A stretch of 64,000 bases of DNA, taken from positions 1 through 64,000 of the forward strand of contig CAIQWB010000139.1 of NCBI GenBank assembly GCA_903875465.1, in the 5' to 3' direction. The notes beneath the pieces were generated by a model. The model worked only from the letters and a program-made list of their open reading frames with translations, searched no databases and had not been told where the DNA came from. Both the position numbers and the translations under genes were made by a program. How positions within the stretch are numbered: position 1 is the stretch's first letter; each line of letters begins with the position of its first letter. This document shows, in pieces, positions 1 to 64,000 of this stretch. Source of the stretch: an uncultured Verrucomicrobia subdivision 3 bacterium (GTDB lineage Bacteria; Verrucomicrobiota; Verrucomicrobiia; Limisphaerales; UBA11358).

Positions 1-79
1 GATTTGGGGCGATTAACCTTTAAATAGGCTCTGGGCTTTGGGCTCTGGGCTTTGGGCTTTGGGCTTTGGGCACCTGCGG
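1..79. repeat. Direct repeat copy A with six heptamer units
   Basis: A 29-base leader starting GATTTGGGGCGATTAACC is followed by six tandem copies of the heptamer TYTGGGC (30-71) and then ACCTGCGG (72-79). The same leader and trailer occur at 218-261 with only one heptamer, so the two copies differ by heptamer number. The copy may extend beyond the left edge of the window. No coding function is visible. Confidence 0.75.
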
Positions 80-129
80 CGAATTGTTGGGTAGTTTACT
101 GATCACTTGGATTTGGCTGGGTTTAGCTG

Positions 130-146
130 CCACCCCTCCGGGGTGG
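130..146. repeat. Short palindrome, CCCC-TCC-GGGG type
   Basis: CCACCCC and GGGGTGG form a perfect 7-bp stem around a TCC loop. The same loop with a CCCC/GGGG stem occurs at 43331-43343, suggesting a REP-like intergenic palindrome family. It lies between the two heptamer repeats. Confidence 0.5.
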
Positions 147-217
147 GGTCAATGACCGGCAGGGGCAGTTGCTCGGGCGGGCGAGTGTGGGGAGCAGGCG
201 GTTGCATTCAAAGGCAC

Positions 218-261
218 GATTTGGGGCGATTAACCTTTAAATAGGCTTTGGGCACCTGCGG
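218..261. repeat. Direct repeat copy B with one heptamer unit
   Basis: This copy repeats the 29-base leader of positions 1-29, carries a single TTTGGGC, and ends with ACCTGCGG. The rest of 262-734 contains no gene I can support. It does contain one copy of a dispersed ATTTCAAAGAACGG motif at 440-453. Confidence 0.75.
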
Positions 262-439
262 TCGCCGAACGTTGGCTGCGCTAAGAGCAGCGTGTGATGG
301 GTCGGGATCGGGGTTTGGGATTATTGGTCCGGTAGCATTTATTTATTTTTTAAGTCGGACCGACTCGGACCTAGCCGAACTTTTATGGTTAGGCTGGATG
401 TGGTCGGCGAAGCGGGAATTTCCAGGTGCTAACGTTTAA

Positions 440-453
440 ATTTCAAAGAACGG
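440..453 (+). repeat. Dispersed intergenic motif ATTTCAAAGAACGG, copy 1
   Basis: The 14-base motif recurs exactly at 21306-21319, and its first 12 bases recur at 21505-21516. All copies are in gene-free DNA on the same strand. It may mark the edge of a degraded repeat family; function unknown. Confidence 0.5.
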
Positions 454-734
454 GGCTGATGCATTGGGGATGCCAAGCCGCTCCAAACTGATGCTGCCTT
501 CGGCCTTCATTGCCTGCTGAAGTCAACTCTCCTGATGAGTGTATGGTGGATGTGGGATTTTGTCAAATCCAGGTTTGCTGTTCAGCTCATCCATAAAACT
601 TTGCCCGATTCAGCCGGGGTTTTTTCTCGAATAAGCCCTGGCTGGCGCGGTGGCGATATTTGCGGGATTTATGCAAGATTTTCGCGTTCAACCGGTATGG
701 GTAAGGAAGACAGTGCCGGTGTCGTTCCTGAACT

Positions 735-1523
735 ATGCAACCATTACAAAAAAACAACCCGGAACCAGGGGCGTTGCCCTGGAGCTGTCCCAGGGCGTTC
801 ACGTTGATAGAGCTATTGGTGGTGATTGCCATCATTGCGATTTTGGCGGCGATGCTGCTGCCGGCTTTGAGTGCGGCCAAGGGGAAAGCGCTGCAAATTC
901 GCTGTGCCAGTAATCACAAACAACTCGCGCTGGGCTGGTGCATGTATCAAGAGGATAATCGCGGCCGGTTGGTGGTGGATGATCCCTGGGGCGGCACGAA
1001 TTTCCCGAGCTGGGTCTATGGGGAAATGCCGTATCCCAACGACGCGACCAATACGACGCTGATCCAGATGGGCTTGCTGTTCCCGTATGCGCCGAATGTG
1101 GGGGTGTATCGCTGTCCGGCCGACACTACCGTGCATGATCGCAGTTACAGCATGCAATCCCAACTGGCGTGCTACAAGTCCGGCCAGCCCTACGACTCCA
1201 TGGCGGGACTGGGGGTTGCGGGTTATCCATCCGAATACGCGGACAGCCAGATGATCAAGCCGCCCCCGGTGCTCACGGTGGTTTTTCTGGATGAGAGCCC
1301 GTTGAGTTTGAACGATGGTTATTTTGCGCTGAGTGTGCAGGGTGACTCATGGGGGGATATTCCGGCGAACTGGCATGCGCGCGGTTGCAATTTTTCATTT
1401 GCCGATGGCCATACGGAGCATTGGCGGTGGCAGGACCCGCGCACGGTGACCCTGACCCCGTCCGTGTCGACGCCCAATAATTCGGATTTGAAACGTTTGC
1501 AGGCGGCCATGGCCACGCCTTAA
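735..1523 (+). CDS. Pseudopilin-like secreted protein with prepilin N-terminus
   Basis: A 262-residue protein with a type IV/type II prepilin signature: a short leader, then [20 protein letters not shown] (about residues 22-41), the processing site and hydrophobic helix of pseudopilins. The C-terminal part has an NFSFADGHTEHW stretch, matching the H-X9-DG type ending common in Verrucomicrobia and Planctomycetes (DUF1559-like) proteins. Such proteins exist in large paralogous sets and are thought to be exported or assembled by a type II/IV pilus-like system; the individual role is unknown. The start at 735 gives a plausible leader, though no clear ribosome binding site precedes it. It stands alone, downstream of about 700 bases of gene-free repeat DNA. 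A paralogue is at 32972. Confidence 0.85.
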   Translation: MQPLQKNNPEPGALPWSCPRAFTLIELLVVIAIIAILAAMLLPALSAAKGKALQIRCASNHKQLALGWCMYQEDNRGRLVVDDPWGGTNFPSWVYGEMPYPNDATNTTLIQMGLLFPYAPNVGVYRCPADTTVHDRSYSMQSQLACYKSGQPYDSMAGLGVAGYPSEYADSQMIKPPPVLTVVFLDESPLSLNDGYFALSVQGDSWGDIPANWHARGCNFSFADGHTEHWRWQDPRTVTLTPSVSTPNNSDLKRLQAAMATP

Positions 1524-1712
1524 GCGGGAATCAGGGTCTGGGGTCCGGGCTTTGGGCTCTAGGGGCTGATCAACGCGTGGGGTTAAGCACGGCGCTTGAC
1601 CGCCCGCCGATAGATGCCGACCCCTGGGGTGGGGGAATCCGCCATGCACAATGGCTTATATGCCTGCCTGCAAAAGGCCACCAACTCGGTCAACAGCCCT
1701 GGTTGGAACTTT

Positions 1713-2948
1713 CTACCTTAACGCAAACCATTGCTCGTGCAGGGCCACAGCCAGGTAATACGCACCGCAGACGGAAATCAGACCGGAACCGTAACGGGGT
1801 ACGGCGGTGGCCAGGGCGGGCGGGCCCGCGCGGCGGCTGAGGGCGAGCAAGGCAAAGAGGGGTAGCACGACGACTTGGTGGCCGGTTTCCACGCCCAGGC
1901 TGAATGCGCCCAGAGCGGTCCAGAGAGGGGCGGTGGGCAGGCCGGCCATGGCGTCCAGCAAGCCGCCCGCGAAGCCGAGGCCGTGGATCAAACCGAAGCC
2001 GAAGGCCACGGCCAGGCGCAGGCGGGAAGGCGCGCGTGGCGGTCGGCACACATTTTCCAGCGCCACGAAGACGATGCTGAGGGCAATCACGGGTTCCACC
2101 ACCCAGGCGGGCAGCCGGCAGATGCCGAAGGCGCAAAGGCTCAGGGTGAGGGTGTGGGCCAAGGTGAAGGCCGCGATGACCCGGACCATTTCCCAAAAGC
2201 GGACCGTGGCCAGGATCAGGGCGGCGACGAAGAGCAAGTGGTCGTAGCCAGTGAGGATGTGCCAGACGCCCTGGGCGAAATAGTCGCGAAACAGGTGACT
2301 GCCCGTCGGGGTGGTCGCGATTGGTGTGGGGTCGGGGGTGGTGGCCGGCCGCCAGCCGGTGGGGGTGGGGGTGGCGATTTGCCGGCGCAGCAGCCAGACG
2401 GTGGCGGCGGGGGTATCCAGGCGTTTGGTGCGGACGGTGTAACTCACTTCCCACGGGGTGCCGAGGGCATAGGGCCATTCGTGCAACATGTCCTGGCAAA
2501 TGGTGACTTCGGCGGGGGGCGTACCGGTCCAGGGATACACCAGTTCGCATTGCCAAAAAGTGTTCTCGGGTTCGGCCAGGGCGGGCGGCGGGGTCATGCG
2601 CACCACCCGTCCGGCCAGCGTCTGGGTGCCGGCAGTGAGGGTGAGGTGGTGCAGGATGTAATCTGCCTGCGCATTGGCGGCGGCGGCCAGACGGGACGGG
2701 TCCGGCCGGGCCAGCTCGCCGGTGGGCCAGCCGGCCACCACGGCGATTTCCCGGAGGGATACCGTCAAGGCCACGTGAGCCTGGCTGGGTTCAAATTGCA
2801 CCCAAAGAGCATTTTGCAAAGTGGGGTGCGCCCGGCCGGTGATGCTGGTGAAACAGAGGAGCACCCAGGCCAGCCAGGAACAGCGGGAAAATGCGCCGCG
2901 ATTGGGGCTGTGAAGCCCGGGAACTCCCTGGCTGGCGGGGGTGTTCAT
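1713..2948 (-). CDS. HupE/UreJ-2 family membrane protein with secreted N-terminal domain
   Basis: A 411-residue protein: signal peptide (to about residue 40), an extracytoplasmic domain of about 160 residues with a Pro/Thr-rich linker, then a C-terminal half of roughly six membrane helices. The motif GVWHILTGYDHLLF at the start of the membrane part, with its conserved His and Asp, is the hallmark of the HupE/UreJ-2 family; a second motif, FGFGLIHGLGFA, follows. Related HupE/UreJ proteins are nickel/cobalt permeases, but the long-N-terminus group has no established substrate. It is the last gene of a four-gene operon: its ATG overlaps the stop of the upstream phosphoesterase (ATGA). The neighbours suggest a role with secreted metal-dependent proteins. 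No hydrogenase or urease gene is nearby, so the classic role is unlikely here. Confidence 0.85.
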   Translation of the reverse strand: MNTPASQGVPGLHSPNRGAFSRCSWLAWVLLCFTSITGRAHPTLQNALWVQFEPSQAHVALTVSLREIAVVAGWPTGELARPDPSRLAAAANAQADYILHHLTLTAGTQTLAGRVVRMTPPPALAEPENTFWQCELVYPWTGTPPAEVTICQDMLHEWPYALGTPWEVSYTVRTKRLDTPAATVWLLRRQIATPTPTGWRPATTPDPTPIATTPTGSHLFRDYFAQGVWHILTGYDHLLFVAALILATVRFWEMVRVIAAFTLAHTLTLSLCAFGICRLPAWVVEPVIALSIVFVALENVCRPPRAPSRLRLAVAFGFGLIHGLGFAGGLLDAMAGLPTAPLWTALGAFSLGVETGHQVVVLPLFALLALSRRAGPPALATAVPRYGSGLISVCGAYYLAVALHEQWFALR

Positions 2949-4366
2949 CGGGCGGTGATCACGCAGGTATCGGCCGGGGGCGTGGCCGGAGTGGCACCGG
3001 TTTTTACGTAGGTGACGGAGACGGATTGCGGGGACACGATGACCCGCACGTGGCCGGGATTGCCCAGAAACACGCCTTTTTGATAGCCGTAATTTGACAA
3101 ATCACGAATGCGATCGTCCCCGGCGAAACTGGGTTGAGGGACCATTATATACTGAATTCCGGCCAGTTCCTGCCGGGCATAAAAGTTGTCGTGCGCCTTG
3201 AACACGGCGGCGACCCCGTGGCGCGCCAGCAATTCTGCAACCGGAGCGGCCCAGCCTGGCCGCTGGGTGGCGAAGCCCGCACTGCCATCCAGGTTTTGGC
3301 CGCCCCATTCGTTGCGACGGGCGATTTCCACGCCACCGCGCGAGGCCTGGTCGCCGCTGAGCAGATTGTGGATGAAGACGAATTTAAATTTGGCCGGGCT
3401 CGCGGCCAGGGTGTGGTCCAGCCATTCATATTGGGTGCGGCCGAGCGACCAGCCCCAGCCATCGCGATTGCGCTGGGGGAGGGAATAGCGAAAAGGATCC
3501 AGCACCACCAGCAGGGCGTCGCCCCAGGTGAAGGCATAGTAATCCTGGAGGGGGCCGGTGCGCGGGTCGGGCTGGCGATTACCGGTGTAAAAATCATCGG
3601 GCAAGGGATTGGGATAATAGCGGGTGCGAAGCCGTTGCGACCAGACTGCGAGGCAGGTATCCGAGCCATCGTCGTAGCGGGCACTCTCGCCATCGTGGGT
3701 GCCGAGGGCCAGCAGGAGGGGCGTGGCGGCCCCAATTTGGCCGAGGTAATAGCGTTGGGCCACGTATTGTTGGGCGGCTTCGGCCCGGGTGTGGTGTTTG
3801 TCCGTCATGAACAGATTACCCAAATCCAGATGAAAATCCGGCTGCTCCGCCCGAATGTCCTGCAAGGTCTGCTCGTAGACGCGCGGGCTGGTGTGCTCAT
3901 CCAGATGGCAATCGGCTGTGAGGGTGAAGGTAAAGGTGGCACCCGGGGCGCGGGTGGTGGTAAAGGTGCCGTGCGCCGGCTGGCCCAGGTCCACCCTGCC
4001 AATGGTCTGGGGACGAAAGGTGTAATAATACCGGGTATTGGCCGCTAATGGTGCGAGTGTGAAGCTGGCGGGGGCCCCGGCTTGGAAGGACTGCGCGGGG
4101 GTTTGCTGGGTCAGGTCATTGGCATTGGTGCCATAATTTACCTGCCCGCTCAGGTTCTGGGAGGCCAGAACACACAGGGAGATGCGGTTGGCCTCGGGCC
4201 GGCACAAAATCAGATCATAAGGATGGGCGGGCACAGTGACGTTAAAATAATTCGTGCCGCCGCCGCCCTGGTGGCCCCGAGGACCGGGCGGTGCAGGGTG
4301 GTCAGTTTGGGCGGCCAGGCGGAATGAGCCGAGCGTGAGCAGGACAGCAGAAAGGTGCTTAAGCAT
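2945..4366 (-). CDS. Metallophosphoesterase paralogue with changed metal ligands
   Basis: 473 residues from the ATG at 4366. I chose this start because MLKHLSAVLLTLGSFRLAAQ is a signal peptide and the ATG lies inside the last codons of the upstream gene (8-base overlap); an upstream start would add 30 residues with no signal. It has the same layout as the preceding gene: signal peptide, Gly-rich stretch, fibronectin-like domain (about 45-138), calcineurin-like domain (about 145-450). The metal-site motifs are altered compared with the paralogue: D152-C-H154 is kept, but GD becomes GN184, GNHE becomes GTHD (222-225), HH becomes HN (333-334) and GHDH becomes AHDN (391-394). Loss of the bridging Asp and of a late His suggests weak or no hydrolase activity. 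It may be a pseudoenzyme partner of the upstream protein. Confidence 0.85.
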   Translation of the reverse strand: MLKHLSAVLLTLGSFRLAAQTDHPAPPGPRGHQGGGGTNYFNVTVPAHPYDLILCRPEANRISLCVLASQNLSGQVNYGTNANDLTQQTPAQSFQAGAPASFTLAPLAANTRYYYTFRPQTIGRVDLGQPAHGTFTTTRAPGATFTFTLTADCHLDEHTSPRVYEQTLQDIRAEQPDFHLDLGNLFMTDKHHTRAEAAQQYVAQRYYLGQIGAATPLLLALGTHDGESARYDDGSDTCLAVWSQRLRTRYYPNPLPDDFYTGNRQPDPRTGPLQDYYAFTWGDALLVVLDPFRYSLPQRNRDGWGWSLGRTQYEWLDHTLAASPAKFKFVFIHNLLSGDQASRGGVEIARRNEWGGQNLDGSAGFATQRPGWAAPVAELLARHGVAAVFKAHDNFYARQELAGIQYIMVPQPSFAGDDRIRDLSNYGYQKGVFLGNPGHVRVIVSPQSVSVTYVKTGATPATPPADTCVITAR

Positions 4367-5936
4367 GGCTGGCCTTGGGTTTGAGGGTGTAACTGTGGGC
4401 AATTTCCCCCGATGTGTGGCTGGCCGATTCATCCGCCGGCAAATAGCTGCGCACATAGTCCACTTTCACGCCTTCGGGAGCCACGGTGACGCGCAAATGC
4501 CCGGCATTGGGCCGCTTCACCCCGGAGCCGTAACGCTCCTCGTTGTAGGTAACGTAACCGTGATCCGCCGGCATGGGCACCTCCTGATAGATGATGCCAT
4601 CCTTTTCCTGGCGAGCGTACAAGTGGTCGTGGCCTTGAAAGAAAATGGTCACGCCGTGTTTGACCATCAGTTGATGCACCGGGAGTTCCCAGCCCGGACG
4701 GCGCTCGGTGAATTCCCAGTCCCCGCGCCGGTTGCGGCCGCCCCATTCATAAAAATCCGCCTGGTCCACGCCGCCGCGGCCTGAGCCCAAGACATGGTGG
4801 GCAAACACAAATTTATATTTGGCCTGGCTGCGTTCGAGGGTTTGTTTGAACCATTGATATTGGGACTCGCCGAGAGTGAGCCCCCACCAGTCGCGGTTTT
4901 TGCGGCCTGGATCCTGGCCACCGCCGCCCCCGCCACCACCGCCGCCGGGTCGGTCATGGAAGCCGGTGTCCACCTGGACGGGGGTCTGCCAGTAATTATC
5001 CAAGACTACAAAAAGGGCGTCGCCCCAGGTCCAGGCGTAATAATCTTTGAGCAACCCAATTTCGGGTAATGGCCGGGTATCGCCGGAATAAAAGGCGTCA
5101 GGCCCCACCGTGGGGAAGTAAGTATTGCGGGCGTGCTGGGCCAAGATGGCCACTTGATGCCGTTCGTCCGTCTGGCGGTAATTATACAAAGAGGCCTGCT
5201 CATGATTGCCATTCAGCAAAAATACCGGTGCGGATTGGGAAATCAGACCCAGGAAGGGTCGTTGCAACGTGTAGCGGGCGTCCACCGCTGGCGCGGTCAC
5301 TTCGCGGATGGGTTCCAGGCTGAAATCATCGCCCATGCAGAGGTGGAAATCCGGGTGGTCCGCCGCCGCCTGTTGCAGGGTCCGGGCGTAGAGCGCGGGA
5401 TGGCTCATTTGCGGGCGTTCCGGATGCGAATCCCCCTGGATGGCAAAGGTGAAGGTGCTGCCCGCCGCGCGCTGGGTATGAAACCGGCACTCGGCTCGAA
5501 TCGTGAACGCGGCGGCCCCCGGTTCACGGTAGTGGCAGCGGTAATAATATTGGGTGTTCGGGGCCAGTTCGCCCAGGACTTGCTCGGTGGACCGGCCGGC
5601 GGGCAGGGGCAGCACGGGCGTGCGTTGCGGATATTGCCCAGCCTGGGTGCCGTATTCGAAGAACGCTTCCAAAGGCACTTTGGGAAGGGCGCTGATGGTC
5701 ACGGACTGGTCGGTAATCCGCCCGAGGACCAGCGACAGATAAGCATATTCGGCCAGTTCCGGGGGCAGGACATAATTATCCGCGCCGCGCCGGTGTCCGC
5801 CGCCACCGCCGCCGCCCCCATCCGGTCGGCGCGGACGGGGCGAATCAGTGAATTGGCCCCAAGCGGAGGTGCCCAGCCAGGCGAGGGTGCTGGAAAGGAA
5901 ATAGAGGAACGAACGACGATTGGTTCTTAGATTCAT
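4359..5936 (-). CDS. Secreted metallophosphoesterase (calcineurin-like), intact active site
   Basis: 525 residues. The N-terminus (RRSFLYFLSSTLAWLGTSAWG) is a signal peptide with a twin Arg followed by a hydrophobic run, so Tat export is possible. A run of eight or more Gly follows (about 40-47), then a purple-acid-phosphatase-like fibronectin domain (about 60-150) and a metallophosphoesterase domain. All expected metal-site motifs are present: GDSH (168-171), GDD (202-204), NGNHE (242-246), HH (380-381) and GHDHLY (435-440). A second run of ten Gly at about 331-340 interrupts the catalytic domain between motifs. It would hydrolyse a phosphomono- or diester outside the cytoplasm; substrate unknown. 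It is second in the operon, six bases after the YHYH-PEBP gene, and overlaps the following paralogue. Confidence 0.9.
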   Translation of the reverse strand: MNLRTNRRSFLYFLSSTLAWLGTSAWGQFTDSPRPRRPDGGGGGGGGHRRGADNYVLPPELAEYAYLSLVLGRITDQSVTISALPKVPLEAFFEYGTQAGQYPQRTPVLPLPAGRSTEQVLGELAPNTQYYYRCHYREPGAAAFTIRAECRFHTQRAAGSTFTFAIQGDSHPERPQMSHPALYARTLQQAAADHPDFHLCMGDDFSLEPIREVTAPAVDARYTLQRPFLGLISQSAPVFLLNGNHEQASLYNYRQTDERHQVAILAQHARNTYFPTVGPDAFYSGDTRPLPEIGLLKDYYAWTWGDALFVVLDNYWQTPVQVDTGFHDRPGGGGGGGGGGQDPGRKNRDWWGLTLGESQYQWFKQTLERSQAKYKFVFAHHVLGSGRGGVDQADFYEWGGRNRRGDWEFTERRPGWELPVHQLMVKHGVTIFFQGHDHLYARQEKDGIIYQEVPMPADHGYVTYNEERYGSGVKRPNAGHLRVTVAPEGVKVDYVRSYLPADESASHTSGEIAHSYTLKPKASHA

Positions 5937-5942
5937 CGGGAT

Positions 5943-7730
5943 TTACTGGTTGGGTTCGCCGGAGGGAGGTGCATCCGCACCGCCTTGGCGGCGGATGGCT
6001 GCCGTGCGGTCGTAAATGACGCGGAGTTCGGCGCTGTCCAAAATATTGGTGCGCATGGCGGCCAGCAGCACGGCCCGGCTAATTTCTTCGGCCGGGCGGT
6101 TGATGGTCACGGGGGCGGACAGGGCATAGACGGTGAGCCGGTAAATTTTCGGCCCCGGGCCTTTGGAATGGGGCGGAGCGTAACCGACTTCATCGTTCAC
6201 GCTGTTATTGCCCAGGGTGCCAATGCCCCGGACGTTTTTCGGAAGGTCGTGCACACTGGCGGGGAGGTTGTACAGCGTCCAATACCACTTCACATCGCCC
6301 GGTCCGGGGATGTGGTGCATAATCACGGCAAAACTTTTTGTGCCGGCCGGTTCGCCGCTCCAGTCCAAAGGCAGGGTGGCGGCGGCCCCATCACCGGTGA
6401 ATTCCACCGGGAGCGCCCCGCCATTGGTCACGGCGGAACTGTGCAGCACCAGGTGGCCGGTGCGCGGGGGCGTAAATTCAGTGGTCGCCGCGCGGCGGGC
6501 GGGGCGGGCCGGGTCGCGGGGCGGGCGGGCGTCGCCATCCGGGGGCGGGCCATTAGGACGATCGGGAGGACCGTTGTCGTCGGGCGTGGAATCAGGTTCG
6601 GCCCGCCGGCGGCGTGGCTGTTCCCCCGGCGGCGGCCCGCCGCCATCCCGTGCCTGATAGGTTTTGGTGACGGTGGTGCCATCCGCGTTGTTATACTGAA
6701 AGCGCCAGGTCCCGTTGCCGGTCGTGGCATAATTCACACTGGCGGGCTGGCCATTCACGGTATAGCGCAGGGCAAAGGTCTGCTCATCCGGGGAAACCGT
6801 CAGATCGGTGATGCTGGCACCGGGCAGAGGGAAGGTGGCCGGCCGCACGGAGCGCGCGCGGGGTTGGGGGTCCACCTGGCCATTGCGTTCCACCACTTCA
6901 CCATGAAAACCGCCATTGACGAAGGGGTATTTGGTGGAGGCATGATAATGATAGCCCACCCCCGTTGTGGCATGGCCGTGAAAGGCATCCAATCCGGTTA
7001 ACGGCGAGCCATCCGGTTCGGTCAGCCCGTAAATCGCGTAGCCATCGAGGGCATAGGCGATGGGCCTTCCGGGTCCCACGAGGCTTTGCAAATGGAGCGG
7101 GGCGGCATGGTAATGATAATCGTCCCCGCGCCCGCAATGGCCGCCCCATTGATCCAGTTCGCCAATATCGGCGGAAATTTCCCCGCGGTTGTTTTGGGGG
7201 TTGAAAATGGGAATGCCATTGGCCGCAATCGCAATCGCCCCGCGCAGAAAGCGGCCGCGGATGCTCAAGGGATGCTGAGCCGGCACGGGATTCAGCGGGA
7301 GCCGCCAGGCGTTGTCCCCGGTATAGGGCTGGGGCAGGGGCACCTGCTGCTGCCAGGCGGTGATGCCGGTCATCATGCCATGGGCGGGCAACCCATTATC
7401 CTCAATGTAGAGATACTGGTTATCCCAACGCACCATCACGCGGGGCGCAAAGACGGCAAACACCTCGCTCTGGGGCGGCACTTGGCCGGCGCTGATGGGC
7501 GGGGTGTTCAAAACTCCGGGTGCCGGGTTGCCAGCCGGACCGGTCTGGGCGAGGAACCAACCCGGGGTCACGGTCAGGGGTGGCTGCACCGACCAGTCAT
7601 AGTGTGGGTTCGCCGGGTCGCCCGTCAAATTATGGGCGACGGCCGGCTCTGCCAGCAACGTTATAGCCAGGAAGGCCCACGACCTACACTGGTCACCCAC
7701 CCGGCCTGTTGAAAAAGGTAATTTGAACAT
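5943..7730 (-). CDS. YHYH-domain protein fused to a PEBP (YbhB/YbcL) domain
   Basis: 595 residues from the ATG at 7730; I prefer this to a TTG seven codons upstream because it follows AAGGTG and begins the signal peptide ending near AVAHN. The N-terminal two thirds is a YHYH protein: DDYHYHAAP at about 203-211 and GVGYHYHAST at about 257-266, both rich in potential metal-binding His. A Pro/Arg/Asp-rich linker (about 360-415) joins this to a phosphatidylethanolamine-binding-protein-like domain (about 420-590) with the family's typical central segments. YHYH proteins are secreted and of unknown function; bacterial PEBP proteins of the YbhB type are also poorly understood. It heads the four-gene operon, with a TTAAG-N6-TTAAG element 24 bases upstream of its start. 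Confidence 0.88.
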   Translation of the reverse strand: MFKLPFSTGRVGDQCRSWAFLAITLLAEPAVAHNLTGDPANPHYDWSVQPPLTVTPGWFLAQTGPAGNPAPGVLNTPPISAGQVPPQSEVFAVFAPRVMVRWDNQYLYIEDNGLPAHGMMTGITAWQQQVPLPQPYTGDNAWRLPLNPVPAQHPLSIRGRFLRGAIAIAANGIPIFNPQNNRGEISADIGELDQWGGHCGRGDDYHYHAAPLHLQSLVGPGRPIAYALDGYAIYGLTEPDGSPLTGLDAFHGHATTGVGYHYHASTKYPFVNGGFHGEVVERNGQVDPQPRARSVRPATFPLPGASITDLTVSPDEQTFALRYTVNGQPASVNYATTGNGTWRFQYNNADGTTVTKTYQARDGGGPPPGEQPRRRRAEPDSTPDDNGPPDRPNGPPPDGDARPPRDPARPARRAATTEFTPPRTGHLVLHSSAVTNGGALPVEFTGDGAAATLPLDWSGEPAGTKSFAVIMHHIPGPGDVKWYWTLYNLPASVHDLPKNVRGIGTLGNNSVNDEVGYAPPHSKGPGPKIYRLTVYALSAPVTINRPAEEISRAVLLAAMRTNILDSAELRVIYDRTAAIRRQGGADAPPSGEPNQ

Positions 7731-7746
7731 GCGGCACCTTAACCGA

Positions 7747-7772
7747 GGCAACCTTAAGCGGGCATTAAGGCG
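7747..7772 (-). promoter_or_regulatory. TTAAG-N6-TTAAG response-regulator-type box, copy 1
   Basis: Two TTAAG half-sites at 7754-7758 and 7765-7769 are spaced 11 bases start to start, one helical turn. On the minus strand it reads CTTAAT-N5-CTTAAG, matching YTTAAK-N5-YTTAAK. The 26-base element matches 35360-35385 at 22 positions. It lies immediately upstream of the YHYH-PEBP operon. The format is known for OmpR-family regulators (BqsR/CarR, PmrA/BasR); which regulator acts here is not visible. Confidence 0.6.
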
Positions 7773-7802
7773 GGTTGCTTGGCGGGTGAATGTGCGTTTG
7801 CG

Positions 7803-8837
7803 CTAAGCGGGAGCGGATCGGCAGACAATCTGGGTGAGCGCCCAATGGGCATGCTCGGCGATGAGTGGGTCCGGGTCGTGGGTGGCGCGAGTGAGCTCTG
7901 GCAGGGCGGCGGGAGTGCCGGTGTTGCCCAAGGCCACACAGACATTCCGCAAGAGGCCCCGGCGCTTGGTGCGCACGATGGGGCTGCCGGCAAAACGGGC
8001 TTTGAAGGCGGCGGCATCCAGACGCAGCAATTCCAGCAAATCCGGCTGGGCCAGGTCGGGGCGGGTATGGGCCTGCATGAGCCGGCCGGTTTGGGCAAAA
8101 CGGTTCCAGGGGCAGGCGGCCAGGCAGTCGTCGCAGCCATAGATGCGGTTGCCGATGGCCGGGCGCAATGGCACCGGAATGGCACCTTTCAATTCAATGG
8201 TGAGGTAGGAAATGCAACGCCGGGCATCGAGTTGAAACGGCGCGGTGATGGCCTGGGTGGGGCAGGCGGTCAGGCAACGGGTGCAGGTGCCACAATGATT
8301 CCGTTCAGGTGGATCGGGCTCCAGTGCCAGCGTGGTGATGATTTCGGAAAGAAAAAACCAATTGCCCAGCCGGCGGCTGATGAGATTGGTGTGTTTGCCG
8401 GCGAAACCCAGACCGGCGCGCTGGGCCAGGTCGCGCTCCAGCAGCGGGCCGGTGTCCACGTACCAGAGGGACCGGGTGTCCGGACCGCCGAGGTGGTTCA
8501 ATTGATCACTGAGCGTGCGCAAGCGCGGGGCGAGCACATCATGATAATCGGCATGCCGGGCATAGCGGGCGACGACTCCAGAGGCGGGCGCTGGCGGCTG
8601 GTCAGCGGAAGGGCCGGCATAACTGGTGGCGAGGGTGATAATGGTGCGGGCCCCCGGGAGCACCAATTGCGGGTCGAGGCGTTTATCCGCGTTACGGGCG
8701 AGCCAGGCCATTTCGCCGTTTTGACCCGTGGCCAGCCAGGTTTGCAAGGCGGCCTGATGGGGCGGTGGGGCGGCGGTGGTGAACCGGCAGTCGTCAAAAC
8801 CCCGGTCCAGCGCCATTTGTCGGATGGCGGCTTTCAT
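7803..8837 (-). CDS. queG: Epoxyqueuosine reductase QueG
   Basis: A 344-residue cytoplasmic iron-sulfur enzyme that performs the last step of queuosine synthesis, reducing epoxyqueuosine to queuosine in tRNA using a cobalamin cofactor. Two 4Fe-4S binding motifs are clear: C182-x2-C185-x2-C188-x3-C192-P and C235-x2-C238-x3-C242-P. The family's YVDTGPLLER segment with the likely proton-donating Asp is at 126-135. The C-terminal part has the HEAT-like helical ending that binds tRNA. The length is slightly below the usual 350-380. Its ATG overlaps the stop codon of aroK by one base (TAATG), so the two are cotranscribed. Confidence 0.95.
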   Translation of the reverse strand: MKAAIRQMALDRGFDDCRFTTAAPPPHQAALQTWLATGQNGEMAWLARNADKRLDPQLVLPGARTIITLATSYAGPSADQPPAPASGVVARYARHADYHDVLAPRLRTLSDQLNHLGGPDTRSLWYVDTGPLLERDLAQRAGLGFAGKHTNLISRRLGNWFFLSEIITTLALEPDPPERNHCGTCTRCLTACPTQAITAPFQLDARRCISYLTIELKGAIPVPLRPAIGNRIYGCDDCLAACPWNRFAQTGRLMQAHTRPDLAQPDLLELLRLDAAAFKARFAGSPIVRTKRRGLLRNVCVALGNTGTPAALPELTRATHDPDPLIAEHAHWALTQIVCRSAPA

Positions 8838-9373
8838 TACTGATGGTTGAGGGCGTAGCGGTATTGGTGAACCACCTGATGGGTGACCTCGCGCATGGTG
8901 CGCAGGTCGGTGTTGACGAGGACGTCGGCCTGCTTATAGAAGGGTTCACGCAGGGCCAGGAGTTCGTGGATTTTGGCCCGGGGATCGGGGGCGTGCAGCA
9001 GAGGTCGGTGGCTTTGGTGGCAGACGCGTTCCCAGATCTTTTCGGGCGAGGCCCACAGGCAGACGACCAGGGCGTGCTGCTTCAGGCTGGTGAGATTGGG
9101 AGCGTGCAGGGGGAGGCCGCCGCCGGTGGAGATGAGGGTGTGCCGGCGCCCGGCCAGTTCCTGCACCACACGCTGTTCGAGGGCCCGGAAGGCGGGCTCG
9201 CCGTCCTGGGCGAAAATATCGGTGATGCTGCGGCCGGTGGCGGTCTGAATGAGTTCGTCGGTGTCGAGGAATTCATAACCCAAGTGCTCGGCCACGAGAC
9301 GTCCGACCGAAGTCTTGCCCGTGCCCATGAAGCCAATGAGCGCGAGGTTGACAATGTTTCGGTCGTTTTGCAT
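8837..9373 (-). CDS. aroK: Shikimate kinase
   Basis: A 178-residue cytoplasmic kinase that phosphorylates shikimate to shikimate-3-phosphate in the aromatic amino acid pathway. The Walker A loop GFMGTGKTS lies at about residues 14-22, the shikimate-binding DTDEL at about 37-41, and the GGGLPL segment near 84. The length is normal for AroK. It is first in a two-gene unit with queG and faces maf across a 174-base promoter region. I cannot separate AroK from AroL by sequence alone, but the size and motifs fit either. Confidence 0.94.
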   Translation of the reverse strand: MQNDRNIVNLALIGFMGTGKTSVGRLVAEHLGYEFLDTDELIQTATGRSITDIFAQDGEPAFRALEQRVVQELAGRRHTLISTGGGLPLHAPNLTSLKQHALVVCLWASPEKIWERVCHQSHRPLLHAPDPRAKIHELLALREPFYKQADVLVNTDLRTMREVTHQVVHQYRYALNHQ

Positions 9374-9547
9374 GGGAAGGAAGTACAGGAAAAGGCGCGG
9401 GGCGGCAAGGGTAAGGATGAATGAAGAGGGAAGAATGAATCAACCAGCTTACCTTTAAATAGCAAAACGCTGGGAGGATGCCTGAACCACTTGGCGGGCA
9501 TTTTGAAGCCGCTCGACAGAGGTGCGGCGCCGGAGTAAAGTGGTAAG

Positions 9548-10120
9548 ATGAATTTGCCGCCGCTCGTCCTGGCTTCTGCGTCGCCCCGCCGGTTGGAATT
9601 ACTGGGGCAATTAAAGGTGGCGTTCCAAGTGCGGCCCGGTAATGCCACGGAGTTGACACCGGAGCATTTGTCGCCCCAGGAAATCTGCCAGCTAAACGCC
9701 CATCGCAAGGCACGGGTGGTTGCCAGGAAACATCCCGATGCCCTGGTGCTGGGGGCGGACACGCTGGTGTTTTTGGGCACCACCATTCTCGGAAAACCCG
9801 CTGACCGGGCCGCGGCCCGGGCCATGCTCGCCGCGCTGGAGGGGCGGACACACCAAGTGGTGACAGGGGTGAGTTTGATGCACGTGCGCGGGCAGCGTGA
9901 ACGGATCTTTGCGGTGAGCACGGACGTAACATTTTTGCCACTGACCCGCCCGCAGATCGATCATTATTTGGAGCAAATCAATCCGCTGGACAAAGCGGGA
10001 GGCTATGCCATTCAGGACCACGGCGAGCTGATTGTCGCCCAAATTTCCGGCTCGTATAGCAATGTGGTGGGGCTGCCTTTGGAGCGGCTGGCGGCGGAGT
10101 TGGAAAAGTGGGGAACGTAG
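9548..10120 (+). CDS. maf: Maf-family nucleotide pyrophosphatase
   Basis: A 190-residue cytoplasmic protein of the Maf/YhdE/YceF family, which hydrolyses nucleoside triphosphates (dTTP, UTP or modified nucleotides) to monophosphates. LVLASASPRRLELLGQL at residues 6-22 is the family signature, and GADTLVFL near residue 73 supplies a catalytic Asp. The C-terminal DKAGGYAIQDHGE segment is also typical. GGAGTAAAGTGG just upstream supports the start. It is monocistronic, divergent from aroK, and is followed at once by a MITE-like element. Confidence 0.93.
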   Translation: MNLPPLVLASASPRRLELLGQLKVAFQVRPGNATELTPEHLSPQEICQLNAHRKARVVARKHPDALVLGADTLVFLGTTILGKPADRAAARAMLAALEGRTHQVVTGVSLMHVRGQRERIFAVSTDVTFLPLTRPQIDHYLEQINPLDKAGGYAIQDHGELIVAQISGSYSNVVGLPLERLAAELEKWGT

Positions 10121-10139
10121 CGGAAAATTCAAACTTCCA

Positions 10140-10374
10140 TTTAACCCGAACTCCGAAATTAAAACAGCCGGTCGGCATCAATCGCTTGGGCATAAACGCT
10201 TGGGAAAATTGGCTTCCCAAGCCGCTGCCAAGCAGTTGCCCATTTAAGGATGCGCGCTGCGCGCAGAGACAGTCTCACCAGACCACTGCGGGTATGCTTT
10301 CGATTTTTCCAAAGTGTTTCTGCTCCAATATCTTAACGCATCCCAGCCATTTTAATTTCGGAGTTCGGGTTTAA
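10140..10374. mobile_element. MITE-like element: 225 bp, 20-bp perfect inverted ends, TTTAA duplication
   Basis: CCCGAACTCCGAAATTAAAA at 10145-10164 is the exact reverse complement of 10350-10369. Both ends are flanked outside by the direct repeat TTTAA (10140-10144 and 10370-10374), as expected for a 5-bp target duplication. The 185-base interior has no ORF of note. This is the structure of a non-autonomous DNA transposon. It sits in the gap between maf and a convergent membrane protein gene. Confidence 0.72.
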
Positions 10375-10405
10375 TAGCAAAAAACTTCGATGGGTAACCA
10401 TCTGG

Positions 10406-11428
10406 TCAGGCACGCGGGGATTTTATTAAAATTGCGGTTGCAACACCCGCAGTTGGCGATGGATGCTCCACGCGGTGTTTGATGATTTTCAGGATGTAAT
10501 TTTGCAGGTCGGCCATTAATGCCTCGGTCCACCAATGGGCGTAAAAGTTGAAATGGGTGGAGAGCCGCTGGTTGCTGGCAAGGTGCAAGATGACGCGATT
10601 GGTGGCCAGGGGTTCAATCCAGTAAGTGCCTTGCAACACATCAAAATAGCGGCCCCCGACGGTCACATGCTCATCAAAGGTGGTTGGCGGGATGTGGGCG
10701 GTGTCGGCCTGGATGTGGAAGGACAGTCGTTCATTTTCCCGCCATTCGGTGATGGTTTCCACAAAGAGCACGTTACCCTCGAACCGGGCATAGCGCACTG
10801 CACCGAGTCCGGAACCGGACAACACCGCCTCCACGGGTCGGGGAAAGCCGATCACGTGGGAAAAATCCAGGGATTGCTCGTTTTCCTGGATCGCGGGAAC
10901 GGATTTGATTTGCTGCCAGACCGCCGCCGCCGGGCCGTTGATTTCGATTTGGGTTTGCACCGTGCGAATTTCGGAGGCAGTGGCTTTGAATTTTTCCAAG
11001 GGGGCGAGCAAGAACGGCAGCCCGGCCACCAGAACCACACAAGAATTGCGCGCGGCACTTTTGCGGATCAAATAACGGATGAGCCCGGCCACCGCGCCAC
11101 CCAGGCTGGAAAGCACCAGGGTCAAGGGCAGCCAGATGATGACGCAGATGATGCCTTCCCAGAACAGAAGCAGGCAACCGAGCATAAAGGCCAGCGAAGC
11201 GGTCCAAGACAGGAACAGACGGACCATGAAGGGATGTTTGGTGGGAGATTCGCCAAACCACACGCTGAGAAAGCCCAGGGCAAAGGGTGCTCCTAAAATA
11301 AAGCTGGAACTCATGACCACAAACGTGCTCCCAGCATCGCCAAGTCCAAACATGAAACGGACAAACAAGCCGTAAACGGCCCCCACAGCCACGCCGATGC
11401 CGGCCAGTTGTCGTCCGTTTAGTTTCAT
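10406..11428 (-). CDS. Membrane protein with C-terminal SRPBCC-like domain
   Basis: 340 residues. The first half has about four to five membrane helices (residues 8-140). The second half (about 155-325) looks like a START/SRPBCC fold, as in polyketide cyclase/dehydrase-like proteins: TQIEINGPAAAVWQQIKSV begins it and a late helix with NFYAHWWTEALMADLQNYIL closes it. Such domains bind hydrophobic ligands; no ligand or reaction can be named. It is the last gene of the IHF/HU-hisS-methyltransferase run, 20 bases after the methyltransferase. The domain call is by motif impression and less certain than the gene call. Confidence 0.7.
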   Translation of the reverse strand: MKLNGRQLAGIGVAVGAVYGLFVRFMFGLGDAGSTFVVMSSSFILGAPFALGFLSVWFGESPTKHPFMVRLFLSWTASLAFMLGCLLLFWEGIICVIIWLPLTLVLSSLGGAVAGLIRYLIRKSAARNSCVVLVAGLPFLLAPLEKFKATASEIRTVQTQIEINGPAAAVWQQIKSVPAIQENEQSLDFSHVIGFPRPVEAVLSGSGLGAVRYARFEGNVLFVETITEWRENERLSFHIQADTAHIPPTTFDEHVTVGGRYFDVLQGTYWIEPLATNRVILHLASNQRLSTHFNFYAHWWTEALMADLQNYILKIIKHRVEHPSPTAGVATAILIKSPRA

Positions 11429-11448
11429 ATGGCCAGAGCTGGGTTGAT

Positions 11449-12213
11449 TCAGTTGGTGAGCTGTCCGTAAAATACCGTGGTATCGTAGTCGAACGTCACG
11501 GTGCCATTGGTTTGGCAGGCGTTGAAGAGGGTTTGGAGGGCGGTCAACATGGGACCATGCCGCGGGTCGCGCTCGTCGGGGGCATAGGAGGAGGAGAGCA
11601 GGCGGCCTTGCAAGCCGGTGAAATCAAAGGTTTGGTCGTTGGGATACGAAGCGGAGCCATAGCCGCCGGGTCCAAAAAATTCGCCGAGCAGGCGGGCATC
11701 CACATTTTTATGATTGACCAGGGCGTAATCGGTTCCGTAGGTCAGCAACAATTCCTCATAAGCCCGAAAAAATGGTCGGTCGGATATGTTACGGTCATTC
11801 CAGAGCAAGGCGACCCAGCCGCCGGGCTTGAGGAGGCGCTGGAATTCCACGCGGGCTTTGGGCCGGTCAAACCAGTGAAAGGCCTGGCCGGCCGTGATGA
11901 GGTCAATGCTGCCGTCCGGCAGGGTGGTCGCCTCGGCCGTGCCGGCCACGCTGGTAAAGTCAGGGTAGCCGGCCAGCAGGTGTTCGCCGGCTTCGCGCAT
12001 TTCCCGGTTCGGTTCCACCCCAAAGATCCGGTTGCCGGAAGCCAGCAGCATCCGCGTGAGGATGCCGGTGCCCGAGCCAATGTCCGCCACAGTGGCGGCA
12101 GGACCCAGCCCGCATTTCGCCCGGAACAGTTCCAGAATTGCCGGCGGGTAGCCGGGGCGATATTTGATGTAGTTCTCCACCCGGTTGGAAAAGCGCTGGG
12201 TGGGGGACAGCAT
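11449..12213 (-). CDS. Class I SAM-dependent methyltransferase
   Basis: A 254-residue cytoplasmic protein. VADIGSGTGILTRMLLASG (about 39-57) is the SAM-binding motif I, GVEPNREM follows as the acidic post-I loop, and ITAGQAFHWFD (about 109-119) is typical of the UbiE/BioC-like subgroup. Substrate unknown. The gene starts five bases after hisS ends, so it is in the same transcript. Its N-terminal FSNRVENYIKYRPGYP matches the usual start of this subgroup and supports the chosen start. Confidence 0.85.
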   Translation of the reverse strand: MLSPTQRFSNRVENYIKYRPGYPPAILELFRAKCGLGPAATVADIGSGTGILTRMLLASGNRIFGVEPNREMREAGEHLLAGYPDFTSVAGTAEATTLPDGSIDLITAGQAFHWFDRPKARVEFQRLLKPGGWVALLWNDRNISDRPFFRAYEELLLTYGTDYALVNHKNVDARLLGEFFGPGGYGSASYPNDQTFDFTGLQGRLLSSSYAPDERDPRHGPMLTALQTLFNACQTNGTVTFDYDTTVFYGQLTN

Positions 12214-12218
12214 GGCCG

Positions 12219-13457
12219 TTAGCCGAGATGGTTTTTCACATCGCCCATGCCGGTGACGACCTCATCACGGCTGGCGGCATTGCGAACCCGCACGTAGGCG
12301 TCACTTTCCAATTTGACGGTGTGGCGGACTTTTAATTCCTGCGCCCGCTTGAATTGCTTGTCCGGCTTGGCGGGGGTCAGGGGATAATCCACCGCAAATC
12401 CGTGGCCGCGCAAGTCATGGATGAGCTTGAGGGAGGGCGCGCGCAGGGTTTCATCTTCGATCAGCACATAGACATCCATGTGGGAATCAAATTTCGGGAG
12501 CAATTTGCGGGCCTTGAGCAGTTCCAGCAGCACCACATCCCCCATGCCGAAACCGAGGGCGGGGAGGTCGACCTTGCCGCCGCTAATCAGTTTCACGAGA
12601 TTGTTATAACGCCCGCCGCCGGCAATGGCGCGGAACTCCCCCTTGCGGTCAAAGGCCTCGAACACCACGCCGGTATAATAGGCCAGGCCGCGGATGACGC
12701 GGTAATCGACCTTCACAAAATCCTTCAGGCCGCGCGCAGCGAGGTTGTCGAGGATGCTCTGGAGCTCGCCCGTGGGGGCACCAGTTTCAATAAAGGCATT
12801 TACCCCGGCGAGGGAGAAACCAAGGGCAGCGAGCTTTTGTTCGTTTTCCTCGGGGGTCGCGCGTTCGAGCTTGTCGATCGCCTGGAAAAAATTGTACTCG
12901 TGGGCCAGGTCGCTACACCCGGCTTTAAAGTATTCATGCCAGGCATTGCGACTGCTCAGCCGGATAACAAAATCCTCGGCGGTGAGTCCAAAGGAGCGCA
13001 GGGTGTCGATGACCAGGGCGATTAATTCCGCGTCCGCCGCCGGATCGGTTTCGCCAATGAGGTCGGCGTTAAACTGGAAGTGCTCCCGCAGGCGGCCTTT
13101 TTGCTGGCGCTCGTAACGGAACAGTTGCGGGATGGCGAACCATTTGATGGGTTTTTTGTAATTGCGTTCGTGGGCCGCCACCATGCGGGCCAGGGTGGGG
13201 GTCATTTCCGGGCGCAGGGAAACCGCGCGATCACCTTTGTCCGTAAAATTGTAGAGTTGCCCGACAATTTCCTCGCCGCTTTTGGTGGTGAAAAGTTCGA
13301 GGGGTTCCAACGGTGGGCCGTCGTATTCCCGGAAGCCATATTGGCGGGCGGTGGTGCGCCATTTTTCAAAGATGTACTGCCGAGCGTCCGCGCTCCACAC
13401 GTCGTGGTGGGGCAGGGGCTCGGGATAAAAATCACGAAATCCGGGCAATCGATCCAT
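12219..13457 (-). CDS. hisS: Histidyl-tRNA synthetase
   Basis: A 412-residue class II aminoacyl-tRNA synthetase that charges tRNA-His. I chose ATG 13457 because MDRLPGFRDFYPEPL is the standard HisRS N-terminus; an in-frame start at 13508 would add 17 untypical residues. Class II motif 2 is seen in LRPEMTPTLARM (about 80-91), the HisA motif in RGLAYYTGVVFEAF and the HisB motif in AIAGGGRYNNLV, with a C-terminal anticodon-binding domain. It lies between the IHF/HU gene and a methyltransferase on the same strand. Confidence 0.95.
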   Translation of the reverse strand: MDRLPGFRDFYPEPLPHHDVWSADARQYIFEKWRTTARQYGFREYDGPPLEPLELFTTKSGEEIVGQLYNFTDKGDRAVSLRPEMTPTLARMVAAHERNYKKPIKWFAIPQLFRYERQQKGRLREHFQFNADLIGETDPAADAELIALVIDTLRSFGLTAEDFVIRLSSRNAWHEYFKAGCSDLAHEYNFFQAIDKLERATPEENEQKLAALGFSLAGVNAFIETGAPTGELQSILDNLAARGLKDFVKVDYRVIRGLAYYTGVVFEAFDRKGEFRAIAGGGRYNNLVKLISGGKVDLPALGFGMGDVVLLELLKARKLLPKFDSHMDVYVLIEDETLRAPSLKLIHDLRGHGFAVDYPLTPAKPDKQFKRAQELKVRHTVKLESDAYVRVRNAASRDEVVTGMGDVKNHLG

Positions 13458-13551
13458 GACAGGATGATAAAAGTTTGCGGCCCGGCGGGGAAGTCTTTTT
13501 CTAAACAACCCGGCCCGAAGTGGTGGGAAACGTCACTGGGTTATATAATTC

Positions 13552-13582
13552 GCGAACCGCTGGTCAAAAACCAGCGGTTCGC
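13552..13582. terminator. 13-bp perfect hairpin between HU/IHF gene and hisS
   Basis: GCGAACCGCTGGT (13552-13564) and ACCAGCGGTTCGC (13570-13582) form a perfect stem with a 5-base CAAAA loop. It lies downstream of the IHF/HU stop on the minus strand and before hisS. There is no strong T run on either side, so termination may be partial, or it may be a processing site or an attenuator. Confidence 0.55.
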
Positions 13583-13626
13583 AAAGAGGGAAAACTTGGC
13601 GAGGGCACCAATCCTCAGTCAGGCCA

Positions 13627-13950
13627 CTAAGCGGCTTTGGCAGACAAGCGGGAGGCTTTGGGGGACAACTTGAGCACATCCGCCCGCATTTCCTTGCCAG
13701 CTTTGAATTTGACCATGGTTCGTTGCGGAATGGTCACATCTTTTTCCGGGGCATTGGGGTTGCGACCCACGCGTGCCTTGCGCACCTTTACTTCAAACAC
13801 CCCGAAATTGCGGAGTTCCACCTTTTCACCCTTGGCGAGTGATTCGGCGATGTAGTCCAGGGTTTTTTGCACCACTTCGAATACTTGCTGTTGCACGAGG
13901 TCGGTCTCCTCACTGATACGCACCACCAAGTCCCGTTTGGTTAGAGTCAT
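13627..13950 (-). CDS. HU/IHF-family DNA-binding protein
   Basis: A 107-residue nucleoid protein. It begins MTLTKRDLVVRISEETDL, has the conserved GEKVELRNFGVFEV segment (about 44-57) and the DNA-bending arm RKARVGRNPNAPEK (about 58-74), where NP is the intercalating Pro region. It fits IHF alpha-like proteins slightly better than HU because of the long N- and C-termini; the C-terminal ending is Lys/Ala rich. It would bend DNA in replication, recombination and transcription. It is upstream of hisS on the same strand with a strong hairpin between them. Confidence 0.9.
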   Translation of the reverse strand: MTLTKRDLVVRISEETDLVQQQVFEVVQKTLDYIAESLAKGEKVELRNFGVFEVKVRKARVGRNPNAPEKDVTIPQRTMVKFKAGKEMRADVLKLSPKASRLSAKAA

Positions 13951-14093
13951 AATTGATTTAGGTTGTTTAGTTTAAGTTTTTTTGCTGCTGATTGCACTGC
14001 CCGACTGATTGGGTTTACACATAGTGGATCCGGGGTTGGCCGTCAAGTGGTAATTGTATGCAGCGCAATCACTAAAAACTTTACACCCCGGGG

Positions 14094-16124
14094 GTGAATT
14101 TGCAGAGTGACTGGGTGATTGACAGTCGTATCCAGGTTTCGCCGACGCATGCGTCACCGGCGACCGGATCCCAAGATGAATTTACGTTAAACCTGCACAC
14201 TGCCCTCCGGCGGTCGCAGGATTATTTGTTGCGCGAACAGAAGCCGGAAGGTTATTGGGTGGGGGAATTACTGGTGGATTCCACACTGGTATCCGACATG
14301 GTCGTTTTTCACCATTGGGACGGCAGTGTGCAGCCCGAATGGCAGCGCAAGGCGGTGAATCATTTGTTTTCAATGCAGTTGCCGGATGGTGGCTGGAACA
14401 TCTATTATGGCGGTCCTTCGGAGGTCAACGCCACCATCAAAGCCTATCTCGCCCTCAAGCTGGCCGGGATCCCCGTCACGGACCACCGCATGCTCAAGGC
14501 CCGGGAAGTGGCATTGCGCCTGGGTGGGGTGCCGCGGATGAATACCTTTTCCAAGCTCTACCTGGCCTTGATTGACTTGTACCCCTGGGAATACGTGCCC
14601 ACCATTCCGTGCGAAGTGCTGTTGCTCGGCAAATGGTTTCATGTGAATTTCTGGGACATGAGCAACTGGTCGCGCGCCATGTTGGTGCCGCTGGCCATTA
14701 TCAACCATTTCAAACCCACGCGTTCCGTCAACGTGACTTTGAACGAACTGTTCCCCGAGGGCTACCACGAGCGTGACCTCGCCCTGGCGCCCGATCCGGA
14801 TCGCTTTACCCTGCGCAATTTTTTCCTCTGGCTGGACCGGTTGCACAAGTTTGCCGAATGGTTTGCGGAGCATGGCATTCATCCGTTTCGCAAGACCGCT
14901 TTGAAAAAATGCGAACAGTGGATGCTGGAGCGCTTTGAGGGATCCGACGGGCTGGCGGCCATTTTTCCGGCCATGCTCAATTCGCTGATCGCACTCAAAG
15001 TGCTGGGCTACGCCAATGATCATCCCGAGGTGGTCCGCGCCACGCGGGAATTGAAAAGGCTGGAGCACGAGACGGCGGATGATGTGCGCATCGAACCCTG
15101 TTTTTCGCCCGTTTGGGACACGGCGATTGTGCTGATCTGTTTGCGCGAATCCGGCGTGCCCGAGGATCACCCCCGGATGAAACAGGCGGCGGAGTGGTTG
15201 ATGGAGAAGGAAATCCGTTTTCGCGGGGACTGGTACCACAAGAATCCCGTGAAGGTGGAGCCGAGCGGCTGGGTGTTTGAGTACAATAACAAGTGGAATC
15301 CCGATGTGGACGATACCGCCATGGTGCTGCTGGCGCTCCGCAAAGTGGCCACGGTCAATCCCGCCAAACGCGATGAATGCTTTCACCGGGGCTTGAAGTG
15401 GATGATGGCGTTCCAGTGCCGGGATGGCGGTTGGGCGGCCTTTGACAAGGATTGCACCAAAAACATTTTGGAGAAAGTGCCCTTTGCGGATCACAACGCC
15501 ATGCTGGATCCCGAGTGTGCCGACATCACCGCGCGCATTCTGGAACTGCTGGGCTATGAGAACTGGTCGGTGGATCATCCGCAAATCAAGGATGCGCTCG
15601 TCTACCTGCGGTCCCAGCAGGAGAGCGATGGCTCCTGGTACGGCCGCTGGGGAGTAAATTACATTTATGGCACCTGGCAGGTGCTGCGCGGGTTGCGCGC
15701 CATGAAGCTGGACATGCAACAACCCTGGCTGCTCAAGGCGCGGGCCTGGCTGGAAAGCGTCCAGCATGCCGATGGTGGCTGGGGGGAGCGTTGCAATACT
15801 TACGACGACCCCGTTTTCAAAGGGCAGGGGCCCAGCACCGCCTCACAGACCGCGTGGGCGGTCATGGGCCTGTGTGCGTTTGATGATCCGGAAAACCCAG
15901 CCCTGAAGCGCGGGATTGAATATTTGGCGCGCACGCAAAACCCGGACGGTTCCTGGACTGAGCACGAGACCACCGGCACCGGTTTCCCCAAGGTTTTTTA
16001 TTTGAAGTACGACATGTATCGGAACGCCTGGCCTTTGCTGGCACTCGCCAGTTACCGGCAGTTAACCACCGGTGTTCCAGCCGGTTTAGGCTCGGTCAAA
16101 CCCATCGCCCCGGTGGCCCACTAA
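14094..16124 (+). CDS. shc: Squalene-hopene cyclase family protein
   Basis: 676 residues, matching the 630-680 typical of bacterial squalene-hopene cyclases, which fold squalene into hopene at the cytoplasmic membrane. The catalytic DVDDTA motif is at 404-409. Several QW repeats are visible, such as QLPDGGWNIYYGG near 100, QCRDGGWAAF near 443, QQESDGSWYGRWG near 507 and QHADGGWGERC near 560. The GTG at 14094 is the likely start; the DNA around it (CACCCCGGGGGTG) could form a small hairpin over the start codon. No other hopanoid (hpn) gene is present here; the next gene, six bases downstream, is pyrD. Confidence 0.92.
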   Translation: MNLQSDWVIDSRIQVSPTHASPATGSQDEFTLNLHTALRRSQDYLLREQKPEGYWVGELLVDSTLVSDMVVFHHWDGSVQPEWQRKAVNHLFSMQLPDGGWNIYYGGPSEVNATIKAYLALKLAGIPVTDHRMLKAREVALRLGGVPRMNTFSKLYLALIDLYPWEYVPTIPCEVLLLGKWFHVNFWDMSNWSRAMLVPLAIINHFKPTRSVNVTLNELFPEGYHERDLALAPDPDRFTLRNFFLWLDRLHKFAEWFAEHGIHPFRKTALKKCEQWMLERFEGSDGLAAIFPAMLNSLIALKVLGYANDHPEVVRATRELKRLEHETADDVRIEPCFSPVWDTAIVLICLRESGVPEDHPRMKQAAEWLMEKEIRFRGDWYHKNPVKVEPSGWVFEYNNKWNPDVDDTAMVLLALRKVATVNPAKRDECFHRGLKWMMAFQCRDGGWAAFDKDCTKNILEKVPFADHNAMLDPECADITARILELLGYENWSVDHPQIKDALVYLRSQQESDGSWYGRWGVNYIYGTWQVLRGLRAMKLDMQQPWLLKARAWLESVQHADGGWGERCNTYDDPVFKGQGPSTASQTAWAVMGLCAFDDPENPALKRGIEYLARTQNPDGSWTEHETTGTGFPKVFYLKYDMYRNAWPLLALASYRQLTTGVPAGLGSVKPIAPVAH

Positions 16125-16130
16125 ACGCAC

Positions 16131-17225
16131 ATGGGCTGGCTTTATCGCACATTAATCCGTCCCCGGCTTTTCCGGCGGGACGCCGAGGCCGCGCACGACC
16201 TGGCCTTGCGCAATCTTGCCCGCCTGAGCCGCCTGCCCATGGGGTGCCAGGCGTTGCAAAGCGTGCTCGGCGCCCCCCCCCTCCCGGTGCCGCTCCTCGG
16301 CTTGACATTTCCCAATCCGGTTGGGCTGGCCGCAGGCCTCGACAAGCAGGCCATCGCAGTGCCGGCCTGGGCCGCGCTGGGTTTTGGCTTTTCCGAACTC
16401 GGCGGGGTCACCTGGCACGCCCAGCCCGGCAACCCCGCGCCGCGCATGTTTCGCATTCCCGCGGAAAGTGCCATCATCAATCGCATGGGCTTCAATAATG
16501 GGGGGGCGGAAGCCCTGGCCGCCCGGCTGGCTGGCTGGAAGAAATCCGGACGCTGGCCGGCGCACCCGGTCGGGATCAACCTGGGCAAGTCCAAGATCAC
16601 CCCGCTGGCGGAGGCGGCCAGTGACTATGCAAATTCCTTCCGCGCGCTGCGGGAGCTGGCGGATTTTTTTGTCGTCAATGTCAGTTCGCCCAACACCCCC
16701 AACTTGCGCACGCTGCAGGACCGCGCGGCGCTGGACGAAATTCTGGCGGCTTTGCAGTCCTTGAACTCCGCCCGCAAACCTGTGCTCGTGAAGGTCTCGC
16801 CGGATTTATCCCCGGCCGCGCTGGATGAAATCCTGGAACTGGCCGGGCCCCGCCAGCTGGCGGGCTTGATCGCCACCAACACCACCATCACGCGGCCTGC
16901 CGCCAGCGACCCGAACGCCGCCCGGCTGTATGAGGAAACGGGCGGATTAAGCGGCCGCCCCCTGCGTGAGCGCAGCACCGAGGTGGTGCGGCATGTTTTC
17001 CGGCAAACCCAGGGACGGCTGCCCATTATCGGGGTGGGGGGCATTTTTTCTGCTGAAGATGCCTGGGATAAAATCACCGCCGGGGCCTCGCTGGTACAGG
17101 TGTATTCCGGTTTGGTTTATGAAGGGCCCGGCCTGCCGAAGCGCATCGTTGCCGGACTGGTAAATCGCTATGAAAGATCCGGGGCCAAAGACTGGTCCCA
17201 AGTGGTGGGTTCGGCGGCGGGGTGA
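16131..17225 (+). CDS. pyrD: Dihydroorotate dehydrogenase (quinone), class 2
   Basis: A 364-residue FMN enzyme that oxidises dihydroorotate to orotate in pyrimidine synthesis and passes electrons to membrane quinones. The N-terminal helix (YRTLIRPRLFRRDAEAAHDL) is the membrane-association extension that defines class 2. Family motifs are present: NPVGLAAGLDKQ (about 63-74), INRMGFNNGG, and VNVSSPNTPNLR (about 182-193) with the catalytic Ser. The C-terminal IIGVGGI binds the FMN phosphate. It starts six bases after the cyclase gene, so the two membrane-associated enzymes are probably cotranscribed. Confidence 0.95.
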   Translation: MGWLYRTLIRPRLFRRDAEAAHDLALRNLARLSRLPMGCQALQSVLGAPPLPVPLLGLTFPNPVGLAAGLDKQAIAVPAWAALGFGFSELGGVTWHAQPGNPAPRMFRIPAESAIINRMGFNNGGAEALAARLAGWKKSGRWPAHPVGINLGKSKITPLAEAASDYANSFRALRELADFFVVNVSSPNTPNLRTLQDRAALDEILAALQSLNSARKPVLVKVSPDLSPAALDEILELAGPRQLAGLIATNTTITRPAASDPNAARLYEETGGLSGRPLRERSTEVVRHVFRQTQGRLPIIGVGGIFSAEDAWDKITAGASLVQVYSGLVYEGPGLPKRIVAGLVNRYERSGAKDWSQVVGSAAG

Positions 17226-17273
17226 ACCCGTTTCCGTAGTTTGATTTTGGGGTGGTTCAGTTCCCCAACCGGT

Positions 17274-17663
17274 TTACCCCAACTTTCCGGCCAAAAATTC
17301 CTGCACGCGCCCCAGTTCCGATTGCGCCTCCTTGCACAGTTCCGCGGCATTCGGTAAAATGATACCAGACTTGCCCTGGCGCTCCAACTCCAGAAGGATC
17401 TGGCCCAGTCGGGTAATTCCCATGGTGTTGCTGGCTCCGCCGCAGCTATGAGCCTCAATCCGAATGGTGTCCGCCTGGTGGTTGCCGATGGCGGCGGCGA
17501 TCACGCTCAACTGGGTGGCCGTTTGGACTAGGTACATATCGACCAGTTCCCGCAGCATTTCCACTTCGCCGCCGGTCAGGTCCATCAGCCGTTCCATATC
17601 CACCGGCAGGTTCTTGTTGGCCGTCGCCGGATTGTTAGCTTGGTTGGTCGCCATGGTTTCCAT
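17274..17663 (-). CDS. Orphan HPt (histidine phosphotransfer) domain protein
   Basis: 129 residues from ATG 17663, with an alternative ATG at 17654 preceded by GGAAA. The same frame stays open upstream into the antisense of the E1alpha gene, but that part has no protein-like content. The HPt four-helix bundle is seen in residues about 22-120, with the phosphoacceptor region AHSCGGASNTMG (71-82) holding His72. The usual Lys two residues after the His-neighbour position (H-x-x-K-G) is replaced by Gly here. It would relay phosphate between a hybrid kinase and a response regulator, but neither is encoded nearby. It lies convergent with pyrD and divergent from the dehydrogenase operon. Confidence 0.82.
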   Translation of the reverse strand: METMATNQANNPATANKNLPVDMERLMDLTGGEVEMLRELVDMYLVQTATQLSVIAAAIGNHQADTIRIEAHSCGGASNTMGITRLGQILLELERQGKSGIILPNAAELCKEAQSELGRVQEFLAGKLG

Positions 17664-17786
17664 TCTAGGGTGATATCTTAACCCGGATGCTAAGTGATTG
17701 CCAGTTTTTGGCCAGTGTTTTTTGCCACCGCAGACGGATTTGAAAGAAACATTGCTGGCGTCTGTCCCCGGCGATAAACTTTGCTC

Positions 17787-18827
17787 ATGTATCAAACCGT
17801 GCTCGATGCCGAAGCGGGGGGCGGCAGTGCCGCGCTCCGCGATTTGCACCTGTCCGCCTATCGGTTTATGCTCCAGGCCCGGTTGCTGGACGAGAAACTG
17901 GCCAGCCTCTATCGAGCGGGGAAAATCCATGGCGGGGTTTTTCTGTCGCGCGGGCAGGAGGCGCTGAGCGTGTCCATCGGGGTTTCGCTTCGCAAAACTG
18001 ATGTGTTTTCGCCGTTGATTCGGGATTCCGCCGGCCGGCTCGCTTTTGGCGAATCGATTCTCGATTCGCTCCAGACCTGTCTCGGTTCGGCCTTGGGTCC
18101 CATGCGTGGCCGCGATGGCAATGTGCACCGGGGCCGTCCCCGGGACGGTTATCTGGCCATGATCAGCCACTTGGGGGCCATGATTTCCGTGGTCAATGGC
18201 GCCTTGTTTGCCCGCCGCTTTAAAGGCATTACCGATGTGGTGGGCGCCACTTGTATCGGCGATGGCGGCACGGCCACCGGTTCATTTCACGAGGCCCTGA
18301 ATCAGGCGGCTGTGGAAAAACTCCCCTTGGTTCTGGTGGTCGCCAATAATCAATATGCCTATTCCACGCCCAACGACCGGGAATTTGCCTGCGCGGACCT
18401 GGCTGACCGGGCGGTGGGTTACGGCGTGACCCCGCATTCCGTGGATGGGACGGATCTTTCCGCCTGTCTGGCGGTGCTGGGCCGGGCGGTGGCGCAAGCG
18501 CGCGCGGGCGGGGGACCGCAACTCGTCGTTGCCAGCCTGCTTCGGTTGTGCGGTCATGGGGAGCACGATGATGCCGGGTATATTGATCCCAAAATTAAAA
18601 ATTCCCCGCTCGGACGGGATTGCCTAAAAGTGGCCGAGGATATTTTAATCAGCCGGCAATGGGCCGATGCCACCGAGCTGGCCCAATGGCGCAACGAAGC
18701 GGTGCGGGCCATAGAAACCACGGTGGCCCGGGTGCAACGGGAGCCGGCGCCCGATCCTTTTGCGGAACAGTGGACCGCTGTTTCCGGAACGGATTTGCGG
18801 GAGACCCACGAAGAACTGGGTGTTTAA
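17787..18827 (+). CDS. pdhA: 2-oxo acid dehydrogenase E1 component, alpha subunit
   Basis: 346 residues from ATG 17787 (a TTG two codons upstream is less likely). It is the thiamine diphosphate-binding subunit that decarboxylates pyruvate or a branched-chain 2-oxo acid. The ThDP/Mg motif GDGGTATGSFHEALN runs from about residue 156 and ends in VVANNQYAYSTP. The HGGVFLSRGQEA segment (about 49-60) is the family's N-terminal substrate-channel region. It is the first gene of E1alpha-E1beta-E2. Substrate cannot be fixed from sequence; pyruvate is the default choice. Confidence 0.9.
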   Translation: MYQTVLDAEAGGGSAALRDLHLSAYRFMLQARLLDEKLASLYRAGKIHGGVFLSRGQEALSVSIGVSLRKTDVFSPLIRDSAGRLAFGESILDSLQTCLGSALGPMRGRDGNVHRGRPRDGYLAMISHLGAMISVVNGALFARRFKGITDVVGATCIGDGGTATGSFHEALNQAAVEKLPLVLVVANNQYAYSTPNDREFACADLADRAVGYGVTPHSVDGTDLSACLAVLGRAVAQARAGGGPQLVVASLLRLCGHGEHDDAGYIDPKIKNSPLGRDCLKVAEDILISRQWADATELAQWRNEAVRAIETTVARVQREPAPDPFAEQWTAVSGTDLRETHEELGV

Positions 18828-18836
18828 TTGCGTGAC

Positions 18837-19802
18837 ATGAGTATTACCTATTTGGAAGCCATTCGGGAAGCCCAGGCGGTGGCCTTGCGCGATGATCCCC
18901 GCGTGTTTATTTATGGCCAGGATGTGGGTGCCTTTGGCGGTGCCTTCAAGGCCACCAAAAATCTGGCCAAAGAATTTCCCGGCCGCGTGTTTGACGCGCC
19001 GATCAGCGAGGACGCCATGGTGGGACTGGCAGTCGGTGCGGCCATCGAGGGGTTACGACCCATTATTGAAATGCAGTTCGCGGATTTTTCCACTGCGGGC
19101 TTCAACCAGATTGTCAACCAGGCCGCCACCTTGTTCTGGCGGACCAAAGTGCCGTGTTCGCTCACCGTGCGACTGCCCTTCGGCGGCACTTCCGGCAGCG
19201 GACCCTTTCACAGCCAGAGCTTGGAAACGATTTACGCCCATTATCCGGGGCTGATCGTCATGACGCCGGCGACCGTCGAGGATGCCTACAGCATGTTGAT
19301 TGCCGCCGTGGCGATTGATGACCCGGTGATTTTTTGCGAGCACAAATTCCTTTACTACCATCTCAAGGCCGAGGCCCTGCCCAGCGAGGCGTTGCCGATC
19401 GGCAAGGCCCGCATCGCCCGGGAAGGGCGGGACCTGACGATTGTCGCCTACAGCGCCATGGTGCATGAGGCGCTGGCGGCGGCGGCAGAGCTTGCCCCGG
19501 AGGGCTGGCAGATTGAAGTCGTGGATTTGCGCACCGTCAAGCCGCTGGACACGGACACGGTCATGGCCAGTGTGGCGCGGACTGGCCGGTTGTTGTGTGT
19601 CGGTGAGGCGTGGCCCTGGGGCGGGGTGACCGCCGAGGTCATCGCCCGCGTGGCCAGTGAGGGTTTTGGCCTTCTGGATGTCCCGCCGCAGCGGCTGAAT
19701 GCCAAAGACACCCCCATTCCTTATCATCCCAATTTATGGGCCGCCCACCGGCCCACCGCGCGGGCCATCGCCGCTGCCGCCCGGAAAATGTTGCGGTTGT
19801 GA
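18837..19802 (+). CDS. pdhB: 2-oxo acid dehydrogenase E1 component, beta subunit
   Basis: 321 residues from ATG 18837, nine bases after the E1alpha stop; an in-frame TTG at 18828 is a less likely start. It pairs with E1alpha to form the decarboxylating heterotetramer. Family signatures include YLEAIREAQAVALRDDPRVF at the start, GEDVG-like GQDVGAFGGAFKAT (about 27-40), PISEDAMVGLAVGAA and the C-terminal half with VVDLRTVKPLDTDTV, the transketolase C-domain that contacts E2. Confidence 0.92.
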   Translation: MSITYLEAIREAQAVALRDDPRVFIYGQDVGAFGGAFKATKNLAKEFPGRVFDAPISEDAMVGLAVGAAIEGLRPIIEMQFADFSTAGFNQIVNQAATLFWRTKVPCSLTVRLPFGGTSGSGPFHSQSLETIYAHYPGLIVMTPATVEDAYSMLIAAVAIDDPVIFCEHKFLYYHLKAEALPSEALPIGKARIAREGRDLTIVAYSAMVHEALAAAAELAPEGWQIEVVDLRTVKPLDTDTVMASVARTGRLLCVGEAWPWGGVTAEVIARVASEGFGLLDVPPQRLNAKDTPIPYHPNLWAAHRPTARAIAAAARKMLRL

Positions 19803-19838
19803 CCATTTCAAAATTTTAATTATTTAACGACCAGCCCT

Positions 19839-21032
19839 ATGCCGCAAATCCCCATCATCATGCCGCAGCTCGGTGAATCCATCGCCGAGGCCGCCATCGT
19901 CAACTTTCTGGTCCCGCCAGGCGCGGTGGTGGCGGCGGGTCAGGATTTGATCGAAGTTGAAACCAACAAGGCCACCATGACCGTCACCTCCCCGTGTGCG
20001 GGCAGTGTGGTGGTGTACTCCGTCCAACTTCAGGAAAGCTATCCGGTGGGTGCCGTGCTGGGCCAGATTGAAGCCACGGCGGCGGAAATCGAGGAGGCCG
20101 GCCTCGATGTGCCGGTCCCGGATCCGGATGCAGAAGTGGATGCTCCCGCACCGTCTGCGGCCAAGCTGGACGGTTACCGGGTGCAACCCACCGTTCGCGG
20201 GCTGCCTGTGCCCGCCAATGCGGCGGGTGCCAGCTATCTGTCGCCCCGGCTCAAAGCCCGCATGAACGAGCTCGGCCTCCACGCGGCGGACCTGGCGGGG
20301 ATCGCCGGCAGTGGCGCGGCCGGAAGGGTGACGATTGATGATTTTGAGAAGTTCATTGCCAGCCTCGAAAAGCAAAAGATGAGCAAGGCCTCGTCCATGC
20401 GCGTGGCGGTGGCGGACGCCATGCGCCGCAGTTGGACCCGGCCGATTGCCACCGTGGGGTTGCCCGTGCAACTGGACATTCTCCTGGCCCATCGCAAGGC
20501 CTCGAATCCCAAGCCCGGCCCGGCCCTTTACGCCTTGCGCGCCCTGGCCATTGCCCTTTCCGAAAGCAGCGCCCCGGCCGGACGTTTGGTGGGCAGCAAG
20601 GTGATTCATCCTTCCGCCATTGACGTGGGGTTTGCCGTGGAGGCCGAGGACGGCGTGCTCGTGCCGGTCATTCGCAACGCGGATCAAAGGCCACTCAAGG
20701 AATTGGTTTCCCGCTACAACGAGCTGGTGGAACTGGCCCGCGAACGCAAGCTGCCCGCCGAGGCCACGGGTGGTTCGATTGCAACGGTGACCAATTACGG
20801 CACCTTCGGCCTGGTCTGGGCCACGCCCATTCCGCTGCCCGAGCAGACGCTGGTGCTGGGCATGGGGGCCGGCCGCCGCATGCCGCACTGGGATGAGGCC
20901 AAACAACAATTTGTGCCCGTCACGGAGGCGTATCTCACTTTGAGCTTTGACCACCGGGTGCTGGATGGGGGCGGCGCTGGCCGCCTGCTCGCCCGCATTG
21001 CCGACCTGATGCGCCATCCTGAGCTGCTGTAG
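19839..21032 (+). CDS. pdhC: 2-oxo acid dehydrogenase E2 (dihydrolipoamide acyltransferase)
   Basis: 397 residues with three domains: an N-terminal lipoyl domain (about 1-80; lipoylated Lys44 in VETNKATMTV), an E3/E1-binding peripheral domain (about 134-170, YLSPRLKARMNELGL), and the catalytic domain (about 185-397) with the active-site SFDHRVLDGG (His372, Asp376). It moves the acyl group from E1 to coenzyme A. The last four-residue lipoyl context is ETNKA instead of the common ETDKA. The E3 dihydrolipoamide dehydrogenase gene is not present downstream and must be supplied from elsewhere. It closes the operon. Confidence 0.93.
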   Translation: MPQIPIIMPQLGESIAEAAIVNFLVPPGAVVAAGQDLIEVETNKATMTVTSPCAGSVVVYSVQLQESYPVGAVLGQIEATAAEIEEAGLDVPVPDPDAEVDAPAPSAAKLDGYRVQPTVRGLPVPANAAGASYLSPRLKARMNELGLHAADLAGIAGSGAAGRVTIDDFEKFIASLEKQKMSKASSMRVAVADAMRRSWTRPIATVGLPVQLDILLAHRKASNPKPGPALYALRALAIALSESSAPAGRLVGSKVIHPSAIDVGFAVEAEDGVLVPVIRNADQRPLKELVSRYNELVELARERKLPAEATGGSIATVTNYGTFGLVWATPIPLPEQTLVLGMGAGRRMPHWDEAKQQFVPVTEAYLTLSFDHRVLDGGGAGRLLARIADLMRHPELL

Positions 21033-21507
21033 GCGGCGCCATTAAACTTACGACTGGCTGGGGCTTGCGGAGAGGCTTGACGCGCCTTGACCGGAGGTTG
21101 TTGAATTTTTTTACAACCGATTTGTTTTCAATGGTTTGCTTCATTTTAGTCCCGCTGACGAGGCTGGACGGGGCTGGACGGAGTCGGGCCAGAATTCGTT
21201 GCAAAGGCACGATTAAGTGCGATTGAACTGGATTTGGCTGGATGACCCCGGATTTGATCGGCCAATTTCGCGCAGGGGGCGAATCCATGAAAGCCAGAAT
21301 TTAGGATTTCAAAGAACGGTGCCATGGCCAGGCTGGCGGGCACCCACCCGCTGGTCCAACGGGGGAGTCGACGGCCAAAACCCTGCTGGCAAATTTTTGG
21401 TGCAATTTACCGTAATTCACCGCAAGTCCCTGGATTCCGACTGCGCCGGCCATAAGCCGCTGGCAGAGAACCTGCTGTTTAAACGGCTGTCTGGCCGGTG
21501 GTCGATT
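21033..21507. other. Gene-free interval with dispersed repeats
   Basis: No gene is supported here. Visible items are a GGCTGGACGG-like tandem (about 21163-21180), a segment at about 21204-21242 that resembles the start-of-window repeats (AAAGGCACGATT, then GGATTTGGCTGG), and two copies of ATTTCAAAGAAC (21306-21319, 21505-21516). This repeat-rich spacer borders the broken restriction-modification island. Confidence 0.5.
21306..21319 (+). repeat. Dispersed intergenic motif ATTTCAAAGAACGG, copy 2
   Basis: Exact 14-base match to 440-453. A shorter 12-base copy lies at 21505-21516, at the border of the hsdS remnant. Confidence 0.5.
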
Positions 21508-22532
21508 TCAAAGAACCTCGCTTCCGCCGCTGCAGGTGCGGCGGAAAAGTTCCGCGATGGCATAAGCCATTATCGCCGGGACTTGCTGGTCCGGACGGTT
21601 GGTTAAGTTAACATCAAATGATGAGTTGTCAAACGGGGGCGGGAATGAATGGGGCTGGGGCGGCGGGCAGGGAATGCCAGAAACTGCGGAGCCGATGGTG
21701 CACTCGGCCAAAATCTCGTGCAACGAGGCATCCAGGAGCGCGGCGGCGGAGGTTTGGGCGGTGGTGAGCCGCGCCTCCAGTTCGTCGCACAAGGCCAGCA
21801 ATTCCTCCACCTTGGCCACAATGCGGTGTTGTTCGGCAAGCGGGGGCAGGGGAGCCACCGTCCGTACAATCTTGGCTTTCGAAAAATTGGGTTAAGCCGC
21901 GTCTGCGCTTTCGCTGATGAACTGCTTTTTAAAGGCTTTGAGCAGAAGAAACAAATAGCGGTTAAATACCCCGTTCAAACATGTGCAGGCACAGACGGCT
22001 TGATTGGTGGTTGCTTCAACACCTAGGATTGCCACCTTGCCGACTGTGGCACCATACATTGCCAATAGCACGTCTCCTTGCTTTTTGAGCCTGAGGGAAC
22101 AGTTCTCAAGTCCAAGCTCCGTAATTTTTCCTCTGATTCAGAGACAATCCCGTCATTGAGTTCTCCCGACTTTAGCCACGGAATAGTTCCACAGTAAAAA
22201 TCGCCATTACTTCGATTTGGGGTTGAACCGGATCCCCAGTCACCAAAATCGTTAAGATATGCCCACGCCCAATGCTTGGGAATTACGAACGGATGATCGT
22301 CTGGAGTGATTGGGTCTAAAACCAAAGCCTTTTTGATCATGCCCTCGCGTATCAATCGCCGCTTTTCTTCCAGAATGTTCTTCAATAAATATGTTCCGGA
22401 TTCATTATTATTTCTTTGGGAAACCAAGCGCCCGCGGACTGCGAATTGGAAAACAAGTTCGCGTAATTTCGTTACTGCCTCAGGCGTTTGCGCCAGCGCG
22501 TCGAAATGTTGGAGCAATTGGGAGCGGTTCAT
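21508..22532 (-). pseudogene. hsdS: Type I restriction-modification specificity subunit (hsdS), half-size and broken
   Basis: The N-terminal part starts at 22532 (MNRSQLLQHFDALAQTPEAV) and continues through a target recognition domain (WGSGSTPNRSNGDFYCGTIP). At the A5 tract 22125-22129 the frame is lost; adding one A restores the expected ITELGLENCSLRLKKQGDV. The restored frame then reads VLLAMYGATVGKVAILGVEA, a classic HsdS core, until a TAA at 21894-21892 where relatives have Gln before PNFSKAKI. After it the frame stays open through VAPLPPLAEQHRIVAKVEEL to a coiled-coil ending near 21705. Only one recognition domain is present, so the ancestral protein was a half-subunit or lost its second half. 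No hsdM or hsdR is found nearby. Confidence 0.85.
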
Positions 22533-22535
22533 GGA

Positions 22536-22919
22536 TTAGTGAACTTCTTCAAGGAACAGGATTTTGTAAATGGCCGGAACGTCAAACGGCTTCACGCGCC
22601 GGTTCTTTTCCGAATTTTCGCCGGTGTGGTCGCGCAAACGGAAATTTCCGGCACAACGCCATTGATGTTCTTTCTCGGTCTCCCGGATTAGCACCGGCAC
22701 AACCGGCTGATCCCGAATAAAAATCTCCGCGTAGTGCTCTCGGGTTAGTCCCGGCCCCACCCAGATTTCAGCCGGCGCTTGGGTGTTTTGCCACCGGTTC
22801 ACGGCAAACCCCACGACTTTGCCATCCCGGTGCAGGGCGTAGGCGGGTTCGGAAGACTCGGCTTGAAGTTCCTCAAGGATGTCTGCCCAAGAATACCATT
22901 AGTCTTTGACGAGGGGCAT
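22536..22919 (-). pseudogene. Accessory ORF beside hsdS, with in-frame stop near its start
   Basis: The frame from ATG 22919 reads MPLVKD, then TAA (22901-22899), then continues WYSWADILEELQAESSEPAY and on to the stop at 22536, about 127 codons in all. The protein-like sequence on both sides of the TAA, with Tyr a natural reading of that codon, suggests a nonsense change. A GTG at 22814 could start a 92-residue product. It includes WVGPGLTREHYAEIFIRDQP. I do not recognise the family. It ends four bases before hsdS begins, so it was probably in the same operon. Confidence 0.5.
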
Positions 22920-22927
22920 GGGATTAG

Positions 22928-23296
22928 CTAGCGGGTGAGTGGCAACAAGCGAACCCGTTGGCTGGCTTCATCCACGGTTACGAGAGCACCGGATGCCAGT
23001 TCGCCTTGAAATTGACGCAAGACCTGGAGGACCAAGGGCGTGAGGTGACCGGGGGAAACATCCCGCGCGCGCACTTGAAAAACGCTGGGTTTGCCCGCCC
23101 GGGTATGGGCAAGCAACGCGCCAAAATCCAGGTCATTGGTAAACACCGTCCAATCATGCGCCAAAGCAAAGCGCATGATCTCGGTATCCGGGCTGCGCGG
23201 ATTGCCCAGCAGGCTCCAATGCGTGGCTTCCCAGCCGCCTGCCCGGAGGCTTTCCACCCACGCCGGACTGAGGTTCATATCCACCAGCAGCTTCAT
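22928..23296 (-). CDS. DUF5615 PIN-like toxin
   Basis: 122 residues. It starts MKLLVDMNLSPAWVESLRAGG and has TNDLDFGALLA near 53-63, the conserved Asp-containing parts of the DUF5615 (PIN-like, Mut7-C-related) family, usually found as the toxin half with DUF433 proteins. Expected to be a nuclease, by family analogy only. It overlaps the upstream DUF433 gene by ATGA, a translationally coupled pair. Confidence 0.85.
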   Translation of the reverse strand: MKLLVDMNLSPAWVESLRAGGWEATHWSLLGNPRSPDTEIMRFALAHDWTVFTNDLDFGALLAHTRAGKPSVFQVRARDVSPGHLTPLVLQVLRQFQGELASGALVTVDEASQRVRLLPLTR

Positions 23297-23523
23297 GCCG
23301 CGCCAACGGCGACTTCCTGTTCTTCCACCCGCCAGGTTGCGAAAGCGAGGGCTTCATCAATGTCGGGCGCTTCCAAGTAGGGATATAACGCCAAAATTTC
23401 CTCGCGCGTTTTGCTCGCGGACAGCAAACCCACAATGGTTCCCACCGTCACCCGCAAGCCACGGATGCAAGGTTTGCCCCCCATGACGGTGGGATCAATG
23501 GTGATGCGCTCCAGTTTAGGCAT
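23293..23523 (-). CDS. DUF433 antitoxin
   Basis: 76 residues from ATG 23523; this start gives the standard MPKLERITIDPTVMGGKPCIRG N-terminus, and an upstream start at 23544 is possible. GGKPCIRGLRVTVGTIVGLL is the DUF433 signature, a small helix-turn-helix fold. It likely binds and neutralises the DUF5615 protein encoded next and represses the pair. It is located in the same direction and immediately upstream of the broken hsdS group. Confidence 0.85.
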   Translation of the reverse strand: MPKLERITIDPTVMGGKPCIRGLRVTVGTIVGLLSASKTREEILALYPYLEAPDIDEALAFATWRVEEQEVAVGAA

Positions 23524-23601
23524 GGTGGCAATGGGTTGGGCCACGCCCGGCGGCCGGGCGATTGACGAGGTTAATTAAATTCAGCATACCCGCATAACCT
23601 T

Positions 23602-23692
23602 TCACACTTTCGCGGCCAAGGCAACTTGGAGTTCCTTGCGCAACTTCTCCCGCACCTCCGCCACCGCGGCTTGCGTTTGCTGGTATCCATTT
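23602..23692 (-). pseudogene. C-terminal remnant of an unidentified protein
   Basis: The minus strand reads YQQTQAAVAEVREKLRKELQ, then VALAAKV and TGA (23604-23602). Upstream in the same frame are stop codons (TAA, TGA near 23708-23715). The helical, charged composition looks like a genuine protein end whose body was deleted. The rest of 23545-23984 contains no supported gene. Confidence 0.25.
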
Positions 23693-23984
23693 GCCGGCGG
23701 TCAGTGTTAAGGAACGGAGCTTTTTAGGCAATGGGAAATATGCGGGCAGCGGGGCCAGGCGACGGCAGAGCTGAGTCACATGGCAGGCACCTCCCGCATT
23801 TTGAATGTTGCGCTGTCCAAGTCGTTTCGATTCCCGGTTACTGTCCCCAAGATATGGGGGTTCGGGAAATTTCTCCCCGTGTGCCGAAAAATCAAACAGA
23901 TTTGCAATTTTTGCGGAGTTACAAGCCGCAGTGGGCCTGCTAATTTTTGGCATTCAGCAACCCAATTTAGCACCAGCTTATTTT

Positions 23985-25004
23985 ATGAAGCACTCAGGCT
24001 CCCTCGTGTTGTTACTGGCCGCGCCGCTCACTGGTCTGGCCCAGACCGCCATATTCACGGATAATTTTGGCAATGGCAGCACCTTTAATGGTGTCAGCAC
24101 GCCCGGAGGCACGCCGGCGGCCTCCTCCTCCAGTTACGATTTTGCCTCCAGTAAAACCGGGGCGGAAAGCATCGCCGCCGGGCACCTGAGTTTCGGACTT
24201 TCCGCTGCCACCACGAGTGGGTTTGTGGAAGCCCAGGCCATTTTCACCAGCACGCCGGTGACCCTGGCGACAGTGGGGGACTATATCAACTTCACCTATA
24301 CGTTTACCGACACGGCCAACTTGCTGGCCGGTGGCACATCCGCGGCACTCTACACCGGGCTTTATAACTCGGGCGGCAACACCCCGGTGGCGGGCACGGC
24401 GGGTACTTCGGGCAATGCGGTGACGCTCAATACCACCGGCGGTTCGGCGCTGGCCACGGGGAACGCGGCCAGCTGGCAGGGTTATGTGGCCCGCATCACG
24501 GGTAATGGCGGCACGGCGGCGGCCTATGTCCGCCCGGGGCAAAGCGGGGCGGGCACGACCTCCGCCAATCAGGAATTGATTGGCAATAATTTTGGCAGCG
24601 GGGCTTACAATAATCCCAGCGGGGTGACCCTCGGGACGGCCGCCTCGACGGTTGCGCTGACCGCTGGGTCGCAGTATACGGTGTCGGAAATTTTGACCCT
24701 GTCCGGCACGGGGCAAATCAGCCTCAGCGACACCCTTTACAGCGGGGTGGGCACGGGGGGGGCAGTGCTCTCCACGTTGCTGAGCAGCAGCAGTGCCGCG
24801 GGCACCAATTTCGTGAATTCCTTCGACGGTCTGGCCATTGGCATCCGCAACACGGGCACCAGTTTGAATCCCCAGATTGACGTGAACCAGATCACCATTA
24901 CCGCTGCCGTGCAGCCCGCCCCGGAGCCGTCCACTCTGGCGCTGGTTGGACTGGGCTCACTCGGATGTCTTTGGTTTGGCCGCCAAGTGCGCCGCCCGGC
25001 GTAA
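23985..25004 (+). CDS. PEP-CTERM sorting-domain secreted protein
   Basis: 339 residues from ATG 23985; this start gives the signal peptide MKHSGSLVLLLAAPLTGLAQ, while the longer frame from 23805 has no signal. The body is Gly/Ser/Thr/Ala rich and beta-strand-like. The C-terminus carries a PEP-CTERM signal: PEPSTLALVGLGSLGCL, then a short hydrophobic segment and a basic tail (RQVRRPA). Such proteins are exported, processed by an exosortase and often linked to extracellular polysaccharide. The exosortase is not in this window. Specific role unknown. Confidence 0.88.
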   Translation: MKHSGSLVLLLAAPLTGLAQTAIFTDNFGNGSTFNGVSTPGGTPAASSSSYDFASSKTGAESIAAGHLSFGLSAATTSGFVEAQAIFTSTPVTLATVGDYINFTYTFTDTANLLAGGTSAALYTGLYNSGGNTPVAGTAGTSGNAVTLNTTGGSALATGNAASWQGYVARITGNGGTAAAYVRPGQSGAGTTSANQELIGNNFGSGAYNNPSGVTLGTAASTVALTAGSQYTVSEILTLSGTGQISLSDTLYSGVGTGGAVLSTLLSSSSAAGTNFVNSFDGLAIGIRNTGTSLNPQIDVNQITITAAVQPAPEPSTLALVGLGSLGCLWFGRQVRRPA

Positions 25005-25080
25005 TCCGCCTGGGGGTTACGCTCACTCCTGATTTTCCCGGCCGCCCCGCTGCCGGGCCCGTGCCCGCGCAGAATCCCGT

Positions 25081-25947
25081 CTATTGGGCAAGTGATGCGC
25101 GCATGGCCAGGAGGGCTTTTTTATGGTCTGGGCCGGGCACCGGGTAGGCCAGTTTAAGCTCATCAAGGGTGCGAATGACAATTTCCGAGACGATGAGGCG
25201 GGCATTTTCCTTGTCATCAGCGGGTACAATATACCAAGGGGCGCGACGGGTGCTGGTGGCGGCAAGGCAGGCCGCATAAGCTGCCCGGTATTCCTTCCAG
25301 CAGGCCCGTTCCGCCGTGTCGGCGGGACTGATTTTCCAGTTTTTATCGGGGTCATCAATCCGGGCCAGAAAGCGCCGGCGTTGTTCCTCCTTGGACAAGT
25401 GCAGAAAAAATTTAATGATCCGGGTACCGTTGCGGTACAAATGTTTTTCCAGGTCGTTGATGGAGGTAAAACGGTGTTTCCAGAAGCCGGGTCCTGGTTT
25501 CACCTCGGGCAGGCGCTGGGCGGCGATGAGTTCCGGATGCACGCGGGCCACCAGCACTTCTTCGTAGTAAGAACGGTTGAAGATGCCGATTTTGCCCCGC
25601 TCCGGCAGGCACCGGTTGGTGCGCCAGAGGAAGTCGTGATCCCGTTCCTGCGGGCTGGGCGGCTGGAAGCTAAACACCTGGCACCCCTGGGGATTGACCC
25701 CGGACATGACGTGTTTGATCGTGCCATCCTTACCGGCGGCATCCATGGCCTGAAAGATGAGCAGCAAGGCAAACCGGTTATTGGCATACAGCAGGTTTTG
25801 GAGCTCGCTCATCGACGCCACATGCTTGGCGAGGGTGGCCTGATAATGCGCTTCGGAGGCATAAAAGGGCGGGATGCGGGTGGGCCATTTTTTGAGGTTG
25901 ACCGGGTGGCCTGCACGAACGCGGAACGGTTGGGTGTCAATTTTCAT
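25081..25947 (-). CDS. ppk2: PPK2-family polyphosphate kinase
   Basis: 288 residues from ATG 25947 ([10 protein letters not shown]), chosen over 26091 because family members begin here. It transfers phosphate between polyphosphate and nucleotides. The Walker A-like DAAGKDG is at 69-75, the lid/Arg segment [17 protein letters not shown] at 123-139, and [16 protein letters not shown] follows. The length fits single-domain PPK2 of the class that uses polyphosphate to phosphorylate AMP or ADP; the class cannot be fixed by eye. It is divergent from the XylR-like regulator. Confidence 0.92.
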
Positions 25948-26144
25948 GGTCAAGGGATTGATTGCCGTCACCAGGCAGATGTGGGGGTAGCCTTGCCGGT
26001 TGACTGGCAGGTTAAAAGGCGTGAGGGGAAATAGCCAGCGGCATTTGGTGGATGCTTCCGCGCAAACTTTGATTCGACTTGCCGGCTTCACCCGTTATTT
26101 TAGGGGGATACAAGTAAACGCTTAAACGCCTCTTGGTGGTAACG

Positions 26145-27323
26145 ATGGCCAGAACTCCCAAAGTTGTCCTGTTGATCGAATCCTCCCGCGGTGCCGGACG
26201 GGCGCTGTTGTGCGGCATAGCCCAGTATGCGCATGACCATGGACCGTGGTCGTTTTATTGGGAACCACGGGGGCTGGAGACGGCGTGGCCGGTGGTTGAA
26301 GCACTGGAAGCCGATGGCATTATCCTGCGCGGCGTGGCGCAACTGGACAAGCTCCTGGCGCTGGGGGTGCCCACTGTGGTGGCAGGGCACCGGAGTGATG
26401 TGGCCAGTGGCTTTGTCAATCTGGTCACTGATTCTGTCACCATTGCCCAACTGGCAGCCGAACATCTGCTCAAATGTGGCTTCAAGCATTTTGCCTATTG
26501 TGGTTTTCAAAGCACGCAGTTGGAGCATACCAGTTGGTCGCGGCAGCGGCACGCATCCTTCACTGACCGGTTGGTGGCGGAGGGCTTTGCCACTCCGCCC
26601 AGCTATATACTTTCCCCCCTCAATCAAAATTGGGGCAAGGAACGCGCCGACCTGGCCCGGTGGCTGGCCTCGCTGCCGAAACCGGTGGGCATCATGGCGT
26701 GCAATGACGACTGCGGGGTGCAGGTAATGGAAGCTTGCAAGCTCGCTGGTCTGGCCGTGCCGTCGGCGGTCGGGGTGGTGGGGGTGGACAATGATGAAGT
26801 GGTCTGTGGACTGGCCGATCCTCCCATGTCCAGCGTGGTGGTGCAATTTGAAAATGCGGGTTATCTGGCCGCCCGCGCGCTGGACCGGTTGATGAAAGGC
26901 CGCAAAGACATTCCCGGTCAAATTTTGGTTTCCGCCTCGCATGTGTTTGCCCGCCGGTCCACCGATACCATTGCCATTGAAGATCCGCACCTTGCCCGGG
27001 CCATGCGCTATATTCGTGAAAAATCGCGGACGAATCTGAGTGTGGGGGCGGTGGCGCTGGCGACGGGCATTTCCCGGCGCGGCTTGGAACGATTGTTCCG
27101 GCAGCACTTGGACAGTTCCATTTTGGAGGTGATCCGGCGCGAGCGGACCGACCAGATCGCGCGTATGCTGGTGGAAACCAAACGATCTGTCCGCCAGATT
27201 TCCGAGGCTTTGGGCTTTCAGGATGCCCAGCACTTTGCCCGGTACTTTCGCGCCACCAAAAAAATGAGTCCGCTGGCCTGGCGGCGCAAATTCACCCCAG
27301 CTATGTCGCAAATTGGAGATTAA
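26145..27323 (+). CDS. XylR-like AraC-family regulator with LacI-type sensor domain
   Basis: 392 residues from ATG 26145, preceded by GGTGG; an in-frame TTG at 26133 is an alternative. The N-terminal 270 residues are a periplasmic-binding-protein-like sensor (KVVLLIESSRGAGRALLCGI at the start; MACNDDCGVQVMEACKLAGL and the VGVDNDEVVCGLADPPMSSV segment near 220-240). The last 100 residues are an AraC helix-turn-helix pair: LSVGAVALATGISRRGLERLFR and RSVRQISEALGFQDAQHFAR. It is a sugar-responsive regulator by family. It precedes the giant beta-strand repeat gene by 185 bases, so that gene is its likely target. Confidence 0.9.
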   Translation: MARTPKVVLLIESSRGAGRALLCGIAQYAHDHGPWSFYWEPRGLETAWPVVEALEADGIILRGVAQLDKLLALGVPTVVAGHRSDVASGFVNLVTDSVTIAQLAAEHLLKCGFKHFAYCGFQSTQLEHTSWSRQRHASFTDRLVAEGFATPPSYILSPLNQNWGKERADLARWLASLPKPVGIMACNDDCGVQVMEACKLAGLAVPSAVGVVGVDNDEVVCGLADPPMSSVVVQFENAGYLAARALDRLMKGRKDIPGQILVSASHVFARRSTDTIAIEDPHLARAMRYIREKSRTNLSVGAVALATGISRRGLERLFRQHLDSSILEVIRRERTDQIARMLVETKRSVRQISEALGFQDAQHFARYFRATKKMSPLAWRRKFTPAMSQIGD

Positions 27324-27344
27324 CTTACGCAAAATGGCGTTGTT

Positions 27345-27358
27345 TGTCCGGCCGGACA
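27345..27358. promoter_or_regulatory. 14-bp perfect palindrome upstream of the beta-strand repeat gene
   Basis: TGTCCGGCCGGACA is a perfect palindrome just after the regulator's stop. A smaller inverted repeat, CTTGT-N5-ACAAG, follows at 27426-27440. Either could be an operator for the giant gene; the palindrome could also be a weak terminator of the regulator gene. Confidence 0.35.
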
Positions 27359-27508
27359 CGTCTAAGTTGGATGGGTAAACCCAATTGTTCTGGCTAAGTC
27401 CGCAATGCATCGTTGCGGGTTTAACCTTGTAAATGACAAGTAATACCGTGATCGAGCACAAGTAACCGTAAGCCGCGCCAAAACCAAAGGCAGAGTCCTT
27501 AAATCATT

Positions 27509-30500
27509 ATGAACACCCGTATAGCCCCACCTTTACTGATAAAACCTGGTCAATCGTGGCCCGCCTTTGCCCTGTTTTTACTGGCTTTGGGCCTGACTCT
27601 CTCGAATTCGCACACTCAAGCGGCCAATTATGTGTGGACCAATGCACCGGTGGATGCAACTTGGACCAATGTTTTGAACTGGACCGGCAAAGTAGTACCC
27701 GGTGCCTTGAATAGTGCGGCCAATGCCGATCAGGTCATCTTCAATTCTGCCGTTACCACCATTGGTGGGGCGTCCAATCCCATTCAGTATGACAACACGC
27801 GCAGCATTAAAACTAATATTTTCATGGGGCCGGCGTGCGGGGCTTATGTGTTGGGCACAAATGACGGGGTCAATTATCTTTATTTCGTCAATGCTGGTTC
27901 CTTGCTGGTCAGCAATGATGTGGTGAATCCCATTACTTTTGGCGGCACGGTGCGGATCAAGCTGCCCTCCAGCACGAATGGCCGGTTCGATATCACGAAC
28001 AATGCCGCCCTGGCCACGGCCACCCTGACTTTCAGTAATATCTTTAATGAGTCCGCCGCCACCCGTCCGCTGGATCTTTGGTTGGAAGGGTCCAATCCCG
28101 GGGCCAACACGATTCTGCAGATTCAAGATAACGCCAGTGCTTCCGGAGCCATCCAGATTGATAAAAATGAAGCCGGTCGCTGGATTCTGGCGGGTGCCAA
28201 TGACCTGCCGCAGAAAACCAGCGCCGGAAATCTGGCGCATGTATTCGTCGGTGGTGGCACTTTGGAAGTGCAGGATCCAGGCTCCCTGGGTGCGATCACC
28301 TTGGGCAATATTGTGGTGGCCACGAATGGTTCCGCCCCCACAGCCATCCTCCAAATCGACGGCGTAACCTTGAATAACAATGGGGTTACTCTCGGCGCGG
28401 GTGGCACCCTGCTCATGAACGGCAGCGGCACGATCAATGGGGTTACCGTCGGCGCCACGGCCGGGCTGGCCGCCACGATCGCCACGGCCACCTCCGCCAG
28501 TGTGTTTACGCTTGGCAATGCGGCCAACACCCTGCTGGGCGGCGCGGCGGACACGCTGCTGCATCTTTCCGGACCGGGAACCGTGGTCTTTTCCAGTGCC
28601 TCCACCTATGCGGGCCGCTGGTCGGTGGATGCGGGCACCAGCCAGGTTAGTGATCCCAGCGCTTTGGGAATTGGGGCTAATTTGATTATCAATGCCGGCG
28701 CAGTGTTTGATGTGTCACCCTTGGGGCCGGTTTCGTACGCACTGACCACCAAGGCCCTGAGTGCCAATGGCACAGGCATCCTTGTTGGTTCAACGGCCGC
28801 CACCATCAAGGCAGATCCCGCAGGCACGGTGAATTTGTTGTCGCGCAATGTCAATCTCACCTATGTTCCCACGACCTTCGCCGGGGATGTCAGCCATCCC
28901 GCCCTGTACATCGCGCAAGGCACTTTGTCCTGCAATGGCAACACCATCACGGTGAACAATGCCTCGGGCACGCCCTTGGGCGCCGGCACTTATCGGCTGG
29001 TCCAACAAGCAAGTGGCAATATTCTCTCCAGTGGTGCCTTTGTCACCCTGGTCACTGGCAGTGGTTTGGGCGCGGGATTGATTGCGGAAACGGTTGCCTC
29101 GGGTGGCAATTTGAACATGGTGGTTTCAGCATACACCCCCAAAAGCCTGGTTTGGACCGGCACTGACGCTGCCAATCCCGGAGTGTGGGACCGTTTAACC
29201 TCCATTAACTGGCTGAATGGTGCGACGCCTTCCACCTTTAATATTTATGACGGGGTGCTCTTCAATGGCACCGGCGCGGCCAACCCGGTGGTGACCATTT
29301 CCGCCACGATGGCTCCCAGCAGTGTCAAAGTGGATACCTCGGCCACGAGTTACACTTTCACCGGTGCCGGTCAAATTGCCGGCGGTACCAGCTTGATCAA
29401 AATTGGTGCGGGCACCTTGAATCTGGCCACGGCCAACACTTATAGCGGTGGCACGATCATTAGCAACGGCGTGGTCAAGCTGGGCATTGATGAGGCGATT
29501 TCCAGCGCCGGGGCCGGGGATGTTTTGCTGCTCAGTCCGGCGGTCATCGACCTGAATAACTACACCAATACCATCAATGGTCTAAACGGCAATGGGACCG
29601 TTGACAATACCGGCGGGCAATCCACGTCCATTTTGAATATTGGTTACAATGACGACAACGGGGTGTTTTCGGGTTTGATTGAGAATACCACGGGGACGGT
29701 GGGGATCACCAAAGTGGGTAATGGCACTGAAACACTCACGACCTCCAATAATTATGCCGGTCCCACTGTGATTAACTCGGGCACCTTGCGCGCGACGAAT
29801 TTCTATGCGCTGGGTGCGGGGCAGAGTCCGGTAACGATTAATGCCGGGACTTTGATTGCGGATACCAGCATCGTGGTGAGCAATCTCAACGGTAATGGTG
29901 GCAGTATTATTAATTCCACAGCGGTTACCAACCTCATCACGGTTCTGGGTGGTGGTACCAGTGGCAGTTTCATAAGTGGCAAGTTGGGCCTGGTGGTTAG
30001 CGGGGGAACGCTCCGACTCAATGCGGCCAACACCTACAGCAACGCCACCTTGGTGGCTGGTGGCGCCACCCTGGCCTTCGGCAATGTGGGGCAAGTTGGC
30101 CCGAGCGGCGTGATTGCGAGTAATGGTGCCAGTCTTTCCATGCCGACCGTGAATAACCCATCACCGGGGGTCGCGGCGAATGTCACCACAACGGACGGTG
30201 CCACGGTTACCTTTACGTCCGCCTCCACGGGCAGTAGTTACAACGGCCAGTTTCTCGGCAGTGCCATCGCCACCAATATCTATAGCGGTGGCAATATGTC
30301 CATCGGTGGGTCCTTGTCCTTCTCCAATTTTCTGGGCACGGTCATCATCACCAATGGCGGGGTGCGCTGGTTCACGGCCGCCAACGGCGGTGACAATACC
30401 ACGTTTAATTTTATCAATGGCGGCGGCAGTTTTACCCGGGATGCCACGGTGGTGCATCTGGGCGCCTTGTTTGGTAATGGCAGCATCACCGGACCGAGTG

Positions 30501-32791
30501 TCACGCCTTACGGAAATTACTGGATCGGGGCCAAGGGAATTAACAGTGAATATTCCGGCGCGATTTCGGGCTCGAACAATATCGTCAAAGTCGGGGCCGC
30601 CAACTTGGTATTGGATGGGGTCACCATCACGACCAACACGGACAGCGCCACCTTCACCAACTTGCTTTATTCGGACTCATTGCTCACGTATCTGGGCACC
30701 ACCACGGTGAGCAACGGCACGCTGACCGTTGTAGTCCCGGATAACTTGATCACTTCGCCGTCGGTCCTGCTCGCCAGCCCCACGGCGGTTTTGGATGCCA
30801 CCAAAATGGGCTACGTCACCAACTATACGGATAGTTTGGGCAACCAGGCTTCCGCCCTGGTCACCAATGGTTTGATGACCGTGGTTGCCGGTCAGACGCT
30901 GGGTGGCGTGGGCATCGTCAAGGGCCGGGTTGAAAATGCTGGTACGATTGCTCCTGGTTACGCCACGGGTGGCGGTACCTTGACCCTGACCACCAACTTG
31001 GTGGTGGATCCCGGCGCGACCCTGGCCTTTAGCTTGTCGGATGATGTCACTGGCCTGACCAAATCCAATGATCTGCTGGTCGTCAATGGCAGCGTCAATT
31101 TGAGCGGGGCTATCACCGTGGCCATCAATGCCTTCAACGGTGCCATTCGCCCGGGCATTTACCCGCTCATCAAATATACTGGTTCGCTTAAAAATGACAG
31201 TGGCGTGGTGGGCAACGGACCGGTCTCCAACTTAACCTTGGGCGGTGGTTACCTTCCTGCGCCCGGCACACTCGTTCTTAGTAACACACCTGGGGCGCTG
31301 GTATTGGTGGTGGCCAGCAATACCCACAACCTGACCTGGACCGGCGACGGGGTTACCAATTTCTGGGATGTGGCGACCAGCGCCACATTCTCCTCCAGCG
31401 GCAGTCCCACGGTGTTCTACCCCCTGGATGCCGTTCGCTTTGACGATAGTTCCGCCATTGCCAATGTGGTTTTGCAGGGTTCACTGGCTCCGCTTTCAAT
31501 TATCGTTAGCAACAATGTTAACACCTACACCTTTGGCAGCAACGGCACGATTGTCAGCCTGACCTCGCTGGTCAAGCAGGGGACGGGTGCCTTGGTGCTC
31601 ACCAATGGGGCGAACAGCTACGTGGGTGGCACGGTCATTAGCAACGGCATAGTGGCATTGGGCGGCGACAGTGCCGGCAACCAGAATGACCTCGCGCTCG
31701 GCACTGGTCCGGTTAGTGTCAATGGGGCCACCGCGCAATTGAAATTTGGCGGCAACGGCGGGGCCGTGGTGCACCATTTCATCACCAATCCGGTCACCTT
31801 GAATGGCGGCATCATCCGGGTGCAGGACGGCGTGCAGCATTTGACCAATTCCACGGTTGCGGTAACGGCGGCCGGTGGTTCATTGCAGACCTTGTTTGCC
31901 ACGAAGAATCTGGTGCTCGATTCGCCGCTAACCGGCACTGGCACCCTCACGGTTTCCTCGGCCACCAATGTGGCCGCTGGCCAAGTGCTCCTGAACAACG
32001 CCTTGAATACGTTCAATGGCACGCTGGTTATCGTTACCAATGGCAATGTAACCCTCGGGGCTGCGGGGGCAGTTTCCAACAGTGCGGCCATTGACGTGCA
32101 ACTCGGTGGGGTGTTTGATGCCACCGCGCGCACGAGCAATTCTTGGACCGTCGCCTCCGGTCAGACTCTGAAAGGCACGGGCATCGTGAAAGCGGGCTTG
32201 CTCAATTTGACCAATGGATCCAGCCTGGCCCCGGGTGAATCGGGTATTGGCACGCTGACCATTACCAACACCACTGCCAACACCGCCACGGTTCTCTTTG
32301 GCGGGACCACCACGCTGGAGTTAAATCGTGGCACCACGCCTAATTCTGATCGTATTGTTTCCGCCACCAATATCTTTGGTGGCACCCTTACGGTCGTTAA
32401 CACGGGGGCCGCGCTGGTGCAGGGCGACACCTTTACGTTATTCACCAGTCTCACGAACCGCGGGGCTTTCGCGATCACCAACCTGCCGGCTTTGGCCACG
32501 GGTCTGGGCTGGAGCAACAGCCTGGCCATTAATGGCAAGCTCACCGTGGTGGTGGCGTACACCCCGAACCCGAACCCGACGAACATTACCAGCAGTGTGG
32601 CCAACGGCGTCTTAACCCTCGCCTGGCCGGCGGATCATACGGGCTGGCGCTTGCAGGTGCAGACCAATGGCCTGGCGAGCGGGCTGGGGACCAACTGGGT
32701 AAACGTGGCCGGGGCCACGACAACGAATCAAGTGGCGATTCCGGTTAACAGTGCCAATGGTGCGGTCTTCTACCGCCTGGTCTATCCTTGA
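27509..32791 (+). CDS. Giant secreted autotransporter-associated beta-strand repeat protein
   Basis: 1760 residues. A signal peptide occupies about residues 1-37 (FALFLLALGLTLSNSHTQA), followed by a long Gly/Asn/Thr-rich passenger. Beta-strand repeats of the TIGR02601 type recur, such as LIKIGAGTLNLATANTYSGG, VGNGTETLTTSNNYAG and LVKQGTGALVLTNGANSYVG. Three WTG/WDRLTSINWL-like segments mark larger modules. There is no visible outer-membrane beta-barrel; the C-terminal about 75 residues (LTLAWPADHTGWRLQVQTN to FYRLVYP) is a short domain shared by other secreted Verrucomicrobia proteins, including the glycosidase at 46047. Probably a surface or extracellular adhesin or matrix protein. A strong terminator follows. 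Confidence 0.88.
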   Translation: MNTRIAPPLLIKPGQSWPAFALFLLALGLTLSNSHTQAANYVWTNAPVDATWTNVLNWTGKVVPGALNSAANADQVIFNSAVTTIGGASNPIQYDNTRSIKTNIFMGPACGAYVLGTNDGVNYLYFVNAGSLLVSNDVVNPITFGGTVRIKLPSSTNGRFDITNNAALATATLTFSNIFNESAATRPLDLWLEGSNPGANTILQIQDNASASGAIQIDKNEAGRWILAGANDLPQKTSAGNLAHVFVGGGTLEVQDPGSLGAITLGNIVVATNGSAPTAILQIDGVTLNNNGVTLGAGGTLLMNGSGTINGVTVGATAGLAATIATATSASVFTLGNAANTLLGGAADTLLHLSGPGTVVFSSASTYAGRWSVDAGTSQVSDPSALGIGANLIINAGAVFDVSPLGPVSYALTTKALSANGTGILVGSTAATIKADPAGTVNLLSRNVNLTYVPTTFAGDVSHPALYIAQGTLSCNGNTITVNNASGTPLGAGTYRLVQQASGNILSSGAFVTLVTGSGLGAGLIAETVASGGNLNMVVSAYTPKSLVWTGTDAANPGVWDRLTSINWLNGATPSTFNIYDGVLFNGTGAANPVVTISATMAPSSVKVDTSATSYTFTGAGQIAGGTSLIKIGAGTLNLATANTYSGGTIISNGVVKLGIDEAISSAGAGDVLLLSPAVIDLNNYTNTINGLNGNGTVDNTGGQSTSILNIGYNDDNGVFSGLIENTTGTVGITKVGNGTETLTTSNNYAGPTVINSGTLRATNFYALGAGQSPVTINAGTLIADTSIVVSNLNGNGGSIINSTAVTNLITVLGGGTSGSFISGKLGLVVSGGTLRLNAANTYSNATLVAGGATLAFGNVGQVGPSGVIASNGASLSMPTVNNPSPGVAANVTTTDGATVTFTSASTGSSYNGQFLGSAIATNIYSGGNMSIGGSLSFSNFLGTVIITNGGVRWFTAANGGDNTTFNFINGGGSFTRDATVVHLGALFGNGSITGPSVTPYGNYWIGAKGINSEYSGAISGSNNIVKVGAANLVLDGVTITTNTDSATFTNLLYSDSLLTYLGTTTVSNGTLTVVVPDNLITSPSVLLASPTAVLDATKMGYVTNYTDSLGNQASALVTNGLMTVVAGQTLGGVGIVKGRVENAGTIAPGYATGGGTLTLTTNLVVDPGATLAFSLSDDVTGLTKSNDLLVVNGSVNLSGAITVAINAFNGAIRPGIYPLIKYTGSLKNDSGVVGNGPVSNLTLGGGYLPAPGTLVLSNTPGALVLVVASNTHNLTWTGDGVTNFWDVATSATFSSSGSPTVFYPLDAVRFDDSSAIANVVLQGSLAPLSIIVSNNVNTYTFGSNGTIVSLTSLVKQGTGALVLTNGANSYVGGTVISNGIVALGGDSAGNQNDLALGTGPVSVNGATAQLKFGGNGGAVVHHFITNPVTLNGGIIRVQDGVQHLTNSTVAVTAAGGSLQTLFATKNLVLDSPLTGTGTLTVSSATNVAAGQVLLNNALNTFNGTLVIVTNGNVTLGAAGAVSNSAAIDVQLGGVFDATARTSNSWTVASGQTLKGTGIVKAGLLNLTNGSSLAPGESGIGTLTITNTTANTATVLFGGTTTLELNRGTTPNSDRIVSATNIFGGTLTVVNTGAALVQGDTFTLFTSLTNRGAFAITNLPALATGLGWSNSLAINGKLTVVVAYTPNPNPTNITSSVANGVLTLAWPADHTGWRLQVQTNGLASGLGTNWVNVAGATTTNQVAIPVNSANGAVFYRLVYP

Positions 32792-32806
32792 TAGCATGTG
32801 AACGCT

Positions 32807-32842
32807 GAGCCTGCCGGCACCCAGTGACGGCAGGCTCTTTTT
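32807..32842 (+). terminator. Rho-independent terminator after the beta-strand repeat gene
   Basis: GAGCCTGCCG (32807-32816) pairs perfectly with CGGCAGGCTC (32828-32837), followed by five T. It lies 15 bases after the stop and separates the giant gene from the pseudopilin gene. Confidence 0.85.
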
Positions 32843-32971
32843 ATGCCCGGCACCGGTCCGGGGCACGCCAGCCTGAACTTTCTCACTGCCAGCGCCGGGT
32901 CGGATGAACATCCGATGGCTGTCGGGCCCCAAATAATTTATTATTTATTCATACTCCTCTCCATCACTTTT

Positions 32972-33841
32972 ATGTTCCCACGCAAATCTGTGTCCCCTGA
33001 TTCCCGCCGTGACGGCGGCTTCACTCTCATTGAACTCCTGGTGGTCATTGCCATCATTGCCATCCTGGCGGCCATGCTGCTGCCCGCCCTCGCCTCGGCC
33101 AAAGAAAGGGCCCTGCGCGTCGCCTGCATTAACAACGTCAAGCAACTGGTGCTCGGCGCCAATATGTATGCCACCGATTTTCGGGATTACTTACCGCCGG
33201 TAAATCTGCCTTCGCATGCGTTCAACCAAGTCTCTGCTGAGCATTACGGGAGGTATATCTACACGGACCCGGCGGGCTCCGCGGGTGTCAAGGTCCCCAA
33301 AAACATCACGGTGGACCAGGCCTTTCAAAATTTGGGCTTTTTGTATCCCGCCGGTTATGTGGGGGATGGCACTGTCTATTATTGCCCCAGTTATAATTCC
33401 AAAGCCACATCTCCCCTTGGCCAAATTGCCTACCTCCCTTTGCTGACCACCAGCGTGGGCGTGAATGGCTCGGCCACGGGCGATGTGCGGTCTTCTTACT
33501 GTTGGAACTTGTGGGCTACCAATGCCACGGTGAATGGCATTCCCAATCAGCGGCGCTACCCTAAAATCTCCAGCTTCAACCAGGGGGTAAAATGCATTTT
33601 GAATGAATATTTCCTCCCGGGTGGCAGCGCCTCGGCCCCGGTGGTGGATCCGTTGCAGATGGCCCACAGTCGCAGCAAATCACTGGTGGTGGCCTATTCA
33701 GATTTTAGCGTGAAATCCATCCAGGTTACCCCGCAAATGATGACCGATGCTTTTACCACCGGCAATTTGGGCTGGGGGGCCACCGATACCACTCCGGGTT
33801 CCCTGGGGGCGTTGCTTACGGATATTGAGTACGGTCATTAA
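32972..33841 (+). CDS. Pseudopilin-like secreted protein with prepilin N-terminus
   Basis: 289 residues from ATG 32972, which gives a short basic leader ([16 protein letters not shown]) before the prepilin cleavage site and the [20 protein letters not shown] helix. The rest is a globular domain with GTVYYCPSY and WNLWATN segments, similar in type to the protein at 735 but lacking a clear H-X9-DG ending. The longer frame from 32843 has no rational leader. The DNA just upstream (32928-32955) is AT rich and could hold the promoter. The lipoprotein gene follows closely. Confidence 0.85.
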
Positions 33842-33939
33842 TGCTCCGGTGGCCTGGCCGCCGGGACATGCGATTAGATCTGACTGAAGGCGGGTTTCAC
33901 CCCATTTCGGTCCGTGGCTTTTTCTTAGATGCTGGGGAT

Positions 33940-34590
33940 GTGAAAAACAATATCCTACTCTCCGCCTTGCTGTGTGCAGTGGTGGTTTCCGCCACGTTGG
34001 TGACTGGTTGCGCCTCCGCCAACTATAACAAAAGTGCCGGCACTGCCGCTGCCTTGAGCGAATCTTCCGCCATGATTGACAAAGGTGGCTCCCAGATTGA
34101 TGATGCCTTGAATGCCTTGAATGACTTGGTCGCCCATCCGCAGCCGGATTTGCGCGCGCAATACCAGGCTTATTCCGTGGCCGTGGACGCACTGGACAAT
34201 ACGGCCAAGGATGTGGCGCATAAAAACACCGCCATGAAAGAGCAGGGGACCGCCTACTTCGCTGAATGGGATAGTGAAAACGCCACCATGCGTAATGAGA
34301 ACATTCGCCAGCGGAGTGAAGCCCGGCAAGCCGAGGTGGCCAGTCATTTCGTTCGCATCGGCCAGCAATACAAGGCCGCCCGGATTGCTTTCGCCCCGTT
34401 CATGTCCGACCTGCGGGATGTGCAGAAATTCCTCGCCAACGATCTAACCGCCGGTGGCCTCGCCGCCATTAAGGAAGTGGCTGCGAAGGCGGCTGTGGAT
34501 GCCGTTCCGGTGAAAGACTCCTTAATGCAATTATCCACCGAGTTCAAGGGCCTGAGTAATTCCATGGCCTATCACACGGCGGTAAACTAA
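33940..34590 (+). CDS. DUF2959-like lipoprotein
   Basis: 216 residues from GTG 33940, chosen because it yields a lipoprotein signal (VKNNILLSALLCAVVVSATL, then VTGC as the lipobox). GGGGA lies just upstream. The longer frame from 33841 overlaps the previous stop and has no signal. The mature part is helical: QIDDALNALNDLV, AYFAEWDSENATMRNENIRQ and a C-terminal FLANDLTAGGLAAIKEV, consistent with DUF2959, a periplasmic coiled-coil family of unknown function. Confidence 0.75.
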   Translation: MKNNILLSALLCAVVVSATLVTGCASANYNKSAGTAAALSESSAMIDKGGSQIDDALNALNDLVAHPQPDLRAQYQAYSVAVDALDNTAKDVAHKNTAMKEQGTAYFAEWDSENATMRNENIRQRSEARQAEVASHFVRIGQQYKAARIAFAPFMSDLRDVQKFLANDLTAGGLAAIKEVAAKAAVDAVPVKDSLMQLSTEFKGLSNSMAYHTAVN

Positions 34591-34632
34591 ACCAATTATT
34601 TCCCTCCGAGTCGCCGGGCGCCGGACGGAAAT

Positions 34633-34663
34633 AAGCGGCCTTCGCTTGCGAAGGCCGCTTTTT
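34633..34663 (+). terminator. Rho-independent-type terminator after the DUF2959 lipoprotein
   Basis: AAGCGGCCTTCGC (34633-34645) pairs perfectly with GCGAAGGCCGCTT (34648-34660), followed by TTT. It lies between two convergent genes and could serve both strands. Confidence 0.8.
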
Positions 34664-34678
34664 CGTATCTAACTATCC

Positions 34679-35128
34679 TTATTGATTTGCCGTGGGCGGA
34701 CGTTCCTCACCCCCGGGGCCGGCGGGCGCGCCATCCGGGCCACCGGCCGGACCATCCCCCGGGCCGCCGCCAGGGCCGCCATTCGGACCACCCTCACCCC
34801 CGGGCCCGCCCGGTCCGCCACCCTGGCGGCGCGGCGGATGCAATTGTTTCAACTGCTTTAACTGTTCGGGTGTCAGAATTTTTTCCAATTTGGCCCGCAC
34901 TTCCTTTTCCAAATCGGCCACTTGCTTCTTCTGCTCGTCCGTCAGGTTCAATTTCTGTTCCGCTCCGGGCGGCAGCAGGTGGAGCCCGCCGCCACCGCGC
35001 GGACCCCGCTGGCCGTGTTCCCCGGCCGGGGGTTGCTGGCCGTCCATCGGCGGCATATTGTCTTGGGCCAGGAGCAGCCCGGTGGAGGCGCTGAGCGCCA
35101 GGGTCAGGAGGAGTATTTTATTTTTCAT
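34679..35128 (-). CDS. Secreted Gly/Pro-rich protein with charged helical core
   Basis: 149 residues from ATG 35128, preceded by GGAAAA. The signal peptide is MKNKILLLTLALSASTGLLL. After DNMPPMDGQQPP and a Gly-rich GPRGGGGLHL comes a helical segment (about 55-100) with LNLTDEQKKQVADLEKEVRA and LTPEQLKQLKQL, resembling LTXXQ/Spy-type periplasmic proteins that sense or buffer metals. The last 45 residues are almost entirely Gly, Pro, Asp and Glu (low complexity). An element shared with the YHYH-PEBP operon lies 239 bases upstream, so co-regulation is likely. Function unknown. Confidence 0.8.
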   Translation of the reverse strand: MKNKILLLTLALSASTGLLLAQDNMPPMDGQQPPAGEHGQRGPRGGGGLHLLPPGAEQKLNLTDEQKKQVADLEKEVRAKLEKILTPEQLKQLKQLHPPRRQGGGPGGPGGEGGPNGGPGGGPGDGPAGGPDGAPAGPGGEERPPTANQ

Positions 35129-35359
35129 AATTTTCCGGTTTGGTTTTTTGTTGTTTTTGTTTGGTTGACTGTTAATTCCCCAAGTCCGCCGGTATCGGCA
35201 GCATTGGGCTGCCAAACTGCCGGTTCGGGCACGGAAATTGGATCCCGTTCCAGGCGGTTGGTGTTGCGGCCTGGAAGCAGCGCATCGTCCGGGGCCGAGC
35301 TGCCGGCGACCGTTGGTTGCTGTTAACGAATGCGTTTATCATGGGACCACTTTACACCA

Positions 35360-35385
35360 GGCAAGCTTAAGCGGACGTTAAGACG
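35360..35385 (-). promoter_or_regulatory. TTAAG-N6-TTAAG response-regulator-type box, copy 2
   Basis: Half-sites TTAAG at 35367-35371 and 35378-35382 are spaced 11 bases. The 26-base element matches 7747-7772 at 22 positions. It is in the 529-base interval (35129-35657) between the Gly/Pro-rich gene and ccsA; the remainder of that interval is AT rich near 35390-35430 and otherwise unremarkable. The distance to the ATG is 239 bases, so a long leader or a promoter close to the box is implied. Confidence 0.6.
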
Positions 35386-35657
35386 CCAAAATTAAATAAA
35401 GTTTCTTAAATTTTTTAAAACCAATTGTTGCTTGCGCAAATCAACGGTTGGAGGATTTACCGTTCTGGTGAAACTGCCGGATTGGGGAAGTGCCTTGCTG
35501 TAGATACCAATGGACTACAATTACTGGTGAAAATTCCGGAGGTATTTGCCAGTGCGAAGTAGTCAAAGGGCAGGCCTTGCATCGGCTCCAAGCGGCACTG
35601 CTCGTGCTAAAAAGCGGGCCAGCGGACACGGTCATGCTGGCGGCTGTCGGGGCCAGT

Positions 35658-37610
35658 TTACTTGGCCGGCACCGTTCGGGGAGGAATAACAGTTGCCGGG
35701 GCTTGGGGCTTGGTTTTAAAGCTGAGCCAGAGGCTGAAGGGGAGCAGTCCAAGGATGATGATGGTGACCTGGCTGCCAATGAACATCATAAGCCAGTTGA
35801 AGGCGGCATCCATGAAGCCGTAGCTGTGAAGGCCAATGCCCAGCATGTTGACACCGAACCAGGAAAAGCTGGTGACAATATTGCCACAGACGGCGAGAAT
35901 CATGATGCCCCGGTCACGGACCAGGCCGCCCCAGCGGGCATGCAGGATGATGGCATTCCAGATCACGATCAGCAGCGCGCCGTTCTCCTTGGGGTCCCAG
36001 CCCCAGAAGCGGCCCCAGGATTGGTCGGCCCAGATGCCGCCAAGCACGGTGCCCACGAAGCTGAACAGGGTGGCGAAGCAGACGATGGCATAGACCATCT
36101 TGGTGAGGACTTTGCCCAGCTCCAGTTGCCCAACTTTTTGGCGGAGCAGGGGGGTGAACAGGCCAAGCAGGATGAAGGTGATGGCCAGGAACCCGGCCAT
36201 GAAGGTGCTGGCATAGCCAAGTGTGACCACGACCACGTGCGTGGCCAGCCAGAAGTTGGTGTCCAGCACCGCGCGCATCATTTCCATGGTGTCGCCATCA
36301 ATCGCCAGGTTTTGCGCGATGATTAGGGTGACAAAACCGGCAAACGCGGCCACGGCGCTGCCCAGGCCCACCGCAAAGACCCGTTCCAAAAGAATGCCCA
36401 AGATGACACAACCCCAGCCAATGAAGATGGCTGAGGAGTACAGATTAGTAACTGGTGGGCGGCCTTCCAGCACCATGCGGAAAGCGATGGCATAGGTATG
36501 CAAGAGGGCCGTCAGAATAATTAAATAAAAGGCGGTGCGGCGGAGGACTTCCGAAGTCTTGGGCGAAATGGCAAAAGTTAACAAGGCTCCCGCCGCGAGC
36601 AGAAAAGCCAGGACGTACAGAATGATGGATTTGTAAAATGCCTGGTAATAATTGTAGAAGGCTTCTTTTCGGCCTTTGTTGGTTTCCTGGGCATACCATT
36701 GCCCGACCCATTGACTGTATTCTTTCACAGACTGATTGAAGACATCCGGCTGGTTGTTCTGGTAAGCGGTGGTCATGGTCACGAAACTCTGCACCGGCGG
36801 ACTCAATTCACCGCCCCGGGAAAGGGCCATCAGGTTGGCCCCGATGGTCTGCCAGTCATCCTTGGACTTGGCATTCTGCAACGGCGGAATGACCAGCGGA
36901 TAAGCGAAGCGGGTCATGTTGTCGAATTCGGAGAGATAACCCAGGAATTCGTTGAGGGTGTTTTCGTCGTATTTTTTGCCAGCTTCCTTCGCGCGCACGG
37001 CGGTGATGCCATCGGGAATGAGCTTTTGGTACTCGGCGAGTTCCACGGCGAAGTTGCGGGAATCCGGCGGGCAGAGGGTGATTTTCAACCGCTGAAAGAG
37101 CGCGGTGGCGTTGTAGAGCTTCATCAACTGCCGCTCGAAGGCGCTGCGGTTGGGGGCCTCGATTTTTTCAATCCGGGTGGCCTGGGTTTCGATGTCCTCA
37201 ATATGCGGCCGGATTTCGTTCAGGGAATAAAACTTCTGCTTCTCGGGCAGTCCGAGCAGGTTAAGCAGTTCGAGGTTGTCGATGCGAAAAACGGGGCGGT
37301 TGTCTGCCGCAATGGGCTTCATCATAACCTCCACCAGCCAGTCGTCGGCGGTGAGGGCTTCCGAGGTGGGGGCGTTGGTGCCGGCGGCCTCGAGTTGTTC
37401 GGCGGAGAGCTGGCGAATGAGCTGGCTGGCGCGCATCTGGAGGAGGGAATTGCGCGCCACGGAATCAAAGGGTTGAATCCGGCCATTGAGCAACACGGGG
37501 AGTTGACCGAATTCACGCGTGTGAAATCGCTTCTCCGTCGGTTGGTTGAAACTGCTGGCCAGCCAGCCGGCCAGGATGGCTACAATCAGCCAGGGAATCC
37601 ATTTTTTCAT
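35658..37610 (-). CDS. ccsA: Cytochrome c biogenesis protein CcsA (ResC)
   Basis: A 650-residue integral membrane protein of the heme handling protein family, which with ResB carries heme across the membrane and attaches it to apocytochrome c. The N-terminal about 330 residues are a large extracytoplasmic domain after one membrane helix. The C-terminal half has about eight helices and the WWD heme-binding domain GIWADQSWGRFWGWDPKENG (about 555-575), plus flanking conserved His. It overlaps the ResB gene (ATGA) and is last in the operon. Confidence 0.93.
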   Translation of the reverse strand: MKKWIPWLIVAILAGWLASSFNQPTEKRFHTREFGQLPVLLNGRIQPFDSVARNSLLQMRASQLIRQLSAEQLEAAGTNAPTSEALTADDWLVEVMMKPIAADNRPVFRIDNLELLNLLGLPEKQKFYSLNEIRPHIEDIETQATRIEKIEAPNRSAFERQLMKLYNATALFQRLKITLCPPDSRNFAVELAEYQKLIPDGITAVRAKEAGKKYDENTLNEFLGYLSEFDNMTRFAYPLVIPPLQNAKSKDDWQTIGANLMALSRGGELSPPVQSFVTMTTAYQNNQPDVFNQSVKEYSQWVGQWYAQETNKGRKEAFYNYYQAFYKSIILYVLAFLLAAGALLTFAISPKTSEVLRRTAFYLIILTALLHTYAIAFRMVLEGRPPVTNLYSSAIFIGWGCVILGILLERVFAVGLGSAVAAFAGFVTLIIAQNLAIDGDTMEMMRAVLDTNFWLATHVVVVTLGYASTFMAGFLAITFILLGLFTPLLRQKVGQLELGKVLTKMVYAIVCFATLFSFVGTVLGGIWADQSWGRFWGWDPKENGALLIVIWNAIILHARWGGLVRDRGIMILAVCGNIVTSFSWFGVNMLGIGLHSYGFMDAAFNWLMMFIGSQVTIIILGLLPFSLWLSFKTKPQAPATVIPPRTVPAK

Positions 37611-38758
37611 ACCGTGCGCCTCCGTTGTAAAAAGGGAACCAAGTGCGAGAGAAATTGGGTGATCAAGCCGGCCCCCACCAGCAGACAGGCCAGGTAGGGA
37701 GTGACCCAGCTCGGGTTGTGGACTACTTGCAGAATGGTGCCGCCGTCATCCTCATCAAAACTCGCTTGATAATACGTTTCGCCGTCGTAACGCAGGGGAT
37801 TGTTCATGTAAATCAGCACGTCGCGGTGTTCGCCGGTGGCCGGGCGGTCCAGCACGATGCGGCTGGAGAAGTTCTTGGGCACATCGGTGCCCTTGTAGAC
37901 GTCGTGCTTGAATTCCAGCAAGCGCAGGCTGTAGGGCTTGTAGAAGCGCTCCATGCGCAGCATCAAGGTGTAGGTGCGGCTGCCCACGGTGATTTTCTGC
38001 GGTTGGCCGAAGAAGGCGGAGACCATGTAGGTGCCGGCCGAACCCGTCGGGGTCACGATTTCCACCAGGCCGGAGGGCAGGTCCCGGAGGTTCATTACGG
38101 TTTCACGCGCTATGGACTTGTACCAGACCCCCGTGGCTCCCAGGCCACCCGAGGCTCCGGAAGCTTCAAAACCCGCCGCTGGATGATTGGTGACGGCGGA
38201 GTTGGCGTAAAATTTAGTCACCTTGAGCGTGAAGGGAAGCTGGGGATGACTGATGGTGCCCTGTTTCAGGAGCAGATGTTCCGGGATTGCCACGACCTTG
38301 TCGGCGTCCTGGTCCGTTACATCGGTGATGGCCAGCTCAAATTCGCGATCGGATTCGGAATAGTTGCGGCTGTCCCCCACGCGCAGGTGCAACTGGCTTT
38401 CCACCGCCAGCATGTCGGTGAGCAACTGGCCCACCAGCAGCATGATCAAGCCCACATGGATCATCCAAATGCCGGCTTTTTTGCGGCTGAACGAAAAGCG
38501 TTCACAATGGGCCGCCACGAGATTGAGGAGCAGGATCCCACCCACCAAGTACCCCCCCGGCAGCACGGGGATTTTCCAGGCGAAATGCTCAGATTGCCAG
38601 TAAACGAAGAAGCTGCGGAAGAACTCATTTTGCGCCTTGTACAAGCCCAGGTGAACCTGCGCCAGGGTGCCGGTGAAGATCAGCACCATCCCGAAGCCGA
38701 GACAGACCACGGTCAGCCGCAGGGACGCGAAAAACTTGATGAGCCGTTCCAGGAACAT
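37607..38758 (-). CDS. resB: Cytochrome c biogenesis protein ResB (Ccs1)
   Basis: A 383-residue membrane protein. It opens with LIKFFASLRLTVVCLGFGMV (helix 1), has helices near 60-80 and 95-110 and a large extracytoplasmic domain (about 115-350) with the conserved PLRYDGETYYQASFDEDDGG segment, then a last helix. It works with CcsA in system II cytochrome c maturation. It is the middle gene, beginning one base after the lipoprotein stop. Confidence 0.92.
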   Translation of the reverse strand: MFLERLIKFFASLRLTVVCLGFGMVLIFTGTLAQVHLGLYKAQNEFFRSFFVYWQSEHFAWKIPVLPGGYLVGGILLLNLVAAHCERFSFSRKKAGIWMIHVGLIMLLVGQLLTDMLAVESQLHLRVGDSRNYSESDREFELAITDVTDQDADKVVAIPEHLLLKQGTISHPQLPFTLKVTKFYANSAVTNHPAAGFEASGASGGLGATGVWYKSIARETVMNLRDLPSGLVEIVTPTGSAGTYMVSAFFGQPQKITVGSRTYTLMLRMERFYKPYSLRLLEFKHDVYKGTDVPKNFSSRIVLDRPATGEHRDVLIYMNNPLRYDGETYYQASFDEDDGGTILQVVHNPSWVTPYLACLLVGAGLITQFLSHLVPFLQRRRTV

Positions 38759-38759
38759 G

Positions 38760-39950
38760 TTAGTATTTTACCGTTTGGACGAATTGCAAGAAGGCTGCCT
38801 TTTGATGCTCGACCACGGAGGCATCGCCCATGAGTTTGTAGAACCAAGTCTGGCCATTCAGCGGCAGAATCACACCCACGAGCTGGGCGGGCTGGCTGGT
38901 TTTGGCATCCGTGCCGGTAATATCCACTTGCGACGCCGGGCCGGCAGTGGTGCTGAGGGCGGTTACGGCGGCGGTCAGGCCGGCGTCATCCAGCGGTGGC
39001 AGGGAAATCTGCCGGCGCCAGCGATTCACATTGGCGAGCAAGCCTCCGACATCACCCGGGAAAGAGCTCACGGTAATGTCGGCCTTGGCGGTATTTTCGG
39101 TGGCGGTAAATCGGGCGAGCAGCATGGCGGACGGGGGTTCGGCGGTCCAGGCGGCCGGAACGGTCCACGCGGGCAGAATGCCAGCCGGAGCTGCGGCAGC
39201 CGCAGCGGGAGCCGTGCCACCCATCGGGGGCAGGCTGTCCCCGCCAATGGGCGGATGATCCGGAGGCAGGGCGGCGCTGGCGTCCGGTGCGACAAATTGC
39301 AGGGATTTCAGGAAGGCGATGAAATTGGCCTTTTGGAGGCCAACCGAATCATTGTCGCCCGTCGCCTTAAAGAACCACATCATATCGTCGCGATGCAGCG
39401 CCACGGCGAGAATGCGCGCCTTGCCATCCGCACCGGCGGTAATGGCCCCCATGCCGGCGGCTCCGGCGGGCGTTCCGGCAAGGTCAAACAATACGCTCTG
39501 GCTACCGCCGATTGTGACGGGTTCGCCTTGTTTGGAGAAATCATCAGCCGTGATGGGTTCCAAGCCCACCTGACCGCGCCAGCGATTGAGATTGTTTAAA
39601 TCCCCGCCGGCCATGCCGGGCAGCGGAACAATGGAAATATCCACAGATTTGCCATCCTTGCCGGGGGCCGCAAAGCTGGCAAGGCGCATTTCCCCGGCCG
39701 GCTTGGCCGCCCAGCCCTCCGGGAGGGTCCATTTCAGCTGGGGCACCGTGGTTTGGGCACTGGCGGTCGGGGCACTCATGTCCCCGGGGGCGGTGGTCGC
39801 GGCGGGCGTGGTTGCATCATCTGCTTTGGCGACTTTGTAAACCTTGACGTCATTATCGCCGCAACCGGCCAATGGCAGGAGCAGCAGCCCGAGCAGGGCG
39901 CCACCGGCCAGACGTTGATTCATTTGCCACAGAGACCTCATGGAATTCAT
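38760..39950 (-). CDS. Lipoprotein with two tandem copies of an unrecognised domain
   Basis: 396 residues. A lipoprotein signal ends at LLLLPLAGC (about residues 20-28); the start could also be the in-frame ATG at 39923. Two related domains follow, one about 70-215 and one about 245-390: GWAAKPAGEMRLASF with NLNRWRGQVGLEPI pairs with AWTAEPPSAMLLARF and NVNRWRRQISLPPL. The linker between them is Ala/Pro rich. It is first in an operon with ResB and CcsA, so a role in periplasmic cytochrome or redox processes is inferred from context; I do not recognise the domain family. Confidence 0.75.
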   Translation of the reverse strand: MNSMRSLWQMNQRLAGGALLGLLLLPLAGCGDNDVKVYKVAKADDATTPAATTAPGDMSAPTASAQTTVPQLKWTLPEGWAAKPAGEMRLASFAAPGKDGKSVDISIVPLPGMAGGDLNNLNRWRGQVGLEPITADDFSKQGEPVTIGGSQSVLFDLAGTPAGAAGMGAITAGADGKARILAVALHRDDMMWFFKATGDNDSVGLQKANFIAFLKSLQFVAPDASAALPPDHPPIGGDSLPPMGGTAPAAAAAAPAGILPAWTVPAAWTAEPPSAMLLARFTATENTAKADITVSSFPGDVGGLLANVNRWRRQISLPPLDDAGLTAAVTALSTTAGPASQVDITGTDAKTSQPAQLVGVILPLNGQTWFYKLMGDASVVEHQKAAFLQFVQTVKY

Positions 39951-39997
39951 ATCGTTCGCTTTATATATAGCCGGATTGATGCCGCACTGCTCACTTT

Positions 39998-40018
39998 AAG
40001 TTGTTAATACTACAACTT
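39998..40018. other. Inverted repeat upstream of the cytochrome operon
   Basis: AAGTTGT and ACAACTT form a 7-bp stem around a 7-base AT-rich loop, 48 bases upstream of the lipoprotein gene and followed by TTTT on the plus strand. It could be an operator for the operon or a weak terminator. The rest of 39951-40205 has nothing I can identify. Confidence 0.3.
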
Positions 40019-40205
40019 TTATTGCCCTGCCAAAAGCAAAAAGAAATTAGGCGATGGCCTTCGGGAGCAGCCCCATAGCGGGGAAGGCAGCGGGTAGCAT
40101 CGATCTGGAAGGCGTTTGTGGCGCAGTCTTGGGGAGGCACCCGTATGCCATTGCAGAGCCGGTCGGCGAAGCCCTTTCGCGGCGCTTTGCCGTCTTCAAA
40201 CCAGC

Positions 40206-43013
40206 TTACTTGGCCAGTTCCAGCAGGGCTTGGTCGCGGGTGTCGGTATCTTGGATGATTTTAGCCATTTCCATGGCTTCCTTGCGATGTCCGGCTTTAA
40301 CCAGAGTCTGCATGCATCGGCGGGCTGCCGGGTCGTGGACATCCACATCGCTGATTTGTTCCAGGGCTTGTTTGGCCAAGGCGAAGTCGCCAGCCTGGGC
40401 GGCGTCCACGGCCAGCGTCTTGAGGGCGTCATCCTTGTCACTGGCGTCGGAAATGGTTTCTGCTGCTTCCAGGCGGGACTGGAGGACATCCTGGGAAGCC
40501 GCCTGCACTACGCCCTGGGCTGCCATGGCCGCGCCCTCGGCCAGCAGGGCGGGTAGGTCCAGGTTGGTGAGGGTAAAGGCCACCCCTGCCAGTTGGCTGG
40601 TGCCGGTGAATTTCCAGCTGCCAGCATTGGCGGGAACGCCGACCAATGCGCCCGCCATCGCGGGCGCGGATTTGAAACCCGTTTTGTTCACATTGATATG
40701 CAGTCCCGGGAGGGAGAAAGCCACGTGGCTGTGGTCTTTTTTATCGAATACCTGAATGCCTTTGTCGGCGGACAAGGAAACCACTGCATCTTCATTGCTC
40801 ACATAGATGCCGCCGGGCGGGGTGCCGGCGGATTCCGGCAGCCCGCTTTGCAAGCCAGCGAAGCTGATCACCACATTGCTGGAATTGGCGGACGCGAGAC
40901 TGAAATCGTCAAAACTAGCCGGGACGGAGGCCAGTTCTTGGTGCAAGCGGCCAGTCAGCGCCTGCCAGGCCCGGCTGCGCGGCGGGAGGGGGGGCAACGG
41001 GGTGCTTGGTGCCAGTGGGGCCACCGGCTGGAAATGGATGCTGGAGTTACCGAATTGGTGCACTGCCTGATGCCTGCCCCATGGGAAATTGAAGCTGGGC
41101 AGCACAGCCACCAGGGCGATCAAAAGCAGCAGTCCCACCAAGCCCACAATGGCTGCGATTATGATCCATTTGCCGTTGCCCGGGGCATTCGTAGCGGGCC
41201 GGGGCGGCAGGCCACCCGCCGGGGGCACGGCCCCCAAGGGAGGCGGCGGAACCACCGGTGGCGGCGGATTCCCTCCGGCGGCGGCGGCCGGCGCGATAAA
41301 CTCGTTGGGCACGACCATGGTGCCGGCCGGACCAATGGCCGGGGCCGGGGCCGGGGCGACCGGTGAGGCAGCCAATGGACGGACCGGCACCGGGGCGGGC
41401 GGCTGGCCCAGGCCAAACATATCCTCATAGGCATAAACCAGCATGGCAATGGCCACTGGGGCCGCTAGAAAAATGCCCACCCCGCAGGCCATGAAACCGA
41501 CCAGGTAAAGACCGCCAAAAACCAGCATCAACAGCAACACTTTCCACCAGTGTTTATGCACGACCTTGCGGCTTAATTCCATGGCTGGCCAAAAATCCAG
41601 ACCTTTGTCGATCACCAGCAGCAGGGTAAAGAGCCAGCCGACGCACAAATAAATGCCGGGGATGACAAAGCAGAAAAAGCCCAGGATGGTCAGCGCGGTG
41701 ACGGCGAAGCTGGCCAGGAACAGATGGAGAAATCGTTTGGAAAAGCCCGAAAACGCCGTCTCCACAGTGGCCGGCTCGCGGCGGATTTTTTTCAAGAAAT
41801 AAAGATAAAGCCCGGCGATCAAGGGGCCGGTGAGCAGCATGGCCAGCACGGCCACCCCTTGGAACGAGCCGCTCTGGCTGGAGCCCACGGAGCCAAAGGT
41901 GCTGGTGGACACCAGCATCAGGGCCAGGACCAAGGCGGTGATGCCCACGAAGGACCAGAAATCGGACTTCACCAAGGTCCAGCCCCGGCGGAGGCAATGG
42001 CGGATGCCCAGTTGATAATCGCGCGCGATCAGCGCCTCGTGCGTGACTCCAGAATGCGAGGCCCCGGGCGGGTTTGCGGCCAGGGTGCCGGCAATGGTTT
42101 CCACCGCCGTTTTCACCTGGCTGGCATGCTGGTAACGGCGGTCGGGCTCCCGCTCCAGGGCGCGGAACACCACTTCATCCAGCCGCACATCCACGCGCAA
42201 GCCCTTGGGACCGGAGGACGGCGGGCCAAATTTGCCCAGTGGCAGTTCGCCCGTGAGCATTTCATAAAAGACGACCCCGAGGGAGAAAATATCCGCCCGG
42301 TGATCCACGCTCTGAGGCCGGTTCATTTGCTCGGGGGCCATGTAATGCGGCGTGCCAATAATCCCCTGGGTCACCGGGATGGCCGGATCGGCCCCCGGTC
42401 CAACAATCTTGGCAATGCCAAAGTCCGCAATTTTCACCCGGCCTTTTTTATCCAGCAAAATATTATCCGGTTTGATGTCCCGGTGCACAATGCCGGCATC
42501 ATGCGCAAATTGGAGGGCCTCGCAAATCTGTGGCACAATTTGCAGAGCCTGGGCCGGGTTTAATTTGCCCTCGTGCTCAAGCTGCCGCAAATTAAGCCCA
42601 TCCACAAACTCCATGATGAAATAAGGCTGGCCATTCATCTGGCCAAAATCATAAACCATGACGATGTTGGGATGATTCAACTTCGCCAGCGCCCGGGCTT
42701 CACGGGTAAACCGGTCAGAAAAGTCAGTGCCCCGGTTGAGTTGGGCGGGAAGAATTTTTAACGCCACCATGCGATCCAGCAGGGGTTGCCGGGCCTGGTA
42801 AACGGCCCCCATGCCGCCCCGCCCCAAGAGGCGGATAATTTCCAACTGGGGAAACAGCGCGGCCAATTCCGCCACTGTGGGTGGTTGAAAGCCGTACATA
42901 TCCTGCGGGGGCGCGGAATCAGCCGCCCCTTGTTTGAGCATGCAGGCAGGGCATAACCCACCCAAGCCGCCGGCCGCGAGTTCGGCGCCACATTGAGGAC
43001 ATTTTTGCTCCAT
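40206..43013 (-). CDS. Membrane Ser/Thr protein kinase with zinc ribbon
   Basis: 935 residues from ATG 43013, where MEQKCPQCGAELAAGG begins an N-terminal CxxC...CxxC zinc ribbon; a start at 43040 adds nine residues. The kinase domain (about 45-305) has the Gly loop LLGRGGMGAVYQA, VALKIL with the ATP Lys, HRDIKPDNILLDK (catalytic loop), ADFGIAKIVG and MAPEQM. Then come about six membrane helices (about 345-525) similar to the membrane domain of GDPD/DUF975-type proteins, a Pro/Ala-rich linker, one more helix (about 615-640), and a C-terminal region with TPR-like helices. It would phosphorylate cytoplasmic targets in response to membrane or outside signals. Confidence 0.88.
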   Translation of the reverse strand: MEQKCPQCGAELAAGGLGGLCPACMLKQGAADSAPPQDMYGFQPPTVAELAALFPQLEIIRLLGRGGMGAVYQARQPLLDRMVALKILPAQLNRGTDFSDRFTREARALAKLNHPNIVMVYDFGQMNGQPYFIMEFVDGLNLRQLEHEGKLNPAQALQIVPQICEALQFAHDAGIVHRDIKPDNILLDKKGRVKIADFGIAKIVGPGADPAIPVTQGIIGTPHYMAPEQMNRPQSVDHRADIFSLGVVFYEMLTGELPLGKFGPPSSGPKGLRVDVRLDEVVFRALEREPDRRYQHASQVKTAVETIAGTLAANPPGASHSGVTHEALIARDYQLGIRHCLRRGWTLVKSDFWSFVGITALVLALMLVSTSTFGSVGSSQSGSFQGVAVLAMLLTGPLIAGLYLYFLKKIRREPATVETAFSGFSKRFLHLFLASFAVTALTILGFFCFVIPGIYLCVGWLFTLLLVIDKGLDFWPAMELSRKVVHKHWWKVLLLMLVFGGLYLVGFMACGVGIFLAAPVAIAMLVYAYEDMFGLGQPPAPVPVRPLAASPVAPAPAPAIGPAGTMVVPNEFIAPAAAAGGNPPPPVVPPPPLGAVPPAGGLPPRPATNAPGNGKWIIIAAIVGLVGLLLLIALVAVLPSFNFPWGRHQAVHQFGNSSIHFQPVAPLAPSTPLPPLPPRSRAWQALTGRLHQELASVPASFDDFSLASANSSNVVISFAGLQSGLPESAGTPPGGIYVSNEDAVVSLSADKGIQVFDKKDHSHVAFSLPGLHINVNKTGFKSAPAMAGALVGVPANAGSWKFTGTSQLAGVAFTLTNLDLPALLAEGAAMAAQGVVQAASQDVLQSRLEAAETISDASDKDDALKTLAVDAAQAGDFALAKQALEQISDVDVHDPAARRCMQTLVKAGHRKEAMEMAKIIQDTDTRDQALLELAK

Positions 43014-43222
43014 ATTCAAACCTGATTTGGGTGCATCCATACGACCTGCTCAGAAGCAAATCTGAACTAATGTTACAAATTAAATGGAGCTGGACCAGAA
43101 AAATTGACGGGCAAAGCCGGCGCTGGGTGTGAGACAAAATTCTTCGGGCAGGTTCATTTTCACGGGTTTTGGCATAATAAATATCTAGAAGTCTAGGGAT
43201 TGCATGGATTCGCCATTTTCCA

Positions 43223-43343
43223 GCGCCCCGGCCGGGGCGCGATGGTTCCGGGCTGGGTACCGGGGGCGGCGCAAAGCTTCCGCCTGCGCACAGAGCTATG
43301 GCGGACAGGTGCCCCCGGCTAATTTCCGGCGCCCCTCCGGGGC
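43223..43343. repeat. Cluster of REP-like palindromes
   Basis: GCGCCCCGGCCGGGGCGC (43223-43240) is a perfect 18-base palindrome. CCGGGGGC (43260-43267) pairs with GCCCCCGG (43311-43318), and GCCCC-TCC-GGGGC (43331-43343) is a small hairpin. Together they could fold into one branched structure in the gene-free interval 43041-43474. The TCC-looped hairpin matches the type seen at 130-146. Confidence 0.55.
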
Positions 43344-43474
43344 AAGGCGCGGGCGAAGGAAGAAATTTGGCTCACACCCTATGGCGCTTTCGCAATTGAC
43401 AGGCCAGCTGGCGTTGGCTTAATTATCAAAAGAAGGAACACTCAACCAGCCGCTCACCCGGGCGGAACATTAGC

Positions 43475-43951
43475 ATGAAACAACAATTTCACGCCCTCAT
43501 TGCGGGGCGCGGGCCGAAGGCTGCGTGGACGCAAGTCGACATCCCTTTTGACGTGGCGAAGGTTTTTGGGAGCAAAGCCCAGGTGCCGGTGGCCGGGACA
43601 GTAAATGGTTTTCCCTTTCGCAATTCCCTTAAACCGAATGGGGATGGCACGCACTACTTGCATATCAATAAAACCTTGCTGGCGGGGGCCAAAGCGCGCC
43701 TGGGTGACACGGTGTCAATCGTCATGGTGCAGGATCCGCATCCCCGGAAGGTCGCGGTTCCCGCCGACCTTCGGGCCGCCCTGAAAACCGAGCCCGTCTC
43801 GGCCAGGATTTTCTCCCGGTTCTCCTACTCCCATAAAAAAGAGATGGTCGACTGGATTTGTGCGGCGAAAAAGGCGGAAACGCGCGCCCGGCGGGTGGTT
43901 AAGTGTCTGGCCATGCTGGCGGAAAAAAGCACGGTCAAAAAGGGAGGGTAA
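43475..43951 (+). CDS. DUF1905/YdeI-type protein
   Basis: 158 residues. The N-terminal half (about 10-90) is a DUF1905 beta-barrel: AAWTQVDIPFDVAKVFGSKA and FPFRNSLKPNGDGTHYLHIN. The C-terminal half (about 95-150) is a YdeI/OmpD-associated helical segment, including FSRFSYSHKKEMVDWICAAK. Proteins of this type are cytoplasmic and of uncertain function; some have been called bacteriocin-protection proteins. It is a single gene downstream of the REP-like cluster. Confidence 0.85.
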   Translation: MKQQFHALIAGRGPKAAWTQVDIPFDVAKVFGSKAQVPVAGTVNGFPFRNSLKPNGDGTHYLHINKTLLAGAKARLGDTVSIVMVQDPHPRKVAVPADLRAALKTEPVSARIFSRFSYSHKKEMVDWICAAKKAETRARRVVKCLAMLAEKSTVKKGG

Positions 43952-44065
43952 AAATGGACTTTAATTATGAAGCGGCGGGCCTCGACTCATTTGGTTTTGG
44001 GCGAACATCCCGCCGGTCGCCCAGAACCGGCGGGATGCGCTTGGTCGCCAACCTCTCGGGCCAGC

Positions 44066-44314
44066 TCAAATGTTGCTGGCTTTAATCTCCCCGTTGGAGC
44101 TGTTGGTCAACAAGTTCAATTTAGCTTTTAACTCGCTAATGGTCTGATGGCTGGCTTCCACCCGGGCTTCGCCCCGGGTGATGGCCGATTGCAAGGTCAC
44201 ATTTTCCTCAGCGTACGACTTCAACACGGCCTGGTGGTAATTGTCCAATTGAACTACGGTGGCACACAGGGCAGGGACGATGACAGCGGCGGCAATAATA
44301 ATGATGTTTTTCAT
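44066..44314 (-). CDS. Small membrane-anchored coiled-coil protein
   Basis: 82 residues from ATG 44314 (MKNIIIIAAAVIVPALCATV); an upstream start at 44413 would add residues without purpose. One N-terminal hydrophobic helix (residues 2-19) is followed by a helical, probably coiled-coil segment (about 25-72: VLKSYAEENVTLQSAITRGE, then SHQTISELKAKLNLL). It is downstream of the sigma/anti-sigma pair on the same strand with a 210-base gap (44315-44524) that has no recognised content. Unknown function; possibly a target or accessory of the sigma system. Confidence 0.6.
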   Translation of the reverse strand: MKNIIIIAAAVIVPALCATVVQLDNYHQAVLKSYAEENVTLQSAITRGEARVEASHQTISELKAKLNLLTNSSNGEIKASNI

Positions 44315-44524
44315 GGCGACTATTTGTTGGTTGTTGTTGTTGTTCATTTGGCCGGTTGGAAGTGGGCTTCCAGGGATCGGCTGTACAGTTAAATTTCTGC
44401 CCACACCTAACACTTAAGCATTTTTTGACAAACGTTACGCAAATATTGAAATATTTTTTATTGATCGAATGATCCCCGCCCACCAGTTCTATTTCCCAGC
44501 CAGCGGGCAGGCTAATGGCCATGC

Positions 44525-44932
44525 TTACAAACTGCGTGGATGCTGGCGTTCCCGGGCATAAGCGACCCATAATATCAGGGCGATTACCCCGTAAACGGCG
44601 GCGCTGCCCGGGGCATCGCGGAGCAACCACCAGGACTGGCCATTGGCATAAACAAAAGCCATGGGGAGCAGGGAGAAGAAGATGGCGAGCCCCATGAGCC
44701 ATTTTTGCCGTCCCAACCGGCGCCGGGCTTCGCGCAAGGCCGTGACCTCGGCCTGCTCCAGGCCGGCGGGTTGTGACTGGGGTAGGGGCGTCATAAGGAT
44801 TCGCTGAATTTCCGCCGCCCGGGCGGGATTTTGGCGCAGATATTCCTCCACCAACAGCCGCGTATCCGGACTGCATTCGTTTACCGCATAGAGGGGAATC
44901 AGGTCGTTGATAACGTTTTCGGTTATTTTCAT
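44525..44932 (-). CDS. Putative anti-sigma factor
   Basis: 135 residues. The N-terminal about 45 residues (ENVINDLIPLYAVNECSPDT, then RLLVEEYLRQNP) resemble the anti-sigma domain of the zf-HC2 type but without the His-Cys zinc ligands. Two membrane helices follow (about 78-95, 110-125). It overlaps the sigma factor gene by ATGA, the standard order. It is expected to hold the sigma factor at the membrane until a signal arrives. Confidence 0.78.
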   Translation of the reverse strand: MKITENVINDLIPLYAVNECSPDTRLLVEEYLRQNPARAAEIQRILMTPLPQSQPAGLEQAEVTALREARRRLGRQKWLMGLAIFFSLLPMAFVYANGQSWWLLRDAPGSAAVYGVIALILWVAYARERQHPRSL

Positions 44933-45441
44933 GGTTTGATTTGGTTTAACAGTTGAGTTGCATTAACGCTTTCGGCCAGTTTTGCCCGGGCGCGAAAGAC
45001 CCGGACTTTGGCAGCGCCGACCGACAGGCCGGTCACGGCGGCAATTTCTTCGTACGACAAATCTTGTTCCGCCCGGAGCATGAGCACAGTGCGGTCAATT
45101 TCTTCCAACGCCTGCACGGCCGCCCAAATGCGGGCGTATTCTTCCTGCCGCTCGACCGCTTCATCCGGTGGCGCGGTGGCATCCGGCAGCGTTTCCAATA
45201 ATTCCTCGAGCCGGGACTGTCGTCGCCACTGTTGCCGGTGCAAATTGCGGGTGATCGTAAACAAATAGGCTTTGATCGTCTCCCCGCGCGGTTCCGCTGC
45301 GGCCGTCCACGCCCGTACAAAGGTCTCGGAAACGAGATCCTTGGCATCGGCATCATTCCCCGCGAGCCAATAGGCAAAGCGGTAAACCTCCGCCGCATGC
45401 CGGCAGTACAGTTCATGAAACGTGAGCGAACGAGCTTCCAT
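44929..45441 (-). CDS. ECF-type RNA polymerase sigma factor
   Basis: 170 residues from ATG 45441 (MEARSLTFHELYCRH); an upstream start at 45531 adds 30 residues of non-family sequence. Region 2 spans about 8-75 (AYWLAGNDADAKDLVSETFV, then RAYLFTITRNLHRQQWRR), and region 4 about 105-155 (LEEIDRTVLMLRAEQDLSYE, IAAVTGLSVGAAKVRVFRAR). It directs polymerase to a small stress regulon, usually including its own gene. Coupled to the anti-sigma factor. Confidence 0.9.
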   Translation of the reverse strand: MEARSLTFHELYCRHAAEVYRFAYWLAGNDADAKDLVSETFVRAWTAAAEPRGETIKAYLFTITRNLHRQQWRRQSRLEELLETLPDATAPPDEAVERQEEYARIWAAVQALEEIDRTVLMLRAEQDLSYEEIAAVTGLSVGAAKVRVFRARAKLAESVNATQLLNQIKP

Positions 45442-45560
45442 GCTAAGAGTATCCGGAAGGGGGCAAAAAGTTACAAGGCAGGGGCAACTATTTTCCCGAT
45501 CCCGTAGGCGGGGGATTTGCCGGTTGGACAAACGCGTGGATCCTCCTTATGGTGACAACC

Positions 45561-45986
45561 ATGAGATTGGGGCATATCTTTCTGTTGCTGTTGCTGGTGC
45601 TGGTGGCTTTGGCTGGGTGTACCACCCTCCCGTCCACTGCGGTTCGACGACCGCACCACGCGGCTTGGGACATCCCGGAGACCGTACTGATTACCTATCA
45701 CGTGCAGCCTGGCAAAGAGGCCGCCTTTCAGACCTTATTGTTGCGGGCCTGGGTGATTTACCAGCGGCACCATTTGGTGGTGGGCAAGCCCCACATCGTT
45801 GTGCGCGACCGGGAACCGGAGGGCGGGATGCGTTTTGTAGAGGTATTCACCTGGGTGAGCCACAGCGCCCCGGACCAGGCACCGCCCGAGGTGCAGGCGA
45901 TTTGGAACGAGGAAATGTCAGCCTGTGAAGGCCGCAATGGACACCGGCCGATCGAAGGCGGCGAGGTGATGTTGCTGGCGCGGTGA
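45561..45986 (+). CDS. Lipoprotein with dimeric alpha/beta-barrel-like domain
   Basis: 141 residues from ATG 45561; an ATG four codons earlier (45549) is an alternative. The signal MRLGHIFLLLLLVLVALAGC ends in a lipobox LAGC. The mature part (VLITYHVQPGKEAAFQTLLL, then FVEVFTWVSHSAPDQAPPEV) has the size and pattern of an antibiotic-biosynthesis-monooxygenase-type ferredoxin-like fold. No catalytic role can be assigned. It is divergent from the sigma factor gene. Confidence 0.7.
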   Translation: MRLGHIFLLLLLVLVALAGCTTLPSTAVRRPHHAAWDIPETVLITYHVQPGKEAAFQTLLLRAWVIYQRHHLVVGKPHIVVRDREPEGGMRFVEVFTWVSHSAPDQAPPEVQAIWNEEMSACEGRNGHRPIEGGEVMLLAR

Positions 45987-46046
45987 CGATGTCCTGCACG
46001 CCGCGCCAGCGAAGCATGGCGAACTCCAACCCGCCAGTTGAACCGG

Positions 46047-49031
46047 CTAGGGCTGCCAGAGCGAGCGGTAATATTGATGCGTTGCCCCCGCGGCCACGGG
46101 GAGAGTGATGGTCAGGGAATTGGTTACCAGGGAGTTGGTGGCCACGGCGGTCCAACTGCGCAAATCGGCCGAGCTTTGCAGGACGTACGGGGTGCCGGGC
46201 TGCCCGTGCAGGAGCAATTGCACCTGGCCCGATTTTACGGCGGCAACGGAAAGCGTTGCAGGCGCGGGGGCCAGCGTGAACAGGGTCAGTGACAAGGGCG
46301 GAAAGGCATAGCTGAAATTGGCGCTGGCGGCGGGGAAATTCGTGGTGGCCACATCCTGCCACCCGGCCGCTGCGTTGGTTTGCGCTGCCAGATCTTGCGG
46401 GAGCCCGTATGAGCGAATGGTCGCGGCTGCCGCCGGAATAAAATTGGTCAGTACGATCTGCGCCAGGAGGTTGGTGGTCATGGCCTTGTTGATGACCAGC
46501 AGGGAGAGCGCACCATTGGTGCGGTGCACGGCATAGGCGGAGAGCAGCAGCGAATCACTGGTGGCATTGAGTACCGCATCGGCCGGGCGGGCGAAATATT
46601 GCAGGAGTTTTTCCGCGTAAAAGGTGGGATATGGATTAGCGGCGGCATCCAGCACGCCGTAATCGCCATTCAATCTCCAGCCATAGAGGGTGGGATCAAA
46701 ATCACCGCTGGTGTCGGCCCCATTTTGCAAATCCCACCAGAGATAAGATTTAAATTCGGTTTTAATCAACTGGCTGGTGCTGTCGGCGAGATACAGGGCA
46801 TTAACCAGGCTGGTGGATTGCCGGCCCATGGCCCCGGCATCGCAGTTGTTTTCGGTGACACAAAGTTCCACATTGGTGGCGGTGGGTCCCAAATAATCCG
46901 TAATTTGCTGGCGCAAATTGGCGGCGGCGCTCGCCCAGTCGCTCCAGTTGAGCGGACAGGGATTTTCCGCCACCTGCAACAGCAAGGCGTCGCTGTCCGA
47001 AGAGGCCGCGCCAGGCATCCAGCCGGAGGTGGTATATTGCCAGTAAAAATGGTGAATCAGGAAATCGGGGATGACGCCCAGGCTTTTTAACTGGGACAAG
47101 ACGATGGGCGTCCAGCCATAGTTGGTGGTGTGGGTTCGCGAATTATAAGCGAAATGGTTCGAATTATTGACGTAAGTTCCCTCGCCCGGTGCCACCACCA
47201 CCCCCACCCTGATCGGCACATTGGGGTAGGCAGCCTTCATTTGTTGCAGATAAGAGGCGGCCCGCGTGGCGTAAGTGTAAGGATCATGGGGAACGGCATT
47301 GGAATCCGTTTCCCAAGTGCCATAACACTCGTTCCCAATTTCCCAATATTTGAAACCGCACCCGTTCGTTTTATTCGCGGCCAGCACCCAGGCGGCCGCC
47401 TCAGCGGGCGTGCCGGTGCCATAGTTGACGGTGGTGAAAACCTGGGCGCTTAAATTGGTGGCAAGGTGCGTAAAAATGGCGTTCCCACCGGGGTCAGCGG
47501 CCCAGTGATATTCGTCGGAAGTGGAGCCGCCGGGCCAGCGCAGGGTTTGACACCCCATTTCCTGGAGCCGGGCCAGGGTGGCATTATTACCGAGGCTGGC
47601 GTCCCAAGTGGCGGCATTCAGCCCGAAATGCCGGGCATCGACCGTGCGCAGCACTGGGCCGGCATCAATGCCCAAGTGAACGACTGCCGGTGTGGAGGCG
47701 GCCACGAGTTGCACATCATCCACGTAAAAGGTCGGCTGGGCGGCCCCGCCCGCGTTGCCTTGCAACCAAAAACCCGTGACATTCGGCCGGTTGGAAACGC
47801 CCAGGGAGGCGAGCGGGATGATAATTTGCCGCCAGGTGTTGGCGGCCAGCGGGGCCAGCGGATAGGCCACTTGATTGGTGCCGTTCAGCAAACCCCAGAC
47901 TTGCAATTGCTGGCCGCCCGCAGTGCCGCCATGAATCCAAAAAGACAGGCTCGAATAAGGGGTGGTATTGAATTCCGAACGGGCCAGCACCAGCGCCTGG
48001 TAATTGCCCCGGTCGGTAACACTGAGGGCATACGTGCCCGAATGCACCGGCGACGGCGCGGCACTGGCCGCGTTGACCGCCGCCCAGCTCCAGTTTTGGA
48101 AGCCATTGACCAGATTGTCGGTGTATAAAGCCAAATTCGCCTGAGCCACGCCGGCGGCGATATTCACCACTTGGTTAAGGGTGTTGGTGCTCCCGGAATA
48201 ATTGCCCCCGAAATAACTGGCCATCACCAGGTCGGTGCCCACGGGCAGGTTCGTGATGCTGGCGCTGGTGGCGCTGCCGCCACTTACCGCATTGGTGCTG
48301 AAGGCGCGGCCCGCATAGGCGAAGACCACCGTGCCGGTGGCATTGCCCGCCTTCACGCCATTGGTGCGGACCGTGGCCGTGAAATTCACCGCGCTGCCAA
48401 AGGTCGAGGGATTGGGCGACGCGGTAAGCTGGATGGGATTGGTCTGGTGCTGGAGCACGATATTGTCAATGGCCACTGTGTCAGTCTGGCCGGGACCGCC
48501 CCATTGGGACGCATTGATTTGGAAGTTAAGCTGCCACGTACCGCCATTGGCATTCGCCGAGGTGATACTGCCGAGATTCACCATGAATGGCTGCCAGCTA
48601 TTGGCGGCGGTTAAGGGATCGTTGACGGTGGCGTTAATCGTTAAACTGCCCCCGTAATAGGTGCCCGACCAAGTTTGGACGATAAACTGGAGGTTGGCGG
48701 CCTGACTGCCTTTGGCGTCGAAGGAAAGCAGATAATCGGCCGGGTTAGTGTCGCTGTTGCCGGTGACCGTCATTAACTGCACCTGGCCAGTGTAATAATC
48801 ATTCGCCGTGGTGGGCGTCATGCTCTCCTGCCAGGCCCCGTTGGGATTCCCACCCGTGGAAATAACATAGTTGGTCCCCCCGGACGGACTGCCGCCGGCA
48901 TAGCTGGAAGTACCAAAGGTGCCGGTGTAGCCACCATCGAAGTTTTGGTTAAAGATGGTCTGGGCCGGGGCTGTGCAGGTCCAGCCAGCGAGCAGGAAGG
49001 CCAACCCGGCCGCAACATGGCGAAAATTCAT
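46047..49031 (-). CDS. Secreted clan GH-A glycoside hydrolase, arabinofuranosidase-like
   Basis: 994 residues from ATG 49031; an in-frame ATG at 49043 adds four. Layout: signal peptide (to about residue 23), N-terminal beta-sandwich (about 25-190), an Ig-like/Big_3-type domain (about 195-290), a second carbohydrate-binding-like sandwich (about 300-440), the catalytic barrel (about 445-830), a beta domain, and a C-terminal Verrucomicrobia secreted-protein ending (QLLLHGQPGTPYVLQSSADL). The barrel has FKYWEIGNECYGTW, with the Glu after Asn as acid/base, and ELCVTENNCDAG, with a candidate nucleophile Glu, typical of GH-A clan enzymes such as GH51 alpha-L-arabinofuranosidases. Exact family is uncertain. 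It ends a run of polysaccharide genes beside the glucan synthase. Confidence 0.82.
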   Translation of the reverse strand: MNFRHVAAGLAFLLAGWTCTAPAQTIFNQNFDGGYTGTFGTSSYAGGSPSGGTNYVISTGGNPNGAWQESMTPTTANDYYTGQVQLMTVTGNSDTNPADYLLSFDAKGSQAANLQFIVQTWSGTYYGGSLTINATVNDPLTAANSWQPFMVNLGSITSANANGGTWQLNFQINASQWGGPGQTDTVAIDNIVLQHQTNPIQLTASPNPSTFGSAVNFTATVRTNGVKAGNATGTVVFAYAGRAFSTNAVSGGSATSASITNLPVGTDLVMASYFGGNYSGSTNTLNQVVNIAAGVAQANLALYTDNLVNGFQNWSWAAVNAASAAPSPVHSGTYALSVTDRGNYQALVLARSEFNTTPYSSLSFWIHGGTAGGQQLQVWGLLNGTNQVAYPLAPLAANTWRQIIIPLASLGVSNRPNVTGFWLQGNAGGAAQPTFYVDDVQLVAASTPAVVHLGIDAGPVLRTVDARHFGLNAATWDASLGNNATLARLQEMGCQTLRWPGGSTSDEYHWAADPGGNAIFTHLATNLSAQVFTTVNYGTGTPAEAAAWVLAANKTNGCGFKYWEIGNECYGTWETDSNAVPHDPYTYATRAASYLQQMKAAYPNVPIRVGVVVAPGEGTYVNNSNHFAYNSRTHTTNYGWTPIVLSQLKSLGVIPDFLIHHFYWQYTTSGWMPGAASSDSDALLLQVAENPCPLNWSDWASAAANLRQQITDYLGPTATNVELCVTENNCDAGAMGRQSTSLVNALYLADSTSQLIKTEFKSYLWWDLQNGADTSGDFDPTLYGWRLNGDYGVLDAAANPYPTFYAEKLLQYFARPADAVLNATSDSLLLSAYAVHRTNGALSLLVINKAMTTNLLAQIVLTNFIPAAAATIRSYGLPQDLAAQTNAAAGWQDVATTNFPAASANFSYAFPPLSLTLFTLAPAPATLSVAAVKSGQVQLLLHGQPGTPYVLQSSADLRSWTAVATNSLVTNSLTITLPVAAGATHQYYRSLWQP

Positions 49032-49058
49032 GATTTGATGCAAATGATCCAGAGAAAT

Positions 49059-52000
49059 TTAAGCCAGGCCGGGTATTTTTTCAAAGTATTCCACTGTTCC
49101 CAATTGAAAGGACACCAAATGCTCCTTGTGGTCATCCACCAAATGAATGTTCGAGCCAGGGCATTCGCATCCGTCCACCAGGAGCTTGGGCAGGCCATAC
49201 ACCCCGGAGGGAGGACGGGTAATCGTAATATGATACATAGTCTGGCGGTAGCGATAATGGATCTTATAGGCGGTCCAGCTTTGCGGCAGGCGGGGCGTCA
49301 GTTGGAGTTGGTCCCCGACCAGGTTCACACCCAGGAGGGTTTCGGTCAACAGCCGGTACATCCAGCCAGCCGACCCCGTGTACCATGTCCAGCCACCGCG
49401 GCCGATATGCGGTGCCATGGCATAGACATCCGCCGCCACGACGTAGGGCTCCACTTTGTAAATAGCGATGTCCCGAGCCGTGCCACCGTGATGAATCGGA
49501 TTCAAGAGGTCAAAGTACTCCCAAGCTCGTTCAGTGTCCCCCAGGAGGGCACTGGCCATGGCCGTCCAAATGGCTCCGTGGGTGTATTGGCCACCATTCT
49601 CGCGCACGCCGGGGATGTAGCCCTTGATATATCCGGGGTTAAGGGTCGAATGATCGAAGGGTGGATCGAATAGTTGGATCAAGCCCTCCGTCCGGCGGAC
49701 GAGGCGCTGGTCCACTTGGGCCATCGCCAGGCGCGAACGCGATGGATCGCCAGCCCCGCTGATCACGGACCAGCTTTGCGGTAATGAATCAATCTGGCAT
49801 TCCAGATTTTTGGCAGACCCGAGCGGCTCCCCACTGTCAAAGTAAGCGCGCCGGTACCACTGACCATCCCAGGCGTTCAACTCAATATTTTGTTGCAGCC
49901 GCCGAGCTTGGGTCGAACAGCGTTCGGCAAAGCCGGCATCATTCCGGCTGAGCGCCAGTGCGGCAAATTGGGTGAGCACGTCGTACAGAAAGAATGCCAG
50001 CCAGACACTTTCACCCCGACCTTGGTTGCCCACCCGGTTCATGCCGTCATTCCAATCACACGTTCCCATCAGCGGCAGTCCATGCGCGCCTAATTTCAGT
50101 CCGTTTTCAATGGCGCGCACACAATGCTCATACAGCGTGGCGGATTCCGGGGAACGAATCGGCAAATCGTAACACGACTCCTCCTCCGGCTTCAGTGGCC
50201 GGGCTTCCAGGAAGGTGATTTTTTCGTCCAGCACGCCCGTATCCGCCACACAAGCGACATAACGGCAGGTGACGTATGGCAGCCAAAGGTAATCATCCGA
50301 ACAATGCGTGCGCACGCCACGGCCAGAGGGCGGGTGCCACCAATGTTGCACATCGCCTTCGCGGAACTGACGGGCGGCGGCACGGAGCAGATGTTCGCGG
50401 GTGAGGGCGGGCTCGGCATGCACCAGCGCCATGACATCCTGGAGCTGGTCGCGAAAGCCATAGGCCCCGCCGGATTGATAAAAGCCCGTGCGGCCCCATA
50501 GCCGGCAGCTCAAGGTTTGGTAAAGCAACCAGCCGTTGGCCAGCATGTTTACCGCCGGGTCGGGCGTTTCCACATTCAACGCGCTCAAGGTGTGGTTCCA
50601 ATAGGTCCAGACCCCTTCCAGTGCGACCCGGGCGGCGTCACCCCGGCGAAACCGGCGGATTAAATTCTGCACATCCGCGGCATTGCGGCCCACCCCAAGC
50701 CGGAAGGTGGTTTCCCGCTCCTGTCCATCCGGCAGATTGAAAATGACTTGCACTGCTCCGCAGGGATCGAGCCCGGCGCCCACCCTGCCGGACAGCCGGG
50801 TGCGGGCCAGGGCCGCCGGCCGGGCCAGGCTGCCGTTACGCCCGATGAATTCCTTGCGATCCCCGGTCAGGGTGCGGGTGCCTTCATTCACATCCAGAAA
50901 TACCGTGCGTTCCGGAAAGTCGGTGTTGTAATAGTTTCGGGCCAGCAAAGCGCCGGTTTTGAGATCAACCTCGGTTTGCACATGCAGTAAATTTTTCGGC
51001 CGAAGGTCGCCCAGCACCCATTCCCAATATCCGGTGACAGACACGCGACGGGGCCGGCCGGAGACATTGCGTAGACGGAGCACGGTAAATTTCACCGGGG
51101 CATCCATGGCCACATAGACCCATAATTCGGAAACAATGCCATGTTCTATGTGTTCAAAGACGGTGTAGCCAAAACCATGGCGAATAACGTACGGCGTGGC
51201 CCCGCGCGCTGGCAGGGGCGTGGGCGACCAGTATTCGCCCGTCTGTTCGTCTCGTATATACAAGGCTTCCCCGGGAGTATCCGACACGGGATCGTTGGTC
51301 CAGGGTGTCAGGCGGAATTCATGGGAGTTTTCGAGCCAAGTGTAGCCGCCCCCACTTTCAGAAACGAGGGTGCCGAACCAGGGATTGGCCAGTACATTAA
51401 CCCATGGGGCCGGGGTCATCTGGTTTGGCATCAAGGTGATAACGTATTCCCGGCCGTCCCTCGTAAAGCCGCCCAGGCCATTGGGAAACAGCAACTCGCG
51501 CGGGGGCAGCGGCCCCGGCAGGTCCTCTGTGGGCGAACGCGTGGGCACCATGGGGGAAACCTGGGGTTCCAGTACGCCGCGCTGTTCCAATTGCTCGGCG
51601 AGCGTGCCTTTTTCATCGTCCAGCACAATGCGCGCCACTGCCTGCAAGAGCACGCGCTCCTCGTTGGGAATTTGTTCGAGCCGCCTTACGAAGAGCCCCC
51701 CCGGCTGGTCCAGCAAATGCCCTTCCATGCCGGAGGTAATTAGGCCGGTGATCGCGTCATGCAGGGACTGGCGGTAGCCGGAAACATCCTCGTTCAAAAT
51801 CACCAATTCGACGGTCAGTCCCTTCATCCGCCAATAGGCGTGCGCCCGGATGATCTGCCGGGCAATTTCTAAATTAGCCAGGTCACTGATATGGAGCAGC
51901 ACAATCGGCACATCCCCGGAAATGCCCAGGCTCCAGAGTCCGCTCTGGCCGCGCCGGTTGCTGGACAGTACGCTGGGACTGGCGCGGCGGGCTGGGTCGG

Positions 52001-55000
52001 CGTAAATCAATGCGCCCGCCAGCCGGCCATAGATTTGGGCCTCGGCCTCGGTGGCGTTGAGCTGGTGCAAGGCCACCTGACTGTGCGTCCAGGCCAAATC
52101 AAAGGTACGGTCGGCCATCCGCGGGCTTTGGTATTTTTCCACCTGTGCCAGCGCACTTTCCCGGCTCTCCGTCACGCCCAGAACCAAATCAACCATGGCC
52201 CGCTCATGCGGCGGCAAATAGATCGTGCGACGCAAGGCAATGATCGGGTCCAGCACGGAACCCACCGTGTTCGACAAAGGTTCGTCCGTCTGCAAGGCCG
52301 CCGGATTGGCCAGACTGCCACCCCGGCCCAGAAAGCGGGCGCGGTCGGTTTCGCAGGAGATTTCCCCCTGGCGCCCTCCCTGACCCACCATGAGATGCAA
52401 CAACCAGGGCGGTTTTTCCTCCGGGCTACCGGGGCGCCGCGTGCCCAGCAGGGCGGAGGCCGGTCGCAGAAACTCGGTCTGCACGAACAGATTGCTGAAC
52501 GCGGGATGGGCGGCATCTGCGGCAGCGGTCGCGAGCACCAATTCCGCGTAGCTGGTGATTTCAAGTGTGCGCGCCACATGGGAGCGGTTGGTGATGGTGA
52601 GACGCCGCAGCTCGACATCGTCCTCCGGGGAGACGCTGATTTCGGTGTGGATTTCCAGGCCGGCGTGATGATGCCGAAACTCAGCCCGGGACTGGGTGAA
52701 GATGGCTTCATAACCATCCATGGTCCGGCCGGTGGGTTGATACGCCGTGGACCAAAATTCCCCGGTCGTCAGATCGCGGAGATAAACAAACAGACCCCAG
52801 TTGTCACAGGTGGCATCCTCCCGCCAGCGGGTGACCGCCAGCTCGCCCCGACGGCTGTAACCGCCGCCCGCGCTGGTGATGGCGACGTGATAACGGCCGT
52901 TGGAGAGCAAATGCACCTCAGGGACTGGCAGCGTGGGATTGGTGAACACCCGCATAACGGCCTCCCCGCTGCCCACAAATTTGCGTGCCTCCTCCATTTT
53001 TAAATCTGCGGCAAACACGCTCACTGCCGTCCGGGGCACGCGCTCCTGCAATAACAAGTCCGCTGCCTTGAGCAGCGGGCACGCCAGAAAACGCCGTTGC
53101 ATAGAATAATCCCGCAGCACGTTGACTAACGCCAGCAAGCTCATGCCCTGGTGATGCGCCATATAGGACCGGATGGTGGCACTCGTTTCATCTGGCGGGA
53201 GATGGGAGGGGGTGTAATCCACCGCCTCATAAAACCCGTGGGTTCCCGCCCGGCCCTCTTCCGCCAGGCGCTGCAAGTTCTCGCAGGCCGACCGGGGTGC
53301 CACCATCAGGGCGAGGGCGGTCGCGTAAGGCGCGATCACCAGATCCTCGCCGAGCCCGCGTTTCAATCCCAGGCCAGGCACCCCAAAGGCACGGTACTGG
53401 TAATTTAGCTGCGCATCCGTCCGGTTGTAGCCGGATTCCGAGATGCCCCAGGGCACCCCCCGGAGTGTTCCGTAAACGATCTGCTGGCGAACGGCCGTGC
53501 GGCAGGTGTGGTCCAGCAGGGTGTTTTCGTAGTTGGGCATCACCAGCAATGGCATGAGGTATTCAAACATCGAACCACTCCAGGAAATGAGAATCGGCTC
53601 GCCATGTGAGGCGACTAGCAGGCGGCCGAGGGTAAACCAGTGATCCTGCGGAATCTGTCCCAGGGCGATGGCCACGTAGCTGCACAGGCGGGCTTCTGAG
53701 GCGAGGAGATCGTAAAAGCTTAAATCGCAGCGCCGTTCCAGCACATTGAAACCCGTAGTAAATAACTTGCGGGATGGATCCAGCAGAAAGGTGAAATCCA
53801 TCCGGGCAAACTCCTCGGATTCGCCGGCCAGACTTTCCAAATCCGCCAATTGCTCGCGGGCATGGCTGCCGGACTCCAGAAGACAACGTTGGAGGTCGGC
53901 CAGGTATTGCTCCTCAGCCGCAGGGACGGGGCTGGGCGCTGCGGAAAGTTCTGCCTGGGCTGTTTGAATCGCGGCGCGCATGGACGACTCCCATTGAGGG
54001 ACAGCCCGCAGCGTGGGGATTTGGTCCAAATTGGCCAACTGGGCGGCGAGGTTCCCCACGGCCTGCCACTCTGGGCGGGCGGGCGACAAAATGAGCCAGG
54101 GTGCCAGCCAGACCAATTCTGCCACCTGATTAGTGCATTGTTGCTGGAAGGTCAGGCTCCAATCGATCAGGTCGGCATCCCGGCTGGCAAACGTCACCAC
54201 GAGTTCCGCCGCCACAACGGCGACCCGGTTCAAAATGGCCTGCGCAGCCCGCAGGCCGGTCGGTTGCCCGGCCAGTTCGGTATGCAACCGCACCAGGTGA
54301 TCATTTTGACCGGTTAATTTCTCCAGCACGCGCACCGTATCCCGCAGTCCCGCCAGAACTTGGGGGGTGAAAATGAGTTCATCGGCCGTTTCCCGCAAAC
54401 CGGCCCCGAGGGTTAGCAAATGGCCGGCCAGATTGCCACTATCCACGCTGGACACATACAACGGCAGCAGTGGCTGCAAGGTGCGGGTTTCGTACCAATT
54501 ATAAAAGTGCCCGCGATAACGTTCTAGCCGCTGCATGGTGGTTAGCGTTTCCCGGCTGCGGCGAATTACCCCGCCAGTGGTGAGATATCCCAAATCGCGG
54601 GCCCCCAGATTGGCCAGCAAGGCCAGGCCCAAATTCGTCGGAGAGGTGCGCGTGGCAATGCGGGGTTCGGGTATTTCTTGAAAATTATCCGGTGGCAGCC
54701 AGTTCTCCCGGGCGTTCACCAAGGTCTCAAAATAGTGCCAGGTGTGGCGGGCCGTATGCCTCAGAAACTGCTTTTGCTCGGCCGTTAATTCCAGCGGGGC
54801 AATTTCGAATGGCTGGCTGATCCGCCAGGCTATCCAGGGGGCGGCCAGCCAGAGGACCAAAACCGGCAGGGCGCCCGTCAATTCGGCGGGCTGTCCCCAA
54901 GCCATGAAAATCAACACTATCAATGCCACGACCGGCGCGGCCCACATGGTGGCGTAAAAAGCGACTCGTCCCGCCTGCGCCCCGCGTTCCGCATCGCTGG

Positions 55001-57797
55001 ACGTCTGCCACTCCAACAAATGCCGGTGCGTTACCAGCAAGCGTGTGATCGTTCGCCCGATGGCGTCCAGGCTGACAAATGCGTCATAGGGCAGAAACGC
55101 CAGCGTCAGAAAGATTTGGGTTGTTTGGCGGCCAGCGGAAACGGCCAGTGCCCGCAAATGCATGGTCCAGAACAAGTCCGTGGGTTTGTGTCCCAAATCC
55201 ACACTGAGCGCCAGCGCGCCCGGCAGGGTAATCAATAATATCATCAGCCAAGGGGCCAGGGGACTCAAGGCCGGCACCCATGTCCAAGCGCCTAGCAGCA
55301 GACCGAGCAGTGCCACTGGGACCAGACTGCGGCGCAGGTTGTCAAAAATTTTCCATTGGGACAACAGGGACAGTGGATTAGCCAGCCGGTGCGCGTCCGC
55401 GCCGGGAACGCGTGGCAGGAGCCATTGCACAATCTGCCAGTCACCCCGTATCCAACGGTGCCGGCGGTCCATGTCCACATTATAGCGGAAGGGATATTCT
55501 TCAAAGAATTCCACATCGCTCACCAGGGCGGAACGCGCATGGCAGGCCTCCAGTAAATCATGACTTAGCACGGTGTTCTCCGGACACCGCCCCTGCATGG
55601 CGCGCTCAAAGGCGTCCACATCGTAAATCCCTTTGCCGACAAAAGACCCTTCCTGAAAAATATCCTGGTAAACATCGGAGACTTCCCGAGTATACGGGTC
55701 AATGCCAGCGTCACCGGCAAATAAGCGCACAAACCAGGACCGCCGGGAACCCGGCAGGCTCACGCCCACGCGGGGTTGGAGAATGCTGTAGCCGGCAATT
55801 ACGACCCCCCGGCCGGCCGCAAAGACCGGATGATTCAACGGATGGGCCATCGTTCCCACCAGGCGGCGGGCGGACTCCCGGGGCAATTGCGTGTCCGTAT
55901 CTAGGGTAATGACATATTTGATGTCCTGCAAAATAGTGGTGTCACCGGTGATTTCCGAGAAACTGTCCATGGCTCCCCCGCGGAGCAGGGAATTGAACTG
56001 CATCAGTTTGCCGCGCTTCCGTTCATAACCCATCCACCGGTTCTCCCCAGGGTTCCAGCGGCGGGGTCGATGCAGCAAAAAAAACAAACTGGGTCCATCG
56101 GCCAGGTATTTGCGGTTGAGCCGGGCAATTCCGTCCCGCGCCCGTTGGACCAAAGCGGCATCCTCCGGCAAATGTTCCTGCACGGCATCGCGGAAATCGC
56201 TAAGCAAAGCGAAATGCAGCCGGTGGTCCTGATTGGCCAGATGATGAATTTCCAGGCTCTCTAACAAGCGATCCACTTCAGCCAAACTTTTCAGCATCGT
56301 AGGCACCACCACCATGGTGCGGCAGGGTCCGCTGATACCTGCGGAAAAATCCAGGCGCGGCAGCAGCCGGGGTTTCACCAGCAGCATTCCCAGCCAGTTC
56401 ATCAGAGCCACCCCCAATTGACTGGCGCACACCAGGAACAGCAGCGTAAAAAACCACAGTTTCCCCGTCGAAACCCCAAATTTCATTAATTCCACCAAAC
56501 CAAACAGGGTGGTCACCAGCGTGATCCCGCCAATGCCCCCCATATAGAACGTGGCGGGAAATTGATGGATGGCCCGCTCGCTTAAGCTCTGCCACGGATG
56601 GTGCAGGTTCAACTTCCGCCCCAAAGCGGCCTGCCCCTGGTCGATTAAATAATACCCCACGTGGGCGGTGCGGTCGTGGCTGCCCCGCTTTTCTGCGGCG
56701 GCCAGGGCCGTGGCCACCGCCAGGGCCGCCACCTCACCCTCCGCGCAGCCGCTGTGCCGTGCCATGAATTCCACCGCATGGCGATAACGGTCCCGGGTGG
56801 AAAAATCCATCCGCCGGTAAACCCCGGCCGGATCGTTTTGCAACGTTGTTTCCACCAGGCTCAAACTTTCGACAAAATCCTTCCAATCCAAGGCGCTCAG
56901 CAAACGCAGGCTAGTAATGCTGTGGCTGACGGAAACCTGGTCCGCCGCCTGGTTTTGAGTTTCTTGCTGCACCAACAGATCGATGGACAATCCCTGTTCC
57001 ACCAGGCGTTGTTCCAACCAGCTTCGCGCCAGATGCAGCACCGGGCTTTGGCGGGAAAGGCGCTGGCAAAATTCCGCCACAAATGAACTCGACCACGGCA
57101 GGTCCGATTTCGCCATGTCGGCGACCACCACCACCAGCCGCGACGGATTTTTTTCCGCCGTGGCCTGCAAGCGATCCATCCACTGGGCCGCCAGGTCACG
57201 GTCCACCCGTGCGATGGCCAGACGCGTGGCAATCCGCTGGAGGTTTTCAATCAGTCCCAACCGCACCATGATGGGGATGGCCCACAATTCGCCCAGCTTC
57301 AGGGATGCGACGGTTTGATAAGCCGCGATAAAAGCGCGGAGCGGCTCGGCATCAATTTGTGCATCCACATGGGAGATCAGTTCCAATACCAGATCGTAAA
57401 CCCGGGGCATACCCGCCGCCGGGCCTTTCACCAGGCGGGGCAATTCCCGGCTGTAACTCCGGGGCAGGTGCCGGCGGGCCAGTTGAATTTGTTCCTCAAT
57501 CAGATAAAAATTGTCCAGCAGCCACTCAGCGGCGGGAACGATGGAGCGGGCGGGATCCACCGCCAGGGTCGAGCGGTTAAAGGCGCGGAGCACCTCCTCG
57601 TTTTGGTCCAGCCGGACGAGGAGCTGATTGGCCCCCTTGCGCGTCACCACCGGTTGTTGGGCGGCCAGCACCCGGGCGTGCCGGGCGAGCTGGTCCACAC
57701 TGAACAACTCAGTCCGCAGGGGTGGTTCAGCGGCAGCAAGCGGCGTGTGCAAATGTCCCGTGACCCAATTCTGAATGCGCAAAGGCAGTTTCTCCAT
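49059..57797 (-). CDS. ndvB: Cyclic beta-1,2-glucan synthase-like protein (NdvB/ChvB type)
   Basis: 2912 residues, the usual size for full-length cyclic beta-1,2-glucan synthases. An N-terminal region (about 1-400) is followed by membrane helices and a GT84 glycosyltransferase domain: DTDTQLPRESARRLV, VGKGIYDVDAFERAMQ and FFEEYPFRYNVDMDRRHRW with RWIRGDWQI. More helices follow (about 830-1010), then tandem glycan-binding domains and a C-terminal GH94-type phosphorylase domain with CDWNDGMNRVG, which holds the catalytic Asp and sets ring size. It would polymerise UDP-glucose in the inner membrane and make cyclic glucan for the periplasm. The start at 57797 is the first ATG. It is on the same strand as, and directly upstream of, the glycosidase gene (27 bases). 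Confidence 0.9.
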   Translation of the reverse strand: MEKLPLRIQNWVTGHLHTPLAAAEPPLRTELFSVDQLARHARVLAAQQPVVTRKGANQLLVRLDQNEEVLRAFNRSTLAVDPARSIVPAAEWLLDNFYLIEEQIQLARRHLPRSYSRELPRLVKGPAAGMPRVYDLVLELISHVDAQIDAEPLRAFIAAYQTVASLKLGELWAIPIMVRLGLIENLQRIATRLAIARVDRDLAAQWMDRLQATAEKNPSRLVVVVADMAKSDLPWSSSFVAEFCQRLSRQSPVLHLARSWLEQRLVEQGLSIDLLVQQETQNQAADQVSVSHSITSLRLLSALDWKDFVESLSLVETTLQNDPAGVYRRMDFSTRDRYRHAVEFMARHSGCAEGEVAALAVATALAAAEKRGSHDRTAHVGYYLIDQGQAALGRKLNLHHPWQSLSERAIHQFPATFYMGGIGGITLVTTLFGLVELMKFGVSTGKLWFFTLLFLVCASQLGVALMNWLGMLLVKPRLLPRLDFSAGISGPCRTMVVVPTMLKSLAEVDRLLESLEIHHLANQDHRLHFALLSDFRDAVQEHLPEDAALVQRARDGIARLNRKYLADGPSLFFLLHRPRRWNPGENRWMGYERKRGKLMQFNSLLRGGAMDSFSEITGDTTILQDIKYVITLDTDTQLPRESARRLVGTMAHPLNHPVFAAGRGVVIAGYSILQPRVGVSLPGSRRSWFVRLFAGDAGIDPYTREVSDVYQDIFQEGSFVGKGIYDVDAFERAMQGRCPENTVLSHDLLEACHARSALVSDVEFFEEYPFRYNVDMDRRHRWIRGDWQIVQWLLPRVPGADAHRLANPLSLLSQWKIFDNLRRSLVPVALLGLLLGAWTWVPALSPLAPWLMILLITLPGALALSVDLGHKPTDLFWTMHLRALAVSAGRQTTQIFLTLAFLPYDAFVSLDAIGRTITRLLVTHRHLLEWQTSSDAERGAQAGRVAFYATMWAAPVVALIVLIFMAWGQPAELTGALPVLVLWLAAPWIAWRISQPFEIAPLELTAEQKQFLRHTARHTWHYFETLVNARENWLPPDNFQEIPEPRIATRTSPTNLGLALLANLGARDLGYLTTGGVIRRSRETLTTMQRLERYRGHFYNWYETRTLQPLLPLYVSSVDSGNLAGHLLTLGAGLRETADELIFTPQVLAGLRDTVRVLEKLTGQNDHLVRLHTELAGQPTGLRAAQAILNRVAVVAAELVVTFASRDADLIDWSLTFQQQCTNQVAELVWLAPWLILSPARPEWQAVGNLAAQLANLDQIPTLRAVPQWESSMRAAIQTAQAELSAAPSPVPAAEEQYLADLQRCLLESGSHAREQLADLESLAGESEEFARMDFTFLLDPSRKLFTTGFNVLERRCDLSFYDLLASEARLCSYVAIALGQIPQDHWFTLGRLLVASHGEPILISWSGSMFEYLMPLLVMPNYENTLLDHTCRTAVRQQIVYGTLRGVPWGISESGYNRTDAQLNYQYRAFGVPGLGLKRGLGEDLVIAPYATALALMVAPRSACENLQRLAEEGRAGTHGFYEAVDYTPSHLPPDETSATIRSYMAHHQGMSLLALVNVLRDYSMQRRFLACPLLKAADLLLQERVPRTAVSVFAADLKMEEARKFVGSGEAVMRVFTNPTLPVPEVHLLSNGRYHVAITSAGGGYSRRGELAVTRWREDATCDNWGLFVYLRDLTTGEFWSTAYQPTGRTMDGYEAIFTQSRAEFRHHHAGLEIHTEISVSPEDDVELRRLTITNRSHVARTLEITSYAELVLATAAADAAHPAFSNLFVQTEFLRPASALLGTRRPGSPEEKPPWLLHLMVGQGGRQGEISCETDRARFLGRGGSLANPAALQTDEPLSNTVGSVLDPIIALRRTIYLPPHERAMVDLVLGVTESRESALAQVEKYQSPRMADRTFDLAWTHSQVALHQLNATEAEAQIYGRLAGALIYADPARRASPSVLSSNRRGQSGLWSLGISGDVPIVLLHISDLANLEIARQIIRAHAYWRMKGLTVELVILNEDVSGYRQSLHDAITGLITSGMEGHLLDQPGGLFVRRLEQIPNEERVLLQAVARIVLDDEKGTLAEQLEQRGVLEPQVSPMVPTRSPTEDLPGPLPPRELLFPNGLGGFTRDGREYVITLMPNQMTPAPWVNVLANPWFGTLVSESGGGYTWLENSHEFRLTPWTNDPVSDTPGEALYIRDEQTGEYWSPTPLPARGATPYVIRHGFGYTVFEHIEHGIVSELWVYVAMDAPVKFTVLRLRNVSGRPRRVSVTGYWEWVLGDLRPKNLLHVQTEVDLKTGALLARNYYNTDFPERTVFLDVNEGTRTLTGDRKEFIGRNGSLARPAALARTRLSGRVGAGLDPCGAVQVIFNLPDGQERETTFRLGVGRNAADVQNLIRRFRRGDAARVALEGVWTYWNHTLSALNVETPDPAVNMLANGWLLYQTLSCRLWGRTGFYQSGGAYGFRDQLQDVMALVHAEPALTREHLLRAAARQFREGDVQHWWHPPSGRGVRTHCSDDYLWLPYVTCRYVACVADTGVLDEKITFLEARPLKPEEESCYDLPIRSPESATLYEHCVRAIENGLKLGAHGLPLMGTCDWNDGMNRVGNQGRGESVWLAFFLYDVLTQFAALALSRNDAGFAERCSTQARRLQQNIELNAWDGQWYRRAYFDSGEPLGSAKNLECQIDSLPQSWSVISGAGDPSRSRLAMAQVDQRLVRRTEGLIQLFDPPFDHSTLNPGYIKGYIPGVRENGGQYTHGAIWTAMASALLGDTERAWEYFDLLNPIHHGGTARDIAIYKVEPYVVAADVYAMAPHIGRGGWTWYTGSAGWMYRLLTETLLGVNLVGDQLQLTPRLPQSWTAYKIHYRYRQTMYHITITRPPSGVYGLPKLLVDGCECPGSNIHLVDDHKEHLVSFQLGTVEYFEKIPGLA

Positions 57798-58386
57798 GAG
57801 GGGCTGATTTCCGTCCGTGGTTGTTTAGGCTCGCGCACTGCTTGACCATCCTCTGGCGGGAAGCTTTGGCAGCCCGGGCCAATACCCGGCTGCTTTGCCT
57901 CCCTCAACCCGAATCCAATTCCCAACCAAGATGGATGGCTAAGTCGGCAATGCTGGCAGGAGTAATCTTGCCGGGCGCTGGACCTGCCAGCCATGGGGTG
58001 TTATCCCCATCTGGCAGCCCAGATTGGTTTGCCCGCGGGGCGAGTGAATTGTTATTGAAGTAAATGATCCGTCAGACGGGTCATTCCCTGGTTTTTACGC
58101 CGCCAAGATCGCACCATTGCAGGCCTACACTAAACTGGCTGGCAATAGTTTCAATCCAACTGCTGGCGAAGAAACTTTGATCCCTGCCTGGGGCAGGATC
58201 AATCGTGGGCGACCGGAAACTATGTTGAGGTGAGAAACCTAAATGAAAGCGCGGAATCGAGCATTGCGGCCGGTTCGACCCGCCTCCTGCCACTGCGCTT
58301 GTTTGACTGAAAGCGAATACTCAAAGCTGTCCCTGGACCGCTCTTCGTACCGAATTCAAGCCCGGAAGGTGCATTATCCCCGGCAC
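57798..58386. other. Gene-free interval with two inverted repeats
   Basis: No gene is supported in these 589 bases. AATGATCCGTC/GACGGGTCATT (58063-58085) is a near-perfect inverted repeat with one mismatch, and GATCC-CTGCC/GGCAGGATC lies at about 58180-58201. Either may be the terminator or operator for the glucan synthase or rhaT transcripts. Confidence 0.4.
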
Positions 58387-59589
58387 TTATTTTTGTTGGG
58401 ACTGGGCGGCGGCCGCAGCCTTCGCATCGTCCTGGTCGGCCGAGATTTTGTTACCGAAGCCAATGATCACGGTGGAACCAATCAAAAGCGCCAGCATCAG
58501 GGCCACCAAACCGCGGGTCTTCGCTGAAGCGCCCCGCCATTCCTTGAAGAAAATGCCCCAGAGGGTGCTGAAAATAATGATACTCGCCATGTGGAGCGTC
58601 CAACTGGAAAACTTGTAATTACCCATCTGGCTTTCGCCCATCTGGTAGAAGAAAAACTGGAAATACCAAAAGGTTCCCGCCAGCGCGCAAAAAAACCAGT
58701 TGCCGAGCACCGGAATTTTCAGATCCGTGGGCGCGCCGCTAACCGTGCTGGTGGCCGCCGGACCATGTTCGCCGCCGCCCGTGCCCCCATGGTGCGCGTG
58801 TTCCGCCCGAACATGCGAGGCCAGGTATTGATAACCGGTGCGGTTCTTGATATTCAGCAGCACGCACCAAATGAAGTTTGTGGTCAAACCGCCCAGCAAA
58901 ATCACCACGATCACCGGCAGGCCCACCCAAAAAGGCCCGGTCCCATGGCTGGCGGAAATTTTAGTGATGGGATCGCCAAACTGAAAGCCATAGGAAAAAC
59001 AGGAGCTCATTACCCCGGAAAACGTCGCAATGGCCAGGCCTTTCCACAGGCTGAATTCCGCAATCGCGGACGATTTGCCATCATTGCCCAGATCCTTTTC
59101 CTTGCGCAAACCGGCAATGCCTCCGAGCGCGATGCCCACCAAACACACAATCACCCCGACCAAAACAACCGGCCCACCGGCGCTGGTGCCGGAATGGTTC
59201 AGCAGTTTGTCCGCAAATTCGCCCTTCACAATCGGCGGCACCAGCGTGCCAAACGCCGCGCAATACCCCAGTGCCACCGCCATGCCCAGGGACATCCCGA
59301 GATACCGCATCGTCAGGCCAAAGGTCAGGCCGCCCAGCCCCCACAAAACGCCCATCAAATAGGTCATCCAAAAAGTCTCGGACGGCGTTTCGTGCAAGAC
59401 CGCGAACAAATCCTTGGACAACGCCAGCGCGCCGATCCAGGGGCAGATCAACCAGCTAAACAACCCGCCCGCGAGCCAGAAGGTTTCCCACGACCATTTG
59501 CGGACGCCCTTGTACGGCACATAAAAACTACCGGAGGCCAGGCCCCCCAGCCAGTGGAACACGACGCCGAGTAATGGATTTGGTTGCAT
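58387..59589 (-). CDS. rhaT: L-rhamnose-proton symporter RhaT
   Basis: A 400-residue inner membrane transporter with about ten helices. The start MQPNPLLGVVFHWLGGLASG and segments such as FWMTYLMGVLWGLGGLTFGL and YLGMSLGMAVALGYCAAFGT fit the RhaT family. It imports L-rhamnose with a proton. It has an insert of about 30 residues (about 265-295) rich in His and Gly (RAEHAHHGGTGGGEHG) not seen in the about 340-residue E. coli protein. It lies 36 bases downstream of rhaA on the same strand, so the two are an operon. Confidence 0.93.
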   Translation of the reverse strand: MQPNPLLGVVFHWLGGLASGSFYVPYKGVRKWSWETFWLAGGLFSWLICPWIGALALSKDLFAVLHETPSETFWMTYLMGVLWGLGGLTFGLTMRYLGMSLGMAVALGYCAAFGTLVPPIVKGEFADKLLNHSGTSAGGPVVLVGVIVCLVGIALGGIAGLRKEKDLGNDGKSSAIAEFSLWKGLAIATFSGVMSSCFSYGFQFGDPITKISASHGTGPFWVGLPVIVVILLGGLTTNFIWCVLLNIKNRTGYQYLASHVRAEHAHHGGTGGGEHGPAATSTVSGAPTDLKIPVLGNWFFCALAGTFWYFQFFFYQMGESQMGNYKFSSWTLHMASIIIFSTLWGIFFKEWRGASAKTRGLVALMLALLIGSTVIIGFGNKISADQDDAKAAAAAQSQQK

Positions 59590-59625
59590 GGTGATTTATT
59601 GGTATTGGGCGATGAGAATGGGAAT

Positions 59626-60905
59626 TTACTGCCGCTTGGACAAGACTTCTTTTTCGTAAGTTTTCACTTCCGCCAGCCAGGTCTCGCCCACGGGCACCCC
59701 CTGGCTCGCACAATAGTAATCCCAAACCGCCCCAAACGGCAGCGTGCGGGTTTCTTCCTGCAACGCCAGCCGGGTGGTGAAATCCCCCGCCGCCTCGGCC
59801 GTGCGCAAGCGGTCGGTCGGCTCGAGCAAGGCGATGAGCAGCGCGCGCACCATGTTGCGGGTGCCAATCGTCCACGCCGCCACCCGGTTGATGCTGGCGT
59901 CGAAATAATCCAATCCGATATGCACCCGGTCGGTGAAATCATTCGCGACAATCTCCCGGGCAATCGCCAGCAGATCATCGTTGAGCACCACCACATGGTC
60001 GCTGTCCCAACGGACGCCGCGGCTGACGTGCAGCAAAATTTCCGGCATGAACTCCAGCACACTCGTTAGTTTGTCGGCAATGCCTTCGGTGGGATGATAA
60101 TGCCCGGCGTCCAAAGTCAGCATTTTGTTCCGGCTCAGGGCGTAGCCCAGATAAAACTCATGCGAACCCACCACATAACTTTCACTGCCAATCCCAAAAA
60201 GCTTGGGTTCCACCGCATCCAGGTTCAACTTGGGGTTGATCGTCTTGGCAAAAACCGCGTCCAGCGATTCCGCCAGCCGCGAGCGCGGGCCCTGGCGGTC
60301 CGCCGGCGTGTCCTTCATGCCGTCCGGAATCCACACGTTGGTCACGCAGGTTTTGCCCAGGGCCTTCCCCATGGCCGTGCCGATTTCACGCGCGCGGAGG
60401 CAGTGTTCAATCCAAAATTCGCGAATCCCTTTGTTCCGGTTGGACAGGGTGAAGCCATCGGCGGATTTGGGATGCGAGAAGCAGGTGGGGTTGAAATCCA
60501 GGCCCAAACCATTTTTTTGGCCCAGGCAATCCAGTTTTTGAAATGCTCCGGGGCGATGGCGTCGCGATCCACTTTTTTACCGCCAAATTCCCCGTAGAAG
60601 GCATGCAGGTTCAACCGGTGTTTCCCGGGAATCAGCGCATAAGCTTGCTCCAGGTCCGCGCGCAGTTCATCTGGCGTGCGGGCCTTGCCCGGGTGATTCC
60701 CCGTGGCCACCAGTCCGCCACTCAGCGCGCCGCCAAAGTTTTCAAATCCGCCCACGTCATCGCCCTGCCAGCAATGGAGGGAAATGGGAATGCTGGCCAG
60801 CGCTTTCAGGGCGACGTCCACGTTCACTCCGAGGCTGGCATAGCGCTCCCGGGCGAGTTCAAAAGCTGGTGATACTGATCGGTCGGCGGTGGCATTCGAT
60901 TTCAT
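59626..60905 (-). pseudogene. rhaA: L-rhamnose isomerase, frameshifted at an A7 tract
   Basis: The N-terminal part starts at 60905 ([20 protein letters not shown]) and the frame breaks at the A7 run 60512-60518: [11 protein letters not shown] is followed by an untypical [10 protein letters not shown]. One extra A gives [20 protein letters not shown], the family sequence, and the rest runs to 59626 with [12 protein letters not shown] and [10 protein letters not shown], the metal-binding segments. The restored protein of about 425 residues is full length for RhaA, which converts L-rhamnose to L-rhamnulose. Codons AAA AAA followed by A could also allow a -1 slip, or RNA polymerase slippage at A7, to restore function. 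Sequencing error is equally possible. Confidence 0.88.
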
Positions 60906-60957
60906 ATTTCAAATAGGATGGCGTAGCATTCCAAATTCCCCGGCAAAAATGAATACA

Positions 60958-60965
60958 AAACGTTT
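60958..60965. promoter_or_regulatory. Candidate LacI-type operator between rhaA and the divergent gene
   Basis: AAACGTTT matches the AANCGNTT core of LacI-family operators and sits in the 237-base divergent region (60906-61142) near both starts. A similar AAACGCTT core lies at about 26117-26124, just before the XylR-like regulator. The regulator is unknown; the short length makes chance possible. Confidence 0.3.
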
Positions 60966-61142
60966 ATGATTTTTGCCAGCCGGGCGCTGGCGCGGTCTCC
61001 CATGAACATCCGATTGCTTTCTTTGCCCAAACCGGGCTACATGGTGCCTTATGATGCCAACCCCCGAACGTTGCCCCGGCCCGCCGGCCGACCCAGGATG
61101 GACAGGCAAACCAGCGAAACCTCCCGACCGGCGCCGCGTCTA

Positions 61143-64000
61143 ATGACGCAGCTCAACCTTGTTTTGAAAGCTCGCACTCTCATTCTATTGATCGTCCTCG
61201 CGGCGCTGAAGCTCCCGGCCCAACCCGCCCGGTTGGTGGCCAGCCCCGTGATGCGGGAAAACGCCTTGCGCCGCGGGCCGGTCTTGGAAAGCAATACCTT
61301 CCGCCCGCTGCGCTATTGGCCGCAAGGCACCGATTTCGTCATCACCAACGGTCCGGAGTTTTTTAATCGCCCGCTCTATTGCCTCAACACTGCCTGCCGG
61401 CTGGATGGCGGCGACAAACCCGAATTCGCGCTCTACCTCCCCGGTCGCGGCGGGAATTTGCGACTGGGCATCCAAACGGCCGCCGGATCGAAATGGTTGC
61501 AGGATGCCAACCAAATCATCACCCGTTACCGCCCGGGTTCCTTGGTTTACACCCTGCGCGACCCATTGCTGGGCGACGGCGAACTGGAACTGACCCTCCT
61601 CCCGCTGGCCAGCGTCAAAGGCGGTATCCTGCAGGCCGTCTGGTCCGGCCCCGCCGCCCTGCCGTTAATGTGCGCCTTTGGCGGGGCCAATGGTGCCCGC
61701 GGGGCACGGGATGGCGACATCGGTTGCGAGCGTGAGCCGGTGTCCGAATTTTTCCAATTACAACCCGGCCAATGCGCTGACAACCACTTTGTCATCGCCA
61801 GCAACACGTTTACCCTGACCCATAAAAATATAACCCTCTTCGGCATCCTGCCGCCGGCGGCGCAACTCGTCCTGGCCGACGCGGCGCAATGGTCCTCACC
61901 CGCCGCCCTGCTCGCCACCACCGGGTCCGCCGCCCGGCTGCCCGTGCTCACCGCTCGTTTTGTCCTGCCGCCCGGGCAACCCGTATTCCTCGCCTTGCAA
62001 CCCTTGGCCGCCCCTGCGGCGGGCGGCCCCGATTATCCCGAGGCAAACGTATCCAGTGCTGCCAGCGCGACCCACGAGACCACCGGTCCCGTGCGGGACC
62101 TGCCCCAACAATTCGCCGCCGCCGAAGCCCGCCGCTCGTCCCTTGCCGGACGCGTGAGCGTGGCCACCCCGGATCCCTTTATCGATGCCGCCGCCGCCGC
62201 CCTCTGCATTGCCGGGGATGCCGTCTGGGATGAAAAACTGCAATCCTATATGCACGGTGCGGTTGCCTGGCGCACCCGGTTGCTTGGCTGGCGCGGCGCC
62301 TACACCGGCGATGCCCTCGGCTGGCACGACCGTACCGCCGCCCACTTCGCCGGGTTTGCCCGCCAACAAAATACCCAGTCCATTCCCGCCGCCCTCCCGC
62401 CGGCGGACGAGGCGGCCAATCTCGCCCGCAGCGAAACCGCCTTGCATTCCAATGGCGACCTGACCAAAGCCCACTATGACATGAATCTGGTGGGCGTGGA
62501 CGCCTGCTTCCGCCATCTGCTGTGGACGGGCGATCTCACCTATGCCCGCCAGCAATGGCCGGTGATTGAACGCCACCTGGCCTGGGAACGCCGCCTCTTC
62601 CGCCGTGAATTTGGCGCGGAAAAATTGCCCTTGTACGAGGCGTATTGCTGCATCTGGGCCAGCGACAATCTTCAATATAATGGCGGCGGGGCGACACATG
62701 CCACCGCCTATAATTACTGGCATAACCAAATGGCCGCCCGGCTGGCTCATTTACTGGGCGGGGACGCCTCGCCTTACGAAACGGAGGCCGCGCTCATCGC
62801 CCGGGGCATGCACCAAAACCTCTGGCTCGCCGACCTCGGCTGGTATGCGGAATTCAAGGATTACCTTGGCCGGCAACTGCCGCATCCCAGCGCCGGCCTG
62901 TGGACCTTTTATCACACCGTCGATTCTTCGGCCGCCACCCCTTTCGAGGCCTGGCAGATGACGCGCTATGTGGATACGCAGATCGCGCATATCCCCATCC
63001 ATGGTCCCAACGTGCCGGCGGAAGGTCTCTTCACCCTGCCGGAAACCAGTTGGATGCCCTACCAATGGTCGGTCAATAATGTCGTCATGGCGGAGGTCGC
63101 CCACACCTCGCTGGGGTATTGGGAATCGGCCCGTTCCGACGTGGCCTTCCAGACCTTTAAGGGGGCTTTGCTCGACAGCATGTACATGGGACTCTGCCCC
63201 GGCAACCTCGGCTGCATGACGGCCTTCGATGTTGCCCGCGGCGAAGCCCAGCGGGATTTTGCCGACGCCTGCGGTTCGGTCTCCCGGGCCCTAGTCGAGG
63301 GGCTGTTTGGCCTGCATCCCGATGCCTTGCAGGGAGCATTGCGCATCACCCCCGGCTGGCCCGCCGGCTGGGATCGCGCCCGCATTCAACACCCCGATGT
63401 TACCCTCGCCTTTCAGCGCACCGGACTGACCGAAACGTATGATATCAAACCCAAATTCTCCCGCCCGTTGACCTTGCTCCTGCAAGTCCCTGCGCTCCGC
63501 GACCGCGTGGAGAGCCTCACCGTCAACGGTCAATCCGCCGATTGGTCACCCTGGCCCGAGGCCATTGGCCAGCCGCGCATCCTCGTGACCGGCCCGGCCG
63601 GGGTGCCCGTTCAAGTCGTCATCAAATGGTCCGGGGCGCCGCCCGCCCTGGCCAGTCCGGCGTTCATCATTCCGCAAGGCGGCGAATTTACGAACCGTTT
63701 TGAGCCGGCCCGATTACTCACCGTCGCCGATCCGCAGGGTGCCGTGACGCACTTAACCACCGTCCGTTTCGGTCTCCAAGGTCTGGCCACCGGGACCGTG
63801 GGCCAGCGTACCGTGTTCGCCCGCGTGAGTCAGGGGGACCAGCTCTGGTGGCAGCCGGTGAGCCTGGACATCCGCCCAGCCACGCCCGCGCCGGCCGCTT
63901 TCGACTGGCACGCTCCCGTGGCCCCGTCCGCCGAATTTACCACCATCAATCTGGCCCCGGTATTCAATGACCAGGTCAGCCAGATCTTTCGCCAGGAATA
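61143..64000 (+). CDS. Large secreted protein, DUF4450-like glycosidase (partial, runs off the window)
   Basis: At least 952 residues; open to the window end, so the C-terminus is missing. ATG 61143 starts a signal peptide (MTQLNLVLKARTLILLIVLA, then ALKLPAQP); in-frame ATGs at 61098 and 61041 are upstream alternatives. The N-terminal about 300 residues are beta-rich. From about 350 the sequence has the character of an (alpha/alpha)6 barrel enzyme: TKAHYDMNLVGVDACFRHLL, YEAYCCIWASDNLQYNGGG with GGATHATAYNYWHNQ, and a Trp/Tyr-rich FTLPETSWMPYQWSVNN. This resembles the DUF4450 group seen in polysaccharide-degrading loci; I cannot confirm the family. It is divergent from rhaA-rhaT and probably acts on a rhamnose-containing glycan. 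Confidence 0.75.
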   Translation, partial: MTQLNLVLKARTLILLIVLAALKLPAQPARLVASPVMRENALRRGPVLESNTFRPLRYWPQGTDFVITNGPEFFNRPLYCLNTACRLDGGDKPEFALYLPGRGGNLRLGIQTAAGSKWLQDANQIITRYRPGSLVYTLRDPLLGDGELELTLLPLASVKGGILQAVWSGPAALPLMCAFGGANGARGARDGDIGCEREPVSEFFQLQPGQCADNHFVIASNTFTLTHKNITLFGILPPAAQLVLADAAQWSSPAALLATTGSAARLPVLTARFVLPPGQPVFLALQPLAAPAAGGPDYPEANVSSAASATHETTGPVRDLPQQFAAAEARRSSLAGRVSVATPDPFIDAAAAALCIAGDAVWDEKLQSYMHGAVAWRTRLLGWRGAYTGDALGWHDRTAAHFAGFARQQNTQSIPAALPPADEAANLARSETALHSNGDLTKAHYDMNLVGVDACFRHLLWTGDLTYARQQWPVIERHLAWERRLFRREFGAEKLPLYEAYCCIWASDNLQYNGGGATHATAYNYWHNQMAARLAHLLGGDASPYETEAALIARGMHQNLWLADLGWYAEFKDYLGRQLPHPSAGLWTFYHTVDSSAATPFEAWQMTRYVDTQIAHIPIHGPNVPAEGLFTLPETSWMPYQWSVNNVVMAEVAHTSLGYWESARSDVAFQTFKGALLDSMYMGLCPGNLGCMTAFDVARGEAQRDFADACGSVSRALVEGLFGLHPDALQGALRITPGWPAGWDRARIQHPDVTLAFQRTGLTETYDIKPKFSRPLTLLLQVPALRDRVESLTVNGQSADWSPWPEAIGQPRILVTGPAGVPVQVVIKWSGAPPALASPAFIIPQGGEFTNRFEPARLLTVADPQGAVTHLTTVRFGLQGLATGTVGQRTVFARVSQGDQLWWQPVSLDIRPATPAPAAFDWHAPVAPSAEFTTINLAPVFNDQVSQIFRQE

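Follow-up and report, generated by a model that had tools for sequence, protein, structure and literature searches.

Gene organization of the locus

In the window, the 64,000-nucleotide stretch of DNA analyzed here, taken from a 5.3 Mb genome that is 96% complete and most likely belongs to a freshwater Verrucomicrobiota, ORF calling placed four neighbouring minus-strand genes at 1713-7730 (-). The close packing described in the original prediction agreed with the ORF coordinates: the HupE and MPE2 genes overlap by 4 bases (2945-2948) and the MPE2 and MPE1 genes by 8 bases (4359-4366), while a gap of 6 bases (5937-5942) separates MPE1 from YHYH-PEBP. MPE2 was placed inside the ORF 2945-4456 (-), with its likely start at 4366. 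The prediction had also described all four products as exported or membrane proteins that combine YHYH, PEBP, phosphoesterase and HupE-type families; the former point was upheld, and for the latter Pfam scores were above cut-off in three of the four products, the second phosphoesterase being the exception. The genes and features are as follows.

5943..7730, minus strand: YHYH-PEBP protein, 595 aa (Pfam YHYH and PBP above cut-off; predicted model)
7632..7634, minus strand: codon of His33, predicted first mature residue of YHYH-PEBP, with cleavage between AVA and HNLTGDP (-3/-1 cleavage rule and alignment)
4359..5936, minus strand: MPE1, exported metallophosphoesterase (Metallophos 36.4 bits; motifs; Tat-type signal)
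2945..4366, minus strand: MPE2, degenerate metallophosphoesterase paralogue (motif losses, tree, dN/dS)
1713..2948, minus strand: HupE/UreJ-2 membrane protein with N-terminal Ang domain (HupE_UreJ_2 137.8 bits; fold match 9GCE)
2826..2828, minus strand: codon of His41 of HupE, the residue that falls on copper ligand His1 of RbAng-1a (structural alignment range)
7752..7769, minus strand: PmrA-type response-regulator box (two head-to-tail half-sites 11 bp apart)
7736..7741, minus strand: putative -10 element TAAGGT (TANNNT-like hexamers at the matching place in most aligned loci)

Downstream of the operon lies an ORF whose N-terminus resembles that of type IV pilins (735-1523, plus strand).

The YHYH-PEBP protein

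Pfam assigned both a PBP/PEBP domain (64 bits, cut-off 24) and a YHYH domain (PF14240; 40 bits, cut-off 25) to the first gene product, which consists of a signal peptide, the YHYH domain (approximately residues 78-361) and the PEBP domain (residues 425-575). The predicted model has a mean pLDDT of 81, with values above 90 over most of both domains. A fold search with this model matched the PEBP domain to 3n08 (Z 22.7), and the list was filled by PEBP structures. The domain shares the fold of bacterial PEBP/YbhB proteins (PF01161; 3n08, 1fux, 1fjj) with Z of 21-23 over ~146 residues, but differs from them in its fusion to YHYH and in having an invariant histidine where the DPD motif stands. DPD is the canonical ligand-pocket motif of the PEBP family (PF01161); here it is replaced by MHHIP, and H473 is present in 58/58 aligned proteins.

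In the YHYH domain, H198, H206, H208, H253, H261 and H263 as well as D203, D204 and D229 are found in all 58 aligned proteins, and His33, the predicted first residue of the mature protein, occurs in 54 of the 58. The YHYH motifs and the conservation of His and Asp are shared with the YHYH domain proteins of phage tails (PF14240), which are predicted Zn-dependent hydrolases (PMC7824862). In contrast to the phage-tail proteins, those described here are cellular, carry a signal peptide, two YHYH motifs and a predicted N-terminal His, are fused to PEBP or to EF-hand-like repeats, and have a sulfatase and an MPE as neighbours. The exchange of PEBP for EF-hand-like repeats was seen by eye in several congeners (L034:5684-7174, L035:6003-7493, L037:11165-12655 and L062:6195-7757). 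At L053:5205-7418, a PEBP protein with an LTXXQ/Spy-type domain is another possible metal-sensing swap.

HupE and the predicted N-terminal histidines

The membrane domain of HupE was identified as HupE_UreJ_2 (PF13795) with 137.8 bits against a cut-off of 24.5, and contains the motif HX5DH as H230-D236-H237. No match to HupE was obtained in the PDB by sequence, and 9GCE, the copper-bound Ang-1, was undetectable from the single sequence. With the predicted model (mean pLDDT 84), 9GCE was the top match both in Foldseek (1.5e-5) and in VIA-align (Z 13.1), the structural match covering 148 residues at an rmsd of 3.2 and 14% identity. Residues 41-208 of the model fall on residues 1-168 of the 9GCE chain, and His41 therefore aligns with the copper ligand His1; this histidine is invariant in 20 HupE homologues. 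On the basis of its model, HupE is an anglerase-type metal catcher with a periplasmic Ang domain, a predicted N-terminal His and a metal-permease membrane domain.

HupE has in common with the anglerases Ang-1 and Ang-2 with HupE/UreJ-2 permease (PMC12537917; 9GCE) the His, here predicted, directly after the signal peptide, the Ang beta-sandwich fold and the PF13795 membrane domain. Ang-1 binds copper with a Kd near 70 nM, and Ang-2 genes often lie near metallophosphatases, which are frequent neighbours, as in the present operon (PMC12537917). The host differs, being of Verrucomicrobiota type here, whereas Ang-1 is placed mainly in Pseudomonadota, and an anglerase operon with YHYH-PEBP is not reported in that study (PMC12537917).

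With signal cleavage predicted by a crude -3/-1 rule, a histidine stands at position +1 in 20/21 HupE and 64/96 YHYH proteins, as compared with 2/61 MPE and 1/75 sulfatase proteins. The pattern is thus specific, since it is common in the first two groups and rare in the others. In both HupE and YHYH-PEBP, the first residue of the mature protein thus appears to hold a metal ion. The metal theme originally proposed for the cluster is supported.

An intact and a degenerate metallophosphoesterase

MPE1 was recognized by the Pfam Metallophos model (36.4 bits, cut-off 21.5) and gave no match in the PDB by sequence. All five binuclear-metal motifs that mark an active metallophosphoesterase (PF00149) are present, namely GDSH, GDD, GNHE, AHH and GHDH, as in metallophosphoesterases and purple acid phosphatases (PF00149, PF16656, PhoD). 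A Tat signal such as that of MPE1 is typical of PhoD-type enzymes. The twin-arginine motif TNRRSFL, with a Tat motif also in MPE1 of the genus, suggests that the enzyme is exported folded and loaded with metal. MPE1 differs from PhoD and purple acid phosphatases in its pairing with a paralogue that lacks metal ligands, and the PhoD (PF09423; 18 and 14 bits against a gathering score of 27) and PAP-N scores found here are below cut-off. MPE1-type proteins in general retain the five motifs.

That paralogue, MPE2, had been called a changed one, and rightly so: it has no Metallophos match, and only sub-threshold matches to Pur_ac_phosph_N and PhoD were obtained from Pfam. It departs from the five-motif pattern through the loss of several metal ligands, with GN for GD, GTHD for GNHD, HN for HH and AHDN for GHDH. 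Losses of this type (GN, GVH or GTH, HN, AHDN) were identified only in the window and in L034, L035 and L036, and these four degenerate proteins form one clade in the tree with a support of 100/100; MPE2-type proteins outside this four-congener clade keep the metal motifs, fully or nearly. Within the clade dN/dS is 0.13-0.25, with 0.21 for the sole unsaturated pair and dS high or saturated in the rest. Judging from these ratios, MPE2 is under purifying selection in the four genomes. A decaying pseudogene was considered and rejected, the reading frame being open in all four and dN/dS at 0.13-0.25 with the same qualification on dS. In L036 a degenerate MPE2 occurs with no HupE nearby, and the presence of HupE and the losses in MPE2 therefore need not be linked.

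The promoter region and its candidate regulators

The sequence CTTAATGCCCGCTTAAGG stands in front of the operon. Upstream of YHYH-PEBP lies the box CTTAAT-GCCCG-CTTAAGG, whose part CTTAAT-GCCCG-CTTAAG occupies 7753-7769 on the minus strand, with one exact match in the window against 0.01 expected per 64 kb. Of the metal-type regulatory box foreseen in the original prediction, the box itself is thus real, but its type is that of a PmrA-type direct repeat: two TTAA half-sites lie 11 bp apart before the operon, which is the architecture of the PmrA box (PMC3973317). A MerR-type inverted repeat was set aside, since relatives conserve the direct TTAA repeat with its 11-bp spacing. In six loci, the window and five relatives, YHYH is preceded by the repeat TTAA-N7-TTAA at -38/-39, where ~0.2 would be expected from the background rate over all upstream stretches, and the same box precedes an arylsulfotransferase gene in L075 and L110. 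The putative -10 element stands between the box and the ATG, 10 nt from the former and 5 nt from the latter, and a -10 at this place would imply a leaderless mRNA.

The pattern YTTAAKNNNNNSTTAAKG has two matches in the 5.3 Mb genome. As its reversed form, used as a control, has five, this number is weak evidence by itself, and the argument for the box is its shared context: the second match precedes an orthologous response-regulator gene, with 70% identity to the regulator gene that lies divergent from YHYH in L034. After this second exact box, at L182:2219-2236 (C76:17054-17071) of the window genome, come the response regulator and then a histidine kinase whose sensor region is acidic and proline-rich.

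Regulator and kinase genes near YHYH are mostly divergent. The relatives' regulators gave their best or level scores with the PmrA and cztR/silR/copR models, all below cut-off, and their kinases scored best with the cztS/silS/copS models, also below cut-off. For the heavy-metal response regulator model TIGR01387, the regulators of L034, L046 and L121 reached 212.8-228.2 bits against a cut-off of 279.2. The PhoB model also scores on the regulators, with PmrA and the metal types ahead. The CTTAAT-N5-CTTAAG direct repeat, the PmrA-like response regulator and the autoregulatory-looking site are shared with the PmrA/PmrB regulon of enteric bacteria, which differs in its target genes and host.

Recurrence in other genomes

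The four genes are not adjacent in this genome alone, as three congeneric genomes, the window's included, and one MAG assigned to Armatimonadota carry all of them together. In the genus, the full form is contiguous in the window's genome, G215 and G235, with HupE directly after MPE2 in each; the junction in G235 was read from two contigs that overlap by 137 identical bases. In the MAG (L121, Chthonomonadaceae, Armatimonadota) the genes overlap in the order MPE2-MPE1-HupE-YHYH-PEBP and are accompanied by a divergent kinase/regulator pair. Only 1 of 31 genomes of its order encodes a full-length YHYH protein, and L121 is therefore to be seen as a case of transfer or, possibly, of wrong binning of the contig. 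YHYH is followed by HupE in L075 and L110, and two congeners, G042 and G206, have YHYH and MPE without HupE adjacency. Within the order, the five proteins nearest to HupE, that of the window included, are all from genomes with YHYH and MPE.

An MPE homologue is present in 48 and a YHYH-PEBP match in 50 of the order's 245 genomes, and the two occur together in 34 genomes where 9.8 would be expected (Fisher p 1.5e-18, uncorrected for phylogeny). In the loci around MPE matches, YHYH or YHYH-PEBP stands beside MPE in many families. Within 2 kb of YHYH in 80 named loci, an MPE was on the same strand 21 times and never on the opposite strand, and a sulfatase 60 times and once, respectively, these counts being of hits and not of independent genomes. 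A formylglycine-type sulfatase is the commonest neighbour of YHYH-PEBP and lies between YHYH and MPE in many relatives. In Verrucomicrobiota, YHYH-PEBP stands repeatedly next to MPEs and, with greater frequency, next to such sulfatases; sulfatases adjoin YHYH-PEBP in Planctomycetota as well. The formylglycine-type cysteine motif (C-x-P-[ST]-R or related) is present in 58/60 aligned sulfatase rows, including four with CECSR. In most YHYH-MPE loci the sulfatase occupies the place where HupE would be, and HupE is found beside YHYH/MPE only in a small lineage. The co-occurrence expected for the module is thus conserved for YHYH and MPE, but HupE is lineage-specific and the widespread partners are the sulfatase and one MPE. 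In its wider form the module therefore consists of YHYH-PEBP, a sulfatase and an MPE, with HupE as a lineage-specific addition.

In some relatives the sulfatase gives way to arylsulfotransferase, FGE-like, Lcl_C and SGL domains, which are in some cases fused with two MPE domains in proteins of more than 3000 residues. Giant predicted proteins of more than 3500 residues, with two MPE domains each, lie at L038:2981-14239, L042:8535-20000 (which reaches the end of the locus) and L041:1063-11703; the one from L038, which was scanned with Pfam, also has Lcl_C, FGE-sulfatase, SGL and arylsulfotransferase domains. Further very long open frames were observed in relatives of the locus, at L045:15102-20000 and L052:3-6400.

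A possible metal-capture and ester-hydrolysis module

Metal capture and the cleavage of phosphate or sulfate esters outside the cell are the probable functions of the four-gene cluster. The best reading, to which we assign about an even chance, is an exported metal-capture and ester-hydrolysis module under two-component control. In this proposal the four genes would form one operon that is switched on by a PmrA/CopR-type two-component system via the repeat at 7752-7769. MPE1, or the sulfatases in relatives, would split phospho- or sulfo-esters outside the cytoplasm, with MPE2 as a putative non-catalytic partner. YHYH-PEBP would bind an anionic ligand in addition to metal, and may also be the enzyme that hydrolyses this ligand. 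HupE would catch a transition metal, most likely copper and possibly nickel, and pass it inward; we infer the inward direction from the family of HupE. The release and uptake of a metal-chelated phospho-compound, put forward in the original prediction, is a hypothetical function.

Alternatively, the genes may serve the scavenging of phosphorus and sulfur, with MPE1, the relatives' formylglycine sulfatases and arylsulfotransferase-type proteins acting on phosphorylated or sulfated organic matter and the metal-binding proteins only supplying or buffering cofactors. The frequency of sulfatase neighbours with their cysteine motif in 58/60 rows points in this direction, as do the giant proteins that join MPE, FGE-like, Lcl_C, SGL and ASST domains, and copper enzymes include the formylglycine-generating enzyme itself (PMC4505483). 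However, the window operon is without a sulfatase, and the regulator models favour PmrA and metal types over PhoB, though PhoB scores; we regard this alternative as possible but improbable. A quite unlikely explanation is envelope remodelling combined with metal stress under a PmrA-like logic, where the targets of the phosphoesterases and PEBP would be phospholipid or phosphoethanolamine head groups, with excess metal buffered by the N-terminal-His proteins. The PmrA-type box and response regulator, the PEBP fold and the two-component systems that adjoin in many relatives are consistent with it, but the PEBP domain has an invariant His in place of the canonical DPD motif, no lipid-modifying transferase is present in the operon, and HupE-type proteins are permeases and not buffers. 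Chance adjacency of unrelated exported proteins, which the few genomes with HupE adjacency and its lack in G042 and G206 might suggest, is very improbable given that congeners and a MAG assigned to a different phylum show the arrangement again, and given the same-strand bias, co-occurrence and common box positions.

Returning to the metal-capture and ester-hydrolysis module, every protein family in it is known, and the neighbourhood of HupE and metallophosphatases has already been noted for Ang-2 (PMC12537917). The original prediction knew of no described pathway with this combination, and we likewise found no paper on it in the open-licence literature, nor any description there of YHYH with sulfatase, PEBP, MPE or HupE. 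Also not found in that literature were the combination of HupE and metallophosphatases with YHYH-PEBP, the predicted N-terminal His of the latter, the conserved ligand-poor MPE2 and the regulator link. More tentatively, YHYH-PEBP proteins might be a family of N-terminal-histidine metalloenzymes that is widespread in Verrucomicrobiota and Planctomycetota. Together with formylglycine sulfatases and phosphoesterases, joined in this operon by an anglerase and by a phosphoesterase partner that is catalytically dead, they would release and capture metal bound to phosphorylated or sulfated ligands; we consider this a speculative and rather unlikely extension.

For the hundreds of YHYH-PEBP proteins, on which almost nothing has been published, a testable role can now be stated: they have a predicted metal site at the N-terminus, and their fixed partners are a sulfatase, a phosphoesterase, an anglerase and a two-component system. 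Anglerases, for their part, share an operon with two paired enzymes and with a candidate regulator, and their role is therefore testable through a joint response to metal and phosphoesters.
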